A DNA stretch of 51,153 nucleotides. It comes from Lawsonibacter sp. GTDB taxonomy: Bacteria; Bacillota; Clostridia; Oscillospirales; Oscillospiraceae. The position numbers and the translations under genes were made by a program. The stretch spans positions 1 to 51,153 of the forward strand of contig JAAWIE010000008.1 of NCBI GenBank assembly GCA_022796195.1. The letters are read 5' to 3'. Positions 1 to 51,153 of the stretch are shown piece after piece. Positions within the stretch are counted from its first letter, which is position 1, and every line of letters starts with the position of its first letter. The notes below the pieces were generated by a model that worked only from the letters and a program-made list of their open reading frames with translations, was not told where the DNA came from and made no database searches.

Positions 1-90
1 CTGTTTTCCTGGTCAACGGAATTTAGGGTAGGCACCAGAAAGCCTTGCAAATCAAGGGTTTCCTGTGTTGTCCCTATTATAACTCACTAC
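1..90. other. Sequence replacing the 3' end of spoIVB (possible insertion junction)
   Basis: From position 90 leftward the sequence no longer encodes SpoIVB in any frame: the minus strand has a stop at 52-54 and further stops after it. It contains a small inverted repeat, CCTTG-5-CAAGG (about 42-57). No coding potential is visible. It may be the end of a mobile element (prophage-like or intron) or an att region. The element body, if there is one, lies outside the window. Confidence 0.5.
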
Positions 91-1077
91 CATCCCCTGG
101 ACAATACCGCCGGTAGCAGCCAGCAGGTCCGGGTCGGTTACCTCCACCATCATACTCCGGGTACCGTCTCCCTCCGGATATAGGTGGGTAATTTGAATGT
201 CAAATTCCTCCACCTCATCGCCCCGGACGTTAGACAAAATGGTGGCCGGTCCGGCAGACACCTGCGCCCTGGAGGCCACCTCCACCGGTTCCACACCGCT
301 GCCCACCAGTTCCTGGGGCATTTGACCAAACACCCCCAAGTCCGTATTGGCGTACAAGGTGCCCAGGTCCCGGGTCAGGTCAAACTGCCCATGAAGCTCG
401 CCAGGTGCGCCGCTGGTCCCCTTCTTTACCTCGGAGACGCTGGCTGGCATGATACTGCCCGACTCCAGCGGCATAAGCATGGCCGTGTCCACATCGTTGA
501 TGCCGTGGCCCAGCGCACCAAACACACCGCTGGACGGGTCATAAAAGGTCACGGTGCCAATCCCTGCCATCGAGTCCCGCAGCCACACGCCCAGCTGGTA
601 GACCCCCTGGCTGTTTTCCACCGCCGCTGCGGTCAGCTGAAGCTGACGCTGTCCCCGAACCGCCTGAATTGTGAGGGGTTCATCCTCTGACTTGGCTACC
701 AGTGCCTGAACCTCCTCAATCGTATCCACCTCGCCGCCGTTGATATGGGTGATGACATCGCCAGTTTTCAAGCCGCAGTCCCGGCCTGGGTAGGAGGAAC
801 CGCGGTCCGTCTCTACCGGGGACAGGCCAACCACCAACACGCCATCTGAAAACAGTTTGATGCCCACTGCCTTGCCCAGCGGGATCACAGTGCGGCCCAC
901 CGTCTTTTGTGTGGGCTGAGCCGCGGTCTGCCGGGGTGCCTCCAGTGCAGCCAGAGCCGAGACCGCTGCTGCCTGTCCCCGTCCGGCCACAGCCGCAGAC
1001 AGCATCAGACAGAACACCACCGCCCCGGCGGCCAGCCCAAACCACACTCCCGGCCCTTTTTTCTTCTCTTGTTCCAT
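52..1077 (-). pseudogene. spoIVB: SpoIVB sporulation signalling protease, interrupted before the catalytic Ser
   Basis: SpoIVB is made in the forespore, crosses into the intermembrane space and cleaves SpoIVFA, which starts pro-sigma-K processing. The sequence shows an N-terminal membrane segment (about residues 13-32), a PDZ domain (about 70-150) and an S55 peptidase domain with the catalytic His in GHGINDVDT (residue 191) and the Asp in VTDPDLL (residue 315). The family motif GGIVQGMSGSP is intact only through GGIVQGM (Met 329, codon at 91-93). The next 12 residues are unrelated and a stop follows. In B. subtilis numbering the missing residue is the nucleophile Ser378. The ATG at 1075-1077 is chosen because AGGGGGTG lies 6 bases upstream; a GTG at 1084 would overlap that site. 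As read, the protein should be inactive. Confidence 0.88.
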
Positions 1078-1133
1078 GATTTCCACCCCCTTGCCATCTC
1101 ATTGTTCCAAATGTCCCCCGCCTGTTCACGGGT

Positions 1134-1169
1134 AAAAAAAGAGCGGACGGACTCAAACCGTCCGCCCTC
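1134..1169 (-). terminator. Intrinsic terminator after the ArsC-family gene
   Basis: On the minus strand a GC-rich hairpin (arms GAGCGGACGG and its complement, with one bulged base) is followed by seven T. It should end transcription from the ArsC-family gene before spoIVB. Confidence 0.8.
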
Positions 1170-1299
1170 TCATTATGGCCGGAGTTTCCCCAATTCAACC
1201 GTGGGGAGGAATACCACCATTTCCAGTGTTGGAGCGTCCGCCCTTGAAACAGGCGGACAAGGAAGTCTATCTGGAATTCTCTTCCAGGGCTGGAACATG

Positions 1300-1647
1300 T
1301 TACAGCTTTTTGTCCCACTCCTCTGGGCGGAAGCCGGTCAACACAAAGCCGTCCCCCACCAGAATGGGCCGTTTTACCAACATTCCATCGGTGGCCAGCA
1401 GCTCCAGCTGCTCCTCCTCGCTCATGCCGGGCAGTTTGTCTTTCAACCCCAGTTCCCGGTACTGGATGCCCGAGGTGTTGAAAAACCGTTTCAGAGGCAG
1501 TCCGCTGGCCTGCCACCAGGTCCGCAGTTCCTCTGCGGTGGGATGCTCCTCCTTGATGTGCCGCAAGTCGCAGGAAACACCCCGCACATCCAGGAATTTT
1601 TTGGCCTTTTGACAGGTTGTACATTTGGGGTACCATAGAAGCAGCAT
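1300..1647 (-). CDS. ArsC/Spx family protein
   Basis: This 115-residue protein belongs to the ArsC/Spx thioredoxin-fold family. It begins MLLLWYPKCTTCQKAKKFL, so a CxxC pair sits at residues 9-12 after the first beta strand. It also has the family segment IRYRE-like NTSGIQYRELGLKDKL and a C-terminal KRPILVGDGFVLTGFRPEEW, which corresponds to the cis-Pro (RP) loop. In such proteins the cysteines serve in thiol redox chemistry; it could be an Spx-like regulator or a glutaredoxin-dependent reductase. Sequence alone does not decide, but it lacks the C-terminal length typical of Spx (about 131 residues). The start ATG has GGAGAG 8 bases upstream, and a good promoter precedes it. It appears monocistronic, with its own terminator. 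Confidence 0.85.
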   Translation of the reverse strand: MLLLWYPKCTTCQKAKKFLDVRGVSCDLRHIKEEHPTAEELRTWWQASGLPLKRFFNTSGIQYRELGLKDKLPGMSEEEQLELLATDGMLVKRPILVGDGFVLTGFRPEEWDKKL

Positions 1648-1674
1648 GATTCCACTCTCCTTTTTATTTTGCCT

Positions 1675-1703
1675 ATCGTACCACATTTTGACAGCCTGTG
1701 CAA
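1675..1703 (-). promoter_or_regulatory. Sigma-A promoter of the ArsC-family gene
   Basis: On the minus strand TTGCAC and TACGAT are separated by 17 bases, and the spacer ends in TGG, giving an extended -10. The -10 lies 28 bases upstream of the start codon. Confidence 0.6.
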
Positions 1704-1704
1704 C

Positions 1705-1881
1705 TCATTCACTCAATTTCTCCACCAGCATTTTCAGCTCACCCAAGGTGGAGACGGTGATTGTACTCTCCAGCAGTCGCAGCTGTGCCTTGGCAGGTAT
1801 GGTGTCCCAGTAGGACAGCAGGGCCGCGTCGTGGCCCACCACGTCCTGAGGCAGACGGTAATACTGTTCAAATTGATCCAT
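1705..1881 (-). CDS. Hypothetical 58-residue protein
   Basis: This small ORF begins MDQFEQYYRLPQDVVGHDA and is preceded by AGGAGGAG about 6 bases before its ATG, which is strong evidence that it is translated. The product is acidic and amphipathic, with no signal peptide or membrane segment and no motif that I recognise. Its stop codon touches the -35 box of the next gene's promoter. A terminator-like hairpin separates it from the coiled-coil gene upstream. No function is assigned. Confidence 0.6.
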   Translation of the reverse strand: MDQFEQYYRLPQDVVGHDAALLSYWDTIPAKAQLRLLESTITVSTLGELKMLVEKLSE

Positions 1882-1930
1882 ATATGCTCCTCCTCGCCCA
1901 GTTTGCCCAGGCGGGAAGGGTTCCATGCGT

Positions 1931-1971
1931 AAAACACAAAGGGAGGCCGCCCATTTTGAGCGGACTCCCTT
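1931..1971 (-). terminator. Terminator after the coiled-coil protein gene
   Basis: On the minus strand AAGGGAG pairs with CTCCCTT, with an inner CCGC/GCGG pairing, followed by a T-rich tail (TTTGTGTTTT). It sits 14 bases after the stop of the upstream gene. Confidence 0.65.
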
Positions 1972-1984
1972 CTTGGAACAATAC

Positions 1985-2383
1985 TCAGTCCAGCTTGTCT
2001 TCCTCAACAACGGTTTCCACAGCATCAGCCACAGCCTCAGCGGCGGATTCCACGGTCTCGGCAACGGTCTCCAGCTCCACCTCGGGTTCGGGATCGCCGG
2101 GCTGCTTCAGCTCCGCGATGCGCTCGTTGTTGGTCTCAATCAGGGCCTTGGAGGCGGTGATCCGCTCACAGGCTGCGGCAAAGGCGCCGTCGGGAGAGGC
2201 GCCCTGTTCGGCGTAGTACAGCTTGCCGATCTCGATATACGCCTTCTTGATCGCGTCTTCCTCCGCCATATTGGCGGTTTTCAGCTTGGCAATCTCAGCC
2301 AGCCGCTTGGACTGGGCCACGCCCGCCTGGGCCATCTCAGTCGCTCTGTCCTTCAGGTTCTCAAACGTGCTTTTCAAATCCAT
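1985..2383 (-). CDS. Hypothetical coiled-coil protein
   Basis: This is a 132-residue soluble, strongly charged and probably all-helical protein starting MDLKSTFENLKDRATEMAQ. The first 95 residues look like a helical coiled coil. The last 40 are an acidic tail rich in Glu, Val and Ala (for example VETVVEEDKLD). No signal peptide, membrane segment, cysteine pair or enzymatic motif is present. The start is well supported by AAGGAGG 8 bases upstream. It is flanked by its own promoter and terminator, so it is probably a single-gene transcript. No function is assigned. Confidence 0.75.
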   Translation of the reverse strand: MDLKSTFENLKDRATEMAQAGVAQSKRLAEIAKLKTANMAEEDAIKKAYIEIGKLYYAEQGASPDGAFAAACERITASKALIETNNERIAELKQPGDPEPEVELETVAETVESAAEAVADAVETVVEEDKLD

Positions 2384-2426
2384 ATTAGTAACCTCCTTAA
2401 TTTACGGTTTCCCGTCTGCTGCCCTT

Positions 2427-2455
2427 ATTCTATCCGATTTTCCCCCGGGGCGCAA
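2427..2455 (-). promoter_or_regulatory. Sigma-A promoter of the coiled-coil gene
   Basis: TTGCGC and TAGAAT are separated by 17 bases on the minus strand, 43 bases upstream of the start codon. Confidence 0.55.
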
Positions 2456-2532
2456 GAGGCTTTATCTTTATTTAATGAATTTTTCATGGGAGGTACATCA
2501 GGCTTTCATACTTTCGACAAATAGGAGGCCCA

Positions 2533-3879
2533 TCAATACCGCCCAAAGTCACCGGAGCGCCCCTTAGTCACATCAGAACCGAACTCGTAGTCCTTGCCGG
2601 GGAGAATGGCGTTGAGGGTGATTCCGGCAATAGCGGCAACAGCCAGCGCCGTAAGCGTAATGGAGGTACCGCCGATGTGAAAGGTCAGCCCGGAGAACTC
2701 ATTGTTAAAGCCCCAGATTTTAAAGCCCAGGCCGCATACCATAATAACAGCAGCAATAATCAGGTTCCGGGAGTTGGTGAAGTCCACCCGGTTCTCTACC
2801 ACATTGCGCACACCGATGGCGGAGATCATACCATAGAGGATGAAGGACACGCCGCCGATGATGGCCGTGGGGATGGAGTTGATGACGGCGGCAAATTTAG
2901 GGGAGAAGGAGAGTACCACGGCATAGACTGCGGCCAACCGGACCACATTTGGGTCAAAAACCCGAGACAGCTCCAGAACGCCGGTGTTTTCTCCATAAGT
3001 GGTGTTGGCCGGTCCGCCGAACATGCCGGCCAGCGAGGTGGCTACACCGTCGCCAATGAGGGTGCGGTGAAGGCCGGGGTCTTCGATAAAGTTCTGCTCT
3101 ACGGTGGCGGAGATGGCGGACATATCGCCGATGTGTTCCATCATAGCGGCCAGAGCGATGGGAGCCATAACCAGGATGGAAGTCACATCAAACTTTGCCA
3201 GCACGAAGGGCTGGAGCCCCACCGCATCTGCAGCGGCTACGCCGGTAAAGTCCACCTGACTGGTAACCAGGGCCACTGCATAGGGAACCAGAACCCCCAG
3301 CAGAATGGGGATAATCTTGATCATGCCCTTGCCCCAGATGTTGGCGGCTACGATCACCGCAATGGAGAGAATCGCCAGCCACCAGTTTGTAGAGGCGTTA
3401 TTGATGGCGCTGGGAGCCAGAGACAGGCCAATCAGAATGATGATGGGACCGGTAACCACCGGGGGCAGGAACCGCATCACCTGGCGGACCCCCACCGCCT
3501 TAATCAGACCGGCCAGGGCCAGATACAACAGCCCGGCCACCACGATGCCGCCCAGAGCGTAGGGCAGTTTTTCTGCTCCGGACATTCCGGCGTAAATCCC
3601 GGAATCCAGCTCCGCCACCGCGGCAAAGCCGCCCAGATAGGCGAAGGAGGACCCCAGAAAGGCGGGAACCTTCCACTTGGTACAGAAGTGGAAGAACAGC
3701 GTGCCCAGACCGGCGAACAGCAGGGTAGTCTGAATGCTCAGCGGCAGGCCGTACCCCTGGACCAGAATGGGCACCAACACCGTAGCGCCAAACATGGCAA
3801 ACATATGCTGAAGGCCCAGAATCAGCATTTTGGGCAGACCCAGCTGCCGGGCGTCGCGGATTGGTTCGTTGTTGTTCAT
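2533..3879 (-). CDS. uraA: Uracil permease (NCS2 family)
   Basis: This 448-residue, multi-span membrane protein imports uracil with a proton for pyrimidine salvage. Family signatures are FGATVLVPILVQ near the N-terminus, LSLAPSAINN, the substrate-site stretch GPANTTYGENTGVLELSRV and the C-terminal DFTNSRNLIIAAVIMV. The length is normal for UraA/PyrP. The ATG at 3877-3879 is chosen because AGGGAG lies 7 bases upstream; upstream in-frame codons lie within the leader terminator region. It is transcribed alone from a strong promoter 170 bases upstream, and the leader between them contains a translated mini-ORF overlapped by an intrinsic terminator. Pyrimidine-dependent attenuation is therefore likely. 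Confidence 0.93.
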   Translation of the reverse strand: MNNNEPIRDARQLGLPKMLILGLQHMFAMFGATVLVPILVQGYGLPLSIQTTLLFAGLGTLFFHFCTKWKVPAFLGSSFAYLGGFAAVAELDSGIYAGMSGAEKLPYALGGIVVAGLLYLALAGLIKAVGVRQVMRFLPPVVTGPIIILIGLSLAPSAINNASTNWWLAILSIAVIVAANIWGKGMIKIIPILLGVLVPYAVALVTSQVDFTGVAAADAVGLQPFVLAKFDVTSILVMAPIALAAMMEHIGDMSAISATVEQNFIEDPGLHRTLIGDGVATSLAGMFGGPANTTYGENTGVLELSRVFDPNVVRLAAVYAVVLSFSPKFAAVINSIPTAIIGGVSFILYGMISAIGVRNVVENRVDFTNSRNLIIAAVIMVCGLGFKIWGFNNEFSGLTFHIGGTSITLTALAVAAIAGITLNAILPGKDYEFGSDVTKGRSGDFGRY

Positions 3880-3926
3880 ATTTTTTCTCCCTTCTCTTTT
3901 CCAAACGTGCTTACCTCTGCGGACAT

Positions 3927-3956
3927 AAAAAAAAGACAATCACAAACATGATTGTC
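3927..3956 (-). terminator. Attenuator hairpin in the uraA leader
   Basis: On the minus strand an 8-bp stem (GACAATCA, 6-base loop, TGATTGTC) is followed by eight T. The hairpin starts inside the stop codon of the leader peptide and ends about 48 bases before uraA, so it must be overcome for the permease to be transcribed. Confidence 0.85.
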
Positions 3957-4020
3957 AACGGGAAACAGAAATAGAAAGGCCAAACCCCACCGGACCGCAA
4001 AAAAACACAGAACGAAACAT
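3955..4020 (-). CDS. Leader peptide of the uracil permease attenuator
   Basis: This 21-codon ORF starts MFRSVFFCGPVG and has a near-ideal ribosome site (AAGGAGGGG, 5 bases before ATG). Its coding strand contains a run of seven T early on (codons 5-8, GTG TTT TTT TGC). Its TGA stop overlaps the first bases of the terminator stem, so a ribosome following closely behind RNA polymerase would block hairpin formation. This layout is that of the E. coli pyrBI leader, where low UTP stalls polymerase in a U tract and lets the ribosome catch up. No PyrR-binding sequence was found. The function is inferred from architecture only. Confidence 0.7.
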   Translation of the reverse strand: MFRSVFFCGPVGFGLSISVSR

Positions 4021-4048
4021 GGTTTACCCCTCCTTTTCTCGAAGGGAT

Positions 4049-4077
4049 ATTATAGCATAAAAACTCTGTACCAGCAA
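4049..4077 (-). promoter_or_regulatory. Sigma-A promoter of the uraA leader
   Basis: TTGCTG and a perfect TATAAT are separated by 17 bases on the minus strand, with a TGC extended -10. The leader start codon lies about 28 bases downstream of the -10. Confidence 0.8.
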
Positions 4078-4130
4078 GAAAAAAATTTCATTATTTTATT
4101 TTTTGTCGGTTATGACAAATCTCATCAGCT

Positions 4131-4784
4131 TTATACTCTCTTTTTCGCCCATATATCAGCAGCAAGCAAGGCCACACACCACACCAGCAAAAGCACCAGA
4201 ATCAGAATGGCGCAATTCCGGAAGAAATCCTGGGGCAGGAAGAGGATGATGGGGTCGCTCTGCCAATCAAACATCCAGTTGTCTTTCCCCGGAAAAAAGA
4301 TGCTGTGGAAGACCACAAAGGCCCGGTCAAAATTCAGGGCAGCCAGTCCGCCCACGGTGAGGAAGGCGGCTCCCAGCCCCGCCGCCGCCCAGAAACCGGG
4401 GCCCCGGTCCAAAAAGCGGTGGGGGCGCACATGGTTCACTTTACACAATACAAACGCCCCGAGCAGCAGCGCCGCCGCCGCCTTCAGCGCCCGCAGGTTC
4501 AGCAAAAACAGCCCCCGCACATCGGCAAAGTGGTCCGCCCCAGACTGGGAAAAGGCCAGCGCCCCGGCGGCAAAATCCTCCCGTTTGCCCAGACAGAAAT
4601 CCATCATCTCATTGTAGGCTCTTTCGATTTCCCCCCGGGGAAGCCCGTAATCCTCCAGCCCCATAGGGCCAATGTGGGCATAGTAAAAGCTCCGGCACAG
4701 CAGGGGCACAGCGACAGACCCGGTCAGCACTACCAGGGCAATCAGAACAGACAAAATGACAGACAGGGGTTTGCTGGTTTTCAT
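4131..4784 (-). CDS. TIGR01906/DUF1461 family integral membrane protein
   Basis: This 217-residue protein has four predicted membrane segments: residues about 9-28, 100-118, 132-150 and 189-210. The long extracellular loop between the first two contains a YNEMMDFCLGKREDF-like stretch, which with the overall topology matches the TIGR01906 (DUF1461) family of Firmicutes. The family has no established function. The ATG is chosen because AAGGTG lies 5 bases upstream; the longer reading would start upstream of the promoter -10. It is transcribed alone between a promoter and the uraA leader region. Confidence 0.75.
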   Translation of the reverse strand: MKTSKPLSVILSVLIALVVLTGSVAVPLLCRSFYYAHIGPMGLEDYGLPRGEIERAYNEMMDFCLGKREDFAAGALAFSQSGADHFADVRGLFLLNLRALKAAAALLLGAFVLCKVNHVRPHRFLDRGPGFWAAAGLGAAFLTVGGLAALNFDRAFVVFHSIFFPGKDNWMFDWQSDPIILFLPQDFFRNCAILILVLLLVWCVALLAADIWAKKRV

Positions 4785-4829
4785 GGAATCACCTTCGATG
4801 AATGGATCGGGCACATGCGCCGCCCCTAC

Positions 4830-4858
4830 ATCATACCATAGAAACCGCCTTCCGGCAA
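4830..4858 (-). promoter_or_regulatory. Sigma-A promoter of the TIGR01906 gene
   Basis: TTGCCG and TATGAT are separated by 17 bases on the minus strand. The spacer ends in TGG. The -10 is 45 bases upstream of the chosen ATG. Confidence 0.65.
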
Positions 4859-4860
4859 CC

Positions 4861-4901
4861 AAAACAAGGCAGACACAGAAATCTGCTGCCTGCCTTGTTT
4901 T
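4861..4901. terminator. Terminator after the MCP-lipoprotein operon
   Basis: A 12-bp stem, AAAACAAGGCAG with CTGCCTTGTTTT, flanked by A and T tracts. On the minus strand it closes the chemoreceptor-lipoprotein operon. It can also work on the plus strand. Confidence 0.8.
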
Positions 4902-4917
4902 GTGTTTCCCTTGCCCA

Positions 4918-5358
4918 CTAATGGGATGTATCTACAGATTTAATGCTGGAGTCTCCATTACGGGACTGTTCCAGCACCGCCGCCGCCAGCTTCTGGAAGG
5001 AGGCCCAAGAGGAAGAGGCGCCCGAAATAGCGTCTATGCTTCCACTTCCCTGTCCCTCCAGGAGCTGAGAGGCATAATAGCGGGTATACTCGTTGGGATA
5101 CGTGCCGTTGGAGTGGAGCATTGTCTGCATATAGGCATTATCCCAGCTCTTAATAAAACCGCTGGCATTTTCCGCGTTGTATTCTACCGAGATAATGTTC
5201 CCGCCCTTTACCAGAATGGTAATATATTCCTTCCAGCCGTGGGAAAACTCCGCAGCCCGGGCGGTATAATAGCCGTCTTGGAGAGTAGCTTCGCCGCCGC
5301 AGGCGGTCAGAACTGCCGTCAGCATCAGAGCTAGGATTAAACTCAGCACCCGTTTCAT
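4918..5358 (-). CDS. Flavinylated FMN-binding-domain lipoprotein
   Basis: This 146-residue exported lipoprotein has a signal peptide ending in a lipobox (LTAC, Cys at about residue 20). The rest is an FMN-binding domain of the PplA/RnfG-like type. The segment [10 protein letters not shown] (about residues 110-119) matches the D-x-x-(S/T)-G-A-(S/T) site where ApbE attaches FMN covalently through the Ser/Thr. The protein should therefore be a membrane-anchored extracellular flavoprotein for redox transfer. Its start overlaps the stop of the upstream chemoreceptor gene by four bases (ATGA), so the two are translationally coupled. No Rnf or ApbE gene is present in the window. Confidence 0.82.
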
Positions 5359-7355
5359 TTTCTGATTTCCTCCTTCACCACGAATCTCTCGACCCGAAGG
5401 CGGAGGGCTTCCGCCTCCTTCGACAGCAGTCCGCTGGCCTGCTCTGTGCCGCCCGCGTTTTGCAGATTTCGCTCCGCAATGGCGGAGATGGTTTCAATCC
5501 GCTCCTCCATCGTGGACAGGGCGTTCTTCTGGCCCTGTACCGCCGAGACCAGCTGGTCGGTAATCCCGCTGATCTGGCTGGAGACAGAGGAAATATCTTG
5601 GAGGGAGCCTGCGGTAGCGGCGGTTAGCTTTACGCCGTTCTGAATAATCTCGCTGGTGCTCTTGACGGTATCTGCGGCGCTCTGGGCCGCTTCGCTGCTC
5701 CGGGCGGCCAGCTGGCGCACCTCTTCGGCCACCACAGAGAAGCCCTTGCCCGCGCTTCCAGCCCGGGCCGCCTCAATGGAAGCGTTAATGGCCAAAATAC
5801 CGGTCTGGAAGGCAATATCGTCAATGGACTTAGCAATCTGTGTAATTTTGAGCGCATTGCTGCTGATGCCGTCCATTGCCTCCGAGAGGTCGGACATACG
5901 GGCGTTTGCCTGCTGGATACACTGGACGATCTCATCTGTCTTAGCACGGGTCTGGCTGCTGCTGTCTGTCACATTGGACAGCTGTTCTTTTACAATCGAT
6001 ACCTCATCCACCAGCTCCTCCGTGTACTGCGTCTGCTCTACGGATGCCTGATGCAGCTGGCCGGATTGGCCGTTCAGCTCCTCCGACATCTCGGCCAGCC
6101 GGCTGGCCGCAGAGCGAAAACCAGAGATGGTCTCGTTCATGGACTGGAGAATGGTATACAGGCTGGTGCGAATCAGGGCAAAATCCCCTTTATACTCGCC
6201 TTGCGGCTCGGCAAGCAGATTTCCCTCTGCCATCTGGGTCAGTACCTGCTGAATGTCCGAGATGTAGCGGTTGACGCTTCCCACCGTGTCGCTCAAGGTG
6301 TGGGTCAGCACCTCCAGCTCATCCCCAGAGCCAACCTGAACCACTTCAGTATGCAGGTCGCCGTCTGACAGGGCGATCATCCGCCCGGTTACGCTCTTCA
6401 CCGGGCGGGAGATGGACCGGGCCAGCCGCAGAACCAGCAAAATAGAAATCACCAGTACTGCTACAGCAGCCAGCACCGCCACAATCAATGCACCATTGAC
6501 ATAAGAATTATAGTCCGCCTTAGGAACCTGCATGACCAAGGCCCACTGGGTTCCCCGGATGGGGGAAAAGGCCACCAGCATAGTTTTGCCGTCCACGGAG
6601 AACTCCGAAGCACCGGTCTCATCGCTGGTCACCCGGTCGATCACGCTTTGGTTTCCACCACAGAGCTGGGACATGGTGGTACCGGACAGAACCAGCGACT
6701 GGTCCGGGTGTCCGGCGACGTCGCCCTCGTGGTTCACCATATAGGCGGTGCCGCGGCGGCCCAAATTGATGTTGCTGATTACATCGTGAAGGGTATCGTA
6801 TTTGTAGACGCCCAGCACATACAGGGTAGTCTCTCCATTTTCCTTAACCGGCATCCCCATGGTAATCGCCAGCTGGTCCTGGAACCTGGTGGACGCATCG
6901 GTAGTCAGATTGTCGGTCTCCTGGAGGAGGGCAAAGAATTCACCGTCCAGCCGCTCGGGCGCACTGCCGGCGCCTTGGAGCAGTCTGCCCTGCCTGTCAT
7001 AAAGAGCGATGGCATACAGCTCATAGATCTCAGCGGCTTCGGTCAGCACTTCGTCCCGGCTGGCCCGAAGCGTGCCAGTTTCGTCTGGCGTTGTGAGACG
7101 GGTATCCCCTGCAATGGTCATCATGCGGTCCGCGAGCATATGGATATTGGCTTCTACCGTCTTAGAAGACTGCCGTGCCATGGGCTGCAAGCAGTCCAGA
7201 AGGATGTTGTTTGCCAGCGATTGCAGTGCCGCCGACATGATGACACAGCATACTGCCACAACTACAAGAATATTGAGCGTTGTACTTCTCAATATTTTAC
7301 CATTCAGGCTTCTGTTTGTTTCCCGGCTGCGGGATTTCACCTTTTTCCCGGACAC
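5355..7355 (-). CDS. Methyl-accepting chemotaxis protein with dCache-type sensor
   Basis: This 666-residue transmembrane chemoreceptor has a first membrane segment at about 26-46, an extracellular double-Cache-like domain (about 55-280) and a second membrane segment at 289-310. A HAMP domain starting [10 protein letters not shown] and a long MCP signalling domain follow. The signalling hairpin tip reads [20 protein letters not shown], followed by [15 protein letters not shown], the segment that contacts CheA and CheW. The start is GTG, with AAGGAGAG 8 bases upstream. The four-base overlap with the flavin lipoprotein gene downstream suggests that the two proteins work together, perhaps in redox sensing; that link is inference. 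The ligand is unknown. Confidence 0.92.
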
Positions 7356-7465
7356 GTTCCACTCTCTCCTTTTCTAAAATTTCCCCTGAAACATAGGAAA
7401 AGCCCGCCAGTTTACCGGCAAACCGCTTCTGCGGCCGTCCGGCAAGGAGTGGGAGACTTTGCATC

Positions 7466-7494
7466 AGTATAGCATAGCCGGAACGGAAATGGAA
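7466..7494 (-). promoter_or_regulatory. Candidate promoter of the chemoreceptor operon
   Basis: TTCCAT and TATACT are separated by 17 bases on the minus strand, with a TGC extended -10, about 110 bases upstream of the GTG start. The -35 is weak. The 291-base gap from 7356 to 7646 holds only this and the comEC-holA terminator. Confidence 0.45.
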
Positions 7495-7554
7495 GCGTCG
7501 TTCAATAGATTCTGTACCCAAAAACACAGACCGGTTTTGTTGAATTAACCAATG

Positions 7555-7601
7555 AAACCCCCACCCGGGAAGCGGATTTTGGAATCCGTTCCGGGTGGGG
7601 G
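7555..7601 (-). terminator. Terminator of the comEC-holA operon
   Basis: Strong hairpin with outer arms CCCCACCCGG and CCGGGTGGGG and an inner GGATT/AATCC pairing, followed on the minus strand by TTTCATT. It lies just past the holA stop. Confidence 0.75.
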
Positions 7602-7646
7602 CCGAGGCTCCTCCGTTACGCGCCGGTGCGCAGGCCGCGTCCGCTT

Positions 7647-8681
7647 CTATGCCGCGTTTGCCAGCTCCAGCAGCAAGGTGGTCAACAGCTCTTTCGGGTC
7701 CTGACCAGTGGATTTCATCGCCAAATCGGTCTGGGCGCAGCGGACCACTGCCCGGCGGCACCAGGGCAGGGAAAAACGCCTTGCACTGACCATCAGCCGG
7801 TCCATGGGGTATCTCATCCCCCAGAGCCGGCCTACCCAGGCGGCGTCCCGCCGCTGGTCCAGGGCCAGCCGGGCGGAGTAGAGCTGGCGCAGCTGCTTGC
7901 CTAGGGCGCTCATGATCTCGTAGGGACTTTTCTGCATCTGGTACAGCTCACCCAGCACCTTTGCAGCCTTGTCATAGTTCTTTTCCCCGATGGCATCGGC
8001 AATCCGGAAGACCACCGCGCTGAGTTGGGGAGTGGCCACCGCCTCAATATCCCCTCGGGTGATACGCTCCCCTTTGGCGTAGGCGCTGATTTTGCCCACC
8101 TCCTGCTGGAGGTTTTGCATCAGGTCGCCGCACAGGAAAATCAGCTCCTCACACAGCCGGGGCTCGATGTCCTTGCCCTGGGCCCGGAAGTGGCGGCGCA
8201 CCCAGTCGGTCAGCTCCCGCTGTCCCTGCCGGACAAAGTTGACCGCCGTCCCATATTTTTTCACCGCTGCCGCCAGCTTGGTCCGGGCGTCGGCTTTGTA
8301 CTCAATCAGATCATAGAGAAACACCACACAGCAGTAGTCTGGCAGATTTCCCAAAATACGGAGATACTCCTCCCGGTCTTTCTCCCCCGCTTTAAACAAG
8401 TCGTAGTCGGTGACCAGCACAAAGGTGCGCTCTGTCAGGATGGGCAGGCAGTCCACCGCCTCTTCCAGGGCGTGGGGCGACATGTCTTTCCCGGCAAGAT
8501 CATGCCGGTTGAACTCCCCCAGCCCGCCAGGCAGCACCGCGTCCCGCAGGCGGCCGAGGTAATAGTCCCGCAGATAGGTCTCCTCCCCGTGGAAGAGGTA
8601 GAGCTGTCCCGGCGTCCCGGCGGACAGGTCCTTTTTCAGTTTGTCAAACCCGGAGGTATCCGGCTTGTTTTTGGGCGGCAT
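7647..8681 (-). CDS. holA: DNA polymerase III subunit delta
   Basis: HolA opens the beta clamp as part of the clamp-loader complex. The 344-residue length is typical. Recognisable features are the N-terminal AAA-like fold, LYLFHGEETYLRDYYLGRL near residues 28-46 (a degenerate nucleotide site, as is normal for delta), the middle stretch EIRL-like ERITRGDIEAVATPQLSAVVFRIADAI, and the C-terminal collar domain ending DLAMKSTGQDPKELLTTLLLEL. The start ATG has AGGAGGGG 5 bases upstream. It lies 11 bases after comEC on the same strand, which is the usual comEC-holA pairing in Firmicutes, so the two are cotranscribed. Confidence 0.93.
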   Translation of the reverse strand: MPPKNKPDTSGFDKLKKDLSAGTPGQLYLFHGEETYLRDYYLGRLRDAVLPGGLGEFNRHDLAGKDMSPHALEEAVDCLPILTERTFVLVTDYDLFKAGEKDREEYLRILGNLPDYCCVVFLYDLIEYKADARTKLAAAVKKYGTAVNFVRQGQRELTDWVRRHFRAQGKDIEPRLCEELIFLCGDLMQNLQQEVGKISAYAKGERITRGDIEAVATPQLSAVVFRIADAIGEKNYDKAAKVLGELYQMQKSPYEIMSALGKQLRQLYSARLALDQRRDAAWVGRLWGMRYPMDRLMVSARRFSLPWCRRAVVRCAQTDLAMKSTGQDPKELLTTLLLELANAA

Positions 8682-8692
8682 AGCATCCCCTC

Positions 8693-10984
8693 CTATCCGT
8701 TCAGCCGCACCTCAATGGTTCCATATAGGTCGGTGCGGTAAATTTTGGCCCCCGCCTGGTCCAGACGCTCCATAGCGTTCCAGCCCGGGTGACCGTATTT
8801 GTTGTGCAAACCCACAGAGACCAGGGCAAGCTCCGGTTTTGTTTGGTCCAAGAGCTCCCAGGTGGTAGAGGTATCTGAACCATGGTGCCCCGCTATCAAC
8901 ACTTCCAGGTCCGGCAGCTGCGTCTGTTCCAGCAGACGCCGTTCACCCTCCTGTTCCATGTCGCCGGTAATCAAAGCGTCCAGCGCACCGGCTTGGGCCA
9001 GTACGGTCAGGCCCAGTTCGTTGGTGCTGCCTGCCTCCATCACTGGCGGAAACACAGTAATGCGCTCCGCCCCGGAACTGCCGAATTGCATCTCCCCCCT
9101 CACGTAGCGCACTGGGATATTCCGCTCTTCTGCGGCGGATACAATCTCTGCCCGCAGGGGGCTGTCCGCTTCCACATCGGGCAGAGCAATCTCACCCACA
9201 TCCACCCGGCGCAGAAGCTGGGGGATCCCATTGGCGTGGTCCGCGTGGTAGTGGGACACCACCAGCAGATCAACAGAACTGCGCCCCAGGGATTGCAGAT
9301 AGTTTGCCGCCGTGTCGCCCGGGTCATCCCGGCTGTCCCCGCCGCAGTCTACCAGCGTGAGGAAGCGGCCCGTCCGCACCAGAACACTCTGCCCCTGGCC
9401 CACATCCAGCACCGTCACCGCCATATCCCCCGCATAGAAGGACGCCCGAGTGAGAAAAATCATGTAGGCCAGCACCGCAGCACCGGCTGTCAAAGGCAGC
9501 CACACAGAACGCCGTCCCTTTGCCAGCATAAATGCCAGCAGAAGGGCATAGACCAGCACCAGCCATGTCCGGTAATACACCGATTCCAGCGGAAGAGCGG
9601 CCAGAGCCGGTCTGGACAGCTTCTCCACAACCCACTGGAGGTAGCGGGCCAGCCAAGTAAAGGGGACCGCCAGCACCGAAGCCGGACCGGGGAGGAAAAC
9701 GGCCAGCGTCCCTGCGCCCAGGCCGCCCAGAAACAAAAACCCAATGGCCCAGATGGTGAGCAGATTAGACAAAGGTGCAATGAGCGAGACCATGTTGAAG
9801 TGGAGGGCCACCAGGGGTACGGTCAGCACCGAGGCCCCCAGCGTGGCGGACAGGCTGGAGATTACAAAATGCGGCCCCGCCCACAACACCTGCGCCGCTC
9901 TGGTTTTGGGCAGCTTGTCTGGGCGGAACCAGTCCTGGACCCGGTCAGACACCAGAAGGATGCCCGCCACCGCAGTAAAGGACAGCTGTAAGCCGATGTG
10001 GGCGGCAGAAAAGGGGTTAAGCCATAACAGAAGCAGCAGGGCCAGCGACAGCGAGGTGGGTCCGTCCCGCTCCCGGTCCAGCAGAGGTGCCAGCTGAAGC
10101 ATCAGAATCATAACCGCTGCCCGAAGCACCGAGGGCGTGTTTCCCGCGATACCACAGAACAGCGCCACCCACAGGACGGTGAACAGGGCGGTGGACCGCC
10201 GTCCCCGTCCCAGCAGAGCGGTGAGCAGGCTCGCCAAAAAAGCAAGGTGCATACCAGATACCGCAACCGTATGGGACAGACCGGCCCGCTCCAAGGAGGT
10301 AGTAAACTCGTCGGTCAGGTTGTCTCGGTTGCCTGTTACCAAGGCCCGGACAAAACCGGACACATCCTCCGGAAATGCCGCATCAATGCCAGCTTTCAGC
10401 GCCTTGGACGCCCAAGCGGCGAAATATTGGGGTGCAATCTGTTCCGGATGCTGAATCTCCAGCCGTCCATAGGCTTTGGCCCGGAGGAAAATACCCTTGG
10501 CGGTGTAGTAGCTGATTTTCTCACCGGCGAAGGTACGGTCTCCTAAGGTGCATCGGGCAACCGTCCCAATCTGGTCGCCTGGACGCAGGTCCGCCCCCTG
10601 TTCATCGGTATAGAGAATCCCGGTCACCTCCACCCAGCTGCCGGTCTGCGCCCGGACAACCACGGTCCATCCACCGAAGTCTCCCTCCTGCGGCCAGTCC
10701 AAAACAGTGGCGCTAAGGCGGACCGTCTGCCCGTCCAGTTCCTTGGCCGGCTGGAAAAACACCGCCATATAGAGTGCGGTCCACAAAAATCCCCAGGCCA
10801 GCCCGGACAAAACCAGCAGAGCACGGGTTCTCCGGCGGCTTTTCTTTCTCAAAACCAGTCCTGTAACCAGCGTCAATGCCGCCAGTCCGCCGCCCAGGGG
10901 GAGCAGAACTGCATCCAATCTGCCGTAAATCGCCGCAAAAATGGCCGCGGCAAAGGAAAAGGCAAAGGTTGCCAGTATGCGCAT
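8693..10984 (-). CDS. comEC: ComEC/Rec2 DNA uptake channel
   Basis: This 763-residue polytopic membrane protein forms the channel that brings single-stranded DNA into competent cells. In order it has two N-terminal membrane segments, an OB-like extracellular domain, the Competence domain (AGLSHTVAVSGMHLAFLASL region, about 235-255) with many membrane spans, and a C-terminal metallo-beta-lactamase domain. That domain carries LDVGQGQSVLV and the metal motif SHYHADHANG at about residue 577, where a nuclease activity may degrade the second strand. The ATG is chosen because GGAGGGGTG lies 8 bases upstream and the promoter excludes longer forms. No other late competence gene is in the window. Confidence 0.92.
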   Translation of the reverse strand: MRILATFAFSFAAAIFAAIYGRLDAVLLPLGGGLAALTLVTGLVLRKKSRRRTRALLVLSGLAWGFLWTALYMAVFFQPAKELDGQTVRLSATVLDWPQEGDFGGWTVVVRAQTGSWVEVTGILYTDEQGADLRPGDQIGTVARCTLGDRTFAGEKISYYTAKGIFLRAKAYGRLEIQHPEQIAPQYFAAWASKALKAGIDAAFPEDVSGFVRALVTGNRDNLTDEFTTSLERAGLSHTVAVSGMHLAFLASLLTALLGRGRRSTALFTVLWVALFCGIAGNTPSVLRAAVMILMLQLAPLLDRERDGPTSLSLALLLLLWLNPFSAAHIGLQLSFTAVAGILLVSDRVQDWFRPDKLPKTRAAQVLWAGPHFVISSLSATLGASVLTVPLVALHFNMVSLIAPLSNLLTIWAIGFLFLGGLGAGTLAVFLPGPASVLAVPFTWLARYLQWVVEKLSRPALAALPLESVYYRTWLVLVYALLLAFMLAKGRRSVWLPLTAGAAVLAYMIFLTRASFYAGDMAVTVLDVGQGQSVLVRTGRFLTLVDCGGDSRDDPGDTAANYLQSLGRSSVDLLVVSHYHADHANGIPQLLRRVDVGEIALPDVEADSPLRAEIVSAAEERNIPVRYVRGEMQFGSSGAERITVFPPVMEAGSTNELGLTVLAQAGALDALITGDMEQEGERRLLEQTQLPDLEVLIAGHHGSDTSTTWELLDQTKPELALVSVGLHNKYGHPGWNAMERLDQAGAKIYRTDLYGTIEVRLNG

Positions 10985-11015
10985 CGATTCTTCACCCCTC
11001 CCGTTTTTCCGTTCC

Positions 11016-11044
11016 AGCGTACCATGTTTTGGAGAAAATTGCAA
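11016..11044 (-). promoter_or_regulatory. Sigma-A promoter of comEC-holA
   Basis: TTGCAA and TACGCT are separated by 17 bases on the minus strand, with a TGG extended -10, about 32 bases upstream of the comEC ATG. It is divergent from the mrnC promoter. Confidence 0.6.
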
Positions 11045-11082
11045 GGGGCCGCTCAGAAGTGTCCTGCCGCTCTCTCCCAGAC

Positions 11083-11111
11083 TTGCCAATTGGACTGAAA
11101 TATGATAGAAT
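11083..11111 (+). promoter_or_regulatory. Sigma-A promoter of mrnC-rqcH
   Basis: TTGCCA and TAGAAT are separated by 17 bases, with a TGA extended -10, 30 bases upstream of the mrnC start. Confidence 0.6.
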
Positions 11112-11141
11112 CATCCCAATTTCCCAAAAGGAGCTATGGCC

Positions 11142-11546
11142 ATGATGGATTACTTTCATTTGAATATGGACCGGGACCATCTGCTCTCCCTATCCACTTT
11201 GGGGCTGGCCCACCTAGGGGACGGAGTCTATGAGGTAATGGTCCGCTCCTGGCTGGTGCTCCACGGTAAGGCCAAAGCCAAAGACCTCCACCGGGCTACC
11301 GTGAAGTTTGTGGCCGCCCCCGCTCAAGCGGAGCGGTTTGAGCGGATTCAGCCCATGCTTGCCGAGGATGAGGCGGACGTTTTCCGCCGGGGCCGCAACA
11401 CCGCCCCCCACTCCATCCCAAAAGCGGCCAGCCGGGCCCAGTACCAGACCGCCACTGGCCTGGAGGCCCTGTTCGGCTGGCTCTACCTTCAAGGCCGGAC
11501 CGAGCGGCTCAACCAGCTTTTTGCCGCCCTGATGGAAGGAGAATAA
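11142..11546 (+). CDS. mrnC: Mini-ribonuclease III
   Basis: Mini-III is a dimeric RNase III catalytic domain without a dsRNA-binding domain; in B. subtilis it matures 23S rRNA. The protein has 134 residues, the usual length. The signature LAHLGDGVYEVMVRSWLV (near residue 22) contains the catalytic Asp and Glu region, and TGLEALFGWLYLQG near 105 supplies the second acidic pair. The ATG at 11142 is preferred over the one at 11136 because the AAAGGAG site would be only 2 bases from the latter. The rqcH gene begins 3 bases after its stop, so the two are cotranscribed. In most Firmicutes mrnC sits beside cysS or rlmB; here rlmB is 4 kb downstream in a separate unit. Confidence 0.9.
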   Translation: MMDYFHLNMDRDHLLSLSTLGLAHLGDGVYEVMVRSWLVLHGKAKAKDLHRATVKFVAAPAQAERFERIQPMLAEDEADVFRRGRNTAPHSIPKAASRAQYQTATGLEALFGWLYLQGRTERLNQLFAALMEGE

Positions 11547-11549
11547 CCG

Positions 11550-13346
11550 ATGCCTTTTGATGCGCTGTGCCTGTCGGGCGTTATTCATGAACTAAATACC
11601 GGTCTGGCCGGGGCCAGGGTGGACAAAATCTACCAGCCTGGGCGGGACGAGGTGGTTTTGGCCCTGCGGACCCAAAATATGGGCAACGTACGGCTGCTGC
11701 TGTCGGCCAACCCAGCCCGCCCCCGGCTCCACCTCACCACTCTGCCCCTGGAGAACCCGGAAAAGCCCCCTATGTTCTGCATGCTGATGCGCAAGCACAT
11801 GTCCGGAGCCCGTCTGCTGGAGCTTACGCAGACTCCACTGGAACGGGTGGCCGTTCTGCGCTTCGAGGCGCTGAACGATCTGGGGGACCGGGTGGAGCGC
11901 CGTCTGATTCTGGAGGCCATCAGCCACAAGACGAACCTGATTCTGCTGGACGGAGACGGGCGGATTCTGGACTGCATCCGCCGCGCGGGGGCGGACCTGT
12001 CCGGTTCCCTGGAGTCCGCAGGCGGGGGCAATGCTCCGCGTATCCTCCAGCCGGGGATGTTCTACCGCCTCCCTCCAGGGGTTGACAAGGAAAATCCCCT
12101 TACGGCAGACCGGGAGCGGCTGGAACAGCTGTTGTCCGCCGCCCCCGAAGAGGCCCAGGCGGACCGCTGGCTGCTGGATACCTTTGGCGGACTGTCTCCT
12201 CTGCTCTGCCGGGAGCTGGCCCACCAGGCGGGCGGCGCTGCTGACGTGCGCCTCAATGCCCTGGGTCCCCAGGGGCAGGCCCGTCTGTTGGACCGGCTGG
12301 AGCAGCTGCGGGAAAGGGTCACAGCGGGACAGTATGTCCCCATCATGATCTCCATAGACGGACGGCCCCGGGATTTTACCTTCTTGCCTGTGGGACAGTA
12401 TGAGGGAATCGCTCAGGCCAGCCGCTGGCCCGCCTTCTCCCCCATGCTGGACGCCTTTTTTGAACAACGGGAGCGGCAGGACCGGGTAAAACAGAAGGGG
12501 CAGGACCTGATTAAATCGGTCACCAACGCCCGGGACCGGGTCAGGCGAAAAATTGCCAACCAGGAAAAGGAACTGGCCGCCACCCAAGACCGGGACCGCC
12601 TTCGCCGTCTGGGCGATCTCCTCACCAGCAATTTTTATCAAATGGAGAAGGGAATGGCCCGCCTTCGGACTGTGGATTTCTACGACCCGGAGGGCCGAGA
12701 AATCGAAATCAAGCTGGACCCCCTCCTGACCCCTCAGCAAAATGCCGCCAAGTACTACAAGGATTACAACCGGGCCAAAAAAGCGGAGGAGATGCTCACC
12801 ATCCAGCTGGAAAAGGGCCGGCATGAGCTGGACTACCTCAACAGCGTCCTGGAAACAATCGCTTTCGCCGAGGGGGAACGGGATTTGGCCGAGATTCGTC
12901 AGGAACTGACCGACACCGGCTACCTCCGCCGCCCAGGCAAATCCAAGGACCGGGGCAGGCGGGTCGCCTCCAAACCCATGGAGTTCCGCTCCTCCACCGG
13001 ACTGCGCATCTCGGTGGGCAAGAACAACAGCCAAAATGATCTGCTCACCTGCAAGCTGGCGGGAAAAGGTGACATCTGGTTTCACACCCAGAAAATACAC
13101 GGCTCCCATGTCATCCTTTGGACGGAAGGCGGAGAACCAGACCTCCAGAGTCTGAACGAGGCCGCTATATTGGCCGCATGGTTCTCCCAGGCCAGAGAGA
13201 GCAGTAAGGTACCCGTGGACTATACCCCCGTGCGCTTTGTGAAAAAACCGGGCGGGGCCCGCCCAGGTATGGTCATCTACACCACCTATGAAACCGCCTG
13301 GGTTGCCCCGAACGGGGAACTGGCAAAAAAGCTGCGGGTAAAATAA
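11550..13346 (+). CDS. rqcH: RqcH (NFACT family) ribosome quality-control factor
   Basis: RqcH is the bacterial Rqc2/NEMF homologue. It binds obstructed 50S subunits and recruits tRNA-Ala to add C-terminal alanine tails; older annotations call it a fibronectin-binding protein. The 598-residue protein starts MPFDALCLSGVIHEL (the NFACT-N domain, with the DxR-type segment around the Arg-rich LLLSANPARPRLHLTT). It continues with a helix-hairpin region, a long coiled coil (about 310-440) and the NFACT-R domain with GKNNSQNDLLTCKLA and GDIWFHTQKIHGSHV (about 505-530). The start has GAAGGAG 9 bases upstream. A terminator follows. Confidence 0.92.
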   Translation: MPFDALCLSGVIHELNTGLAGARVDKIYQPGRDEVVLALRTQNMGNVRLLLSANPARPRLHLTTLPLENPEKPPMFCMLMRKHMSGARLLELTQTPLERVAVLRFEALNDLGDRVERRLILEAISHKTNLILLDGDGRILDCIRRAGADLSGSLESAGGGNAPRILQPGMFYRLPPGVDKENPLTADRERLEQLLSAAPEEAQADRWLLDTFGGLSPLLCRELAHQAGGAADVRLNALGPQGQARLLDRLEQLRERVTAGQYVPIMISIDGRPRDFTFLPVGQYEGIAQASRWPAFSPMLDAFFEQRERQDRVKQKGQDLIKSVTNARDRVRRKIANQEKELAATQDRDRLRRLGDLLTSNFYQMEKGMARLRTVDFYDPEGREIEIKLDPLLTPQQNAAKYYKDYNRAKKAEEMLTIQLEKGRHELDYLNSVLETIAFAEGERDLAEIRQELTDTGYLRRPGKSKDRGRRVASKPMEFRSSTGLRISVGKNNSQNDLLTCKLAGKGDIWFHTQKIHGSHVILWTEGGEPDLQSLNEAAILAAWFSQARESSKVPVDYTPVRFVKKPGGARPGMVIYTTYETAWVAPNGELAKKLRVK

Positions 13347-13393
13347 CCGAGCAGCCCGCCCCATAACCGCTCCAATTTCAGCCAGAATGATGC

Positions 13394-13423
13394 AAACGGC
13401 GCAGCCCAAAGGCTGCGCCGTTT
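13394..13423. terminator. Bidirectional terminator between rqcH and ftsH
   Basis: A perfect 13-bp stem (AAACGGCGCAGCC, loop of four, complement) lies between two convergent genes. Its T tract is short on both strands. Confidence 0.75.
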
Positions 13424-13464
13424 CTGCCGCTTTCAGGCCGCCCGCTTGCGGACAGCATACTTTG

Positions 13465-15615
13465 TTACTGGGGCTTGTTCTCGCCGCCCTCTGAAGCGTC
13501 TTCCGGCTGGCCGGACTTCTCATCCCAGGGTGCTTCTTCTTCCGGCGGCTGGATCTCACCTGCATCCGGCTCACACAACGGGGAAGGGGGCTTGATTTCC
13601 TCACTGACTATGTGGATTGTCTTGGCAGGCGGTTCCACATCGCTGAGCTCCGCCTTGGGCCGGGTGGAGGCGTAGGCATCCTCCACAGCGGCGGGGTCCC
13701 GGCCCTCGATAATAGCCACCATCTCGCCGCCGGTAATGGTCTCCTTCTCCAGCAGATAGGCCACCACTTTGTCGATGTCCTCCCGGTTGGCCCGGATGAC
13801 CTCCACAGCGTCCTTATAGCACACATCTAAAATGGCCTTGACCGCCTGGTCCATCACAGCGGCGGTGTCTTGGGCGCAATCCAGGCCGTAGCCGCCATCC
13901 AAATACTGGCTGCGGACAGACCCCAAGGCCATCATGCCAAATTCCTCGCTCATGCCATACATCGCCACCATGTTGCGGGCAATGTTGGTAGCCTCCTGAA
14001 TATCCTGAGACGCGCCGTTGGTCATGGTTTCCATGACCACCTCCTCGGCGGCCCGACCGCCCATGGAGACGGCGATTTTCGCCATCAGTTCCTCCTTCGT
14101 ACGCAGATTGGTTTTGTCCTCCTCGGGCATGAGAAGGGTGTAGCCCAAGGAACCCTCGGTGTGGGGTACGATGGTAATTTTCTGTACCGGCTCCGCGTTT
14201 TTCTGCTTGTAGGCCACCATGGCGTGGCCCACCTCATGGTAGGCTACCAGCTTACGTTCAAATTCGGTGAGCACCGAGTTCTTCTTTTCGCTTCCGGCAA
14301 TGACAAATTCAAAGGAGGCCAGCAGGTCCTCTTGGTTGACCGCCCGGCGTCCCTGGCGGACGGCCCGAAGGGCGGCTTCGTTGACCAGATTGGCCAGGTC
14401 CGCACCCACCGTGCCGGCGGTAGCCAGAGCAATTTTTTTCAGGTCTACATCCTCACTGAGGCGGATGTTGCGGGTGTGGACTTGCAGGGTGGACAGACGT
14501 CCGGCAAGATTGGGCCGGTCGATGGTGATGCGCCGGTCGAAGCGTCCGGGACGGAGGAGAGCCTTGTCCAGCACCTCAGGCCGGTTGGTGGCCCCCAGGA
14601 CAATAACGCCCTTTCCGGGGTCGAAGCCGTCCAGCTCCGCCAGCAGCTGGTTCAGGGTCTGTTCCCGCTCGTCGTTGCCGCCCATGCGGTTGTCACGGGA
14701 TTTGCCGATGGTGTCGATCTCGTCGATGAAGATGATGCAGGGGGCCATCTTGCTGGCCTCTTTGAACAGGTCCCGAACTCGGGACGCGCCCACGCCCACA
14801 AACATCTCCACAAAGTCAGAGCCGGAGATGGAGAAGAAGGGCACCCCCGCCTCACCGGCCACGGCTTTGGCCAACAGGGTCTTGCCGGTGCCCGGAGGGC
14901 CGACCAGCAGCGCACCTTTGGGCAGTTTGGCGCCGATTTCGGTGTACTTTTGGGGGTTGTGGAGGATGTCGATGATCTCCTCCAGGCTCTCCTTGGCCTC
15001 ATCCTGACCGGCTACGTCCCGGAAGGTGACGCCGGTCTTTTTCTCTACATACACCTTGGCGTTGGCCTTGCCTACGCCGCCGATGCCGCCCATACCGCCT
15101 TTTCCGCCGATCCCCCGCATGAGGAAGACCATGGCTCCCACCATAATCACCAGGGGCAGGACGGTGGTAAGCAGAAGGTAGAGAATTTGGGAGGAATTGT
15201 CCACTGGGGGAGTACCATGGCCCACATTGTGGTCATTGAGCAGGGCTTCCAATTCCAGGTCTGAGATGGGGGGCGGAGTGGTGACATATTCCGTCTCCCG
15301 GTCGTTCTGAATGGGCATCCAGGCAAACATATTATTCCCTTGCTGCCGGTTCTCGTCCTTGGGGATGTAGGCCAGGGCCTCTTCTTCTTTCCCCTCCTTG
15401 AGGGTGATGGTGAACAAGCTGGGCTCCAGCTTGACATACTCCACCAGTTCCGCCGTCACCCATTGGCGGAACACGGAGTAGTCCACCTGGACCTGATTGG
15501 AGCTGTTGTAGGAGTTGGTGCAGCTGCGGAACATCAATGTGAGAAACAGCGCCCACAAAATCAGCGAAATCAGGCCGATGGTGTTTTTTCTGTTGTTTCC
15601 TTTGTCTGGTTTCAA
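13465..15615 (-). CDS. ftsH: ATP-dependent zinc metalloprotease FtsH
   Basis: FtsH is a hexameric membrane AAA+ protease that removes damaged or regulatory membrane and cytosolic proteins. The order is TM1 (12-31), FtsH extracellular domain, TM2 (about 142-165), Gly-rich linker, AAA+ module with Walker A GPPGTGKT (239-246) and Walker B IIFIDEID (294-301), and the peptidase domain with HEVGH (460-464). The common form of the last motif is HEAGH. The last 45 residues are acidic and Pro-rich. I start at TTG (13 codons before TM1), with GGAGGT 8 bases upstream. Both upstream in-frame ATGs lie within or before the promoter and so outside the transcript. Confidence 0.95.
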   Translation of the reverse strand: MKPDKGNNRKNTIGLISLILWALFLTLMFRSCTNSYNSSNQVQVDYSVFRQWVTAELVEYVKLEPSLFTITLKEGKEEEALAYIPKDENRQQGNNMFAWMPIQNDRETEYVTTPPPISDLELEALLNDHNVGHGTPPVDNSSQILYLLLTTVLPLVIMVGAMVFLMRGIGGKGGMGGIGGVGKANAKVYVEKKTGVTFRDVAGQDEAKESLEEIIDILHNPQKYTEIGAKLPKGALLVGPPGTGKTLLAKAVAGEAGVPFFSISGSDFVEMFVGVGASRVRDLFKEASKMAPCIIFIDEIDTIGKSRDNRMGGNDEREQTLNQLLAELDGFDPGKGVIVLGATNRPEVLDKALLRPGRFDRRITIDRPNLAGRLSTLQVHTRNIRLSEDVDLKKIALATAGTVGADLANLVNEAALRAVRQGRRAVNQEDLLASFEFVIAGSEKKNSVLTEFERKLVAYHEVGHAMVAYKQKNAEPVQKITIVPHTEGSLGYTLLMPEEDKTNLRTKEELMAKIAVSMGGRAAEEVVMETMTNGASQDIQEATNIARNMVAMYGMSEEFGMMALGSVRSQYLDGGYGLDCAQDTAAVMDQAVKAILDVCYKDAVEVIRANREDIDKVVAYLLEKETITGGEMVAIIEGRDPAAVEDAYASTRPKAELSDVEPPAKTIHIVSEEIKPPSPLCEPDAGEIQPPEEEAPWDEKSGQPEDASEGGENKPQ

Positions 15616-15661
15616 AGGAGCGTACCTCCATTTTTCTGCATTTTGCAAAAGGTCAAACGGT

Positions 15662-15690
15662 ATCATACCACAGTCTCGCAATAAAAACAA
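15662..15690 (-). promoter_or_regulatory. Sigma-A promoter of ftsH
   Basis: TTGTTT and TATGAT are separated by 17 bases on the minus strand, with a TGG extended -10. The upstream in-frame ATG at 15664-15666 lies inside the -10 box, which forces use of the downstream TTG start. Confidence 0.65.
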
Positions 15691-15792
15691 GGAAATACCG
15701 TGTAAACTTCCGGTAAACTTTCTGTGACTGGAGTTCGGCCCCTTTCCACTTTAGAAACTCTGCTCTTTTTCACGGGAACTGGAAATTCCCAC

Positions 15793-15821
15793 TTCCCACC
15801 AGAGGATAAATGTGGTAGAAT
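15793..15821 (+). promoter_or_regulatory. Candidate promoter of rlmB
   Basis: TTCCCA and TAGAAT are separated by 17 bases, with a TGG extended -10. It lies 41 bases upstream of the ATG. Confidence 0.5.
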
Positions 15822-15861
15822 GTATTATATATGTGAAAAACATCGGAAGGACTGGATTTTT

Positions 15862-16647
15862 ATGAACAAACGTCCCCCATTGCGCCGCTCCGCACCTGTG
15901 GAACAGGAAAACGACGGCATCATCGAGGGCCGCAATGCCGTGATTGAGGCCCTGCGGGCCGGAGTCACCATCGACAAAATCTTCATCGCCAAAGGGGAGA
16001 CAGATTCCGCCCTGGGCCACATCGCCTCCACTGCCCGTGAGAAGGGCATTGTGGTGGTGGATGCCGACCGGCGCAAGCTGGACGGCATGAGCCGCACCCA
16101 CTCCCATCAGGGTGTAATTGCCCAGGCCGCCGTTCGGGAGTACGCCTCGGTGGACGACATCCTCAACGCCGCCCGGGAAAAAGGAGAGCCTCCCCTTCTT
16201 GTGGTGTGCGATGAGCTCAGCGACCCACACAACCTGGGGGCGGTCATCCGCACTGCCGACGCCGCCGGAGCCCATGGGGTAATTATCCCCAAGCGCCGCT
16301 CTGCCGGGCTGACGGCTATTGTGGGCAAGACCTCTGCCGGTGCAGTGGCCCATGTCCCGGTGGCCCGGGTCCCCAACCTGCCCGCCCTGCTCAAGCAGCT
16401 GAAGGATGAGGGCGTGTGGATTTTCGGCGCAGCTTTGGACGGGACTACATCCCTCTACCAGGCCGACCTGAAAGGCCCCGCCGCCATTGTGATTGGCAGT
16501 GAAGGGATGGGAATGGGCCGTCTAGTGACGGAAAACTGCGATTTTACCGTATCGATCCCCATGTTTGGCAAAATCAACTCCCTCAACGCCTCCGCGGCCG
16601 CCGCAGTGCTTCTGTACGAGGCGGTGCGGCAGAGAACGGGAGGATAA
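15862..16647 (+). CDS. rlmB: 23S rRNA (guanosine-2'-O)-methyltransferase RlmB
   Basis: This 261-residue SpoU/TrmH-family methyltransferase has an N-terminal RNA-binding (L30e-like) domain starting IIEGRNAVIEALRAG and a trefoil-knot catalytic domain. The three SPOUT motifs are visible: DELSDPHNLGAVIRTADAAG (motif 1, with the catalytic Asn-Arg), AIVIGSEGMGM (motif 2) and SIPMFGKINSLNASAAAAVL (motif 3). It should methylate the G2251-equivalent of 23S rRNA. The ATG is chosen because GGAAGG lies upstream and the protein begins just before the conserved domain. The P-type ATPase-like gene follows 41 bases later on the same strand, with no terminator between. Confidence 0.9.
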   Translation: MNKRPPLRRSAPVEQENDGIIEGRNAVIEALRAGVTIDKIFIAKGETDSALGHIASTAREKGIVVVDADRRKLDGMSRTHSHQGVIAQAAVREYASVDDILNAAREKGEPPLLVVCDELSDPHNLGAVIRTADAAGAHGVIIPKRRSAGLTAIVGKTSAGAVAHVPVARVPNLPALLKQLKDEGVWIFGAALDGTTSLYQADLKGPAAIVIGSEGMGMGRLVTENCDFTVSIPMFGKINSLNASAAAAVLLYEAVRQRTGG

Positions 16648-16688
16648 CAGGCTTCCCCCTTCCGGGAGGCTAATAAGGAGCCCCACCC

Positions 16689-18914
16689 ATGAGCAAGCAA
16701 GAAAAAGAAACGAATAAGGGCGATCTCATCGACGTAAAATCCCTGATTGGGGACGCTGACGGCGCAGGCTACTCCCTGGACGATATCATGGCCGAGTACG
16801 GCCATCCCTCCCCGCCGCCGGAAGAGAAACGCCTTCCTGCCGGAGAGGAGCGGTTCAACACCATCGAGTGGGCGAAAATCTCAAAGGGCCGGACCCGGCC
16901 TGCGGCCAGCAAGCCCCCCTGTTCCGGCGGACAGGTGGTCGCTTTTCCCGGAAGTCAACCCGTTTTGCCCAAGGAGCCCGACCCGCCCAGCGAACCGGAA
17001 GAACCGGCGGAGGAACTGGAGTCTGAGATGCCGGAACCCGCCCCGGTGATCCCTTTCCCAAAGGAAGAAAACGTCCTGTCCTCCTTCTTCAAAGATCTGA
17101 GCCGGAAAGCCGACGACTACGCCGACCACATGTTTGAAGAGGACGAAGCCCTGGACAAACAGGAGGTCCGCCGGCTGGAACAGCTCATCCCGGGCACCGA
17201 CCTGGAGGAACTGGATGACGCACCGCCCTCCCGGCAGTGGCGGCGGCCCCGGCGTCAGGAACCGCCGCCCCCCGATGTTGCACCCGGCGAACTGGCCAGA
17301 CGCCTTGGCCGGGGGCTGAAATGGATGCGCACTCGAACCCTGCTGCTCCTCCTGCTTACCGCCCTCTCCCTGCTGCAAACCCTGCTTCCCATAGCGGGCG
17401 TGGTACTGTCCAGCCCTCTGGATCAGCCAGCTGTCCAATGCTGTCTGTCCACGGCCTTGATGGGGACGGGGATCCTGCTGTCCGTTGATGTACTCTTCGT
17501 CGGGCTGTATCGGGCCTGCCGCCTCAAATTCGGAATGGATACTCTGGCCGCCCTGGCCTGCCTCTTTACCCTGGCCGACGGAATCGCCCTGCTCCTGTCC
17601 AGCCAGCCGCCGGCACGCCTGCCCTACACGCTGGTTTGTCTGTCCGGCCTGTTCTGCCTCCTGCACGGCACATACCACAAGCGATGCGCTCTGCGGCTGT
17701 CCTGCCGCACCGCCGCCGCCGCCTCCTCGCCCTACCGGGTCACCCTGGACCCGGCCAAATGGAGCGAGCGGGGGACCTATACCAAATGGTCGGGCACCCC
17801 CGAGGGCTTTGGCAGTCAGCTCCAGACCGACGACGGCGCCCAACGCATTTTCCGCCGGATATGCCCCCTTCTGTTTCTGGGGGACATCACCTTTGCCTTG
17901 CTGGTGTCGGTGGGTTCCGACCAGCCGGAACGGCTGGTGTGGGCTTTATCCGCCCTGTTTGCCGCCACCGCCTCTTTTGGCGGAGCTTTGGTCTACAGCC
18001 GTCCCCTCCATAAAGCGGCCCGCCGTCTGGCGGCCAGCGGGGCCGCCTTGGCCGGCTGGCCGGGGATGGCCGCTTCCCGCAAAGGAGACTGCGTCATTAT
18101 CACAGACGGCGACCTCTTCCCGCCCGGCTATGTGGAACTGAACGGCATCAAGGTTTTATCCGACTTTTCTGCCGAGCGGGTGGTAGCCTATACCGCCACC
18201 CTCATCCGGGACTCGGGCAGCGGCCTGACCAAGCTGTTCCATGACCAGCTGCGTTCCATGGGCGGGCTGATGCGCCGGGCAGATAACCTGCAATGCCACG
18301 AAGGCGGCGGACTGTCCGCCAACATTCGGGGCGACCAGGTACTGGTGGGCTCCGCCGCCTTTATGAAGCTGATGGAAGTCCAGCTGCCCCAGGGGCTCAA
18401 TGTGAAAAACGCCGTCTTCTGTGCCATCGACCGGGAACTAGCCGGGATCTTCGCCCTGAGCTATACCCTGCCCGACACGGTCTTCCCCGCACTGGAGGCC
18501 CTGATGCTGGAAAAGGTGGAACCGGTGCTGGCCACACGGGATTTCAACTTAATCCCTGCCATGCTTCAGCAGAGATTCAAACTGGCGGTCTCCAAAATGG
18601 CCTTTCCGCCGGTGGAACGCCGCCGCCAGCTCTCCGACGAGGAACAGGACCACAGCGATACCATTACCGCCTTGCTCTGCCGCGAGGGCTTGCTCCCCTT
18701 TGCTGAATCCATCACTGCGGCCAAGCGCCTGCGCTGGGCCACCCGGCTGGGCACCTCGCTGTGTTGTGCCGGGTCCGTACTGGGGATGCTCCTGTCCGCC
18801 TACCTCACCTCTGTGGGCGCCTATACCTCTCTGTCCCCTCTGAATCTGCTGATCTACATGCTCACCTGGCTCGCTCCCGTCTGGTTCCTGTCGGGCTGGG
18901 TACACCGGTTCTAG
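16689..18914 (+). CDS. Pseudo-P-type ATPase-like membrane protein
   Basis: This is a 741-residue protein. Residues 1-210 are hydrophilic, Pro/Glu/Arg-rich and probably disordered. Eight membrane segments follow, in the 4-2-2 arrangement of P1B ATPases: about 217-240, 253-275, 284-304, 311-327, 391-410, 415-436, 690-712 and 716-738. The cytosolic part after the sixth segment keeps P/N-domain-like sequence, such as GGGLSANIRGDQVLVGSAAF (compare GxGxxGxVxGxxVxVGN). All catalytic signatures are missing: the DKTGT loop is replaced by ITDGDLFPPG (471-480), and there is no TGES actuator loop or CPx metal site. It is probably not an ion pump; a scaffold or regulatory role is a guess. The start has AAGGAG 8 bases upstream. 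Confidence 0.72.
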   Translation: MSKQEKETNKGDLIDVKSLIGDADGAGYSLDDIMAEYGHPSPPPEEKRLPAGEERFNTIEWAKISKGRTRPAASKPPCSGGQVVAFPGSQPVLPKEPDPPSEPEEPAEELESEMPEPAPVIPFPKEENVLSSFFKDLSRKADDYADHMFEEDEALDKQEVRRLEQLIPGTDLEELDDAPPSRQWRRPRRQEPPPPDVAPGELARRLGRGLKWMRTRTLLLLLLTALSLLQTLLPIAGVVLSSPLDQPAVQCCLSTALMGTGILLSVDVLFVGLYRACRLKFGMDTLAALACLFTLADGIALLLSSQPPARLPYTLVCLSGLFCLLHGTYHKRCALRLSCRTAAAASSPYRVTLDPAKWSERGTYTKWSGTPEGFGSQLQTDDGAQRIFRRICPLLFLGDITFALLVSVGSDQPERLVWALSALFAATASFGGALVYSRPLHKAARRLAASGAALAGWPGMAASRKGDCVIITDGDLFPPGYVELNGIKVLSDFSAERVVAYTATLIRDSGSGLTKLFHDQLRSMGGLMRRADNLQCHEGGGLSANIRGDQVLVGSAAFMKLMEVQLPQGLNVKNAVFCAIDRELAGIFALSYTLPDTVFPALEALMLEKVEPVLATRDFNLIPAMLQQRFKLAVSKMAFPPVERRRQLSDEEQDHSDTITALLCREGLLPFAESITAAKRLRWATRLGTSLCCAGSVLGMLLSAYLTSVGAYTSLSPLNLLIYMLTWLAPVWFLSGWVHRF

Positions 18915-18992
18915 CGTTCGCTGGAATGGCGGTCAAAGTCCCCCCCCTGTTTTCGTCCAACCGGTCTGATTCCAAAGCTCTCCTTTGAAACA

Positions 18993-19025
18993 AAAAGTTC
19001 TCCGGCCTCTGGCCGGAGAACTTTT
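18993..19025. terminator. Bidirectional terminator between the P-type-like and SLH genes
   Basis: A perfect 15-bp stem with AAAA and TTTT ends and a 3-base loop lies between convergent genes. Confidence 0.85.
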
Positions 19026-19038
19026 GCTGTTTCAAGAC

Positions 19039-22000
19039 TTAGTAGGTCAATACCCGGTGAATAATTTGTGCCATATCCACCCGGGTCAGGGGATTCTTAG
19101 GAGCCAGACGCCCGTTGGAGATGGGCAGATAGCCCATCTGGACCGCATGGGCCATCGCTCCTTGCGCGTAGTTGGAGACATCATAACCGTCGCTGTAACC
19201 GTACAGGTAACTGCTCAGACCGTCATTAGCACTCCAGCCCACCGCCCGCATGGCCCGCTGGACCATACAGATGGCGTCCTGTCGGGTCAGCGTGTAGTTC
19301 GAGCCGTAAGCTCCATTGCCAATGCCGCTGACAATGCCCATAGCCCGCAGGGTGTTCACCGCCTGCGCATAGTAGGCATTGGGAGGAACGTCGTTGAAAT
19401 AGACATAGCCGCCGGTAGAAGTCAAGCCGAACGCCTTATAAACCATCACAGCAAAATCCGCCCGGGTGATAGAGTGTTCCGGCCCGTACTGCGTGTTGGA
19501 AATCCCGTTGGTAATGCCATTCTCTCGGAGATAGTCCACCGCTGCCCGCTGAGCGTCGCTGTATGCGCCCATGTCGTTGAAGTAGGCTGAGCTGGTGCTG
19601 GGCGTGACAGTGATCACCAATTCTCCCTCAAACGTGGAGCCGCTGGAGTTTGAGCCGGTGTAGGGGATCGTCACTGTTCCGCTGTAGCCTGCCCGAGGGA
19701 CAAAAGTCAGGTCAGAGATCAAGTTGCTCCCGCTGGTGCGGTAGGCAGTCCCGGAACTGGCCTGACGGCCATACCGGGTAGGGCTGGTGTACTGATAATA
19801 GATATAGCCCTGGCTGGAGGCGGGCATAGCCCCGAACTGAATGGAGGACAAACTGCCGCTGTTCCGCTTGAAGTCATCCCCTCGGAAATTAACCGGAGAG
19901 ATGCGGGTGGAGTAGCGTACGGTCACGTCTGCGCTGGCACGGTCCACCGCAATTTCCACGGTGCCCTGGAATTCGTCGTTATTGTTGGAACGAGCGGTAA
20001 AATCCAGATATACCGTTCCGGTGTAGCCGCTCTTGGGAATAAATGCCACACGGTCCAATTCACTGGCCGCAATGGAGGTGCCGCTGGAGGTAATCCGGGT
20101 TCCCTGGTTGGAACTGGAGCGGTAGCCCCGGTACAGGTCGCCCTGGTTGCTCCCAGGCAGACTGAACCGGACGGAACTTACATTCCGGTCGGTCTCCCAC
20201 TGGGAGAGATCATCAAAGTCGTCCCGGTTAAAGACAGCCGCAGAACCGTAGTCGGTCCGGTAACGGATCACCCGGTCGGTACTGCCGCTGGAACCACCGC
20301 CGCTGGAACTGATGGTGATCACACCCCGGAAGCTGTCGCCGTTGCGGGCACGGCCTGTAAAGGGGATATCCAGCGTCCCGGAGAAGCTGTTGGAGGCCCG
20401 GAACGACAGGTTATTGATCCGGTTTCCGCTATTGTTATAATACCGGGTACCGGTGCTGGTAATCCGGCTGTTGTTGTAGTACAGAGAACCGTCGGAGCTT
20501 CGGGGCAGTTCCTCAAACTGGATGTAGTCCAGAGTGAGGCCGGTCAGCTGGCGGCACAGCTCGCTGAAATCACTGTTGGAAAAGTACTTCGTCCGTCCGG
20601 GGGCGCAGGTGTAATGGATATCCCCCTCGCCGGTGCCGCCCCGCACGTTGATCTCTACGTTGCCGCTGAACTGGACTCCTTTGCCGCTCCAGCCGGTGAA
20701 TGGGATGCGGACAATGCCCCGATAGTTCTCCGCCGGGACAAAGGTGAGGCGGTCGATGCGCGGGGTGTAGGTACCGAAGTAATAGACGGTGTCGGTATTG
20801 ACCGTGATACCGGTACTGCCGCGGTAGTCGTAGTACAGCGTACCCTCGCTGGCGCTGGGCAGAGCGGTAAAACGGATGTAGTTCAAGACTTGACCACCCA
20901 GCAGCTTGCTGCAATAGTCGTCAAAATCCTCATCCCGGAAGGTGACCGCGCCGCCCTGTGCGGTGTTATAGGGCACGCCGCCGATGGCTACGCCGCCGCT
21001 GTTCTCCCGCTCTACAGTAATGGTGAGCTGGCCGGTAAAATATTTCCCGCCGCTGGTGCTGTAGCCGGTGTAATAAATGACCAATGTTCCAGTGTAGCCG
21101 GGGGCGGGGACAAAGGCGATGTTGTCCAGGTCCTTCATGCCGTAGCGGGTATTGAGGGCAACCCGGCTGCCATAGTTCCCCTCGCCCACATAATTGGTGT
21201 ACAGCGTGCCCTCCCGCTCAGGAGGCAGGGAGAAGGTCACATAGCTCAAGCTCGCGCCGGTCTCCTGGTTGCAGACCTGATTGAACTGAGAGGCGCTCAG
21301 CCTGAGCGGAGTGTTGTAGGGGGTGGTGAGGGAGGATACCGGGGTAGTATCCCGGTTCACGGTAATGATAATCCGGCTGGAATAGTTCCGGAAGGTATCC
21401 GAAACGGCGGTGAAGGAAATGGTCACTTTGCCGCCGTTAAAGTTGCGGTTGGGAACAAACGTGATATCCTCCAAGCCCCGCTGTTCCTGGGAAGGATTGC
21501 GGTAGTAGCTGCCCGATTGGGCCACGCCCGCGCCGGGCTGGCTGTCCGAGGTGTAGTTGTAGTACAGCGTGCCTTGGTTGGTAGGGACGCTGACATTGGT
21601 AATGTAGTACAGTTTTCCGCCGGCCAGTTTGTTGAAATGGCTGGTCAGGCTGCTGAAATCCAGCACGTCTCCGGTGCCCATGCTCCCCAGTTCAATGGTG
21701 GTGCCTGCGTCTGAGGTGACCTCCACGTTGAAGGATATCTCATACCCGCCGGCAAACCCGACGATGGTGGTCCGGCCCGGGCCGCGGCCCGCCACAGTCC
21801 CGCTGGCAACCTCCGCGATGTTGGGGTCCGAGGACTGCCAGATCACGGCTTGACTGTTGTTCGCGGTGCCGTAACGGCCCAGGCGGTCCAGGGGGATCGA
21901 CTTGCTGCCGCCCTCGGGAATGACGATGTCAGGGTCAAAGCCGTCTTCCCACTTCATGCCGCTGACTTCCACCTTGAGGGTGGCGCTCCGCTTGTTGTCC

Positions 22001-22632
22001 GGCTTCCGGCCTTTGATCGTGGCTGTAACTTCGGCCTCGCCGGGGCCGATGGCGTTGAGATAGGCGGTCTTGCCCAGGCTGTCCGCCCGCTGGACCGTCA
22101 CGACCGAGGGGTCGCTGCTTTCCCACTCCGCCACGGCGTTGTCCGGGTCGCGGTTGGCGGTGATTTGCTGCACTCCGCCCGGCTCCATCTTCACGGACGA
22201 TGTGTTGATCTTAATTGCACCCATCGCCTGCTCGACTTCTATCGTACAGCTGGCCTTTTTGCTTGTGATAGGCCCCCCGAAGGTGGGGTATTCGGCATAC
22301 ACTTCAATGGTTGCAGTGCCCGCTTTGTCCGGTTTTACCGTAATGGACTCGCCTGTTTTGCCTGCCACGCTGATCACGTCTGGGGTATCACTTACCCAGT
22401 GGATGTCCACACCCTCTGTCGAAGCTCCCTCCGGAACCGGGGTCACCTCTACTTCCAACGCGATCTCTTCGCCTGTGGTGACCAGCGCGGGCGGTTCCTC
22501 TTTCAGTTTTACGTTCAGCCCCGTCAATTCCGGCGCAGGGTCCTCCGCCAATACCGCCGGGGTCAGCCCAAGGGACATGGACAGCGCCAGCAAAACCGCC
22601 AGCCAGCGGCGGGATTTCCTTACTTTCCGCAT
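19039..22632 (-). CDS. SLH-domain surface protein with six long tandem modules
   Basis: This 1,197-residue exported protein has a signal peptide (residues 1-29, ending AVLA). Ig-like, BIG2-type modules follow (about 35-310; for example WESSDPSVVTV and WQSSDPNIAEVASGTV). Next come six related modules of 105-120 residues (about 310-1016) that I do not recognise. Each has an acidic xxDFxxxC-like start, a GTLYYxY motif and LTFVPxxxYxGxVxIPFTG. Three S-layer-homology domains close the protein (about 1017-1197; YFNDMGAYSDAQRAAV, TRADFAVMVYKAFG, TRQDAICMVQRAM) and would bind pyruvylated wall polymer. The start ATG has AAAGGAG 8 bases upstream. It lies 86 bases after the larger SLH gene, with a strong hairpin between. 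It is probably a structural or adhesive surface protein. Confidence 0.85.
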   Translation of the reverse strand: MRKVRKSRRWLAVLLALSMSLGLTPAVLAEDPAPELTGLNVKLKEEPPALVTTGEEIALEVEVTPVPEGASTEGVDIHWVSDTPDVISVAGKTGESITVKPDKAGTATIEVYAEYPTFGGPITSKKASCTIEVEQAMGAIKINTSSVKMEPGGVQQITANRDPDNAVAEWESSDPSVVTVQRADSLGKTAYLNAIGPGEAEVTATIKGRKPDNKRSATLKVEVSGMKWEDGFDPDIVIPEGGSKSIPLDRLGRYGTANNSQAVIWQSSDPNIAEVASGTVAGRGPGRTTIVGFAGGYEISFNVEVTSDAGTTIELGSMGTGDVLDFSSLTSHFNKLAGGKLYYITNVSVPTNQGTLYYNYTSDSQPGAGVAQSGSYYRNPSQEQRGLEDITFVPNRNFNGGKVTISFTAVSDTFRNYSSRIIITVNRDTTPVSSLTTPYNTPLRLSASQFNQVCNQETGASLSYVTFSLPPEREGTLYTNYVGEGNYGSRVALNTRYGMKDLDNIAFVPAPGYTGTLVIYYTGYSTSGGKYFTGQLTITVERENSGGVAIGGVPYNTAQGGAVTFRDEDFDDYCSKLLGGQVLNYIRFTALPSASEGTLYYDYRGSTGITVNTDTVYYFGTYTPRIDRLTFVPAENYRGIVRIPFTGWSGKGVQFSGNVEINVRGGTGEGDIHYTCAPGRTKYFSNSDFSELCRQLTGLTLDYIQFEELPRSSDGSLYYNNSRITSTGTRYYNNSGNRINNLSFRASNSFSGTLDIPFTGRARNGDSFRGVITISSSGGGSSGSTDRVIRYRTDYGSAAVFNRDDFDDLSQWETDRNVSSVRFSLPGSNQGDLYRGYRSSSNQGTRITSSGTSIAASELDRVAFIPKSGYTGTVYLDFTARSNNNDEFQGTVEIAVDRASADVTVRYSTRISPVNFRGDDFKRNSGSLSSIQFGAMPASSQGYIYYQYTSPTRYGRQASSGTAYRTSGSNLISDLTFVPRAGYSGTVTIPYTGSNSSGSTFEGELVITVTPSTSSAYFNDMGAYSDAQRAAVDYLRENGITNGISNTQYGPEHSITRADFAVMVYKAFGLTSTGGYVYFNDVPPNAYYAQAVNTLRAMGIVSGIGNGAYGSNYTLTRQDAICMVQRAMRAVGWSANDGLSSYLYGYSDGYDVSNYAQGAMAHAVQMGYLPISNGRLAPKNPLTRVDMAQIIHRVLTY
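19585..21705 (-). repeat. Six-fold protein repeat in the SLH protein
   Basis: Six diverged copies of a 105-120-residue module are encoded in tandem. The clearest conserved positions are (G/E)GTLYYxY in the middle and F(V/I)PxxxYxGTVxIxFTG near the end. They are protein-level repeats; the DNA copies have diverged. Confidence 0.7.
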
Positions 22633-22680
22633 TTGTAACACTCCTTTTCAGGTGCGGTTTTTTCATGGGATGATGGGAGA

Positions 22681-22710
22681 CGGGAGCGGGCCGGAGCCCG
22701 CTCCCGCCGG
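22681..22710 (-). promoter_or_regulatory. Strong hairpin between the two SLH genes
   Basis: A 10-bp GC-only stem (CGGGAGCGGG, 6-base loop, complement) begins about 10 bases after the first SLH gene's stop. No T tract follows, so it looks like an mRNA stability or processing element rather than a full terminator. Confidence 0.5.
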
Positions 22711-22718
22711 GGAATATA

Positions 22719-25700
22719 TCAGTTGGCTTCTTTTTCATACCAGAGTGAGCCGGCCTCATCCCGCACGCCCCACTGAACCTCAAGATAGTGTTTATAAAGA
22801 GGTGTGGTTCCATCAGGCATCGTACCTACCTGACGTTTTACAAGTTCAATACGCAATGATTGAGGTGCCGGTGAACCACCCGAGTTGTACAGAGTTCCAG
22901 CGGGAACCACAGCATACAACCCGCCTGTCGTAGATGCCCCCAATGTCAGTGTAACTGTTGTAGCTTCGGCACCCTGGCTGACGGTTGCACTCTTGATACC
23001 ATCCGGCAATGCAGGTGTCCCAAAGAATTCCAACCCACTTTGAATCAATTTATAGTCTGTTCCGTCCTGTCTGTACAGCTGCTTATCGAAAATAAGTGTC
23101 ACGGAACCTCCTGTCAGTTTCTTGTCAGCTTCATCTATATAGACATTACCACTTGCCTCAATCAGCCGAGGCGGTTCTCTGTCCGTAATTACAAGAGCCT
23201 GCGCACGGAACGAATAAATTGTTTCAACCGGTTCCATACCGCTGGTCTCCGAACCCCTGGCCATAGTCAACATATAGTATCTTGCACCAGGTTTTGCGTT
23301 CGTACCTCCAAGTTGGGTAACATCCTCCCGCATATCGTGTTCACCCTGCTGTGCGGACTGCGGGTCTGTACCGGGGAGTACATCCATTCCCGGCTGTATT
23401 CCGTTGGCAGTAAGCCAATCCACAAGCAATGTTTTTGCTTCAACCGAGGCATATAGATCAAAAACAGAATACCCGGTATTGGGGTCAGACAGTCCACCTG
23501 TATATACAGACCTCAGTGCATCCAGAATAGTATAATTTGCATACGCCGCAGGAAGATCCGGTTTGGCTACTGACTTGAATGGCGTACTCATCCACGGTTT
23601 GCTTTGCAGGTTTCCATCAGCATCGGTAAGGTAAATGTTCTTCAAGTCATCTTCCAAATACAGAAGATATTTTAATTTGGCATCCATATTTGTGATGGTC
23701 ATGTTCATACCGCTGCCACTGGCACCCAATTCAATCTTGGGCCGCTCTGTCGGTTTGGTTTTGAACTTGTAAATGAAGATTTCAGACGGTTCCCCTGCCG
23801 AACCCAAAATAACAAAGTAAGCATAGTATGTCCGGTTGGACTGCAACCCTTCAATCTCTGTATTCGAAAGTGCGACCCCCTGGTTTCGTATCTCGCCAAC
23901 AATGGCTTTAGAACTGCCAACCCATTCTCCCGGTTCGTTGATTTCGCCCCGGTCCGGAAGTGTAACCTTTACTTTGGGCCTCGTTCTCCACTCATCGCCA
24001 TTGCGTGGTATATACTTCGGTTGGATATCAAACGCGCCGCCAGTTACCCCCTCCACTTCAATTCTTGTTGTAACAACAGGCACCCATGTACTTTCATCCG
24101 GGTCCTCCTCTTCACCTTGAGAAGCGGCGGCAATCGCATACTTCACCGTACCGGGGCGGTCCAGAGCAAGCTGTACTGTTACCTTGTTAGACGCTGGTTC
24201 AAAAGCGGGGTAGTGCTCTGCAAAGGAGGGCTGCAAAGAATCCACGTAATTCTTGGGCATATGCAGCCGTTTGGGGTCACTTTCTGCCGGAACATCTGGA
24301 ACACCGATAGAGGCAATACCGCCCCTGCCCAGGCCTCTTTCCACCTGAGTAGTCCATGCCCGTTCCAGAATATTGACATTTTTGTCTCCCGTAACATCTG
24401 CCAATCCACTGGATGTACCCGCACCAGCATTTACATAGAAGTTGACATCTCCGCTCCAAGTTGCCGGATTGTTGCCTGTGCTGCTGTTTCCAATCCGGTT
24501 AATGGAAATTACAAATTCATAGTATATATTGCCGCTGTCATCCAGCAAATTGATATCCGGGAATTCCTTATTGCAGTCACAGAAATAGTTCTGCAAACTC
24601 TTTCCGAACAAATTACCATCCGATGTATAAATGCGGCCGCTGTTGCCCAAGTAAACCCAACCGTTATCATCCGGCCGACCGTATTTGAACATATTCGGCA
24701 GACCATAGGCATCTGTGGGCTTATTTGCTTGGTCTAATGTGGCCTCCCCTGTCAATTTTTCTCCTCTGGAGTCCACAACCCGGTAATACAAATCGTATTC
24801 CAGCGTTGTGTCGGTCCAGAGAATCAGGTCGTATCCCATTCCCTTTTGTACTGTGTGTGTAGCATCGGGAATCACGCGGAAACTGTAATCGACACTGTAC
24901 TTGTAGACATTATTAGTTGGATCAGGCACTACGTCCGAAATTCGATCCGGCCATTCTGTACTGACCAAGTCAAATTGCGCCATATTCAGCTGTGCAAAAA
25001 CCACTGTAAATTGCGGAACTTTATGACCAGCAGCTTCCGTTCTTGGGTCGGTTTCTACCACTATCGCCGGAGTAATTTTATTCCGGTTTGTGGAATTATC
25101 TGTAAGGTTTTGGACTTTAAAGTGGTAAGTGCTGCCGCTTCCCAGGCGAATCGCTTCTTTTTGTCCAGGTTTCAGTCCCGCAGTACCCGGGAAAATGACT
25201 TGCATCTTGCCTTCTTCGTTGGTCACTCTGACTTGTTCATAGTCAACTACCCATTCATTCTCCAGAACGCCAGAGTCACCCTTTATCTTGACCGGACGCC
25301 AATCTGTTCCAACCAATTTTTCTTCCAAAATGATACTGTCTTTCAGGGCTTCCACAAAATTCTTTAACGCTTCTGCCCTCTCTGGCTCACCCTTATCCGG
25401 GTCAATTGTGTCCTTATACATGGTCAGAAAATCCATTCCCAGCGCACTTTCCGGACAAACCAACTCGTTAAATTCCAGGATAACATCCGTATCATTGATG
25501 GGGTCTAAGGAATCATCTGCCCCCGAAAACCTTGTAAACCTCTGTGTCACAATCGGGCCGCTCATGTCCAGGGTATGAATGCCGCCTTGGAGTTTATACA
25601 CGGTAATGGTGTAGTTCCCTGCGGTATCCTGGGCCAGATAGTACAGGTCGTAGGCCGTCTCAGGCTGTAGGCCCGTGACATTGAAGGTTACCGGAGTATC

Positions 25701-27980
25701 CGCCGTCGCATTGGTCTGCCCCCGCGCGATGGCGTTCATTCCGCTTGACACCTGAAGCTTGGCGTAGTCGCTGTCCAGCTTAGCTCTTCTGCCGCCGTCC
25801 TCATTGCTGTCGGGGTTATTGGGGTCGGGCTTGGGGTAGTCCTCACCGGAGGTCACCACGGCCCAGAAAATCGTACCGTTTTCGTTCAGCGCAGCGGACA
25901 TAGGCACGGCATTCGCCTGCGGCTGGCCGCTCACATGGGGGTGGGTCACGAACTCGGGCGGGGTCATATCCACGGTGGTGAACTGCACCGCAACCACGGC
26001 GGAACTGTTCACGCCGTTGGCGTCCACCAGCCAGAAGTAGGCGGTGTAATCCTTCAGCTCCTCCAGCCGGCTGCTGAGGTTGATAACCCGTTCGGTGTTT
26101 TTCACCACATCCACCACGCCGTAGCCCAAATTGCCGATCACGGAGGCGGCCTTCAGTTCGGCGGGCGTGGGAGCCTGGGCATTCCGGGGCAGAACCGCAT
26201 AGTACATCTTGCAGCTCTTGGTGGGCATAACCACGGCCTGGGCCATCGTATCGGTAACCAGGGACATATAGGGGTAGCCCTGGGCGAAAGCGGGCACGGT
26301 GCTGTCCGGAGTTGTAAAGGAGATAACCTTCACAGGGCTGCGCCGGCTCTGAGAATCCACCAGCACAGCGGACAAGTAGTAGTTGCCGCCGGTGGTCAGG
26401 CCCGTAACCTGGGCGGTGACCTCCGTATTGGCAGAGGGCGTCGCCACCGAGCCGCCGGTAACCGCCAGCGAACCATAGGAGGGCGGCTTAATCAGAGCCT
26501 CCGCATCGATGGAGCCATCGGTAATACTGCTGACGCCCCAATAGATGGTACCCTTCTTATTGCCGGCAAACAGACCCTGGAAGCCGGTGGGTGCCACATC
26601 GCTGGCGACGGGATAGCCGGAGAGGATGTGGGGTTCCTTGGAAATCTCGTCGGCTGCGGCGCTGTCAATCACCTCGCCGCCCACGTTGGCATTCAGGCCA
26701 GGACGAATATAGATATCGTCGGGGAGCATCGTCACCGTAGAACCGGCGGCATTGATGTTCAGCTTTTTAATGTCCCCCTGTCCGGTCACGTTGGTAGCTA
26801 CATCCAGATTCAATTCCTTGACCTCGGTGTTCCGGTCCAGCTGAACTCCGGAGTTAACCGCCGCTTCGTCCACAGTGAGCTTCTGTACCGTCCCTTTGGC
26901 CACCAGCACAGTAGAACCGGGGGTCTTGTTGACCACATTCTTAATCCGGCCGGCCAAGTCCAGACGGACACCGCCGCTTCCCTCCAGAGAAATGTTCATC
27001 AGACCCTTGTCATCGGTGTTGTTATCCTCCAGGTAGGCAGAGGTGCGGACAATGGTGTTGGCGATTTCCGTGATACCGTCCGCCCGGACGGTGACGGTCT
27101 TATTCCGCATGTTGTCCACCAGCATCTCCTGGGCTTCCACGTTGCGCATGACCACGCTGGCATCGCCGCTTTCGCTTTCGCCGGAACTGCTGACGATAAT
27201 CCGCCCCAATACCTTCACGTTCTCCAGTTTTACGCCGCCCAGGCCCACGCCGCCGGAGATGAAGAGGTCTCCGCTGATGGTGGTATCCCGCAGGGTGACG
27301 TCGGGGGAGGTGATGGTCACATTGCCAAAGACTCCGCCCAGGGAGTAAGTACCGCTCCGGTTGAGGGGCTGGCCCACGCACTGCGTCACCAGGGCGGCCA
27401 TCTGTCCCTTAGAGATTGCGTCCTGAGGACCAAATGTATTATCGGGGTAGCCGGAGACGATGTAATTATCCACAGCGGTCTTTACCAGACCGCGGGCCCA
27501 GCTGCTCACGTCGCGTCCGTCACTGAAGGCCAGACTCTCGCCTGGGGTCTCTTTCATCATCATGTTGCGCCCCAGGATGCACACCGCCATCTCTCGGGTC
27601 AGCTGTTCATTTGGGGAGGCCGTTGTGTCAGAGGTGCCCGCCATATAACCGGCGGTGTAGGCGATACAAATATCGTCATAGAACCAATCGGTTACAGCCA
27701 CATCGGTAAAGGGAATAGGTCCCGTCTCGGTATAGCCGTAGGCACGGTTGATAATGGCCGCGAAATCGGCCCGGGTGACAGGCGCGTCCGGGTTTCCGGT
27801 CTGGTCGGCGCGCATCACACCCCAATCCACCAGCTGGTCCAGATAGGTGTCCGCCCAGTGGGCGGCGGAGGCGCGGGGGGTCAGGACAGGCGCCATCCCC
27901 AGCAGCATGACAGCACACAGCAGCAGGGAAAGCGCCCGCTCCTTCCAGGTATAGATTTGGGTTCCGGTTCTGCGAGACAT
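22719..27980 (-). CDS. Giant SLH-domain surface protein with beta-helix and Fn3-like region
   Basis: This 1,753-residue exported protein starts MSRRTGTQIYTWKERALSLL and has a signal peptide ending about residue 38 (PRASA). Three SLH domains follow (about 39-200; TRADFAAIINRAYG, TREMAVCILGRNM, SKGQMAALVTQCVG). A stretch of short beta-strand turns comes next (GDLFISGGVGLGGVKLENVKVLG, about 215-420), typical of a parallel beta-helix. The remainder is a series of Fn3/Big-like beta domains (for example LTTGGNYYLSAVLVDSQ and LQPETAYDLYYLAQDTAG). The part encoded at about 22720-25560 (residues about 807-1753) is clearly AT-richer than the rest. The start has GAAGGAG 8 bases upstream. A surface attachment or matrix role is likely; ligands are unknown. 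Confidence 0.83.
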   Translation of the reverse strand: MSRRTGTQIYTWKERALSLLLCAVMLLGMAPVLTPRASAAHWADTYLDQLVDWGVMRADQTGNPDAPVTRADFAAIINRAYGYTETGPIPFTDVAVTDWFYDDICIAYTAGYMAGTSDTTASPNEQLTREMAVCILGRNMMMKETPGESLAFSDGRDVSSWARGLVKTAVDNYIVSGYPDNTFGPQDAISKGQMAALVTQCVGQPLNRSGTYSLGGVFGNVTITSPDVTLRDTTISGDLFISGGVGLGGVKLENVKVLGRIIVSSSGESESGDASVVMRNVEAQEMLVDNMRNKTVTVRADGITEIANTIVRTSAYLEDNNTDDKGLMNISLEGSGGVRLDLAGRIKNVVNKTPGSTVLVAKGTVQKLTVDEAAVNSGVQLDRNTEVKELNLDVATNVTGQGDIKKLNINAAGSTVTMLPDDIYIRPGLNANVGGEVIDSAAADEISKEPHILSGYPVASDVAPTGFQGLFAGNKKGTIYWGVSSITDGSIDAEALIKPPSYGSLAVTGGSVATPSANTEVTAQVTGLTTGGNYYLSAVLVDSQSRRSPVKVISFTTPDSTVPAFAQGYPYMSLVTDTMAQAVVMPTKSCKMYYAVLPRNAQAPTPAELKAASVIGNLGYGVVDVVKNTERVINLSSRLEELKDYTAYFWLVDANGVNSSAVVAVQFTTVDMTPPEFVTHPHVSGQPQANAVPMSAALNENGTIFWAVVTSGEDYPKPDPNNPDSNEDGGRRAKLDSDYAKLQVSSGMNAIARGQTNATADTPVTFNVTGLQPETAYDLYYLAQDTAGNYTITVYKLQGGIHTLDMSGPIVTQRFTRFSGADDSLDPINDTDVILEFNELVCPESALGMDFLTMYKDTIDPDKGEPERAEALKNFVEALKDSIILEEKLVGTDWRPVKIKGDSGVLENEWVVDYEQVRVTNEEGKMQVIFPGTAGLKPGQKEAIRLGSGSTYHFKVQNLTDNSTNRNKITPAIVVETDPRTEAAGHKVPQFTVVFAQLNMAQFDLVSTEWPDRISDVVPDPTNNVYKYSVDYSFRVIPDATHTVQKGMGYDLILWTDTTLEYDLYYRVVDSRGEKLTGEATLDQANKPTDAYGLPNMFKYGRPDDNGWVYLGNSGRIYTSDGNLFGKSLQNYFCDCNKEFPDINLLDDSGNIYYEFVISINRIGNSSTGNNPATWSGDVNFYVNAGAGTSSGLADVTGDKNVNILERAWTTQVERGLGRGGIASIGVPDVPAESDPKRLHMPKNYVDSLQPSFAEHYPAFEPASNKVTVQLALDRPGTVKYAIAAASQGEEEDPDESTWVPVVTTRIEVEGVTGGAFDIQPKYIPRNGDEWRTRPKVKVTLPDRGEINEPGEWVGSSKAIVGEIRNQGVALSNTEIEGLQSNRTYYAYFVILGSAGEPSEIFIYKFKTKPTERPKIELGASGSGMNMTITNMDAKLKYLLYLEDDLKNIYLTDADGNLQSKPWMSTPFKSVAKPDLPAAYANYTILDALRSVYTGGLSDPNTGYSVFDLYASVEAKTLLVDWLTANGIQPGMDVLPGTDPQSAQQGEHDMREDVTQLGGTNAKPGARYYMLTMARGSETSGMEPVETIYSFRAQALVITDREPPRLIEASGNVYIDEADKKLTGGSVTLIFDKQLYRQDGTDYKLIQSGLEFFGTPALPDGIKSATVSQGAEATTVTLTLGASTTGGLYAVVPAGTLYNSGGSPAPQSLRIELVKRQVGTMPDGTTPLYKHYLEVQWGVRDEAGSLWYEKEAN

Positions 27981-28013
27981 AGCGGTTCTCCTTTCTTCTT
28001 TGGGGCATTGCAC

Positions 28014-28034
28014 GGCCCGGGACATGCCCGGGCC
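28014..28034 (-). promoter_or_regulatory. Hairpin upstream of the giant SLH gene
   Basis: A perfect 8-bp GC stem (GGCCCGGG, 5-base loop, CCCGGGCC) lies between the PilZ gene stop and the SLH ribosome site, with no T tract. It resembles the hairpin before the second SLH gene. Confidence 0.45.
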
Positions 28035-28045
28035 TGCCGGTTCGG

Positions 28046-28630
28046 TTATACGACGCTGTCGATCTGAATGCTGAACACCGCCTTACGGATCAGCGCCTCT
28101 TCATCTTGGATCAGGTCCACAAACTTGGATGCGTACAGGGGATGCGCCTTGTCCTCCCCCGTCATATCGCGGATGACCTGGGCTTTGACCACCAGCGGGG
28201 AATCGGTCACGGGCAGAACAATCTCCACAATCTCCCTCGGCTCCAGCGCGACGCCGGGGTAGAACGCCAAACCGCCGCAGCTCAAGTCCTTGGCTTTCAA
28301 GGCCCGCTGGCCCTTCCACCGCCCGCTGACCGGGTACATGATACTCTCGAAGTCGGTAAGGATGCGCAGATTTTCCCGGGCATCGGCCCCCAGAGCTCCG
28401 GTGGGCTGGACGACAATTTTGTCCTCCCGCTGGCGAATGATGACGCCCACCCGGTTGGGGGTTCCGTCGTCCATACCGATGAGCTGGAGCTCACGGTGGG
28501 CGGCGACCGTCTCTTCCTTGCCGCTAAGAATCCGGAGCTGGAGTACCTCGGAGTTGGTGGGAGACTCCAAAATCCCGTTGGCCAAGGGCGTACCCTTGCT
28601 GTCCAAAATCAGATAGAGATGTTCATCCAT
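28046..28630 (-). CDS. PilZ-domain cyclic-di-GMP-binding protein
   Basis: This 194-residue soluble protein has an N-terminal YcgR-N-like beta domain (about 1-90) and a C-terminal PilZ domain (about 100-190). The PilZ signature is present in modified form: a basic stretch RWKGQRALKAK precedes the DLSCGGLAF motif (the usual D/NxSxxG), and KFVDLIQDEEALIRKAVF closes the domain. Proteins of this shape act as cyclic-di-GMP brakes on flagella or control exopolysaccharide. The exact RxxxR spacing is not perfect, so binding needs testing. Its ATG directly follows the upstream stop and has AAAGGAG 8 bases upstream. The position between FliK/FlhB-like genes and SLH genes suggests control of motility or surface export. 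Confidence 0.82.
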   Translation of the reverse strand: MDEHLYLILDSKGTPLANGILESPTNSEVLQLRILSGKEETVAAHRELQLIGMDDGTPNRVGVIIRQREDKIVVQPTGALGADARENLRILTDFESIMYPVSGRWKGQRALKAKDLSCGGLAFYPGVALEPREIVEIVLPVTDSPLVVKAQVIRDMTGEDKAHPLYASKFVDLIQDEEALIRKAVFSIQIDSVV

Positions 28631-28990
28631 TTAAGTTTCTCCTTTCTCTGCCGCAGAAGCCGGCTGGGCCGCCTCCTTGGCCTGCGCCGCCAGGGCCTGC
28701 CGTTCCCGTTTGGCCTTGTCTGGGTCGTTGGGGTCAAAATTTAAAAAGTAGACGTAAATTTCTACAATGGCCTGATACAGTGCGTCGGGAATCTCCTGGC
28801 CCAGGGCCAGCTGGGACAGCATGGTGGCCAGGGAATTGTCCTCATAGACAGGCACGCCGCTCTCAGCGGCCACCTCAACCATCCGCTCGGCCAGAAAGCC
28901 CATTCCGGAGGCCACCACCACCGGCGCGCCCTCCCCTTCGTAGCGCAGGGCCACCGCCCGATTGGTGGCACGGTTATCATATCTTGACAT
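28631..28990 (-). CDS. Stand-alone FlhB C-terminal-like protein (YlqH type)
   Basis: This 119-residue protein is homologous to the cytoplasmic domain of FlhB/YscU export-gate switch proteins. Diagnostic segments are AVALRYEGEGAPVVVASGMG, FLAERMVEVAAESGVPVYED, SLATMLSQLALGQEIPDALY and QAIVEIYVYFLNF. The NPTH autocleavage site is absent: the protein starts MSRYDNRATNRAVAL at the point that would follow cleavage. There is no membrane part. B. subtilis YlqH is a comparable stand-alone protein. It overlaps the FliK-like gene by 14 bases and abuts the PilZ gene, so the three are one translational unit. The C-terminal 35 residues are an Ala/Lys-rich tail. Confidence 0.85.
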   Translation of the reverse strand: MSRYDNRATNRAVALRYEGEGAPVVVASGMGFLAERMVEVAAESGVPVYEDNSLATMLSQLALGQEIPDALYQAIVEIYVYFLNFDPNDPDKAKRERQALAAQAKEAAQPASAAEKGET

Positions 28991-30416
28991 TGATACTGTT
29001 CTCCCCCTCAAAGATCCGGGGGAATACCCCGGAGATGGTCAGCGGCCGGTCCATCTTCTGAACCTGCACCGCTCCGGCGGTCAAGCCGTTGTCAGTGATA
29101 ATGCGGGCCAGCTCCCCCTGGACCAGCTGGGAGAAGGGCGCCACCTTTTCGGGACAGAAAATCTGAACATCCACCCGGTCCTGATAGCTGGTGAGCACCA
29201 TATCAAAAAAGCCCAGACCTTGAATGTCAATTTTGAAGAGGAAGCGCAGGGTATTGTCCCGGTCGCCCCTGCCCCGCTTCATGTTTTCCTCGGCATCCGG
29301 GTCCACCCACATCTCCGAAAAAGCCATCTTTCCATCCCACTCCATGGGCAGAAGGATATGGTTCAGCGGCATATGGACACTTTCATTCACCAGAAAGGCG
29401 GAAACGATGTTCCGAAACGCCTCCTGCACCTCGCTGGCCGCGCCGCTGCGCAGGGCGCTGTGGGCGGCTTTGGTCAGCTGGGCGGCAAACTGGTCCCCCT
29501 CGGAGGCTTTGGCAAAGCTGGTGCTGTTGAGCAGGCGCAGGAGCCCCTCGTCGGACAGCCCCCCCAGCTTGGCCCGCAGGCCGGGGCTGCCGTTGAGCTG
29601 GTGGAAGGCTTGCAGCAAGCTCTCCTCACTGCCGTTTTCGTAGCGGGAGATATCCAGCGCCAGCATGGAAATCAACGTCCGGGACAGGCCCATATCGTTG
29701 GTCTTGCTGGTGTAGGCCGAAAGGAAGGGGAGAATGGTGCCCTGGAGCAGTTTCAACGCCCCTTGCCGGTCCCCGGCATTCAGCTTTTCTTCCAGCTGAG
29801 CCACCATAGGCAGCAGCTGGCTGCCGTAGCTGGCTGGGATGGCCCGGGTCAGCCGGGTCAGACCCCGGATCAGGTTGCCCTGTATGTGGCTGGTGGAAGA
29901 ATAGTCGCTGTACTTTTTCAAAAATTGCAGGATACTGCTGCGCACCGACTCGGAACCGCCGGAGGAATACGCCTCACGCAAAACGTTGAACAGCGCTCCG
30001 CTGAAGCGGTTGCCGTTGGCCAGCTGAGAAGCGAGGAATTTACTCAGCTGGCCCTCGTCCATTTTGAGCATGTTGAGCAGAGCGCCCATCTCTGCGGCAA
30101 GGCCCTCCTCAATGCCGGAGGAAACCACTGTCCCCTCGTAGAACGACAACAAGGTAGCCAAGCTCTGGCTCATCCCCGGCGTGTTCATCAGCCGCTGGAG
30201 GAAGGAGGCAAAGTTGGAATCGTAGCGCAGGGCTTGATTGCCCCCTGCGGCGTCCCCGGTGTCCTGCTGCTCCGTCCGGTTGTCCGGCCGGCCCACCCGG
30301 GTGGGGTCGGGAGCGTTCTGTATTCGGGGGTCGTTGGGGGTGATCTGCATGTTCCGGTTTACATTATTATTGTCATGACCCGGCACCGGGTTGGTCACAC
30401 CAAGCAAGTCTGGCAT
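28977..30416 (-). CDS. FliK/YlqG-like protein with Flg_hook-type C-terminus
   Basis: The 479-residue protein starts with a hydrophilic Asn/Pro/Asp-rich segment (about 1-70). A long helical middle follows (about 80-370). The C-terminal domain (about 385-465) reads LRFLFKIDIQGLGFFDMVL, then VQIFCPEKVAPFSQ and ARIITDNGLTAGAVQV. That pattern resembles the hook-length-control C-terminal domain (Flg_hook) of FliK, the partner of FlhB-C. The pairing with a stand-alone FlhB-C homologue in the next gene supports the call and recalls B. subtilis ylqG-ylqH. The start ATG has GGAGTG 6 bases upstream. Whether it acts on the flagellum or another substrate is not known. Confidence 0.65.
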   Translation of the reverse strand: MPDLLGVTNPVPGHDNNNVNRNMQITPNDPRIQNAPDPTRVGRPDNRTEQQDTGDAAGGNQALRYDSNFASFLQRLMNTPGMSQSLATLLSFYEGTVVSSGIEEGLAAEMGALLNMLKMDEGQLSKFLASQLANGNRFSGALFNVLREAYSSGGSESVRSSILQFLKKYSDYSSTSHIQGNLIRGLTRLTRAIPASYGSQLLPMVAQLEEKLNAGDRQGALKLLQGTILPFLSAYTSKTNDMGLSRTLISMLALDISRYENGSEESLLQAFHQLNGSPGLRAKLGGLSDEGLLRLLNSTSFAKASEGDQFAAQLTKAAHSALRSGAASEVQEAFRNIVSAFLVNESVHMPLNHILLPMEWDGKMAFSEMWVDPDAEENMKRGRGDRDNTLRFLFKIDIQGLGFFDMVLTSYQDRVDVQIFCPEKVAPFSQLVQGELARIITDNGLTAGAVQVQKMDRPLTISGVFPRIFEGENSINVKI

Positions 30417-30469
30417 TGGCGGCACTCCAATCAATTTAAAAGTTCGCGGGAATTTTTTTTGGGAAATCT

Positions 30470-30508
30470 TAATTTTCCAATTGACACTGCCGATATAACG
30501 AGTATGAT
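30470..30508 (+). promoter_or_regulatory. Overlapping sigma-28-like and sigma-A promoters of the che operon
   Basis: A sigma-28/sigma-D-like pair (TAAT, 15 bases, GCCGATAT) overlaps a sigma-A-like pair (TTGACA, 16 bases, TATGAT). Both face cheA, about 75-90 bases upstream of its start. The dual arrangement would place chemotaxis under the motility sigma factor with basal housekeeping expression. Confidence 0.6.
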
Positions 30509-30582
30509 TAGATACAGGCGGGGGAACTATGCCTATCCGGCAGGAACCACCGCCCAGCAAATGAGAAAAGGTGGCGTTTTAT

Positions 30583-32700
30583 ATGGGCAGCGGCAACGAC
30601 AGTATCCTGGACATGTATCTTTACGAGACCAACACCCTGCTGGAACAGCTGGATGGCATCCTGCTGGCAGCGGAGGCAGCGGATACATTCTCTGAAGACA
30701 GCGTTAACGAAATTTTCCGGATCATGCACACAATCAAGGGTTCCTCCGCTATGATGGAGTTCAGCTCGCTGATGACGGTGGCGCACAGGATCGAGGATCT
30801 GTTCTTCCTGATTCGGGAGAAGACCATGGAGGTCGTACCGGAACAGACCCGTCCGGAACTGTTCGATATGCTGTTCCAGGCAGTGGACTTTTTCCGCGGG
30901 GAGATCGAGAAGGTTGAGAGCGACGAACCACTCTCTCAGTCTATCGACCACATCGTCAGCAAAATTAATAGCTTGATTGATAAAATTCAGGGCACCGCCG
31001 CCGCTCCCGACGCAGGAGAGGCCGCCGGGGCCGAGAACAGTCCCGCCCCGTCCGGGGCGGCCCCCGAGGCTGGAGTGGAGGCGGCCAATCCCGATTACCT
31101 CTTTGGCGTGCATGTCTACTTCGACGAGGGCAGCGGCATGGAAAACCTGCGCGCCTTCATGCTGGTCAACAACGTGAAAGACTACAGCAGCGATTTCCTC
31201 TACTTCCCGGAAAATGTGGAAAATGATCCCTCTACCTCCGATCGTATCGCCGACCAGGGCTTTATGCTGTGGTTCCGCACGGCGGATGAGCGTGACCGCG
31301 CCCTTCACGCCATGGACGGCGTCGGCGCCATTCGGCAGTATCAGCCCATGGACGCGGCCAAACCCGCCGTCCATCCGGAACACGTGGAGCAGGTGCATAA
31401 GGACGAAGCCGCACCCAAGGCCGGCGCCGCACCCGCCCCCAAAACCGACGCCGCGCCTCCCGCCAAGACGGCCGGCACCAACGCCGGACCCGGCGCGGGC
31501 GGACAGCAGCACGCCAAAGAGAGCCTGATCAGCGTGAACCTGTCCAAGCTGGACCAGCTGATGGCGGTGGTCAGCGAAATCGTCATTACCGAATCTATGG
31601 TCACATCCTCCCCCGACCTGAAGGGCCTGCGGCTGGATAACTTTACCAAATCCGCCCGTGACCTGCGCAAACTGACCGACGACCTTCAGGACGTATCCAT
31701 GTCCCTGCGCATGGTGCCTGTGTCCGGTACCTTCCAGAAGATGAACCGCATTGTGCGGGATATGAGCAAAAAGCTGGGCAAACGGGCCAAGCTCACCCTG
31801 ATCGGCGAGGACACCGAGGTAGATAAAACCATTGTGGACTCCATCAGCGACCCCATCATGCACATCGTCCGCAACTCCATGGACCACGGTCTGGAGGAGC
31901 ACGAGGCTGACCGCGTCGCCGCTGGCAAGGACCCGGTGGGAGAGGTTATCCTCTCCGCCCGGCACACCGGCAGCGAGGTCATCATCGAAATCAAGGACGA
32001 CGGCCAGGGCGTTGACACCCAGGTGGTTTTGAACAAAGCCATCCGCCAGGGCCTGGCCGCCCCCGACCATGAGTACAGCCAGAAGGAAATCCTCAACTTC
32101 CTGATGATGCCCGGCTTCTCCACCAACACCGAGGTCACGGAGTTCTCCGGGCGCGGCGTGGGCATGGACGTGGTAAAGAAAAACGTAGCCGATGTGGGCG
32201 GCATTGTCTCCATTTCCAGCGAGTGGGGCAAGGGCATGACCACGACCCTGAAAATCCCCCTGACTATGGCCATCATGGACGGTATGGAGGTCTCCGTGGG
32301 CGACTCCATGTTTACCATCCCCATCAACAGCATTCAGTCCTCTCTGAAGGTCGCCGCCGGGGATGTGATTCACGACCCCGCCCAGGGCGAGATGGTCAAG
32401 ATCCGCGACAACTTCTATCCCATCATCCGGGCCAAAGAGCTGTTCTGCATGGAACAGGGCTGCGACAACATTGAAGACGGCATCCTCATGTGGGTAGAGG
32501 CCGGCGAACACTCCTACTGCCTGTTTGTCGATGAACTGATCGGTGAGCATCAGATCGTAGTCAAGCCCCTGCCCAACTACATCAACAGTTTCGGCGTGAA
32601 AAACTTCGGCATCAACGGATGCAGCATTCTGGGCGATGGCAGCATCAGTATCATTCTGGATGTGGTCAACGTCTATACCGCCGCCCACAACGCCTATTGA
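30583..32700 (+). CDS. cheA: Chemotaxis histidine kinase CheA
   Basis: CheA is the kinase of the chemoreceptor array. The 705-residue protein contains a P1 HPt domain with the phosphorylated His in MHTIKGSSAM (His 49), a P2 domain (about 155-255), an Ala/Pro linker and the P3 dimerisation helices. The P4 ATPase has an N box (HIVRNSMDHGLE), G1 (DDGQGVD) and G2 (GRGVGMDVVKKN), and the P5 CheW-like domain ends the protein. The ATG at 30583 has AAAAGGTGG 8 bases upstream. It is the first gene of cheA-cheW-cheR-cheB and is transcribed divergently from the FliK-like operon. The response regulator CheY is not encoded in the window. Confidence 0.96.
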   Translation: MGSGNDSILDMYLYETNTLLEQLDGILLAAEAADTFSEDSVNEIFRIMHTIKGSSAMMEFSSLMTVAHRIEDLFFLIREKTMEVVPEQTRPELFDMLFQAVDFFRGEIEKVESDEPLSQSIDHIVSKINSLIDKIQGTAAAPDAGEAAGAENSPAPSGAAPEAGVEAANPDYLFGVHVYFDEGSGMENLRAFMLVNNVKDYSSDFLYFPENVENDPSTSDRIADQGFMLWFRTADERDRALHAMDGVGAIRQYQPMDAAKPAVHPEHVEQVHKDEAAPKAGAAPAPKTDAAPPAKTAGTNAGPGAGGQQHAKESLISVNLSKLDQLMAVVSEIVITESMVTSSPDLKGLRLDNFTKSARDLRKLTDDLQDVSMSLRMVPVSGTFQKMNRIVRDMSKKLGKRAKLTLIGEDTEVDKTIVDSISDPIMHIVRNSMDHGLEEHEADRVAAGKDPVGEVILSARHTGSEVIIEIKDDGQGVDTQVVLNKAIRQGLAAPDHEYSQKEILNFLMMPGFSTNTEVTEFSGRGVGMDVVKKNVADVGGIVSISSEWGKGMTTTLKIPLTMAIMDGMEVSVGDSMFTIPINSIQSSLKVAAGDVIHDPAQGEMVKIRDNFYPIIRAKELFCMEQGCDNIEDGILMWVEAGEHSYCLFVDELIGEHQIVVKPLPNYINSFGVKNFGINGCSILGDGSISIILDVVNVYTAAHNAY

Positions 32701-32729
32701 GTCAGGTCATAAAGAAGGGAGCACTTAAT

Positions 32730-33212
32730 ATGACGCAAACCGATGAAATGTTATTCGCCACAGAGGCACAGCAAATACAGCAGCGCGCCGACCAGTCCGT
32801 CGAGATTGCTACTGAAAAATATTTGATTTTCTCTTCCGACAACCTGATGTACGGCATCAAGGCTGAACAGGTAAAGGATATTATTACCGACTACGCGATC
32901 ACCGGCATCCCCCAGGTCCCCAACTATGTCCGGGGCGTGATTAACCTGCGCGGGCAGATTATCCCCATGCTGGATATCCGCCTGCGCCTGGGCAAGGCGC
33001 CTCAGGACAACTTCTGCGGCATTGTTGTCGATGTAGACGGCAACATGGTCGGCATTTTGGTGGACATGGTGGAGCAGATGGTAGACGTGCCCCTGGGCGA
33101 TATTCTGCCCGTTCCCACCAACAGCGGTCAGGCTATGGTGTCCGGCATGTGTACTCTGCCTGACGGCAACACGATGCTGGAACTGGACTGCGGGCTTCTG
33201 CTTCACGACTAA
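32730..33212 (+). CDS. cheW: Chemotaxis coupling protein CheW
   Basis: CheW bridges chemoreceptors and CheA. This 160-residue protein is a single SH3-like CheW domain. It starts with a 30-residue polar tail, then YLIFSSDNLMYGI, and has the conserved core VPNYVRGVINLRGQIIPMLD, which carries the receptor/CheA contact Arg. The ATG has AAGGGAG 8 bases upstream and lies 29 bases after cheA. Confidence 0.94.
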   Translation: MTQTDEMLFATEAQQIQQRADQSVEIATEKYLIFSSDNLMYGIKAEQVKDIITDYAITGIPQVPNYVRGVINLRGQIIPMLDIRLRLGKAPQDNFCGIVVDVDGNMVGILVDMVEQMVDVPLGDILPVPTNSGQAMVSGMCTLPDGNTMLELDCGLLLHD

Positions 33213-33247
33213 TTCTGAAAACATCACCTTAAGGAGGGAGCTCTGAG

Positions 33248-34054
33248 ATGATACAGGCCATCTCGGATGAAGATTTCCGCAAACTAACCAACTTTATCAA
33301 ATCCCAATACGGCATTACCTTGCAGCAGAAGCGTCAGCTGGTCACCAGCCGCCTGTCCTCACTGCTGATGGAACAGGGATATAACAGCTTTTCTGAGTTT
33401 GTGGACCATTTTCTGAAAGAGAAGGACCCCCAGAAAATGGAGCAGGTCCTCAACCGTCTGACCACAAATTACACCTTTTTTATGCGGGAACCGGAGCATT
33501 TTGACTTTTTTACCAAGGTGATTCTGCCTCAGCTGGTGCAAAAGTATCAGCGCAAGAAGTCGATTGCGATTTGGAGCGCCGGCTGTTCCAGCGGCGAGGA
33601 GCCCTACAACCTCTCTATGTACATCAAGGATTTTCTTGGTATGCAGGCCAGCCAGTGGGACACCCGCATCCTTGCCACCGACATCTCCCAAAAGGCCCTG
33701 TCCGCCGCCAAAAAGGGGGTCTATGAGCTCCCCGATACAGTGCCCGAGGTTTGGCGCAAAAAGTACTTCAAAAAGTTGGAGGGCAGCCAATACGCGGTAT
33801 CTCCTGAGATACGCAACAATGTAATCTTTCAAACCTTCAATTTGATGGATCCCATCCGTTTCCGGACCAAATTTGATGTTATTTTCTGCCGGAACGTGAT
33901 GATTTATTTCGATCAGCCCACCAAAGACGCTTTGGTGCGCCGGTTTTACGAGGCGACGGTCCCCGGCGGCTATCTGATGATCAGTCACTCGGAAAACCTG
34001 AGCAAGGACGCTCCCTATACTACAGTAGCGCCCTCCACGTTCCAAAAGAAATGA
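33248..34054 (+). CDS. cheR: Chemoreceptor methyltransferase CheR
   Basis: CheR methylates glutamates of chemoreceptors with S-adenosylmethionine. The 268-residue protein has the N-terminal helical CheR_N domain with NYTFFMREPEHFDFF, and the SAM-binding motif AGCSSGEEPYNLSMY (about 111-125). FDVIFCRNVMIYFD follows (about 215-228). The C-terminus, ending with SENL and TVAPSTFQKK, lacks a long receptor-tether extension. The start has AAGGAGGGAG about 7 bases upstream. It sits between cheW and cheB in the operon. Confidence 0.94.
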   Translation: MIQAISDEDFRKLTNFIKSQYGITLQQKRQLVTSRLSSLLMEQGYNSFSEFVDHFLKEKDPQKMEQVLNRLTTNYTFFMREPEHFDFFTKVILPQLVQKYQRKKSIAIWSAGCSSGEEPYNLSMYIKDFLGMQASQWDTRILATDISQKALSAAKKGVYELPDTVPEVWRKKYFKKLEGSQYAVSPEIRNNVIFQTFNLMDPIRFRTKFDVIFCRNVMIYFDQPTKDALVRRFYEATVPGGYLMISHSENLSKDAPYTTVAPSTFQKK

Positions 34055-34122
34055 TCTCTCTTCCCGACCCGGACCCTCTGGGTCGGGATGAGTGCGACTG
34101 CCCGTGAAAGGAGTGATTCCCA

Positions 34123-35214
34123 ATGTGGCCAGTAAATAAAAAAATACGTGTAATGGTCGTGGACGACTCGGTTCTTGCCCGCACCATGATTTCGAACGGC
34201 TTAAACGCCTCCCCACAGATCGAGGTGGTTGCCACCAGCTTTAACGCACAGGATGCCCGGGCCAAGATCGATAAATTTCAGCCCGACGTCATGACTCTGG
34301 ATGTAGAAATGCCAGGGATGAACGGTTTGGAATTTTTGAAACAGCTGCTCCCAGTGGTTCCTCTGCCGGTAATTCTGGTGTCCTCCCTGGATCTGCGGGT
34401 GTTTGACGCACTGTCCGCCGGAGCGGTGGACTTTGTCCGCAAACCGGAGCCCGGTCAAAATGAGACCTTTATCACTTCCCTCACCCAGAAAGTGATTTCT
34501 GCCGCCGGTGCGCATGTGCGCGCCCGGCCTGGTATTTCTCCTGTTCCCTCCGCAGTGAAGGCGGCCAGCGCCCCTCGCACCCCGCTGGGCGGCAAACAGC
34601 CCGCTCTGCCGGCCCCGCCGCTTCTGGGCAACCGGCCAATGGACAACATCATTATCGGTCTTGGCGCCTCCACAGGCGGAACCGAAGCCACGCTGGAGGT
34701 TATGAAGCGGCTCCCTGCCGACATCCCGGCCATGCTCATCGTCCAGCACATGCCCACTGGTTTTACCCAGATGTACGCGGAACGGCTTAACCGCCTGTGC
34801 CACATGGAGGTGCGTGAGGCCAAGCATGGCGACGAGCTCCACCGCGGCTTGGCTCTGCTGGCCCCTGCCGATTATCAAATGCGGATTGTCCGCTCTGGAA
34901 CCCGGTATACCGTCAGCTGTTCCCCAGGTGAGAAGGTAAGCGGCCACCGCCCCTCGGTAGACGCTCTGTTTTTCTCCATGGCCGAACAGGTCAAATGCAA
35001 AATGGCCGGCATCATTATGACCGGCATGGGCCGCGATGGAGCCGACGGCCTGCTCAAGATGCGTCAGGCTGGAGCCTACACCATCGGCCAGGACAAGGAG
35101 TCCAGCGTGGTCTATGGAATGCCTATGGTTGCCCACAACATCGGCGCGGTACAAATTCAGGGTTCCTGTGAGGATATCGCCGGAATTCTGCTTCGCCAGC
35201 TCCAACGATGGTAA
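34123..35214 (+). CDS. cheB: Chemotaxis protein-glutamate methylesterase CheB
   Basis: CheB removes methyl groups from chemoreceptors and can deamidate glutamines; phosphorylation by CheA activates it. The 363-residue protein has a receiver domain with acidic pair DD (14-15) and phosphoacceptor Asp 60 in MTLDVEMPGMNG. A linker (about 130-172) leads to the esterase domain with catalytic Ser 183 (GASTGG), His 209 (VQHMPTGFT) and the Asp in MTGMGRDGADG. All catalytic residues are present. The start has AAAGGAGTG 7 bases upstream. It ends the che operon and is followed by a strong terminator. Confidence 0.95.
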   Translation: MWPVNKKIRVMVVDDSVLARTMISNGLNASPQIEVVATSFNAQDARAKIDKFQPDVMTLDVEMPGMNGLEFLKQLLPVVPLPVILVSSLDLRVFDALSAGAVDFVRKPEPGQNETFITSLTQKVISAAGAHVRARPGISPVPSAVKAASAPRTPLGGKQPALPAPPLLGNRPMDNIIIGLGASTGGTEATLEVMKRLPADIPAMLIVQHMPTGFTQMYAERLNRLCHMEVREAKHGDELHRGLALLAPADYQMRIVRSGTRYTVSCSPGEKVSGHRPSVDALFFSMAEQVKCKMAGIIMTGMGRDGADGLLKMRQAGAYTIGQDKESSVVYGMPMVAHNIGAVQIQGSCEDIAGILLRQLQRW

Positions 35215-35220
35215 CAATAA

Positions 35221-35265
35221 TGTCCCGGACGGAACCCTTATCCAGTTCCGTCCGGGACATTTTTT
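35221..35265 (+). terminator. Terminator of the che operon
   Basis: A perfect 15-bp stem (TGTCCCGGACGGAAC, 9-base loop, complement) is followed by six T, just after the cheB stop. Confidence 0.92.
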
Positions 35266-35422
35266 ATCTTTTAATGCGGAAATCATTCCCCTGTCCGTCA
35301 GAGTGCATCGGTCAACCAGCTGATCTGCCCCTGCTCCCAGAAACATTCCTCCCCCAACTCCGCCGGCGCAAAGTATCGCACTCTTCCAACGTACACCGAT
35401 AGCGAATCATTGAACTACGATA

Positions 35423-35458
35423 AAATAGGGTACAGCCATTCCATGCTGTACCCTATTT
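35423..35458. terminator. Terminator downstream of the Asp23-family gene
   Basis: A perfect 14-bp stem (AAATAGGGTACAGC, 8-base loop, complement) has T-rich ends on the minus strand. Between this and the che terminator (35266-35422) no gene or other signal was seen. Confidence 0.75.
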
Positions 35459-35506
35459 ATGTTTGGAACTGCAACCGTTTTTTCATACTGCCAAGGATAC
35501 ACAGTT

Positions 35507-35860
35507 TTACAGCTCCTTCGGCGGGAAGACGATACCCCCCACACTGATATTGACGGCGGAGACTTCCAGTCCGCTCATGGACTCGATGGCGGTTTTCACA
35601 GCCTCCTGCACAGCCCTGCCCATTTCGGGGATGGTATGGCCGTAGGCCATGAGGACCGACATGGTGACCACCACCTTTTCCTCTTCCAGCTTGACATGGA
35701 CGCCTTTGGCGGCATTCTTCTTGCTGGGGTTGGCGGTCAGACTGCTGACTCCCTCCACCTCCAGGGCAGCGGCGGCAGAGATCGCCGCCAGCACCTCTTC
35801 CGAGATATGGATGTTGCCCAGCTCATCCGAGCGGGAGACATAATCTTTGCTTTCACCCAT
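35507..35860 (-). CDS. Asp23/Gls24 family protein (YqhY type)
   Basis: This 117-residue cytosolic protein of the Asp23 family has GNIHISEEVLAAISAAAALE (near 15-34) and VEGVSSLTANPS, and a C-terminal VSAVNISVGGIVFPP. In B. subtilis the related yqhY follows spoIIIA-accB-accC and is linked to control of acetyl-CoA carboxylase. Here it directly follows spoIIIAH with no accBC between. The ATG at 35858-35860 has AGGAGTG 7 bases upstream, and its own sigma-A promoter lies 42 bases upstream, so it can be expressed in vegetative cells independently of the sporulation operon. Confidence 0.85.
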   Translation of the reverse strand: MGESKDYVSRSDELGNIHISEEVLAAISAAAALEVEGVSSLTANPSKKNAAKGVHVKLEEEKVVVTMSVLMAYGHTIPEMGRAVQEAVKTAIESMSGLEVSAVNISVGGIVFPPKEL

Positions 35861-35901
35861 GTGATACCACTCCTGTTCCCAGTTTTCAAATCGGATACTA
35901 T

Positions 35902-35930
35902 ATCTTACCACATTTTTCCCCGTTTGACAA
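35902..35930 (-). promoter_or_regulatory. Sigma-A promoter of the Asp23-family gene
   Basis: TTGTCA and TAAGAT are separated by 17 bases on the minus strand, with a TGG extended -10. It lies between the spoIIIAH stop and the Asp23 start. Confidence 0.65.
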
Positions 35931-35984
35931 CTGTGGAGGTAAAAAACTTTACGCACATCCCATGTGCCTGGAAATGACGCGGCC

Positions 35985-36665
35985 TTACTCCACTTCGATA
36001 ATATGGATCTGGTCCGCCGTAAATCCGGCAGTCTGCTTGACTACATCCACAATCTTGGCGGTGTCCGCTTCGGCAAGCCCGCCTTCCGGGGCGGCGACGG
36101 CCAGCGACAGGGCATCCTCTCCAATAAATGCTACACAATCGGCATAGCCCTTCGCCACCACCAGATTCTCAATCTGAGCCTCGGTAACGGTGTAGTCGGC
36201 CATGGTCTGGATGTTGTCATTGAGCTGAGTTTTCACCGTGTCATCCGCATCTTCCCGGGCGGCGGCATCCTGGAGCAGAGACAGTGCGCTGTCCCGCGCC
36301 TGCTGGCGGTTCAGCCGGGCGGTGGCAAAGTAGGCGCTCCCACTCTCTCCCGGCTCCCCGCCGGCTGTGGGTGTACTGTCTCCCGTCTGTGTGCCGTCTG
36401 TGGTCTGCGAACCGCCTGTGGTCTCCGTGCCGCCGGCGCTGCCCTGCGTCCCTGCGGCGGAACTATTTCCCCCAACCAGCGGGTCCTGTGCTTTTCCCCC
36501 TACCATGGCAGACTGCCCCAACGTCTTGCCTGCGTCGGTGCTGGACTCTTTGCCGTAGTTCCAGTTCAGATACACCGCCGCGCACACGAACAGGGCAATC
36601 GCCGCCACCACCGCATTCCGCTTCCACAGCTGGGACCAGTCAGACCCCTTTTTGCTCGTTCTCAT
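35985..36665 (-). CDS. spoIIIAH: Stage III sporulation protein AH
   Basis: SpoIIIAH is the mother-cell half of the channel that docks with forespore SpoIIQ in the engulfment membrane. The 226-residue protein has one N-terminal membrane segment (about 17-35), a Gly/Thr/Ser-rich linker (about 55-108), and a conserved YscJ/FliF-like ring-building domain. That domain runs from FATARLNRQQARDSALSLLQ to FTADQIHIIEVE. The linker is low-complexity and probably flexible. The start has AAGGAGG 7 bases upstream. It is the last gene of the eight-gene operon. Confidence 0.93.
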   Translation of the reverse strand: MRTSKKGSDWSQLWKRNAVVAAIALFVCAAVYLNWNYGKESSTDAGKTLGQSAMVGGKAQDPLVGGNSSAAGTQGSAGGTETTGGSQTTDGTQTGDSTPTAGGEPGESGSAYFATARLNRQQARDSALSLLQDAAAREDADDTVKTQLNDNIQTMADYTVTEAQIENLVVAKGYADCVAFIGEDALSLAVAAPEGGLAEADTAKIVDVVKQTAGFTADQIHIIEVE

Positions 36666-36735
36666 TGTTCTTCCTCCTTATTATTTCTTACATGACTCTA
36701 TTTGGGGACGGCCCTCGCCGTCCGCCGGTTCTCCG

Positions 36736-37248
36736 CTATGTCCCTCCCTGGCACACCGAGATCCGGTCCGCACCCAGTCCGGTGAGGGCGGAGACAGCTT
36801 CCATCAATTTCAGCCGGACCTGAGCGTTTCCGCCGCCGGGACAGACCACCAGAGCGCCCCGAAACTGGGGGGCCACCGTCTGGAGTGGGACTACATCCTG
36901 TGCCCCAGAGCCTTTTCCCACCGTGACCACGGTGTTGGAACTTCCTCCGTCTCCCTCCCGATCCTGGTTCCGGGCCAGCACCTGCCGGCTCCCGCCGTCC
37001 AAGGTGAGAACCACCTTCGTCTTCCCCGCCCCCTCTACCTGGGAGAGGACTGCTTCCAACTTCTCCTCAAAGGCGTCCAGGTCGAAGGAGGTCCCCTCCA
37101 CCTGGGCGGGCGGCGCCTCGGGGCTGTCCCGTCCACCGGATGGCAATAGCAGCAGTACCACACCCGCCGCAATCACCAACAGCACATATTGATACTTCCT
37201 CAGCGCCCCCTTCCATATTTGGGCCGCTTCGGGCCACTTCCAGTTCAC
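36736..37248 (-). CDS. spoIIIAG: Stage III sporulation protein AG
   Basis: SpoIIIAG forms a large ring in the intermembrane space of the sporulating cell. The 170-residue protein has a single membrane segment (about 21-36, YVLLVIAAGVVLLLLP). The periplasmic-like RBM domain follows, with LDAFEEKLEAVLSQVEGAGKTKVVLTL and VCPGGGNAQVRLKLMEAVSALTG. It starts at GTG with AAAGGAGG 7 bases upstream. It is shorter than the B. subtilis protein (about 229). Confidence 0.92.
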   Translation of the reverse strand: MNWKWPEAAQIWKGALRKYQYVLLVIAAGVVLLLLPSGGRDSPEAPPAQVEGTSFDLDAFEEKLEAVLSQVEGAGKTKVVLTLDGGSRQVLARNQDREGDGGSSNTVVTVGKGSGAQDVVPLQTVAPQFRGALVVCPGGGNAQVRLKLMEAVSALTGLGADRISVCQGGT

Positions 37249-37297
37249 GGCATCTCCTCCTTTGCTCTCCTCCCCTCAGGGAGAAGAACGTCATGTT

Positions 37298-37780
37298 TCA
37301 TTTCGTGTAATAAACCTGCGCCCTCTCTGGGACGCCCAGGTCCTCCGCAATTGTCCTGACCAGTTGGATACGGATGTCCTCGGTCAGCATTCCAGTCACC
37401 TCCGTCCGTACTGGAAGGTACAGCCCCTCCGCTGACCGCTGGCATTCCACCTGGGCGGTGCAGGTCAGGCCCAATTCCGCCGCCTTGTCCACAATATATG
37501 CGGCGTACTCCCCTTCTATGATATGTTTCATCTGATTGTTTACCGTCTCCTCCAGACCCGCCCGCCGCTGTTCCACCGAGGCGAAGTAGCCGGCCAGCCA
37601 GCGCCGGCCCTCCGCCGCATCCAAACGCGCAACAGGGGACAAAATTGCCGCCAGCATCACCAGACCACACACCAGCCGTCCCACTTGACGCACGGCCCCC
37701 TTGGGCATCAGAGCCCCGGCTGACGCACATAGAAGGGACACCGCAATCAAACTCAACAGCCAGGCTCGCACCACCTCCAT
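37298..37780 (-). CDS. spoIIIAF: Stage III sporulation protein AF
   Basis: This 160-residue membrane protein of the SpoIIIA-SpoIIQ channel has two N-terminal membrane segments (about 5-24 and 31-51). A soluble C-terminal domain with an RBM-like fold follows, containing LPVRTEVTGMLTEDIRIQLVRTIAEDLG near 120-150. Its ATG shares a base with the TGA of spoIIIAE (TGATG), so translation is coupled. Confidence 0.92.
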   Translation of the reverse strand: MEVVRAWLLSLIAVSLLCASAGALMPKGAVRQVGRLVCGLVMLAAILSPVARLDAAEGRRWLAGYFASVEQRRAGLEETVNNQMKHIIEGEYAAYIVDKAAELGLTCTAQVECQRSAEGLYLPVRTEVTGMLTEDIRIQLVRTIAEDLGVPERAQVYYTK

Positions 37781-38841
37781 CAGGGAATCACCGCCTTCAC
37801 CGCCGAAACCAGGCTGACCAGCAGAACCAGCGCACCCGCTCCCGTCATCCCCAGCACCAACCCAAAGGCGGAACCGATGGCATCAATCAATCCGGAGAGC
37901 TTGGGCTGGGCCACCGTAGCGCACAGGGCGGCGGCCGCCTTGTAGACCAAATACTGCAAAGCCAGCTGGAGAAAAGGGGTCAAGCAGATTGCCAGCACCA
38001 CAATCATCCCCGCCGCTCCCACCGCGCTCCGCAGCGCCCCAGCTCCGGCCAGCACCGACTCGGAGGCGTCCGCCAAAATTCCGCCCACCACTGGGATCGC
38101 CCGAGAGATCGCCAGCTTGGCCGCTTTTACGGCGGCGGCGTCCACACTGCCCGCGATTGCACCACTGGCGGTCAGATAGCCCACAAAGGCAAGGAGCAGG
38201 GCGGTCAGAAGAAATGTAATCATATTTTTCAGCAGATCGGCCACCTTTTTCAGTCCTGGATTGCCCACCGCCGCGTGGGCACAGCTCACCGCCACGAACG
38301 CGTAGACCAAAGGGACCAGCAGCCTGTCCATGGCAGAAATCAGCAGCTGGGAAAACAGCACCGTTGCACTCTGCCGTGCCGCCGCCCCAGTAATGCCCCC
38401 TGTCGCCGCAGTCAGCACCGCCACCGCCGGCAGAAGAAGCTCAGAAAAGCCCTCCATTTTCTCCAAGGTATCCCGGCCCAGGCCAATCATGGTATCCATA
38501 TCCGTCATGGTCAGGGCGGTAATAGCTAAGGCCCCCGCAATGGTCACCGCCTGGAGCCCCTCCCCTTCCCCTGCCCCGGCGCTCTCCGCCAGAGCGCACA
38601 GAAGGGCCACCACCACCAGCTTTACTGCCGTCGATATGCTCGCCTGAAAAAGGCCACCAGCCTGGTCTGCGGCGCTATTCAGCAGAGCGGACAGCCCCTG
38701 GTCCAGCGAGGTTTCGCCGGTGACGCCATAGCCTTCTGCCGCCTCCCATACCTGGTCCATCTCGGGGACCGTCAGTTCCGCCCCCAGGGCGGGGAAGGCG
38801 CATAGGAGGGCCAGGACACAAAAACAAATCACTCTTCTCAT
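37780..38841 (-). CDS. spoIIIAE: Stage III sporulation protein AE
   Basis: SpoIIIAE is the polytopic core membrane protein of the SpoIIIA machine. The 353-residue protein has a signal-like N-terminus (MRRVICFCVLALLCAF), an extracellular stretch, and six or more membrane segments from about residue 55. These include LVVVALLCALAESAG, FSELLLPAVAVLTAATGG and the C-terminal GAGALVLLVSLVSAVKAVIP. The ATG is chosen because GGGGAG lies 8 bases upstream and it overlaps the spoIIIAD stop by four bases (ATGA). Confidence 0.92.
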   Translation of the reverse strand: MRRVICFCVLALLCAFPALGAELTVPEMDQVWEAAEGYGVTGETSLDQGLSALLNSAADQAGGLFQASISTAVKLVVVALLCALAESAGAGEGEGLQAVTIAGALAITALTMTDMDTMIGLGRDTLEKMEGFSELLLPAVAVLTAATGGITGAAARQSATVLFSQLLISAMDRLLVPLVYAFVAVSCAHAAVGNPGLKKVADLLKNMITFLLTALLLAFVGYLTASGAIAGSVDAAAVKAAKLAISRAIPVVGGILADASESVLAGAGALRSAVGAAGMIVVLAICLTPFLQLALQYLVYKAAAALCATVAQPKLSGLIDAIGSAFGLVLGMTGAGALVLLVSLVSAVKAVIP

Positions 38842-39227
38842 GACAACAGCTCCCCCATCAGCTGGGCCACCGCCCGCACCAGCGGCAAAGCCGCCAGCAG
38901 GGCCAAAACCGCCCCCGCCGTCTCCACAAAGGCAGCTACCCCCCCCTCTCCCGCCGAGCGGCAAAGCTCCACGGTCAGCTTTGTCAAAATTGACAGGGCC
39001 ACCGTCTTAACCACTGGTTCCAACAGGGCCTCCGATAGTCCAGCCTGTTGAGCCAGCTCCTCCATCAGGGCTGCCGCCGCCCCCAGACCTCCAGCGGCCA
39101 GCGTCAACATCCACAGCCCTGCGGCCAGAACCAGCAGCAGAGCCAGCTCCGGGGTGTTCTTTTTCAGCACCGCGCTGAGCACTACCGCCGTCACCCCCAC
39201 CGCGGCCAGCTTCGCCATCACCTCCAT
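38838..39227 (-). CDS. spoIIIAD: Stage III sporulation protein AD
   Basis: This 129-residue small membrane protein has four hydrophobic segments and the conserved TPELALLLVLAAGLWMLTLA stretch, characteristic of SpoIIIAD. Like SpoIIIAC it is thought to sit in the membrane base of the export apparatus. The ATG overlapping the spoIIIAC stop (TGATG) is chosen. An alternative GTG lies one codon upstream, and an internal ATG three codons later is too close to GGAGGTG to use it. Confidence 0.9.
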   Translation of the reverse strand: MEVMAKLAAVGVTAVVLSAVLKKNTPELALLLVLAAGLWMLTLAAGGLGAAAALMEELAQQAGLSEALLEPVVKTVALSILTKLTVELCRSAGEGGVAAFVETAGAVLALLAALPLVRAVAQLMGELLS

Positions 39228-39427
39228 CACAGTCCGAACAGGTCCTTGACCAAGTTGAACAGACTGGCAATTTCCTGCACCACCATCATCAGCACCACTA
39301 CCAGCCCTGCCAACGTGGTCATCATCGCCTGTTCGTCCCGTCCGGCCCGGCTTAGTACCTGATTCAGCACCGCCACCAGAATTCCGATAGCCGCAATCTT
39401 AAAAATCAAATCCACTTCCATACCCAT
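39227..39427 (-). CDS. spoIIIAC: Stage III sporulation protein AC
   Basis: This 66-residue protein has two membrane helices, LIFKIAAIGILVAVLNQVL and MMTTLAGLVVVLMMVVQEIA, linked by the conserved polar loop SRAGRDEQA. The length is exactly typical of SpoIIIAC. It is the start with GAAGG 5-7 bases upstream; ATG two codons later is the alternative. The spacing from spoIIIAB is 69 bases, the largest gap inside the operon apart from AH-AG. Confidence 0.9.
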   Translation of the reverse strand: MGMEVDLIFKIAAIGILVAVLNQVLSRAGRDEQAMMTTLAGLVVVLMMVVQEIASLFNLVKDLFGL

Positions 39428-39496
39428 GTTCGCCTTCTTTCGTAATCTTCCATCCCCCTCAGGGGGGGCTGTTTCCTCCATCGCGGCGGGAGAAGT

Positions 39497-40006
39497 TCAA
39501 AGCAGCAAAATCACCAGAAACGCCCCGCCGGACAGCCCCAGTACCTGATACACCCGTCCCAGACGGCGGCTGTCCTCTTCCATCCGCCCAGCCAGTTCCT
39601 CCAGCCTGCGGCGGGCGGCAGACAGCGCCTCCCGCTGCCGCGCCTCCTCATACCGCCCCAGCGTATCACCCAGGGGGAGCAAAACAGCCTGTCCCTCCTG
39701 ATTCAGTTCCTCCAGCTCCTGGACCAGCCGGCGCCAAAGGCTGGAAAAATCCTCCTGAGCCAGGCAGTCAATGCCCTGAACACAGCCCTGAAACAGGGCC
39801 GCGGCTGGTCCTTGGCTCCCAGCGGCGCCCCGGTTCAAAAGCTGCTTCAAGGGAGGGGCACACAGCTCCAATTCCCGCTCCAGCAGGGCCAGACCGGCCC
39901 CCATCTGCCGGACTGCTTCCACGTTTCGGCGCAAGCCCGCCGCCGCCTGAAAGCCCATCCAAGCCCCGCCTGCCGCCACCAGGGCGGCGCCCAACACATG
40001 TATCAT
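39497..40006 (-). CDS. spoIIIAB: Stage III sporulation protein AB
   Basis: This 169-residue protein has an N-terminal membrane segment (about 3-20), a long helical coiled-coil cytosolic domain and a C-terminal hydrophobic segment (VYQVLGLSGGAFLVILLL). The helical bundle resembles GspF-like assembly-platform domains, and SpoIIIAB is thought to partner the ATPase SpoIIIAA. Its ATG directly follows the spoIIIAA stop, with GGAG inside the end of that gene. Confidence 0.91.
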   Translation of the reverse strand: MIHVLGAALVAAGGAWMGFQAAAGLRRNVEAVRQMGAGLALLERELELCAPPLKQLLNRGAAGSQGPAAALFQGCVQGIDCLAQEDFSSLWRRLVQELEELNQEGQAVLLPLGDTLGRYEEARQREALSAARRRLEELAGRMEEDSRRLGRVYQVLGLSGGAFLVILLL

Positions 40007-40912
40007 CTAGTTCAGCTCCTCCACAGTGTACACACGCCGTTCCCCCTCCCGGTGGATACGAACCAAAAATCGAAACATGCCCTCCTCCAGCAGCGGCCGG
40101 TACAGCGCACGGCATTCCAGACCGGCCCGTCCCTCTCCGTGGGCTGAGGCCAGCAGAGTGACCCCGCACCCCACCGCCGCCGACAGGGCCCTTACATCCT
40201 CTGGCGCGGTGATCTCGTCCACCGCCAGCACCTGGGGATTCATAGCCCGAAGCAAAAGCATCAGCCCCTGGTCCTTTGGACAGCCCTCGGTGACATCGGT
40301 GCGCCGCCCCACCTCCAACTGGGGCTGACCATTGTACATGGCGGCGACCTCGCCCCGCTCGTCGGCCAGCGCCACCCGAAGCGGACAGCACCCCTCCCCC
40401 TCTGACACCGAGCGGATTAGGTCGCGAAGCAGGGTGGTCTTGCCCTGACCGGGAGGAGCAAGAATCAGCGTTCCAGCCAGCCGTCCGCCGGGGCACAGCC
40501 TGTCCAGCACCGGCGCGGCGGCCCCCCTGACCTGCCGGGCAATCCGCAGGTTGGCCGAGGACAGGTTCCGCAGGCTGTGGATCTCCCCCTCCCGCAGCAC
40601 CGCCGTCCCACATAGGCCAATTCGGTGTCCGCCCTCCATGGTAAGGTAGCCCCGGCGCACCTGATCCAACACCGTATGGAGGGACGCCCGGCTGGCAATC
40701 TCTACCAGCTGGTCCAGCTCTCCCCGTTCCACCGGCGGACCGCCTAGTGATCGCTCCCTGCCCTCCACCAAAACCGTCATGGGCCAGCCCACTCGCAGAC
40801 GCAGTTCCTCCGCCCGGTCCCGGTCCCCCTCCGGCAGAGAGAGGGCTTCCCGCCGAAGGCGCAGGGGCAGGGCCTGGACCGCCTGTTCATAGCTCTGTAT
40901 CGTTTGTATCAT
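40007..40912 (-). CDS. spoIIIAA: Stage III sporulation protein AA (ATPase)
   Basis: SpoIIIAA is the secretion-type ATPase that powers the SpoIIIA-SpoIIQ channel. The 301-residue protein has the Walker A PPGQGKTT (153-160) after GTLILA, then TLLRDLIRS. The Walker B region MNPQVLAVDEITAPED lies near 215-230, and the C-terminal helicase/secretion-ATPase fold follows. It is the first gene of the operon and has a sigma-E-type promoter immediately upstream. Residues 1-60 are predicted to form a short N-terminal domain with LRLRVGWPMTVLVEGR. Confidence 0.93.
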   Translation of the reverse strand: MIQTIQSYEQAVQALPLRLRREALSLPEGDRDRAEELRLRVGWPMTVLVEGRERSLGGPPVERGELDQLVEIASRASLHTVLDQVRRGYLTMEGGHRIGLCGTAVLREGEIHSLRNLSSANLRIARQVRGAAAPVLDRLCPGGRLAGTLILAPPGQGKTTLLRDLIRSVSEGEGCCPLRVALADERGEVAAMYNGQPQLEVGRRTDVTEGCPKDQGLMLLLRAMNPQVLAVDEITAPEDVRALSAAVGCGVTLLASAHGEGRAGLECRALYRPLLEEGMFRFLVRIHREGERRVYTVEELN

Positions 40913-40935
40913 TACCGTTCACCAGCCTTTGTCCC

Positions 40936-40964
40936 ATCCTATGAGGACAAGCCGGTGGATATGA
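40936..40964 (-). promoter_or_regulatory. Sigma-E promoter of the spoIIIA operon
   Basis: On the minus strand TCATATC and CATAGGAT are separated by 14 bases. They match the sigma-E consensus KMATATT-N14-CATACAMT at 6 of 7 and most of the -10 positions. The same two boxes with the same spacing occur upstream of spoIIID. The -10 is about 24 bases before the start codon. Confidence 0.8.
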
Positions 40965-41001
40965 CAACCGTTTTTGGGAGCAGCCTCTTAAAATAATAAA
41001 A

Positions 41002-41033
41002 CCTCCAAATCCTGGGCACCCTGGACTTGGAGG
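41002..41033. promoter_or_regulatory. Hairpin masking a ribosome site and acting as minus-strand terminator
   Basis: CCTCCAA pairs with TTGGAGG, with further inner pairing (GGG/CCC). On the plus strand the 3' arm is the ribosome-binding site of the tocopherol-cyclase-like gene. On the minus strand the hairpin is followed by TTTTATTATTTT, like a terminator shielding the spoIIIA promoter from upstream transcription. Confidence 0.6.
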
Positions 41034-41042
41034 AATCAAAAT

Positions 41043-41927
41043 ATGAAGTTTTTTCACGGCGCAAACCGCTCCGGCCCCTATTTTGAGGGCTGGTATTTGA
41101 AGCACCAGAACACGCATGGGCAAATGCTTGCCTTAATTCCCGCATTTCATATCGACCGCAGGGGCCGCCGCAGTGCATCGCTCCAAGTCATTTCCAACTG
41201 CGGTGCCTGGTGGCTGGAATACTCTGACGCACAGTTTCAAGCATCTCCCGCCCAACTCCGGATTCAGGTGGGGCAGTCCAGCTTCAGTGCCCAGGGTATT
41301 GACCTGCACATCCAGCAGGATGGGCTTTCTCTGCATGGCACGCTGACCTACGGCCCGTTTACTGCCCTCCGTTCGGACATTATGGGACCATTTCAGCTCT
41401 TCGCGGGGATGCAGTGTTCCCATGGGGTAATCAGTATGGGACATTCGCTCTGTGGAACACTGACCCTTAACGGAGAACAGCTGGATTTCTCCCATGGGAT
41501 TGGCTATATAGAGACGGACCGCGGCCGCTCCTTCCCCCGCACTTACCTCTGGACCCAGTGCGTCTGGGCCGGGCCAAACTGCGGCAGTCTGATGCTGGCA
41601 GCCGCGTCGGTCCCACTCCCGATTGGAGGTTTTACCGGCTGTATCTGCGCGGTCTTGTATCAAGGCAGGGAATACCGGCTGGCAACCTACCTGGGGGCAA
41701 AAATTCAGGCGGTCTCTCCTGCCGGTGCAGTCATCCGGCAGGGAAACTACCTGTTGGAAGCGGAACTGCTGAAGGCGCAGAAGCTGGCGCTCCACGCCCC
41801 GGCAGAGGGCAGTATGGTGCGCACAATTCATGAAAGCCTCTGCGCACAGGTACGCTACCGCTTTCGGCACGGAAACAATATCCTGTTTCAGCGCACCGAC
41901 TCCCTCGCCAGCTTTGAATACGCCTAA
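41043..41927 (+). CDS. Tocopherol-cyclase-like family protein
   Basis: The 294-residue protein begins MKFFHGANRSGPYFEGWYLK. The YFEGWYxK motif, a beta-rich lipocalin-like fold, and GHSLCGTLTLNGEQLDF and GIGYIETDRGRSFPRTYLW mark the PF14249 tocopherol-cyclase-like family (plant VTE1). In anaerobic Firmicutes the substrate is not known; a small hydrophobic ligand is likely. There is no signal peptide. Its ribosome site (GGAGG, 8 bases before ATG) is inside a hairpin arm. It lies between the spoIIIA promoter and spoIIID, but I see no sporulation promoter clearly its own. Horizontal origin is not suggested by composition. Confidence 0.78.
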   Translation: MKFFHGANRSGPYFEGWYLKHQNTHGQMLALIPAFHIDRRGRRSASLQVISNCGAWWLEYSDAQFQASPAQLRIQVGQSSFSAQGIDLHIQQDGLSLHGTLTYGPFTALRSDIMGPFQLFAGMQCSHGVISMGHSLCGTLTLNGEQLDFSHGIGYIETDRGRSFPRTYLWTQCVWAGPNCGSLMLAAASVPLPIGGFTGCICAVLYQGREYRLATYLGAKIQAVSPAGAVIRQGNYLLEAELLKAQKLALHAPAEGSMVRTIHESLCAQVRYRFRHGNNILFQRTDSLASFEYA

Positions 41928-41936
41928 CAGAGACAC

Positions 41937-41963
41937 GGCCGCAGGTCCTTATGGTCTGCGGCC
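41937..41963 (+). terminator. Weak terminator-like hairpin after the tocopherol-cyclase-like gene
   Basis: A perfect 8-bp stem (GGCCGCAG, 11-base loop, CTGCGGCC) begins 9 bases after the gene end, without a T tract. It may slow read-through into spoIIID. Confidence 0.4.
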
Positions 41964-42005
41964 GAAGGGATCACAAGCCCGTCTATGCTCCGGCGGGAAA
42001 AAGCC

Positions 42006-42034
42006 TCATATCCCATTGGATACCCGCATAGGAT
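42006..42034 (+). promoter_or_regulatory. Sigma-E promoter of spoIIID
   Basis: TCATATC and CATAGGAT are separated by 14 bases. They are identical to the boxes and spacing before spoIIIAA. They lie 78 bases upstream of the spoIIID start. This gives independent support for both calls. Confidence 0.8.
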
Positions 42035-42111
42035 GGAACAGAAAGGGAAGGGCTGGACCCGCCAAGACAGAGGGCAGGCTGGCGCTTCCCAAAGTCGGGG
42101 AGTGTTGTGCT

Positions 42112-42360
42112 TTGAAAGGAAATATGGAGGAACGGGCCGAACGTTTGGCTCTCTACATTTTGGAGAACCGGACTACGGTGCGGGCCGCGGCACAAAAGTT
42201 TGGAATCAGTAAAAGCTCAGTACATAAGGATTTAGCGGAACGTCTGCCCACTTTTAACCGCTCGCTCTATCTCCAGGTGAAAGAGGTACTGGAGCAGAAT
42301 AAAGCAGAGCGCCACATCCGGGGCGGCATTGCCACCCGAAAAAAATATAAAGGTATATGA
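42112..42360 (+). CDS. spoIIID: Sporulation transcription factor SpoIIID
   Basis: SpoIIID is a small helix-turn-helix DNA-binding protein in the mother cell that tunes sigma-E and sigma-K genes. The 82-residue protein has RLALYILENRTTVRAAAQKF and the recognition helix region FGISKSSVHKDLAERLP (near 31-47), with a basic C-terminal tail (RHIRGGIATRKKYKGI). I start at TTG: MKGNMEERAERL aligns in length with the B. subtilis N-terminus, and GGAGTG lies 7 bases upstream. The ATG four codons later has AAAGGA only 3 bases away. A sigma-E promoter precedes it, as expected. Confidence 0.93.
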   Translation: MKGNMEERAERLALYILENRTTVRAAAQKFGISKSSVHKDLAERLPTFNRSLYLQVKEVLEQNKAERHIRGGIATRKKYKGI

Positions 42361-42392
42361 CGGTATCCCCCGGCCTAAGCCGGGGGATACCG
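42361..42392. terminator. Terminator of spoIIID
   Basis: A perfect 14-bp stem, CGGTATCCCCCGGC with a four-base loop, starts directly after the spoIIID stop. On the minus strand it is followed by a T-rich stretch, so it also serves the CNNM gene. Confidence 0.75.
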
Positions 42393-42401
42393 TTCTGCTT
42401 A

Positions 42402-42469
42402 TCAAAGAAGCGCCCTTTATTCCGCCGGTACTTCTTTGAACGTCTTGCCCTGCCTAAGGCAGGGCTTTT
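42402..42469. terminator. Two further hairpins between spoIIID and the CNNM gene
   Basis: TCAAAGAAG (42402-42410) pairs with CTTCTTTGA (42431-42439), and GCCCTGC pairs with GCAGGGC (42447-42465), the latter followed by four T on the plus strand. With the hairpin before them they make three structures in 110 bases between convergent genes. Confidence 0.5.
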
Positions 42470-42479
42470 GCGCATATAT

Positions 42480-43739
42480 TCACTTATTTTCCTCGGTTTT
42501 CTCCAAAACCCGCACCTGAATTTCCAGCACCCGGCGGTGCTCCACACGCGTTACCGTGACATCCAGGCCCTCAGCCTCGAAGTGGTCCCCGGCCTCGGGG
42601 ACCCGGCCCACCTGTTCCAGCACCCACCCAGAGACGGTGGCCGCGTCACAGGTTCCCTTTACTTGAAACAGATCGTACATATCGTCCAAATCAGCGGAAC
42701 AGGCGATCACATAGCTGCCGTCCGGCTGCTTCTGGAACAGCTCAATCACCTCGTCATGTTCATCCCAGATCTCGCCCACCAGCTCCTCCAAAATGTCCTC
42801 CAGCGTACAGATCCCTTGGGTACCGCCGTACTCATCCACCACCACCGCCATGTGGGCCTTGTTTTTCTGCAAAATGCGCAGCAGCTCTGACACACGGGTG
42901 TTGCCCGTGGTATAAAATACTGGCGACTTTAGGTTGGACACCATAGTCTCCCCCCGGTAGCGGGCAGCATAGAAGTCCTTTTCGTGGATAACCCCTACAA
43001 TGTTGTCGATGGTCTCGTGATAGATAGGGATGCGGGAATAGCCCGTCTCGGCAAACAAAGAGGCAATCTCCTCCATCGTGCTCTCTTCACCGGCGGCGGT
43101 CAGGTCCACTCGGGGGGTGAGGATCTCCGACACTTCCAGGTCGTTGAACTCAATGGCATTGCGGATCAGATCACTTTCGTGCTCGTCCAGCCCGCCCTCT
43201 GTTTGGGCCTGGTCCACCATGCCCACCAGTTCTTCTTCGGTAATTCCGTCCTCTCCTTTGGCGCGGAACACCTTCGCCATCAGCTTTTTCCACTGACTGA
43301 AGAAGAAATTCAGCGGAGTAAGCACCACCATGAACAGCTTGAGCAGGGGCTGAGCAAACATGGCAAAATCTTCCGGGCGCTCTTTGGACAGGCTTTTGGG
43401 AGTAATTTCTCCAAATACCAGAATAATAACGGTGAGCGCCACCGTCGCCACCGTGGGGCCGTACTGGTGGAACCACTTGGTACACAGCACGGTGGACACC
43501 GTAGTGGCGGTGATATTGACAATGTTGTTGCCAATCAGGATGGTAGAGAGCAGCTTGTCGTACTCTTCCGCCAGCTCCAGGGTCTTGGCCGCCCGGCGGC
43601 TGCCCGCGTCCGCCCGCGTCTTCAGGCGGATGCGGTTGAGCGATGTAAAGGCGGTCTCGGTGGCGGAAAAATAGGCGGACATGATTACCAGAATGATTAA
43701 CGTAATGAGCATGGCAATACTGGCACTGTCTAATTCCAT
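42480..43739 (-). CDS. CNNM/CorC-type transporter (HlyC/CorC family)
   Basis: This 419-residue protein has an N-terminal DUF21/CNNM membrane domain (about 1-190; [23 protein letters not shown] and [14 protein letters not shown]), a tandem CBS pair (about 205-325; [28 protein letters not shown]) and a C-terminal CorC_HlyC domain (about 335-415). Relatives export or regulate magnesium or cobalt. ATG 43737-43739 begins the conserved domain but has no clear ribosome site at normal spacing. GGAG lies 17 bases upstream, so the start is uncertain. A 130-base structured leader precedes it. The protein ends close to the spoIIID terminators. Confidence 0.88.
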
Positions 43740-43871
43740 AGGGGAACCATCAACTCCATTTATGTGAATTTGTTCAGCCGGCAACATTCTCCGGCTGCAT
43801 ACGAAATGCGGCGGCACCTGGTTTATTTTCCCGCAGAAAGGGAAAACTTTCCCTGTGTCAGTTAAGCAGAG
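43740..43871 (-). promoter_or_regulatory. Structured leader of the CNNM/CorC gene
   Basis: The leader (minus strand) between promoter and gene carries three hairpins. They are GGGAAA-TTTCCC, then GCAT-TTCGT-ATGC, then AGCCGG with CCGGCT. There is no obvious ribosome site before the gene. I could not match a known riboswitch. Confidence 0.4.
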
Positions 43872-43900
43872 AGTATACCACACCTGCCGGGGGAATGCAA
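43872..43900 (-). promoter_or_regulatory. Sigma-A promoter of the CNNM/CorC gene
   Basis: TTGCAT and TATACT are separated by 17 bases on the minus strand, with a TGG extended -10. The leader follows. Confidence 0.65.
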
Positions 43901-43961
43901 ACCTATTTTATCCGCCGCTGGAAACCTTCACAAGATTTTAACAAAAAAGAGGCAAAAGGGC

Positions 43962-43990
43962 TTGACGGCGGCGGACAGGCGTGATATAGT
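43962..43990 (+). promoter_or_regulatory. Sigma-A promoter of the rpmG-secE-nusG operon
   Basis: TTGACG and TATAGT are separated by 17 bases, with a TGA extended -10. The start of rpmG is 233 bases downstream. Confidence 0.75.
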
Positions 43991-43997
43991 AACTCTA

Positions 43998-44205
43998 CCT
44001 GTGAAAAGGGGCCTTTTTCTGTTGTCCGGATACGGTGTCCGGCGGGCAGACCCCTCCACCCTGCAAACTGGGCCACAGGGAGGCAGTTGCCGCTTTCCAC
44101 CGTAACCTTGGGCGTGTCTGCACGCCCTTCGTGCGCTGGATTCGGCAAAGGACAGGCCGTATCCGGCGTTTTCTTTTTCAATGCTACGCGGTTTGTTCAA
44201 ATAAT
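43998..44205 (+). promoter_or_regulatory. Long structured leader of rpmG
   Basis: CCGGATACGG (44026-44035) is perfectly complementary to CCGTATCCGG (44157-44166), which is followed by the T-rich CGTTTTCTTTTTC. Inside lies a perfect 7-bp hairpin, GGGCGTG-TCTG-CACGCCC (44110-44127), and upstream GAAAAGG-GGCCTTTTTC. The shape fits a long-range-stem attenuator. No ORF is convincing in it. Confidence 0.5.
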
Positions 44206-44223
44206 AAAGGAGGTGCCGAACAC

Positions 44224-44391
44224 ATGGCAGCGAAAGCCGGCGCACGCATTAAGATCACCCTGCGGTGTTCTGAGTGCAAACAGAGAAATTATAACACATT
44301 CAAAAACAAGAAGAATACCCCCGACCGTCTGGAGTTGAACAAATACTGCCCCTTCTGCAGGAAGCACACCGTTCACAATGAGACGAAGTGA
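44224..44391 (+). CDS. rpmG: 50S ribosomal protein bL33
   Basis: This 55-residue protein keeps both zinc cysteine pairs, CSEC (about 17-20) and CPFC (about 42-45), so it is the C+ (zinc-binding) form. It starts [19 protein letters not shown]. The ribosome site is AAAGGAGGTG, 8 bases before ATG. It is the first gene of the secE-nusG-rplK-rplA operon, the usual Firmicutes order. Confidence 0.95.
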
Positions 44392-44426
44392 TTTGCGCAA
44401 AGGCCGAAATGAAAGAAGGGTAAGTA

Positions 44427-44681
44427 ATGGCTGAGAACGAAAAGCAGGCCGTACAGGCCAAAAAGGACAAAAAGTCCGAAAGCAAGCCCAGTATCTTCGC
44501 CCGCGCGGGCAAGTGGTTCCGGGATATGAAGAGCGAGCTGAAACTGGTCCAGTGGCCCACCCGCAAGCAGACCATCAATAACACCCTGATCGTCATTGCC
44601 TGCGTCGTTGTGGTCGGTATTTTCATCGCCCTGTTCGACTTTGTAGCCAATCAGGCGATCAGCTTGCTCCTCGGCAGGTGA
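44427..44681 (+). CDS. secE: Preprotein translocase subunit SecE
   Basis: SecE stabilises SecY in the translocon. The 84-residue protein has a charged N-terminal half (Lys-rich) with the conserved amphipathic segment WFRDMKSELKLVQWPTRKQT. A single membrane helix follows, TLIVIACVVVVGIFIALFDF (about 51-70). The length is typical of Gram-positive SecE with its one essential helix. It precedes nusG, almost overlapping. Confidence 0.95.
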   Translation: MAENEKQAVQAKKDKKSESKPSIFARAGKWFRDMKSELKLVQWPTRKQTINNTLIVIACVVVVGIFIALFDFVANQAISLLLGR

Positions 44682-44686
44682 CGGGG

Positions 44687-45211
44687 ATGGCGGACAATGC
44701 GAACTGGTATGTGGTTCACACCTACTCAGGATACGAGAATACGGTAAAGGCCACCATCGAGAAGTATGTCGAAAACCGCAATATGCACGAGCTGATTCAT
44801 GAGATCAGCATTCCGCTGGAAACCGTGACCGAAATTACAGAAAACGGACCCAAAGATGTGGAGCGCAAGGTGTTTCCCGGCTATGTTCTGGTCAAAATGG
44901 TCATGAACGACGAGACTTGGCACATTATACGCAACATCCGGGGTGTTACCGGCTTTTTGGGAGAGGGCAACAAGGCCATCCCCCTGAGCGAAGCCGACGT
45001 AGCCGCCCTGGGGGTGGAAAAGCGGGAGATCGTGGTCAGCTATCAGCTGGGCGACACAGTACGCATCACAGACGGCGCCCTGGAGTCTTTCTTGGGTACT
45101 GTAGACGAAATTGATCTGGATAACAGCAAAGTCCGGGTGGTGGTGTCCATGTTCGGACGGGAAACCCCCGTAGAATTGGAGCTGGACCAAGTAGAACCGG
45201 CAAACGCCTGA
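44687..45211 (+). CDS. nusG: Transcription termination/antitermination protein NusG
   Basis: NusG binds RNA polymerase and affects pausing and Rho-linked termination. The 174-residue protein has an NGN domain (NWYVVHTYSGYENTVKATIEK at the start, and KVFPGYVLVKMVMNDETWHIIRNI around 65-88) and a KOW domain (GDTVRITDGALESFLGTVDEID, about 125-146). The ATG is chosen over an upstream GTG that overlaps the secE stop because AGGTG lies 5 bases before it. A strong GC hairpin begins right after the stop, without a T tract. Confidence 0.95.
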   Translation: MADNANWYVVHTYSGYENTVKATIEKYVENRNMHELIHEISIPLETVTEITENGPKDVERKVFPGYVLVKMVMNDETWHIIRNIRGVTGFLGEGNKAIPLSEADVAALGVEKREIVVSYQLGDTVRITDGALESFLGTVDEIDLDNSKVRVVVSMFGRETPVELELDQVEPANA

Positions 45212-45240
45212 GTGCGGGGGCGCATGTTGTGCGCCCGCAC
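45212..45240 (+). other. GC hairpin after nusG
   Basis: GTGCGG(G)GGCGCA pairs with TGCGCCCGCAC directly after the nusG stop. With no T tract it may be a processing site between nusG and rplK. Confidence 0.45.
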
Positions 45241-45305
45241 GTTAACAAGGCAGCATGATAATGGACGCACATCGTTGCGTTCCTACAGACAATGATTGCA
45301 ACCAA

Positions 45306-45340
45306 GTGGGAGGAGTTAGCAAACTCCGCCAAACGACCAC
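45306..45340 (+). promoter_or_regulatory. Candidate L1-binding leader of rplK-rplA
   Basis: GTGG (45306) pairs with CCAC (45337), enclosing GGAGGAGTT and AACTCCGCC. The shape and position, about 20 bases before the rplK ribosome site, resemble the conserved Firmicutes rplK leader where ribosomal protein L1 represses translation. Confidence 0.5.
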
Positions 45341-45364
45341 ATTTTCAAATGGAGGTGCTCTTTC

Positions 45365-45790
45365 GTGGCACAGAAAGTAACTGGATACGTAAAATTACAG
45401 ATTCCCGCCGGCAAGGCGACTCCCGCCCCCCCGGTCGGCCCCGCGCTGGGCCAGCATGGCGTGAACATCGCCGCCTTTACCAAGGAGTTTAACGAGCGGA
45501 CCAAGAACGATGTGGGCCTGATTATCCCCGTCATCATCACCGTCTACGCTGACCGCTCTTTCACCTTTATCACCAAAACTCCCCCTGCTCCCGTGCTGAT
45601 CAAGAAAGCCTGCGGCATTGACAAGGCTTCCGGCGTGCCCAATAAGAACAAGGTCGCCACCATCAGCAAAGAGGACGTGCGTAAAATCGCTGAGACCAAG
45701 ATGCCCGACCTCAACGCCGCCTCCATTGAGGCCGCAATGAGCATGATTGCCGGCACTGCCCGCTCCATGGGTATCCTGGTGGGCGAGTAA
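45365..45790 (+). CDS. rplK: 50S ribosomal protein uL11
   Basis: This 141-residue protein with the conserved [23 protein letters not shown] (about 10-32) and [17 protein letters not shown] is uL11 of the GTPase-associated centre. It starts at GTG with TGGAGGTG 7 bases upstream. It is followed by rplA after 13 bases. Confidence 0.97.
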
Positions 45791-45803
45791 GGAGGGTACA
45801 GGA

Positions 45804-46496
45804 ATGTTTAGAGGAAAGAAATATCAGGACAGCGCAAAGAAAGTCGACAAGAACACGCTGTATGACACGGAAGACGCCATGAAGCTGGTGGTGGACACCG
45901 CCACTGCCAAGTTCGACGAGACCGTTGAACTGCATGTAAAGCTGGGCGTTGACTCCCGCCACGCCGACCAGCAGGTCCGCGGCGCCATCGTTCTGCCCCA
46001 CGGCACCGGTAAGACCCAGCGGGTGCTGGTCTTTGCCAAGGCCGCCAAGGCTGATGAGGCTCGGGCCGCCGGAGCGGACTTTGTGGGCGAGATGGACCTG
46101 GTGGAGAAGATCCAGAAGGAAAACTGGTTTGATTTTGACGTTGTAGTCGCCACCCCCGATATGATGGGTGTGGTGGGCCGTCTGGGTAAGGTGCTGGGCC
46201 CCAAGGGTCTGATGCCCTCCCCCAAGGCCGGCACCGTCACCATGGACGTGACCAAGGCCGTCAACGAGATCAAAGCCGGTAAGGTGGAATACCGTCTGGA
46301 CAAGACCAACATCATCCACTGCCCCATCGGTAAGGTCTCCTTCGGTCCCGAGAAGCTCTCTGAGAACTTCTCCGCCCTTATGAGCGCCATCATCAAGGCC
46401 AAGCCCGCCGCCGCCAAGGGTCAGTATATCAAGAGCTGCACTGTGGCTGCGACCATGGGTCCCGGCGTTAAGGTTAACGGCGCTAAGCTGGCTTAA
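45804..46496 (+). CDS. rplA: 50S ribosomal protein uL1
   Basis: The 230-residue uL1 protein has the expected [37 protein letters not shown] and [19 protein letters not shown] segments. It forms the L1 stalk and probably represses its own operon. The start has AAGGAGGGTA about 6 bases upstream. A clear terminator follows, so rplJ-rplL are not directly downstream as they are in many Firmicutes. Confidence 0.97.
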
Positions 46497-46507
46497 TTGG
46501 ATACACA

Positions 46508-46541
46508 AAAAACCTCCAACTGTGTTTGGAGGTTTTTATTT
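46508..46541 (+). terminator. Terminator of the ribosomal protein operon
   Basis: A 12-bp stem (AAAAACCTCCAA with TTGGAGGTTTTT) with A and T flanks follows the rplA stop by 10 bases. Confidence 0.9.
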
Positions 46542-46621
46542 CGTGTGGCCGCAGGCCCCCCTATAAGTCCAGTGTCAGCAATTTTGAAGTTTGCAAAATG
46601 CTATTGATACAAATCTATCCA

Positions 46622-46649
46622 TTGATACCATATTTCTGCTTGGTAAATG
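46622..46649 (+). promoter_or_regulatory. Candidate promoter of the frameshifted lipoprotein gene
   Basis: TTGATA and TAAATG are separated by 16 bases, with a TGG extended -10, 35 bases before the lipoprotein start. The region is AT-rich, so chance matches are likely. Confidence 0.35.
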
Positions 46650-46683
46650 CAATCACACCCACGAAAGGATGATTAGGCTATAT

Positions 46684-47309
46684 ATGAAACTGAAATCTAT
46701 TTTCGTCCTTATCCCAATTCTTTTGCTCCTGATCCTAAGCTGCGGCTGTTCCACTCAACCTCAAGCCAGCAGTACGATGGAAAGAGTCGAGGAAGATGGA
46801 ACTCTAACCCGGATAGAACCGGTTGATAATGAGGTTGAATATCCATTATCTGCCGAGGAGCTGATTGCAAAACAGGACGAGATTTCCTCCCTATTGAAAG
46901 AACTGACCTACATAGAAGATGCGGTGATTACACTTACTTACCGGCCAGAGAAGAGCGAAAATCCGGTCTTTGCAGCCGTTTTGTCAACCCAGACTATCAG
47001 GAAGGGCTGATCCGCATGGACGGAACATTGTATCAATTCACTCCAGCCGACCAGGAGCAAAGCGAACTGCTCACACAGCTGCCCAAGGGCTGCACTAGCG
47101 CTGGAACCATCCAGAAGATCGTCTGGGACCGGCATCCGGACCATGACCTGGAGGTCAACGGGATCCGAGACACCTATGGAAAGTCCCTGTATGGCCGGGA
47201 GGTATTCCGCAACCCGGCGGACAACAATGTTATTTATCTCTACGAGGAGCAGTGCTGGCGGGAAGACAGTTCACCCGCGTGGCGTGTCTGCCACCTTTGG
47301 GAGGATTAA
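46684..47309 (+). pseudogene. Lipoprotein gene split by a frameshift
   Basis: The first reading frame (46684-47010, 108 residues) has a lipoprotein signal: MKLKSIFVLIPILLLLILSC, with the lipobox Cys in SCGC. It ends AAVLSTQTIRKG. The second frame (47016-47309, 97 residues) continues with normal protein sequence, and its open frame extends upstream as FVNPDYQEGLIRMDGTLYQF. Adding one T to the TTTT run at 46979-46982 joins them into one lipoprotein of about 208 residues. The second frame could also start alone at ATG 47016, which has GGAAGGG 10 bases upstream. The AT-richness suggests acquisition. The family is not recognised. Confidence 0.6.
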
Positions 47310-47311
47310 GC

Positions 47312-47338
47312 AAAAAAGGGCCTTTCGGCCCTTTTTTT
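47312..47338. terminator. Bidirectional terminator after the lipoprotein gene
   Basis: AAAAAAGGGCC with a 4-base loop pairs with GGCCCTTTTTTT between the convergent lipoprotein and response-regulator genes. Confidence 0.9.
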
Positions 47339-48558
47339 CAGCTATCGGATCGTTTGGCCCAGCGGGCGCGAAGCAGACTGTCCAGCTGAGTCCGCGTGTT
47401 TTTTGCCTGCTGAGACAGGGTTTCCCCGGCGGGCGCCGGTCTGGCAGTAATCGCCTCCTGAACTTGAGGCTTCTGCGCCTGTTCCTCCGGCGGCTTCCGG
47501 TGGAGTTTCATGGTTCTGAACACATTCTCCAGGGTCTTTTGCGACTCGTCCACCGCTTTCAGCATCTTTTGGGACAGCGTATGCCCCATTTGAAGGGCAA
47601 GCGCCCGATAAACCATTCTAAAAATATCGTGTTCCTTCTCATACCGGTCCGCCAAATCACTGCACAGCATCGCCGCACGCACCAGCTGGGCCGACAGAGG
47701 AATTTTATCGCGGGCCAGGGCGGTTGGATAACCGGTACCGTCATAATTCTTATGGTGGTAGGTGGCAACCTCAGAGCAATAGGACATCAGCGGCTCCCAC
47801 TCCTCCGGACCGTCCTTAAAAAATTCACCGCCCAGCTTGGTATGCAGGAAAAACTGGGACCGCCCAGGCTCCGGCTGCTCCGCTCCGCCCCAGATAATGT
47901 CGTCCGGCAGGGCCAGCTGGCCGACCTCGGCAAAGCCGGAGGCCATGCTAATCAGCTTGCAGTCATAGGGAGTCAGGCCGCTCTCTGGAAACAAAATATA
48001 ATAAGCATCCGCCAGGGCGCTGGTGATAATGCGCAAACGCTGTGTGTAACTGGGGAAGGTTTCATCATGGTTCTGGCAGAAGCTCATAAACTTTTTCTGC
48101 CACCGCTGGGTCAGAATCTCCGCCTCTTGCAGAGAAATCTTCCCTTGAGGCGCATCCTCGTCCTGCTCCTCCATTGCGCCCCAGATGTCCTCAATAATCG
48201 CCTTGACACGGTTCTGCGTCGCCACCGGAGCCAGCGGCTTGACCAAAAAGTCCACCGCGCCCAGCTCTACGCCGCGGTAAACCCATTCCGGTTCCGCCTC
48301 AGCGGTTAGAAGGACAACAGGCAGCTGTCCGCAGCCTTCCTGCTTGTGGAGCCGCTCCAGCACAGAGAAGCCGCTCGGTCCCCGCTGCAAGCAGATGTCC
48401 AATACCACTATGGCAATATCCTGCGCGTTTTTCCGTACCAGATCGATCCCTTCGCTGGCGGTAGCAGCGCGCAGAACACGGTACTCCTTTTTGAATATTT
48501 CATTAAAAATCGCACGATCCAGCTCGGAATCGTCAATAATTAACAGGGTATTGCGCAT
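47338..48558 (-). CDS. Response regulator with a degenerate HD-GYP domain
   Basis: The 406-residue protein has an N-terminal receiver domain with the acidic pair DD (9-10), phosphoacceptor Asp 54 (VVLDICLQRG), Thr in LLTAEAE and Lys 107 (FLVKPLA). A C-terminal HD-GYP-like domain follows (about 150-330). It keeps the YHHKNYDGTGYP and FFLHTKLGGEFF parts, but the defining HD pair is replaced by Ala-Glu (FAEVGQLALPDD, residues 209-220). Cyclic-di-GMP hydrolysis is therefore doubtful. The last 75 residues are a Gln/Pro-rich tail. It is transcribed after the HPt gene (14-base gap), a possible phosphorelay pair. It starts at an ATG with a GGGGGAGGGAA-like site. Confidence 0.82.
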   Translation of the reverse strand: MRNTLLIIDDSELDRAIFNEIFKKEYRVLRAATASEGIDLVRKNAQDIAIVVLDICLQRGPSGFSVLERLHKQEGCGQLPVVLLTAEAEPEWVYRGVELGAVDFLVKPLAPVATQNRVKAIIEDIWGAMEEQDEDAPQGKISLQEAEILTQRWQKKFMSFCQNHDETFPSYTQRLRIITSALADAYYILFPESGLTPYDCKLISMASGFAEVGQLALPDDIIWGGAEQPEPGRSQFFLHTKLGGEFFKDGPEEWEPLMSYCSEVATYHHKNYDGTGYPTALARDKIPLSAQLVRAAMLCSDLADRYEKEHDIFRMVYRALALQMGHTLSQKMLKAVDESQKTLENVFRTMKLHRKPPEEQAQKPQVQEAITARPAPAGETLSQQAKNTRTQLDSLLRARWAKRSDS

Positions 48559-48572
48559 GATTCCCTCCCCCT

Positions 48573-48974
48573 TTACTTCTTCGCTTCGCTGGCATCTTCG
48601 ATCTCTTTAATCTCAATCAGGGCTGAGGCAAATTTCTCACCGGAAGCCTCAATCTCATCCAGAAGTCCCTCCAGTTTTGTAATATTGCGAAATTGGCTGG
48701 CTCTGAACTCGGTCAGGCCTGCCTGGGCGGCATCGGCAATTTCGGTGATTCCCAAATTGATTGCAAATCCCTTCAGGTTGTGCAAATGGAAGTGGAATGC
48801 CTCCGCATCCTGCTGTTTCAGGGCCTCTCGGATGGTAGCCAAGTGCAGTTCCTCGGGCAGACGCTTGATAAATTCCAGATAGAGATTGTCGTTGCCCATG
48901 AGACGGTCTACCGCATTGTCCACGTCCACATCGTTATTCCGCAGAACATCCAGACAGCTCTGCATCTCATCCAT
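48573..48974 (-). CDS. HPt-domain phosphotransfer protein
   Basis: This 133-residue helical protein has the HPt motif HNLKGFAINLG, with the phosphorylatable His 65 and the HxxKG pattern. An N-terminal Asp/Asn-rich stretch, a YLEFIKRLPEEL helix and a charged C-terminal helix complete the four-helix fold. It probably relays phosphate to the response regulator encoded 14 bases downstream. No hybrid kinase is in the window. The start is supported by AAAGGAA about 10 bases upstream. Confidence 0.88.
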   Translation of the reverse strand: MDEMQSCLDVLRNNDVDVDNAVDRLMGNDNLYLEFIKRLPEELHLATIREALKQQDAEAFHFHLHNLKGFAINLGITEIADAAQAGLTEFRASQFRNITKLEGLLDEIEASGEKFASALIEIKEIEDASEAKK

Positions 48975-49068
48975 AATCAGTCGTTCCTTTCTTTACCAGT
49001 CTTGACCTGGGGAATGGGCCTGCGCTTTTCAACATACCGCTTGGGCGCAAAGCCGGATAAACACAGTC

Positions 49069-49097
49069 ATTATATCATAGTTTTCAGGGCTCTGCCA
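49069..49097 (-). promoter_or_regulatory. Sigma-A promoter of the HPt-response regulator operon
   Basis: TGGCAG and a perfect TATAAT are separated by 17 bases on the minus strand, with a TGA extended -10. Confidence 0.55.
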
Positions 49098-49139
49098 GAG
49101 GGATTTCCGCTTTTTCAGAAAAAGTTTTTCCTTCTGCAG

Positions 49140-49157
49140 TTTGAATAATAATTCATC
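49140..49157. promoter_or_regulatory. ARG box (ArgR operator)
   Basis: TGAATAATAATTCA matches the ArgR/AhrC box core TGAATWWWWATTCA exactly. A TATAAT follows 12 bases later (49167-49172). ArgR would bind here in arginine and repress argG. Weaker repeats of ATGTATAC lie at 49187 and 49214. Confidence 0.7.
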
Positions 49158-49237
49158 TTGCTCCTGTATAATATTCGTTTTGTTGAATGTATACGGAAAA
49201 GTAAGGCGCGAAAATGTATACTCATGCAAAAGCACAC

Positions 49238-49266
49238 TTGCAATTCCTCGCTTCCCGTGGTAAACT
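49238..49266 (+). promoter_or_regulatory. Sigma-A promoter of argG
   Basis: TTGCAA and TAAACT are separated by 17 bases, with a TGG extended -10, 67 bases upstream of the argG start. The 358-base interval from 48975 to 49332 otherwise holds the ARG box and the divergent HPt promoter. Confidence 0.55.
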
Positions 49267-49332
49267 GTCCCTATACGATTCCGGCGGCGGCTTCCGGCCG
49301 TCCCGCCGGTCAGATTTTGGAGGAAAATTATC

Positions 49333-50547
49333 ATGGCTGACGTAAAAAAAGTTGTGCTGGCATATTCCGGCGGTTTAGATACATCCATCATCATCCCTTG
49401 GCTGAAAGAGAACTACGGCAATCCAGAGATTATCGCCGTCTCCGGCGACGTGGGCCAGGGCACCGAACTGGACGGCCTGGAGGAAAAGGCCCTTAAGACG
49501 GGGGCGTCCAAGCTCTATGTGGAGGACCTCACCGACCAGATGGTAGACGAAGTGATTATCCCCTCTATGATGATGGGGGCAAAATATGAGGACTACCTTC
49601 TGGGCACCGCTTTCGCCCGACCCATCATAGCCCGGCGGCTGGTGGAAATCGCCCAACAAGAGGGCGCCGATGCCATTTGCCACGGCTGCACCGGCAAGGG
49701 CAACGATCAGGTTCGCTTTGAGCTGGCAATCAAACGCTACGCCCCAGAGATGAAAATCATCGCCCCTTGGCGTGAGTGGTCCATTAAGGGCCGGGACGAG
49801 GAAATCGACTACGCCGAAGCCCACAACGTCCCCCTGAAAATCTCCCGGGAGACCAACTACTCCAAGGATAAAAACCTGTGGCACCTGAGCCACGAAGGGC
49901 TGGACCTGGAGGACCCGGCCTGCGAACCCCAGTACGACAAGCCTGGTTTTCTGGAAATGGGGGTCTCGCCCGCTATGGCCCCCGACGCCCCCGCCTATGT
50001 CACCCTGGACTTTGAACAGGGCTGGCCTGTGGCCGTGGACGGCGAGCAGATGAAAGCCAGCGACATTATCCGCAAACTGAACCAGCTGGGCGGTGAAAAC
50101 GGCATCGGCCTGCTGGACATCGTGGAAAACCGTCTGGTGGGCATGAAGGACCGGGGCGTATACGAAACACCGGGCGGCACCATCCTCTACCGGGCCCACG
50201 AGGTTCTGGAAATGATTACCCTGGATAAGGACACCAAGCATATGAAAACCAAGCTGGCGGTGGATTTTGCCGATCTGGTGTACAACGGCAAGTGGTTCAC
50301 CCCCCTGCGGGAGGCTCTGTCCGCGTTTGCTCTGGACACACAGAAGTATGTCACCGGCACTGTCAAACTCAAGCTCTACAAGGGCAATATTATCACTTCT
50401 TCGGTCACCTCCCCCTGCACCCTGTACTCCGAAAATCTGGTTACCTTTGAAGAGAGCGACTACGACCAGAAGGATTCCCAGGGCTTCATTAACCTGTGGG
50501 GCCTGCCTGACAAGGTTCAGGCCCTGCGGGAACAGGGCAAACTGTAA
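49333..50547 (+). CDS. argG: Argininosuccinate synthase
   Basis: ArgG joins citrulline and aspartate with ATP to give argininosuccinate. The 404-residue length is typical. Signature segments are the PP-loop ATP motif AYSGGLDTS (residues 10-18), [17 protein letters not shown] (about 115-131), and the C-terminal dimer region with [14 protein letters not shown]. The start has GGAGG 9 bases upstream. The argH gene follows after 63 bases, the usual arginine pair. Confidence 0.97.
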
Positions 50548-50610
50548 GAGACCGGCAGCCCCCTTCACAAGGGGGAATCTTGGAACGCTGAACGAAATGA
50601 GGAACGCATT

Positions 50611-51153
50611 ATGAAACTCTGGGCTGGCCGTTTCCAAAAAGAGACGGATTCTCTGGTCAACGAAATCAATTCCTCCATCGACTTTGACGCCCGGCTGTAT
50701 AAACAGGACATCACCGGTTCGATCGCCCATGCACAGATGCTGGGCCGTCAGGGTATCATTGAGGAACACGAGGCCGAAACCATTATCGCCGGTCTGAACG
50801 CTATTTTGGCCGATATTGAGGCTGGACAGGTGGAGTTCTCCGCAGACAACGAGGACATCCACATGAACATCGAGAGCATCCTCACCCAGCGGGTGGGGGA
50901 CGCGGGCAAACGCCTGCACACCGCCCGGTCCCGAAACGACCAGGTGGCGGTGGATACCCGGCTGTATGTGAAGGAAGAAATTCCCGTTCTCATCGGACTG
51001 GTGCTGGACCTGGAAGAGGTTCTGGTGAAGAAGGCCAAAGACCACCTTGAGACCGTCATGCCTGGCTACACCCACCTCCAGCGGGCCCAGCCCACCACCT
51101 TCGCCCACTACATGATGGCCTACGCCAACATGTTCAAGCGGGATGTGACCCGG
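50611..51153 (+). CDS. argH: Argininosuccinate lyase, N-terminal part
   Basis: The gene runs off the window. The 181 visible codons start MKLWAGRFQKETDSLVNEIN and include ITGSIAHAQMLGRQGII, DEDIHM-like NEDIHMNIES, the substrate site HTARSRNDQVAVDTRLY, and PGYTHLQRAQPTTFAHY. That is the normal N-terminus of ArgH, which splits argininosuccinate into arginine and fumarate. The start ATG has GAGGAA 7-8 bases upstream. Confidence 0.96.
   Translation, partial: MKLWAGRFQKETDSLVNEINSSIDFDARLYKQDITGSIAHAQMLGRQGIIEEHEAETIIAGLNAILADIEAGQVEFSADNEDIHMNIESILTQRVGDAGKRLHTARSRNDQVAVDTRLYVKEEIPVLIGLVLDLEEVLVKKAKDHLETVMPGYTHLQRAQPTTFAHYMMAYANMFKRDVTR

Follow-up and report, generated by a model that had tools for sequence, protein, structure and literature searches.

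Introduction

Serine recombinases are known to move elements that lie inside sporulation genes. According to one account (PMC5595907), skin in sigK, SPbeta in spsM and vfbin in spoVFB are elements of this type, all of them prophages or prophage-like, and in SPbeta and the skin element of C. difficile the recombinase is constitutive while the directionality factor is under sporulation control. The same text describes gin, a non-phage element in gerE of Bacillus cereus ATCC10987, for which timed excision with GirC and GirX has been shown. Large serine recombinases also place SCC/ECC elements at rlmH, in the 3' part of a conserved gene, where composite and tandem elements occur (PMC6222049, PMC5595907), and CcrAB is said to join non-canonical att pairs (PMC5595907).

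Here we describe a junction in spoIVB that adds a conjugative kind to the serine-recombinase elements splitting sporulation genes, together with its recurrence in other assemblies, the complementary end with its three recombinase genes, and arrays of cassettes at the same codon. Gin and SCC/ECC are the closest known systems. With SCC/ECC the spoIVB site shares the class of recombinase, the location towards the 3' region of a conserved gene and the presence of composite and tandem elements. Like gin, the spoIVB element is non-phage, splits a sporulation gene and has three serine recombinase genes and a short core, and horizontal spread has been suggested for gin as well (PMC5595907). It differs in having a contiguous recombinase trio beside attR and conjugation genes, whereas gin occupies a gene of the mother cell, lacks structural genes for conjugation and has recombinase genes that are not all adjacent. 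The conjugation genes also set it apart from skin, SPbeta and vfbin. Unlike SCC at rlmH, the conjugative form at spoIVB removes the catalytic 3' end of its host gene, and cassettes supply about 42 codons in its place. In the open-licence papers searched, spoIVB was not found described as an insertion site of this kind.

Results and Discussion

spoIVB is cut directly before its catalytic serine codon

The window analysed in this work (the whole stretch of 51,153 nucleotides) is contig C22 of a Lawsonibacter sp. draft genome in its full length, and its position 1 is a contig end lying 90 bases inside the insert. Translation of the minus strand from 1086 to 1 reads ...ALGHGINDVD...EVTDPDLLAATGGIVQGM-VVSYNRDNTGNP-stop. 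The native part of spoIVB ends in ...VTDPDLLAATGGIVQGM, with the ATG at 93-91 as its last codon, and VVSYNRDNTGNP and a stop codon follow across the junction 91|90. The features of this region are:

91..1077, minus strand: 5' part of spoIVB, ATG at 1077-1075, ending in GGIVQGM (translation, relatives, TIGR02860, PF05580)
91..92, minus strand: putative TG crossover core, formed by the final two bases of the Met codon and common to attB, attL and attR (arm comparison)
91..113, minus strand: attB-derived left half-site GGCGGTATTGTCCAGGGGATG (sequence; same half in nine other assemblies)
68..90, minus strand: element-derived half-site GTAGTGAGTTATAATAGGGACAA, with TATAAT at 81-76 (sequence comparison with relatives)
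52..54, minus strand: stop codon closing the chimeric frame, 12 codons past the junction (translation)
25..75, minus strand: possible leader hairpin behind the TATAAT box, -18.8 kcal/mol, z -2.1 (folding energy)
1..90, minus strand: probable left end of a conjugative element (attL side), where the contig ends (identity to G062 and G093)

The truncated protein is a SpoIVB peptidase (PF05580, E 1.2e-55), and its TIGR02860 score of 281.9 bits lies below the cut-off of 305. The His and Asp motifs are kept, while the Ser codon and the 3' end are gone. We take the Ser directly after GGIVQGM to be the nucleophile, Ser378 of B. subtilis SpoIVB. Among 29 loci of relatives (L010-L038), 28 continue GGIVQGM-SGSP uninterrupted to the stop, and the gene of the remaining one (L022), which escaped the regular expression, is an open frame of 387 aa that reaches the 3' end. 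The window gene therefore lacks the Ser codon and about 41 codons, and both the translation and the uninterrupted relatives confirm that it is cut where the original prediction had placed the break, directly before the catalytic Ser codon. In the SpoIVB proteins of C. difficile the three catalytic residues are stated to be conserved (PMC11392383). A single PF05580 match was obtained in the whole host assembly, and neither this profile nor searches with the 3' end found in it a second intact spoIVB, which, combined with the lack of a 3' end within tens of kb, had been named beforehand as speaking against an interrupted gene.

The same junction is present in other genomes

Among 84,980 genomes, the 19-mer GTGAGTTATAATAGGGACA occurs in 18 stretches, which come from Clostridia, Oscillospiraceae, Firmicutes, Marvinbryantia or unclassified bacteria; by design, this search selects loci holding that arm. 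In nine of the stretches spoIVB is cut after GG[IV][IV]QGM, with the 19-mer three bases past the ATG of that motif; in eight it lies behind a spoIVB 3' end (L114, L121, L124, L125, L127, L128, L130 and L131). In the last one (L118) the contig starts with ATGGTA just before the 19-mer, and since the genome concerned (G089) has an intact spoIVB on another contig, that element cannot be placed. Two of the nine other assemblies with the junction belong to strains (1xD42-67 and Clostridiaceae bacterium strain 9), and two records, G024 and G095, share the same coordinates and look like one. A junction so close to a contig end (90 bases), in a draft genome of 2.68 Mb and 197 contigs with 90.9% completeness and 7.9% contamination, could be suspected of being an assembly or binning error. 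We consider this very improbable, given that the junction is identical to the base in nine further assemblies, which speaks against the assembly error contemplated in the original prediction, and that a contig end inside sequence common to several genomes is to be expected.

The tail behind the junction is 99% identical over 89 bases to G062, where it lies directly behind a truncated spoIVB, and 83% identical over 58 bases to G024, also behind a truncated spoIVB; in a search of 64 genomes of the genus, 22 matched at E 0.1, and beyond these two the matches were short. Between the host (G000) and G093 the tail is identical in 80 of 80 bases and the preceding 300 bp of spoIVB are 66% identical, which indicates that the tail travels independently of the host gene.

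Other origins of the tail were considered. A phage or plasmid source gained no support from the tail, which gave only scattered short matches; no viral contig held the 19-mer, and none of 50,697 phage records covered 80% of a 91-base query that represents the element's end only. The idea of a deletion fusing spoIVB to its own downstream DNA came from a 21-base match about 300 bp behind the intact spoIVB of G016, and was discarded because in G062 the tail enters conjugation genes and the 3' end lies elsewhere. Two contigs of the host genome, C183 and C97, were also rejected as the inserted element, the DNA after a related TATAATA[AG]GGACAA motif being different from the window tail. There (L039, G000:C183:1-100, and L041, G000:C97:3880-3985) the motif is followed by GGAAACCC, with a mirrored GTCCTATTATT, at contig ends; C183 resembles a conjugative element and C97 carries a serine recombinase gene.

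In relatives the other end carries the spoIVB 3' end and three recombinase genes

Searches with the 3' peptide gave a match in 15 of 16 genomes, G088 being the one with none. Of the nine truncated genomes, seven (G062, G087 and G090-G094) have an orphan 3' end (SGSP...) behind a TTG[TC]CCC..TTGACA..TG arm, and in all of these it is open and looks intact. The 3' end of G024 (= G095) is decayed and has no arm, and G094 has an extra 3' fragment of 22 residues cut by the contig end, so that a second copy of spoIVB is possible there. Three consecutive serine recombinase genes stand right before attR in six of the seven (G062, G087 and G090-G093), the contig of G094 stopping 93 bases from the site, and G353 also has such a trio beside its attR. 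In G062 the three proteins have 550, 564 and 550 aa, all with Resolvase, Recombinase and zinc-ribbon domains. Upstream of the trio, the six loci where that DNA is present encode a protein of 76-84 aa; in G062 it is a DUF6870 protein (Pfam), to which the others were matched by eye. Over 4,947 bp at their right ends, G062 and G093 show 99% identity.

On the attL side, G062 encodes a VirD4-like protein (CD1115 family, above cut-off), a VirB4-like ATPase (CD1110 family, below cut-off) and a TrbL-like protein, and thus has the VirB4 and VirD4 type proteins by which an integrative conjugative element is recognized. This left part is 86-89% identical in G088 and G089, and in G093 it is present in three pieces with 97-100% identity. 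In every genome seen attL and attR are on different contigs, and no single contig holds both ends. Domain composition of the recombinases at the element end in G062 (they are absent from the host assembly), a 2-bp core in attB, attL and attR and a near-palindromic attP agree with the large serine recombinase class. The weak family matches of the trio include CcrA, CcrB and CcrC, these being all far below cut-off (best 110 of 900 bits), so that ccr recombinases above their family cut-off, as in an SCC-type element, were not found.

A complementary attR with the 3' end, recombinases and conjugation genes indicates a serine-recombinase conjugative element and not an intron. Positions 1-90 of the window are thus very probably the attL of an integrative conjugative element put into spoIVB by a large serine recombinase, a recombinase element inside a sporulation gene. 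The attL and attR arms and the recombinases of relatives support the mobile element of the site-specific-recombinase kind that the original prediction had proposed as cause. Another of its proposals, removal of the insert at the RNA level by an intron or otherwise, would suit an insert in the most conserved motif of the gene, but its probability is practically negligible: no Rfam match up to E 1 was obtained in window positions 1-3000, no group II intron was recognized, the end of the insert is a half-site of a conjugative element, and in relatives both ends are half-sites sharing a 2-bp core, next to genes for serine recombinases and conjugation.

In the host genome itself, the spoIVB 3' end is absent from the assembly (the best match, E 0.92, is at another place, and a second search gave no match). 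Neither attR nor the 3' end nor the recombinase trio was found in this 91%-complete bin, where only partial matches of 67-81% were seen on C107, and the rest of the element is represented by just 99 bases at the start of contig C34. We read the missing remainder as lost in assembly and binning. The expectation that the 3' end and a recombinase would lie nearby consequently failed in the fragmented host bin, where neither was assembled, and held in relatives. The 99 bases on C34 (L219, G000:C34:1-99) match the G062 element with 100% identity, at a point about 15.9 kb from its attL, and may be read as a contig-end overlap or as a further junction; the gene directly after them is presumably trpS.

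The decayed 3' end of G024, and its absence from the sequences of G088 and of the host, would fit a plain loss of function, in which the element stays, spoIVB decays and the lineage abandons sporulation. We regard this course as possible but unlikely, in view of the seven 3' ends that are open and look intact, and of a self-moving kind of element, which at least some carriers should lose.

Two other arrangements were seen at spoIVB. G016 has an intact gene and a second 3' end, 98% identical and 9.3 kb away behind a TTG[TC]CCC..TTGACA..TG arm, with GTGAGTTATAATAGGGACA about 270 bp past the intact gene (L106, G016:C18); this is perhaps a gene repaired after insertion. L111 (G004:C89) and L109 (G064:C41) show another element family, distinct from the first, whose end lies further downstream in spoIVB, with GTAGGTATCAT followed by the 3' end from about ...HVLVNDP onward. 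A serine recombinase 20-26% identical to the trio lies right before this site in G004; in G064, for which the stretch examined includes only 95 bases ahead of the site, no such recombinase was matched.

Excision would restore spoIVB and complete a promoter in the circle

The dinucleotide TG is common to attB, attL and attR at the switch point. When the arms of seven elements are joined they read TTGTCCCATATTGACATCACTCG-TG-GTAGTGAGTTATAATAGGGACAA or variants, a near-palindrome (TTGTCCC...TG...GGGACAA) that is imperfect where one arm reads TTGACA and the other TATAAT. The TTGACA is found in all eight attR analysed, and in the seven reconstructed circles it lies 18 bp from TATAAT (17 in G087); TATAAT was fixed by the 19-mer search and TTGACA was not, with the reservation that the expression used in the script required TTGACA and all eight sites had been seen beforehand. 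The attL of the window has TTGTCC in place of TTGACA, 17 bp from TATAAT. To judge from these arms, the promoter would be complete only in the circle, facing the conjugation side. The possible hairpin behind TATAAT has z values of -4.5, -5.9 and -1.3 in three relatives. The 253 loci examined did not include a joined circle.

We propose that one of the recombinase trio inserts the element at the TG core directly before the catalytic Ser codon. This would split spoIVB in two, with a 5' part whose frame closes 12 codons inside the element and a 3' part at the far end with the Ser and about 41 codons, and no active SpoIVB, with a presumable block of sporulation, would be expected while the element is in place. 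Precise excision would rejoin GGIVQGM to SGSP and make a circle, at whose junction a TTGACA-17/18-TATAAT promoter could form and fire toward the conjugation side, so that leaving for conjugation would restore spoIVB in the same step. The reversible excision of the original prediction is structurally possible in this arrangement, the gene halves in G062 and its relatives abutting complementary arms that share TG.

Excision could also be developmentally timed, as in skin or gin, and restore spoIVB during sporulation. SpoIVB is made in the forespore, so a timed circle would have to stay in the spore and reintegrate, or excision would have to precede division; the earlier remark that a forespore gene does not fit the mother-cell logic of skin is upheld. 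Timed excision would agree with the gene halves being precise and in frame, as they are in the window and in G062, and serine-recombinase elements in sporulation genes do behave in this way, gin with its three recombinases included (PMC5595907). We nevertheless hold timing to be quite improbable here. A vegetative-type promoter (TTGACA-17/18-xATAMT) precedes the trio in all six loci with visible upstream DNA, which is not decisive because the recombinases of SPbeta and C. difficile skin are constitutive; and a recent spread of near-identical elements explains intact halves without timing, so that their integrity is no argument for it. A conjugative element that would restore the gene when it leaves is the reading we retain.

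Cassette arrays at the same codon

Genomes were scanned with a degenerate attR pattern that tolerated one mismatch, and with its reverse as control. The pattern was found in 11 of 394 genomes of the order and in 19 of 391 of the class, and the control gave no match in either draw. The draws share 18 genomes, host included, none with the pattern, and two of the 19 class genomes (G677 and G796) are G092 and G091 again by sequence. Out of 40 places with the pattern 35 were examined, and all 35 run on as spoIVB 3' ends; the pattern fixes the SGSP codons, so only the remainder of the 3' end is independent. The [VI]TH motif, not required by the pattern, is present in 32 of them. One place (L206) has an insertion, two (L242 and L253) are decayed and some others shortened. 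A trio-type recombinase lies within 1.5 kb in three of the 35 (G353 and two already known), six having less than 500 bp of upstream DNA. In L225 (G400:C15) and L228 (G334:C29) the contigs begin exactly at the TG core with the spoIVB 3' end, as if the assembly graph branched at the crossover, which could reflect repeated 3' ends or live rearrangement.

Seven genomes (G096-G102), six from sheep or roe-deer gut and the seventh SIG656, have an intact spoIVB, and in six of them there are one to three orphan 3' ends besides: three in G101, on a contig other than that of the intact gene, two in G096, one each in G099 and G100, one and a decayed one in G098, and one and a fragment in G097. The contig of G102 ends at an arm. 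The clear orphans are preceded by arms resembling TTG[TC]CC..TTGA..C.CAC..SCTG, and the distance from one 3' end to the next is 1.6 to 4.9 kb. Of 20 cargo proteins 18 have a Pfam match (the exceptions are L175:4116-4652 and L176:12702-13502), and they include SDR and Gfo/Idh oxidoreductases, arabinose-isomerase-like, GH5, WbsX and SASA proteins, AraC and LysR regulators, an FAD oxidoreductase, alcohol dehydrogenase, aminotransferase and SGL proteins, a pyruvate-formate-lyase-like protein, two Fic/Doc proteins, and NUDIX, DUF4143 ATPase and DUF4417 proteins. Relatives of the third G062 recombinase (25-33% identical) occur in five of the seven genomes, which proves nothing.

Behind the spoIVB 3' end, L121, L124, L125, L127, L128, L130 and L131 have a conserved box, TTGTCCCTATTTGAACACACTCC-nnGA-GTGAGTTATAATAGGGACAACA, and about 60 bp further on an inverted arm that closes with a half-site similar to GGCATTATCCAAGGAATACC. 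The centre of the box is not TG, and the spacing is 47 versus 48. In G096-G102 this box was considered as a possible invertible switch.

Cargo likeness outruns that of the host gene in two comparisons, which we count as evidence of cassette movement: 1,102 bp of cargo are 94.5% identical between G097 and G099, with 61% identity in the final 300 bp of the 5' part of spoIVB, and 2,061 bp are 89.4% identical between G101 and G462, with 65% in those 300 bp. The first orphan of G096 is 90.4% identical to the intact gene of G101 over 302 bp from TG on. Between G102 and G101, identity is 52% over the 300 bp before the boundary and 85% over the 114 bp after it, and third-position GC in G102 rises from 0.23 to 0.61 there, a step never exceeding +0.14 in 28 control genes; both point to a foreign 3' end in G102. 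It is the only one of 13 array genes with a step outside the control range, the other 12 lying within it, and elsewhere the apparent movement of cassettes is argued from common cargo and arms. The identities of 5' and 3' halves correlate with an r of 0.25 in the array genomes (78 pairs, 13 genes) versus 0.58 in the genus of the window (378 pairs, 28 genes), two groups that differ in depth.

Cassettes may be moved in trans by recombinases of the conjugative elements. Insertion of a cassette at spoIVB would need non-canonical att pairs, in which it would resemble the action of CcrAB. In the reading we propose, a cassette with its own replacement 3' end would be neutral for sporulation, and cassettes could therefore stack in integron-like arrays. 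Integrons, too, collect small gene cassettes into arrays at one fixed place, by means of a tyrosine integrase and attC sites; the spoIVB arrays differ in their TG-core junctions and host-gene 3' ends. As a tentative hypothesis, somewhat doubtful in its full extent, the catalytic Ser codon would anchor a Clostridia-wide cassette system, in which serine recombinases of conjugative elements move cassettes in and out at the TG before it, each with a replacement 3' end, and conjugative elements without a spare end keep sporulation switched off for as long as they stay.

Many gut Clostridia spread by means of spores, and a promiscuous conjugative element that removes the catalytic Ser of SpoIVB sets horizontal spread against spore formation, a conflict directly testable in a sequenced strain. 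Among serine recombinases, the cassette arrays would be the equivalent of integrons, with the active-site end of a host enzyme swapped each time a cassette inserts, and they would reveal a route by which metabolic genes are exchanged among non-model Clostridia.
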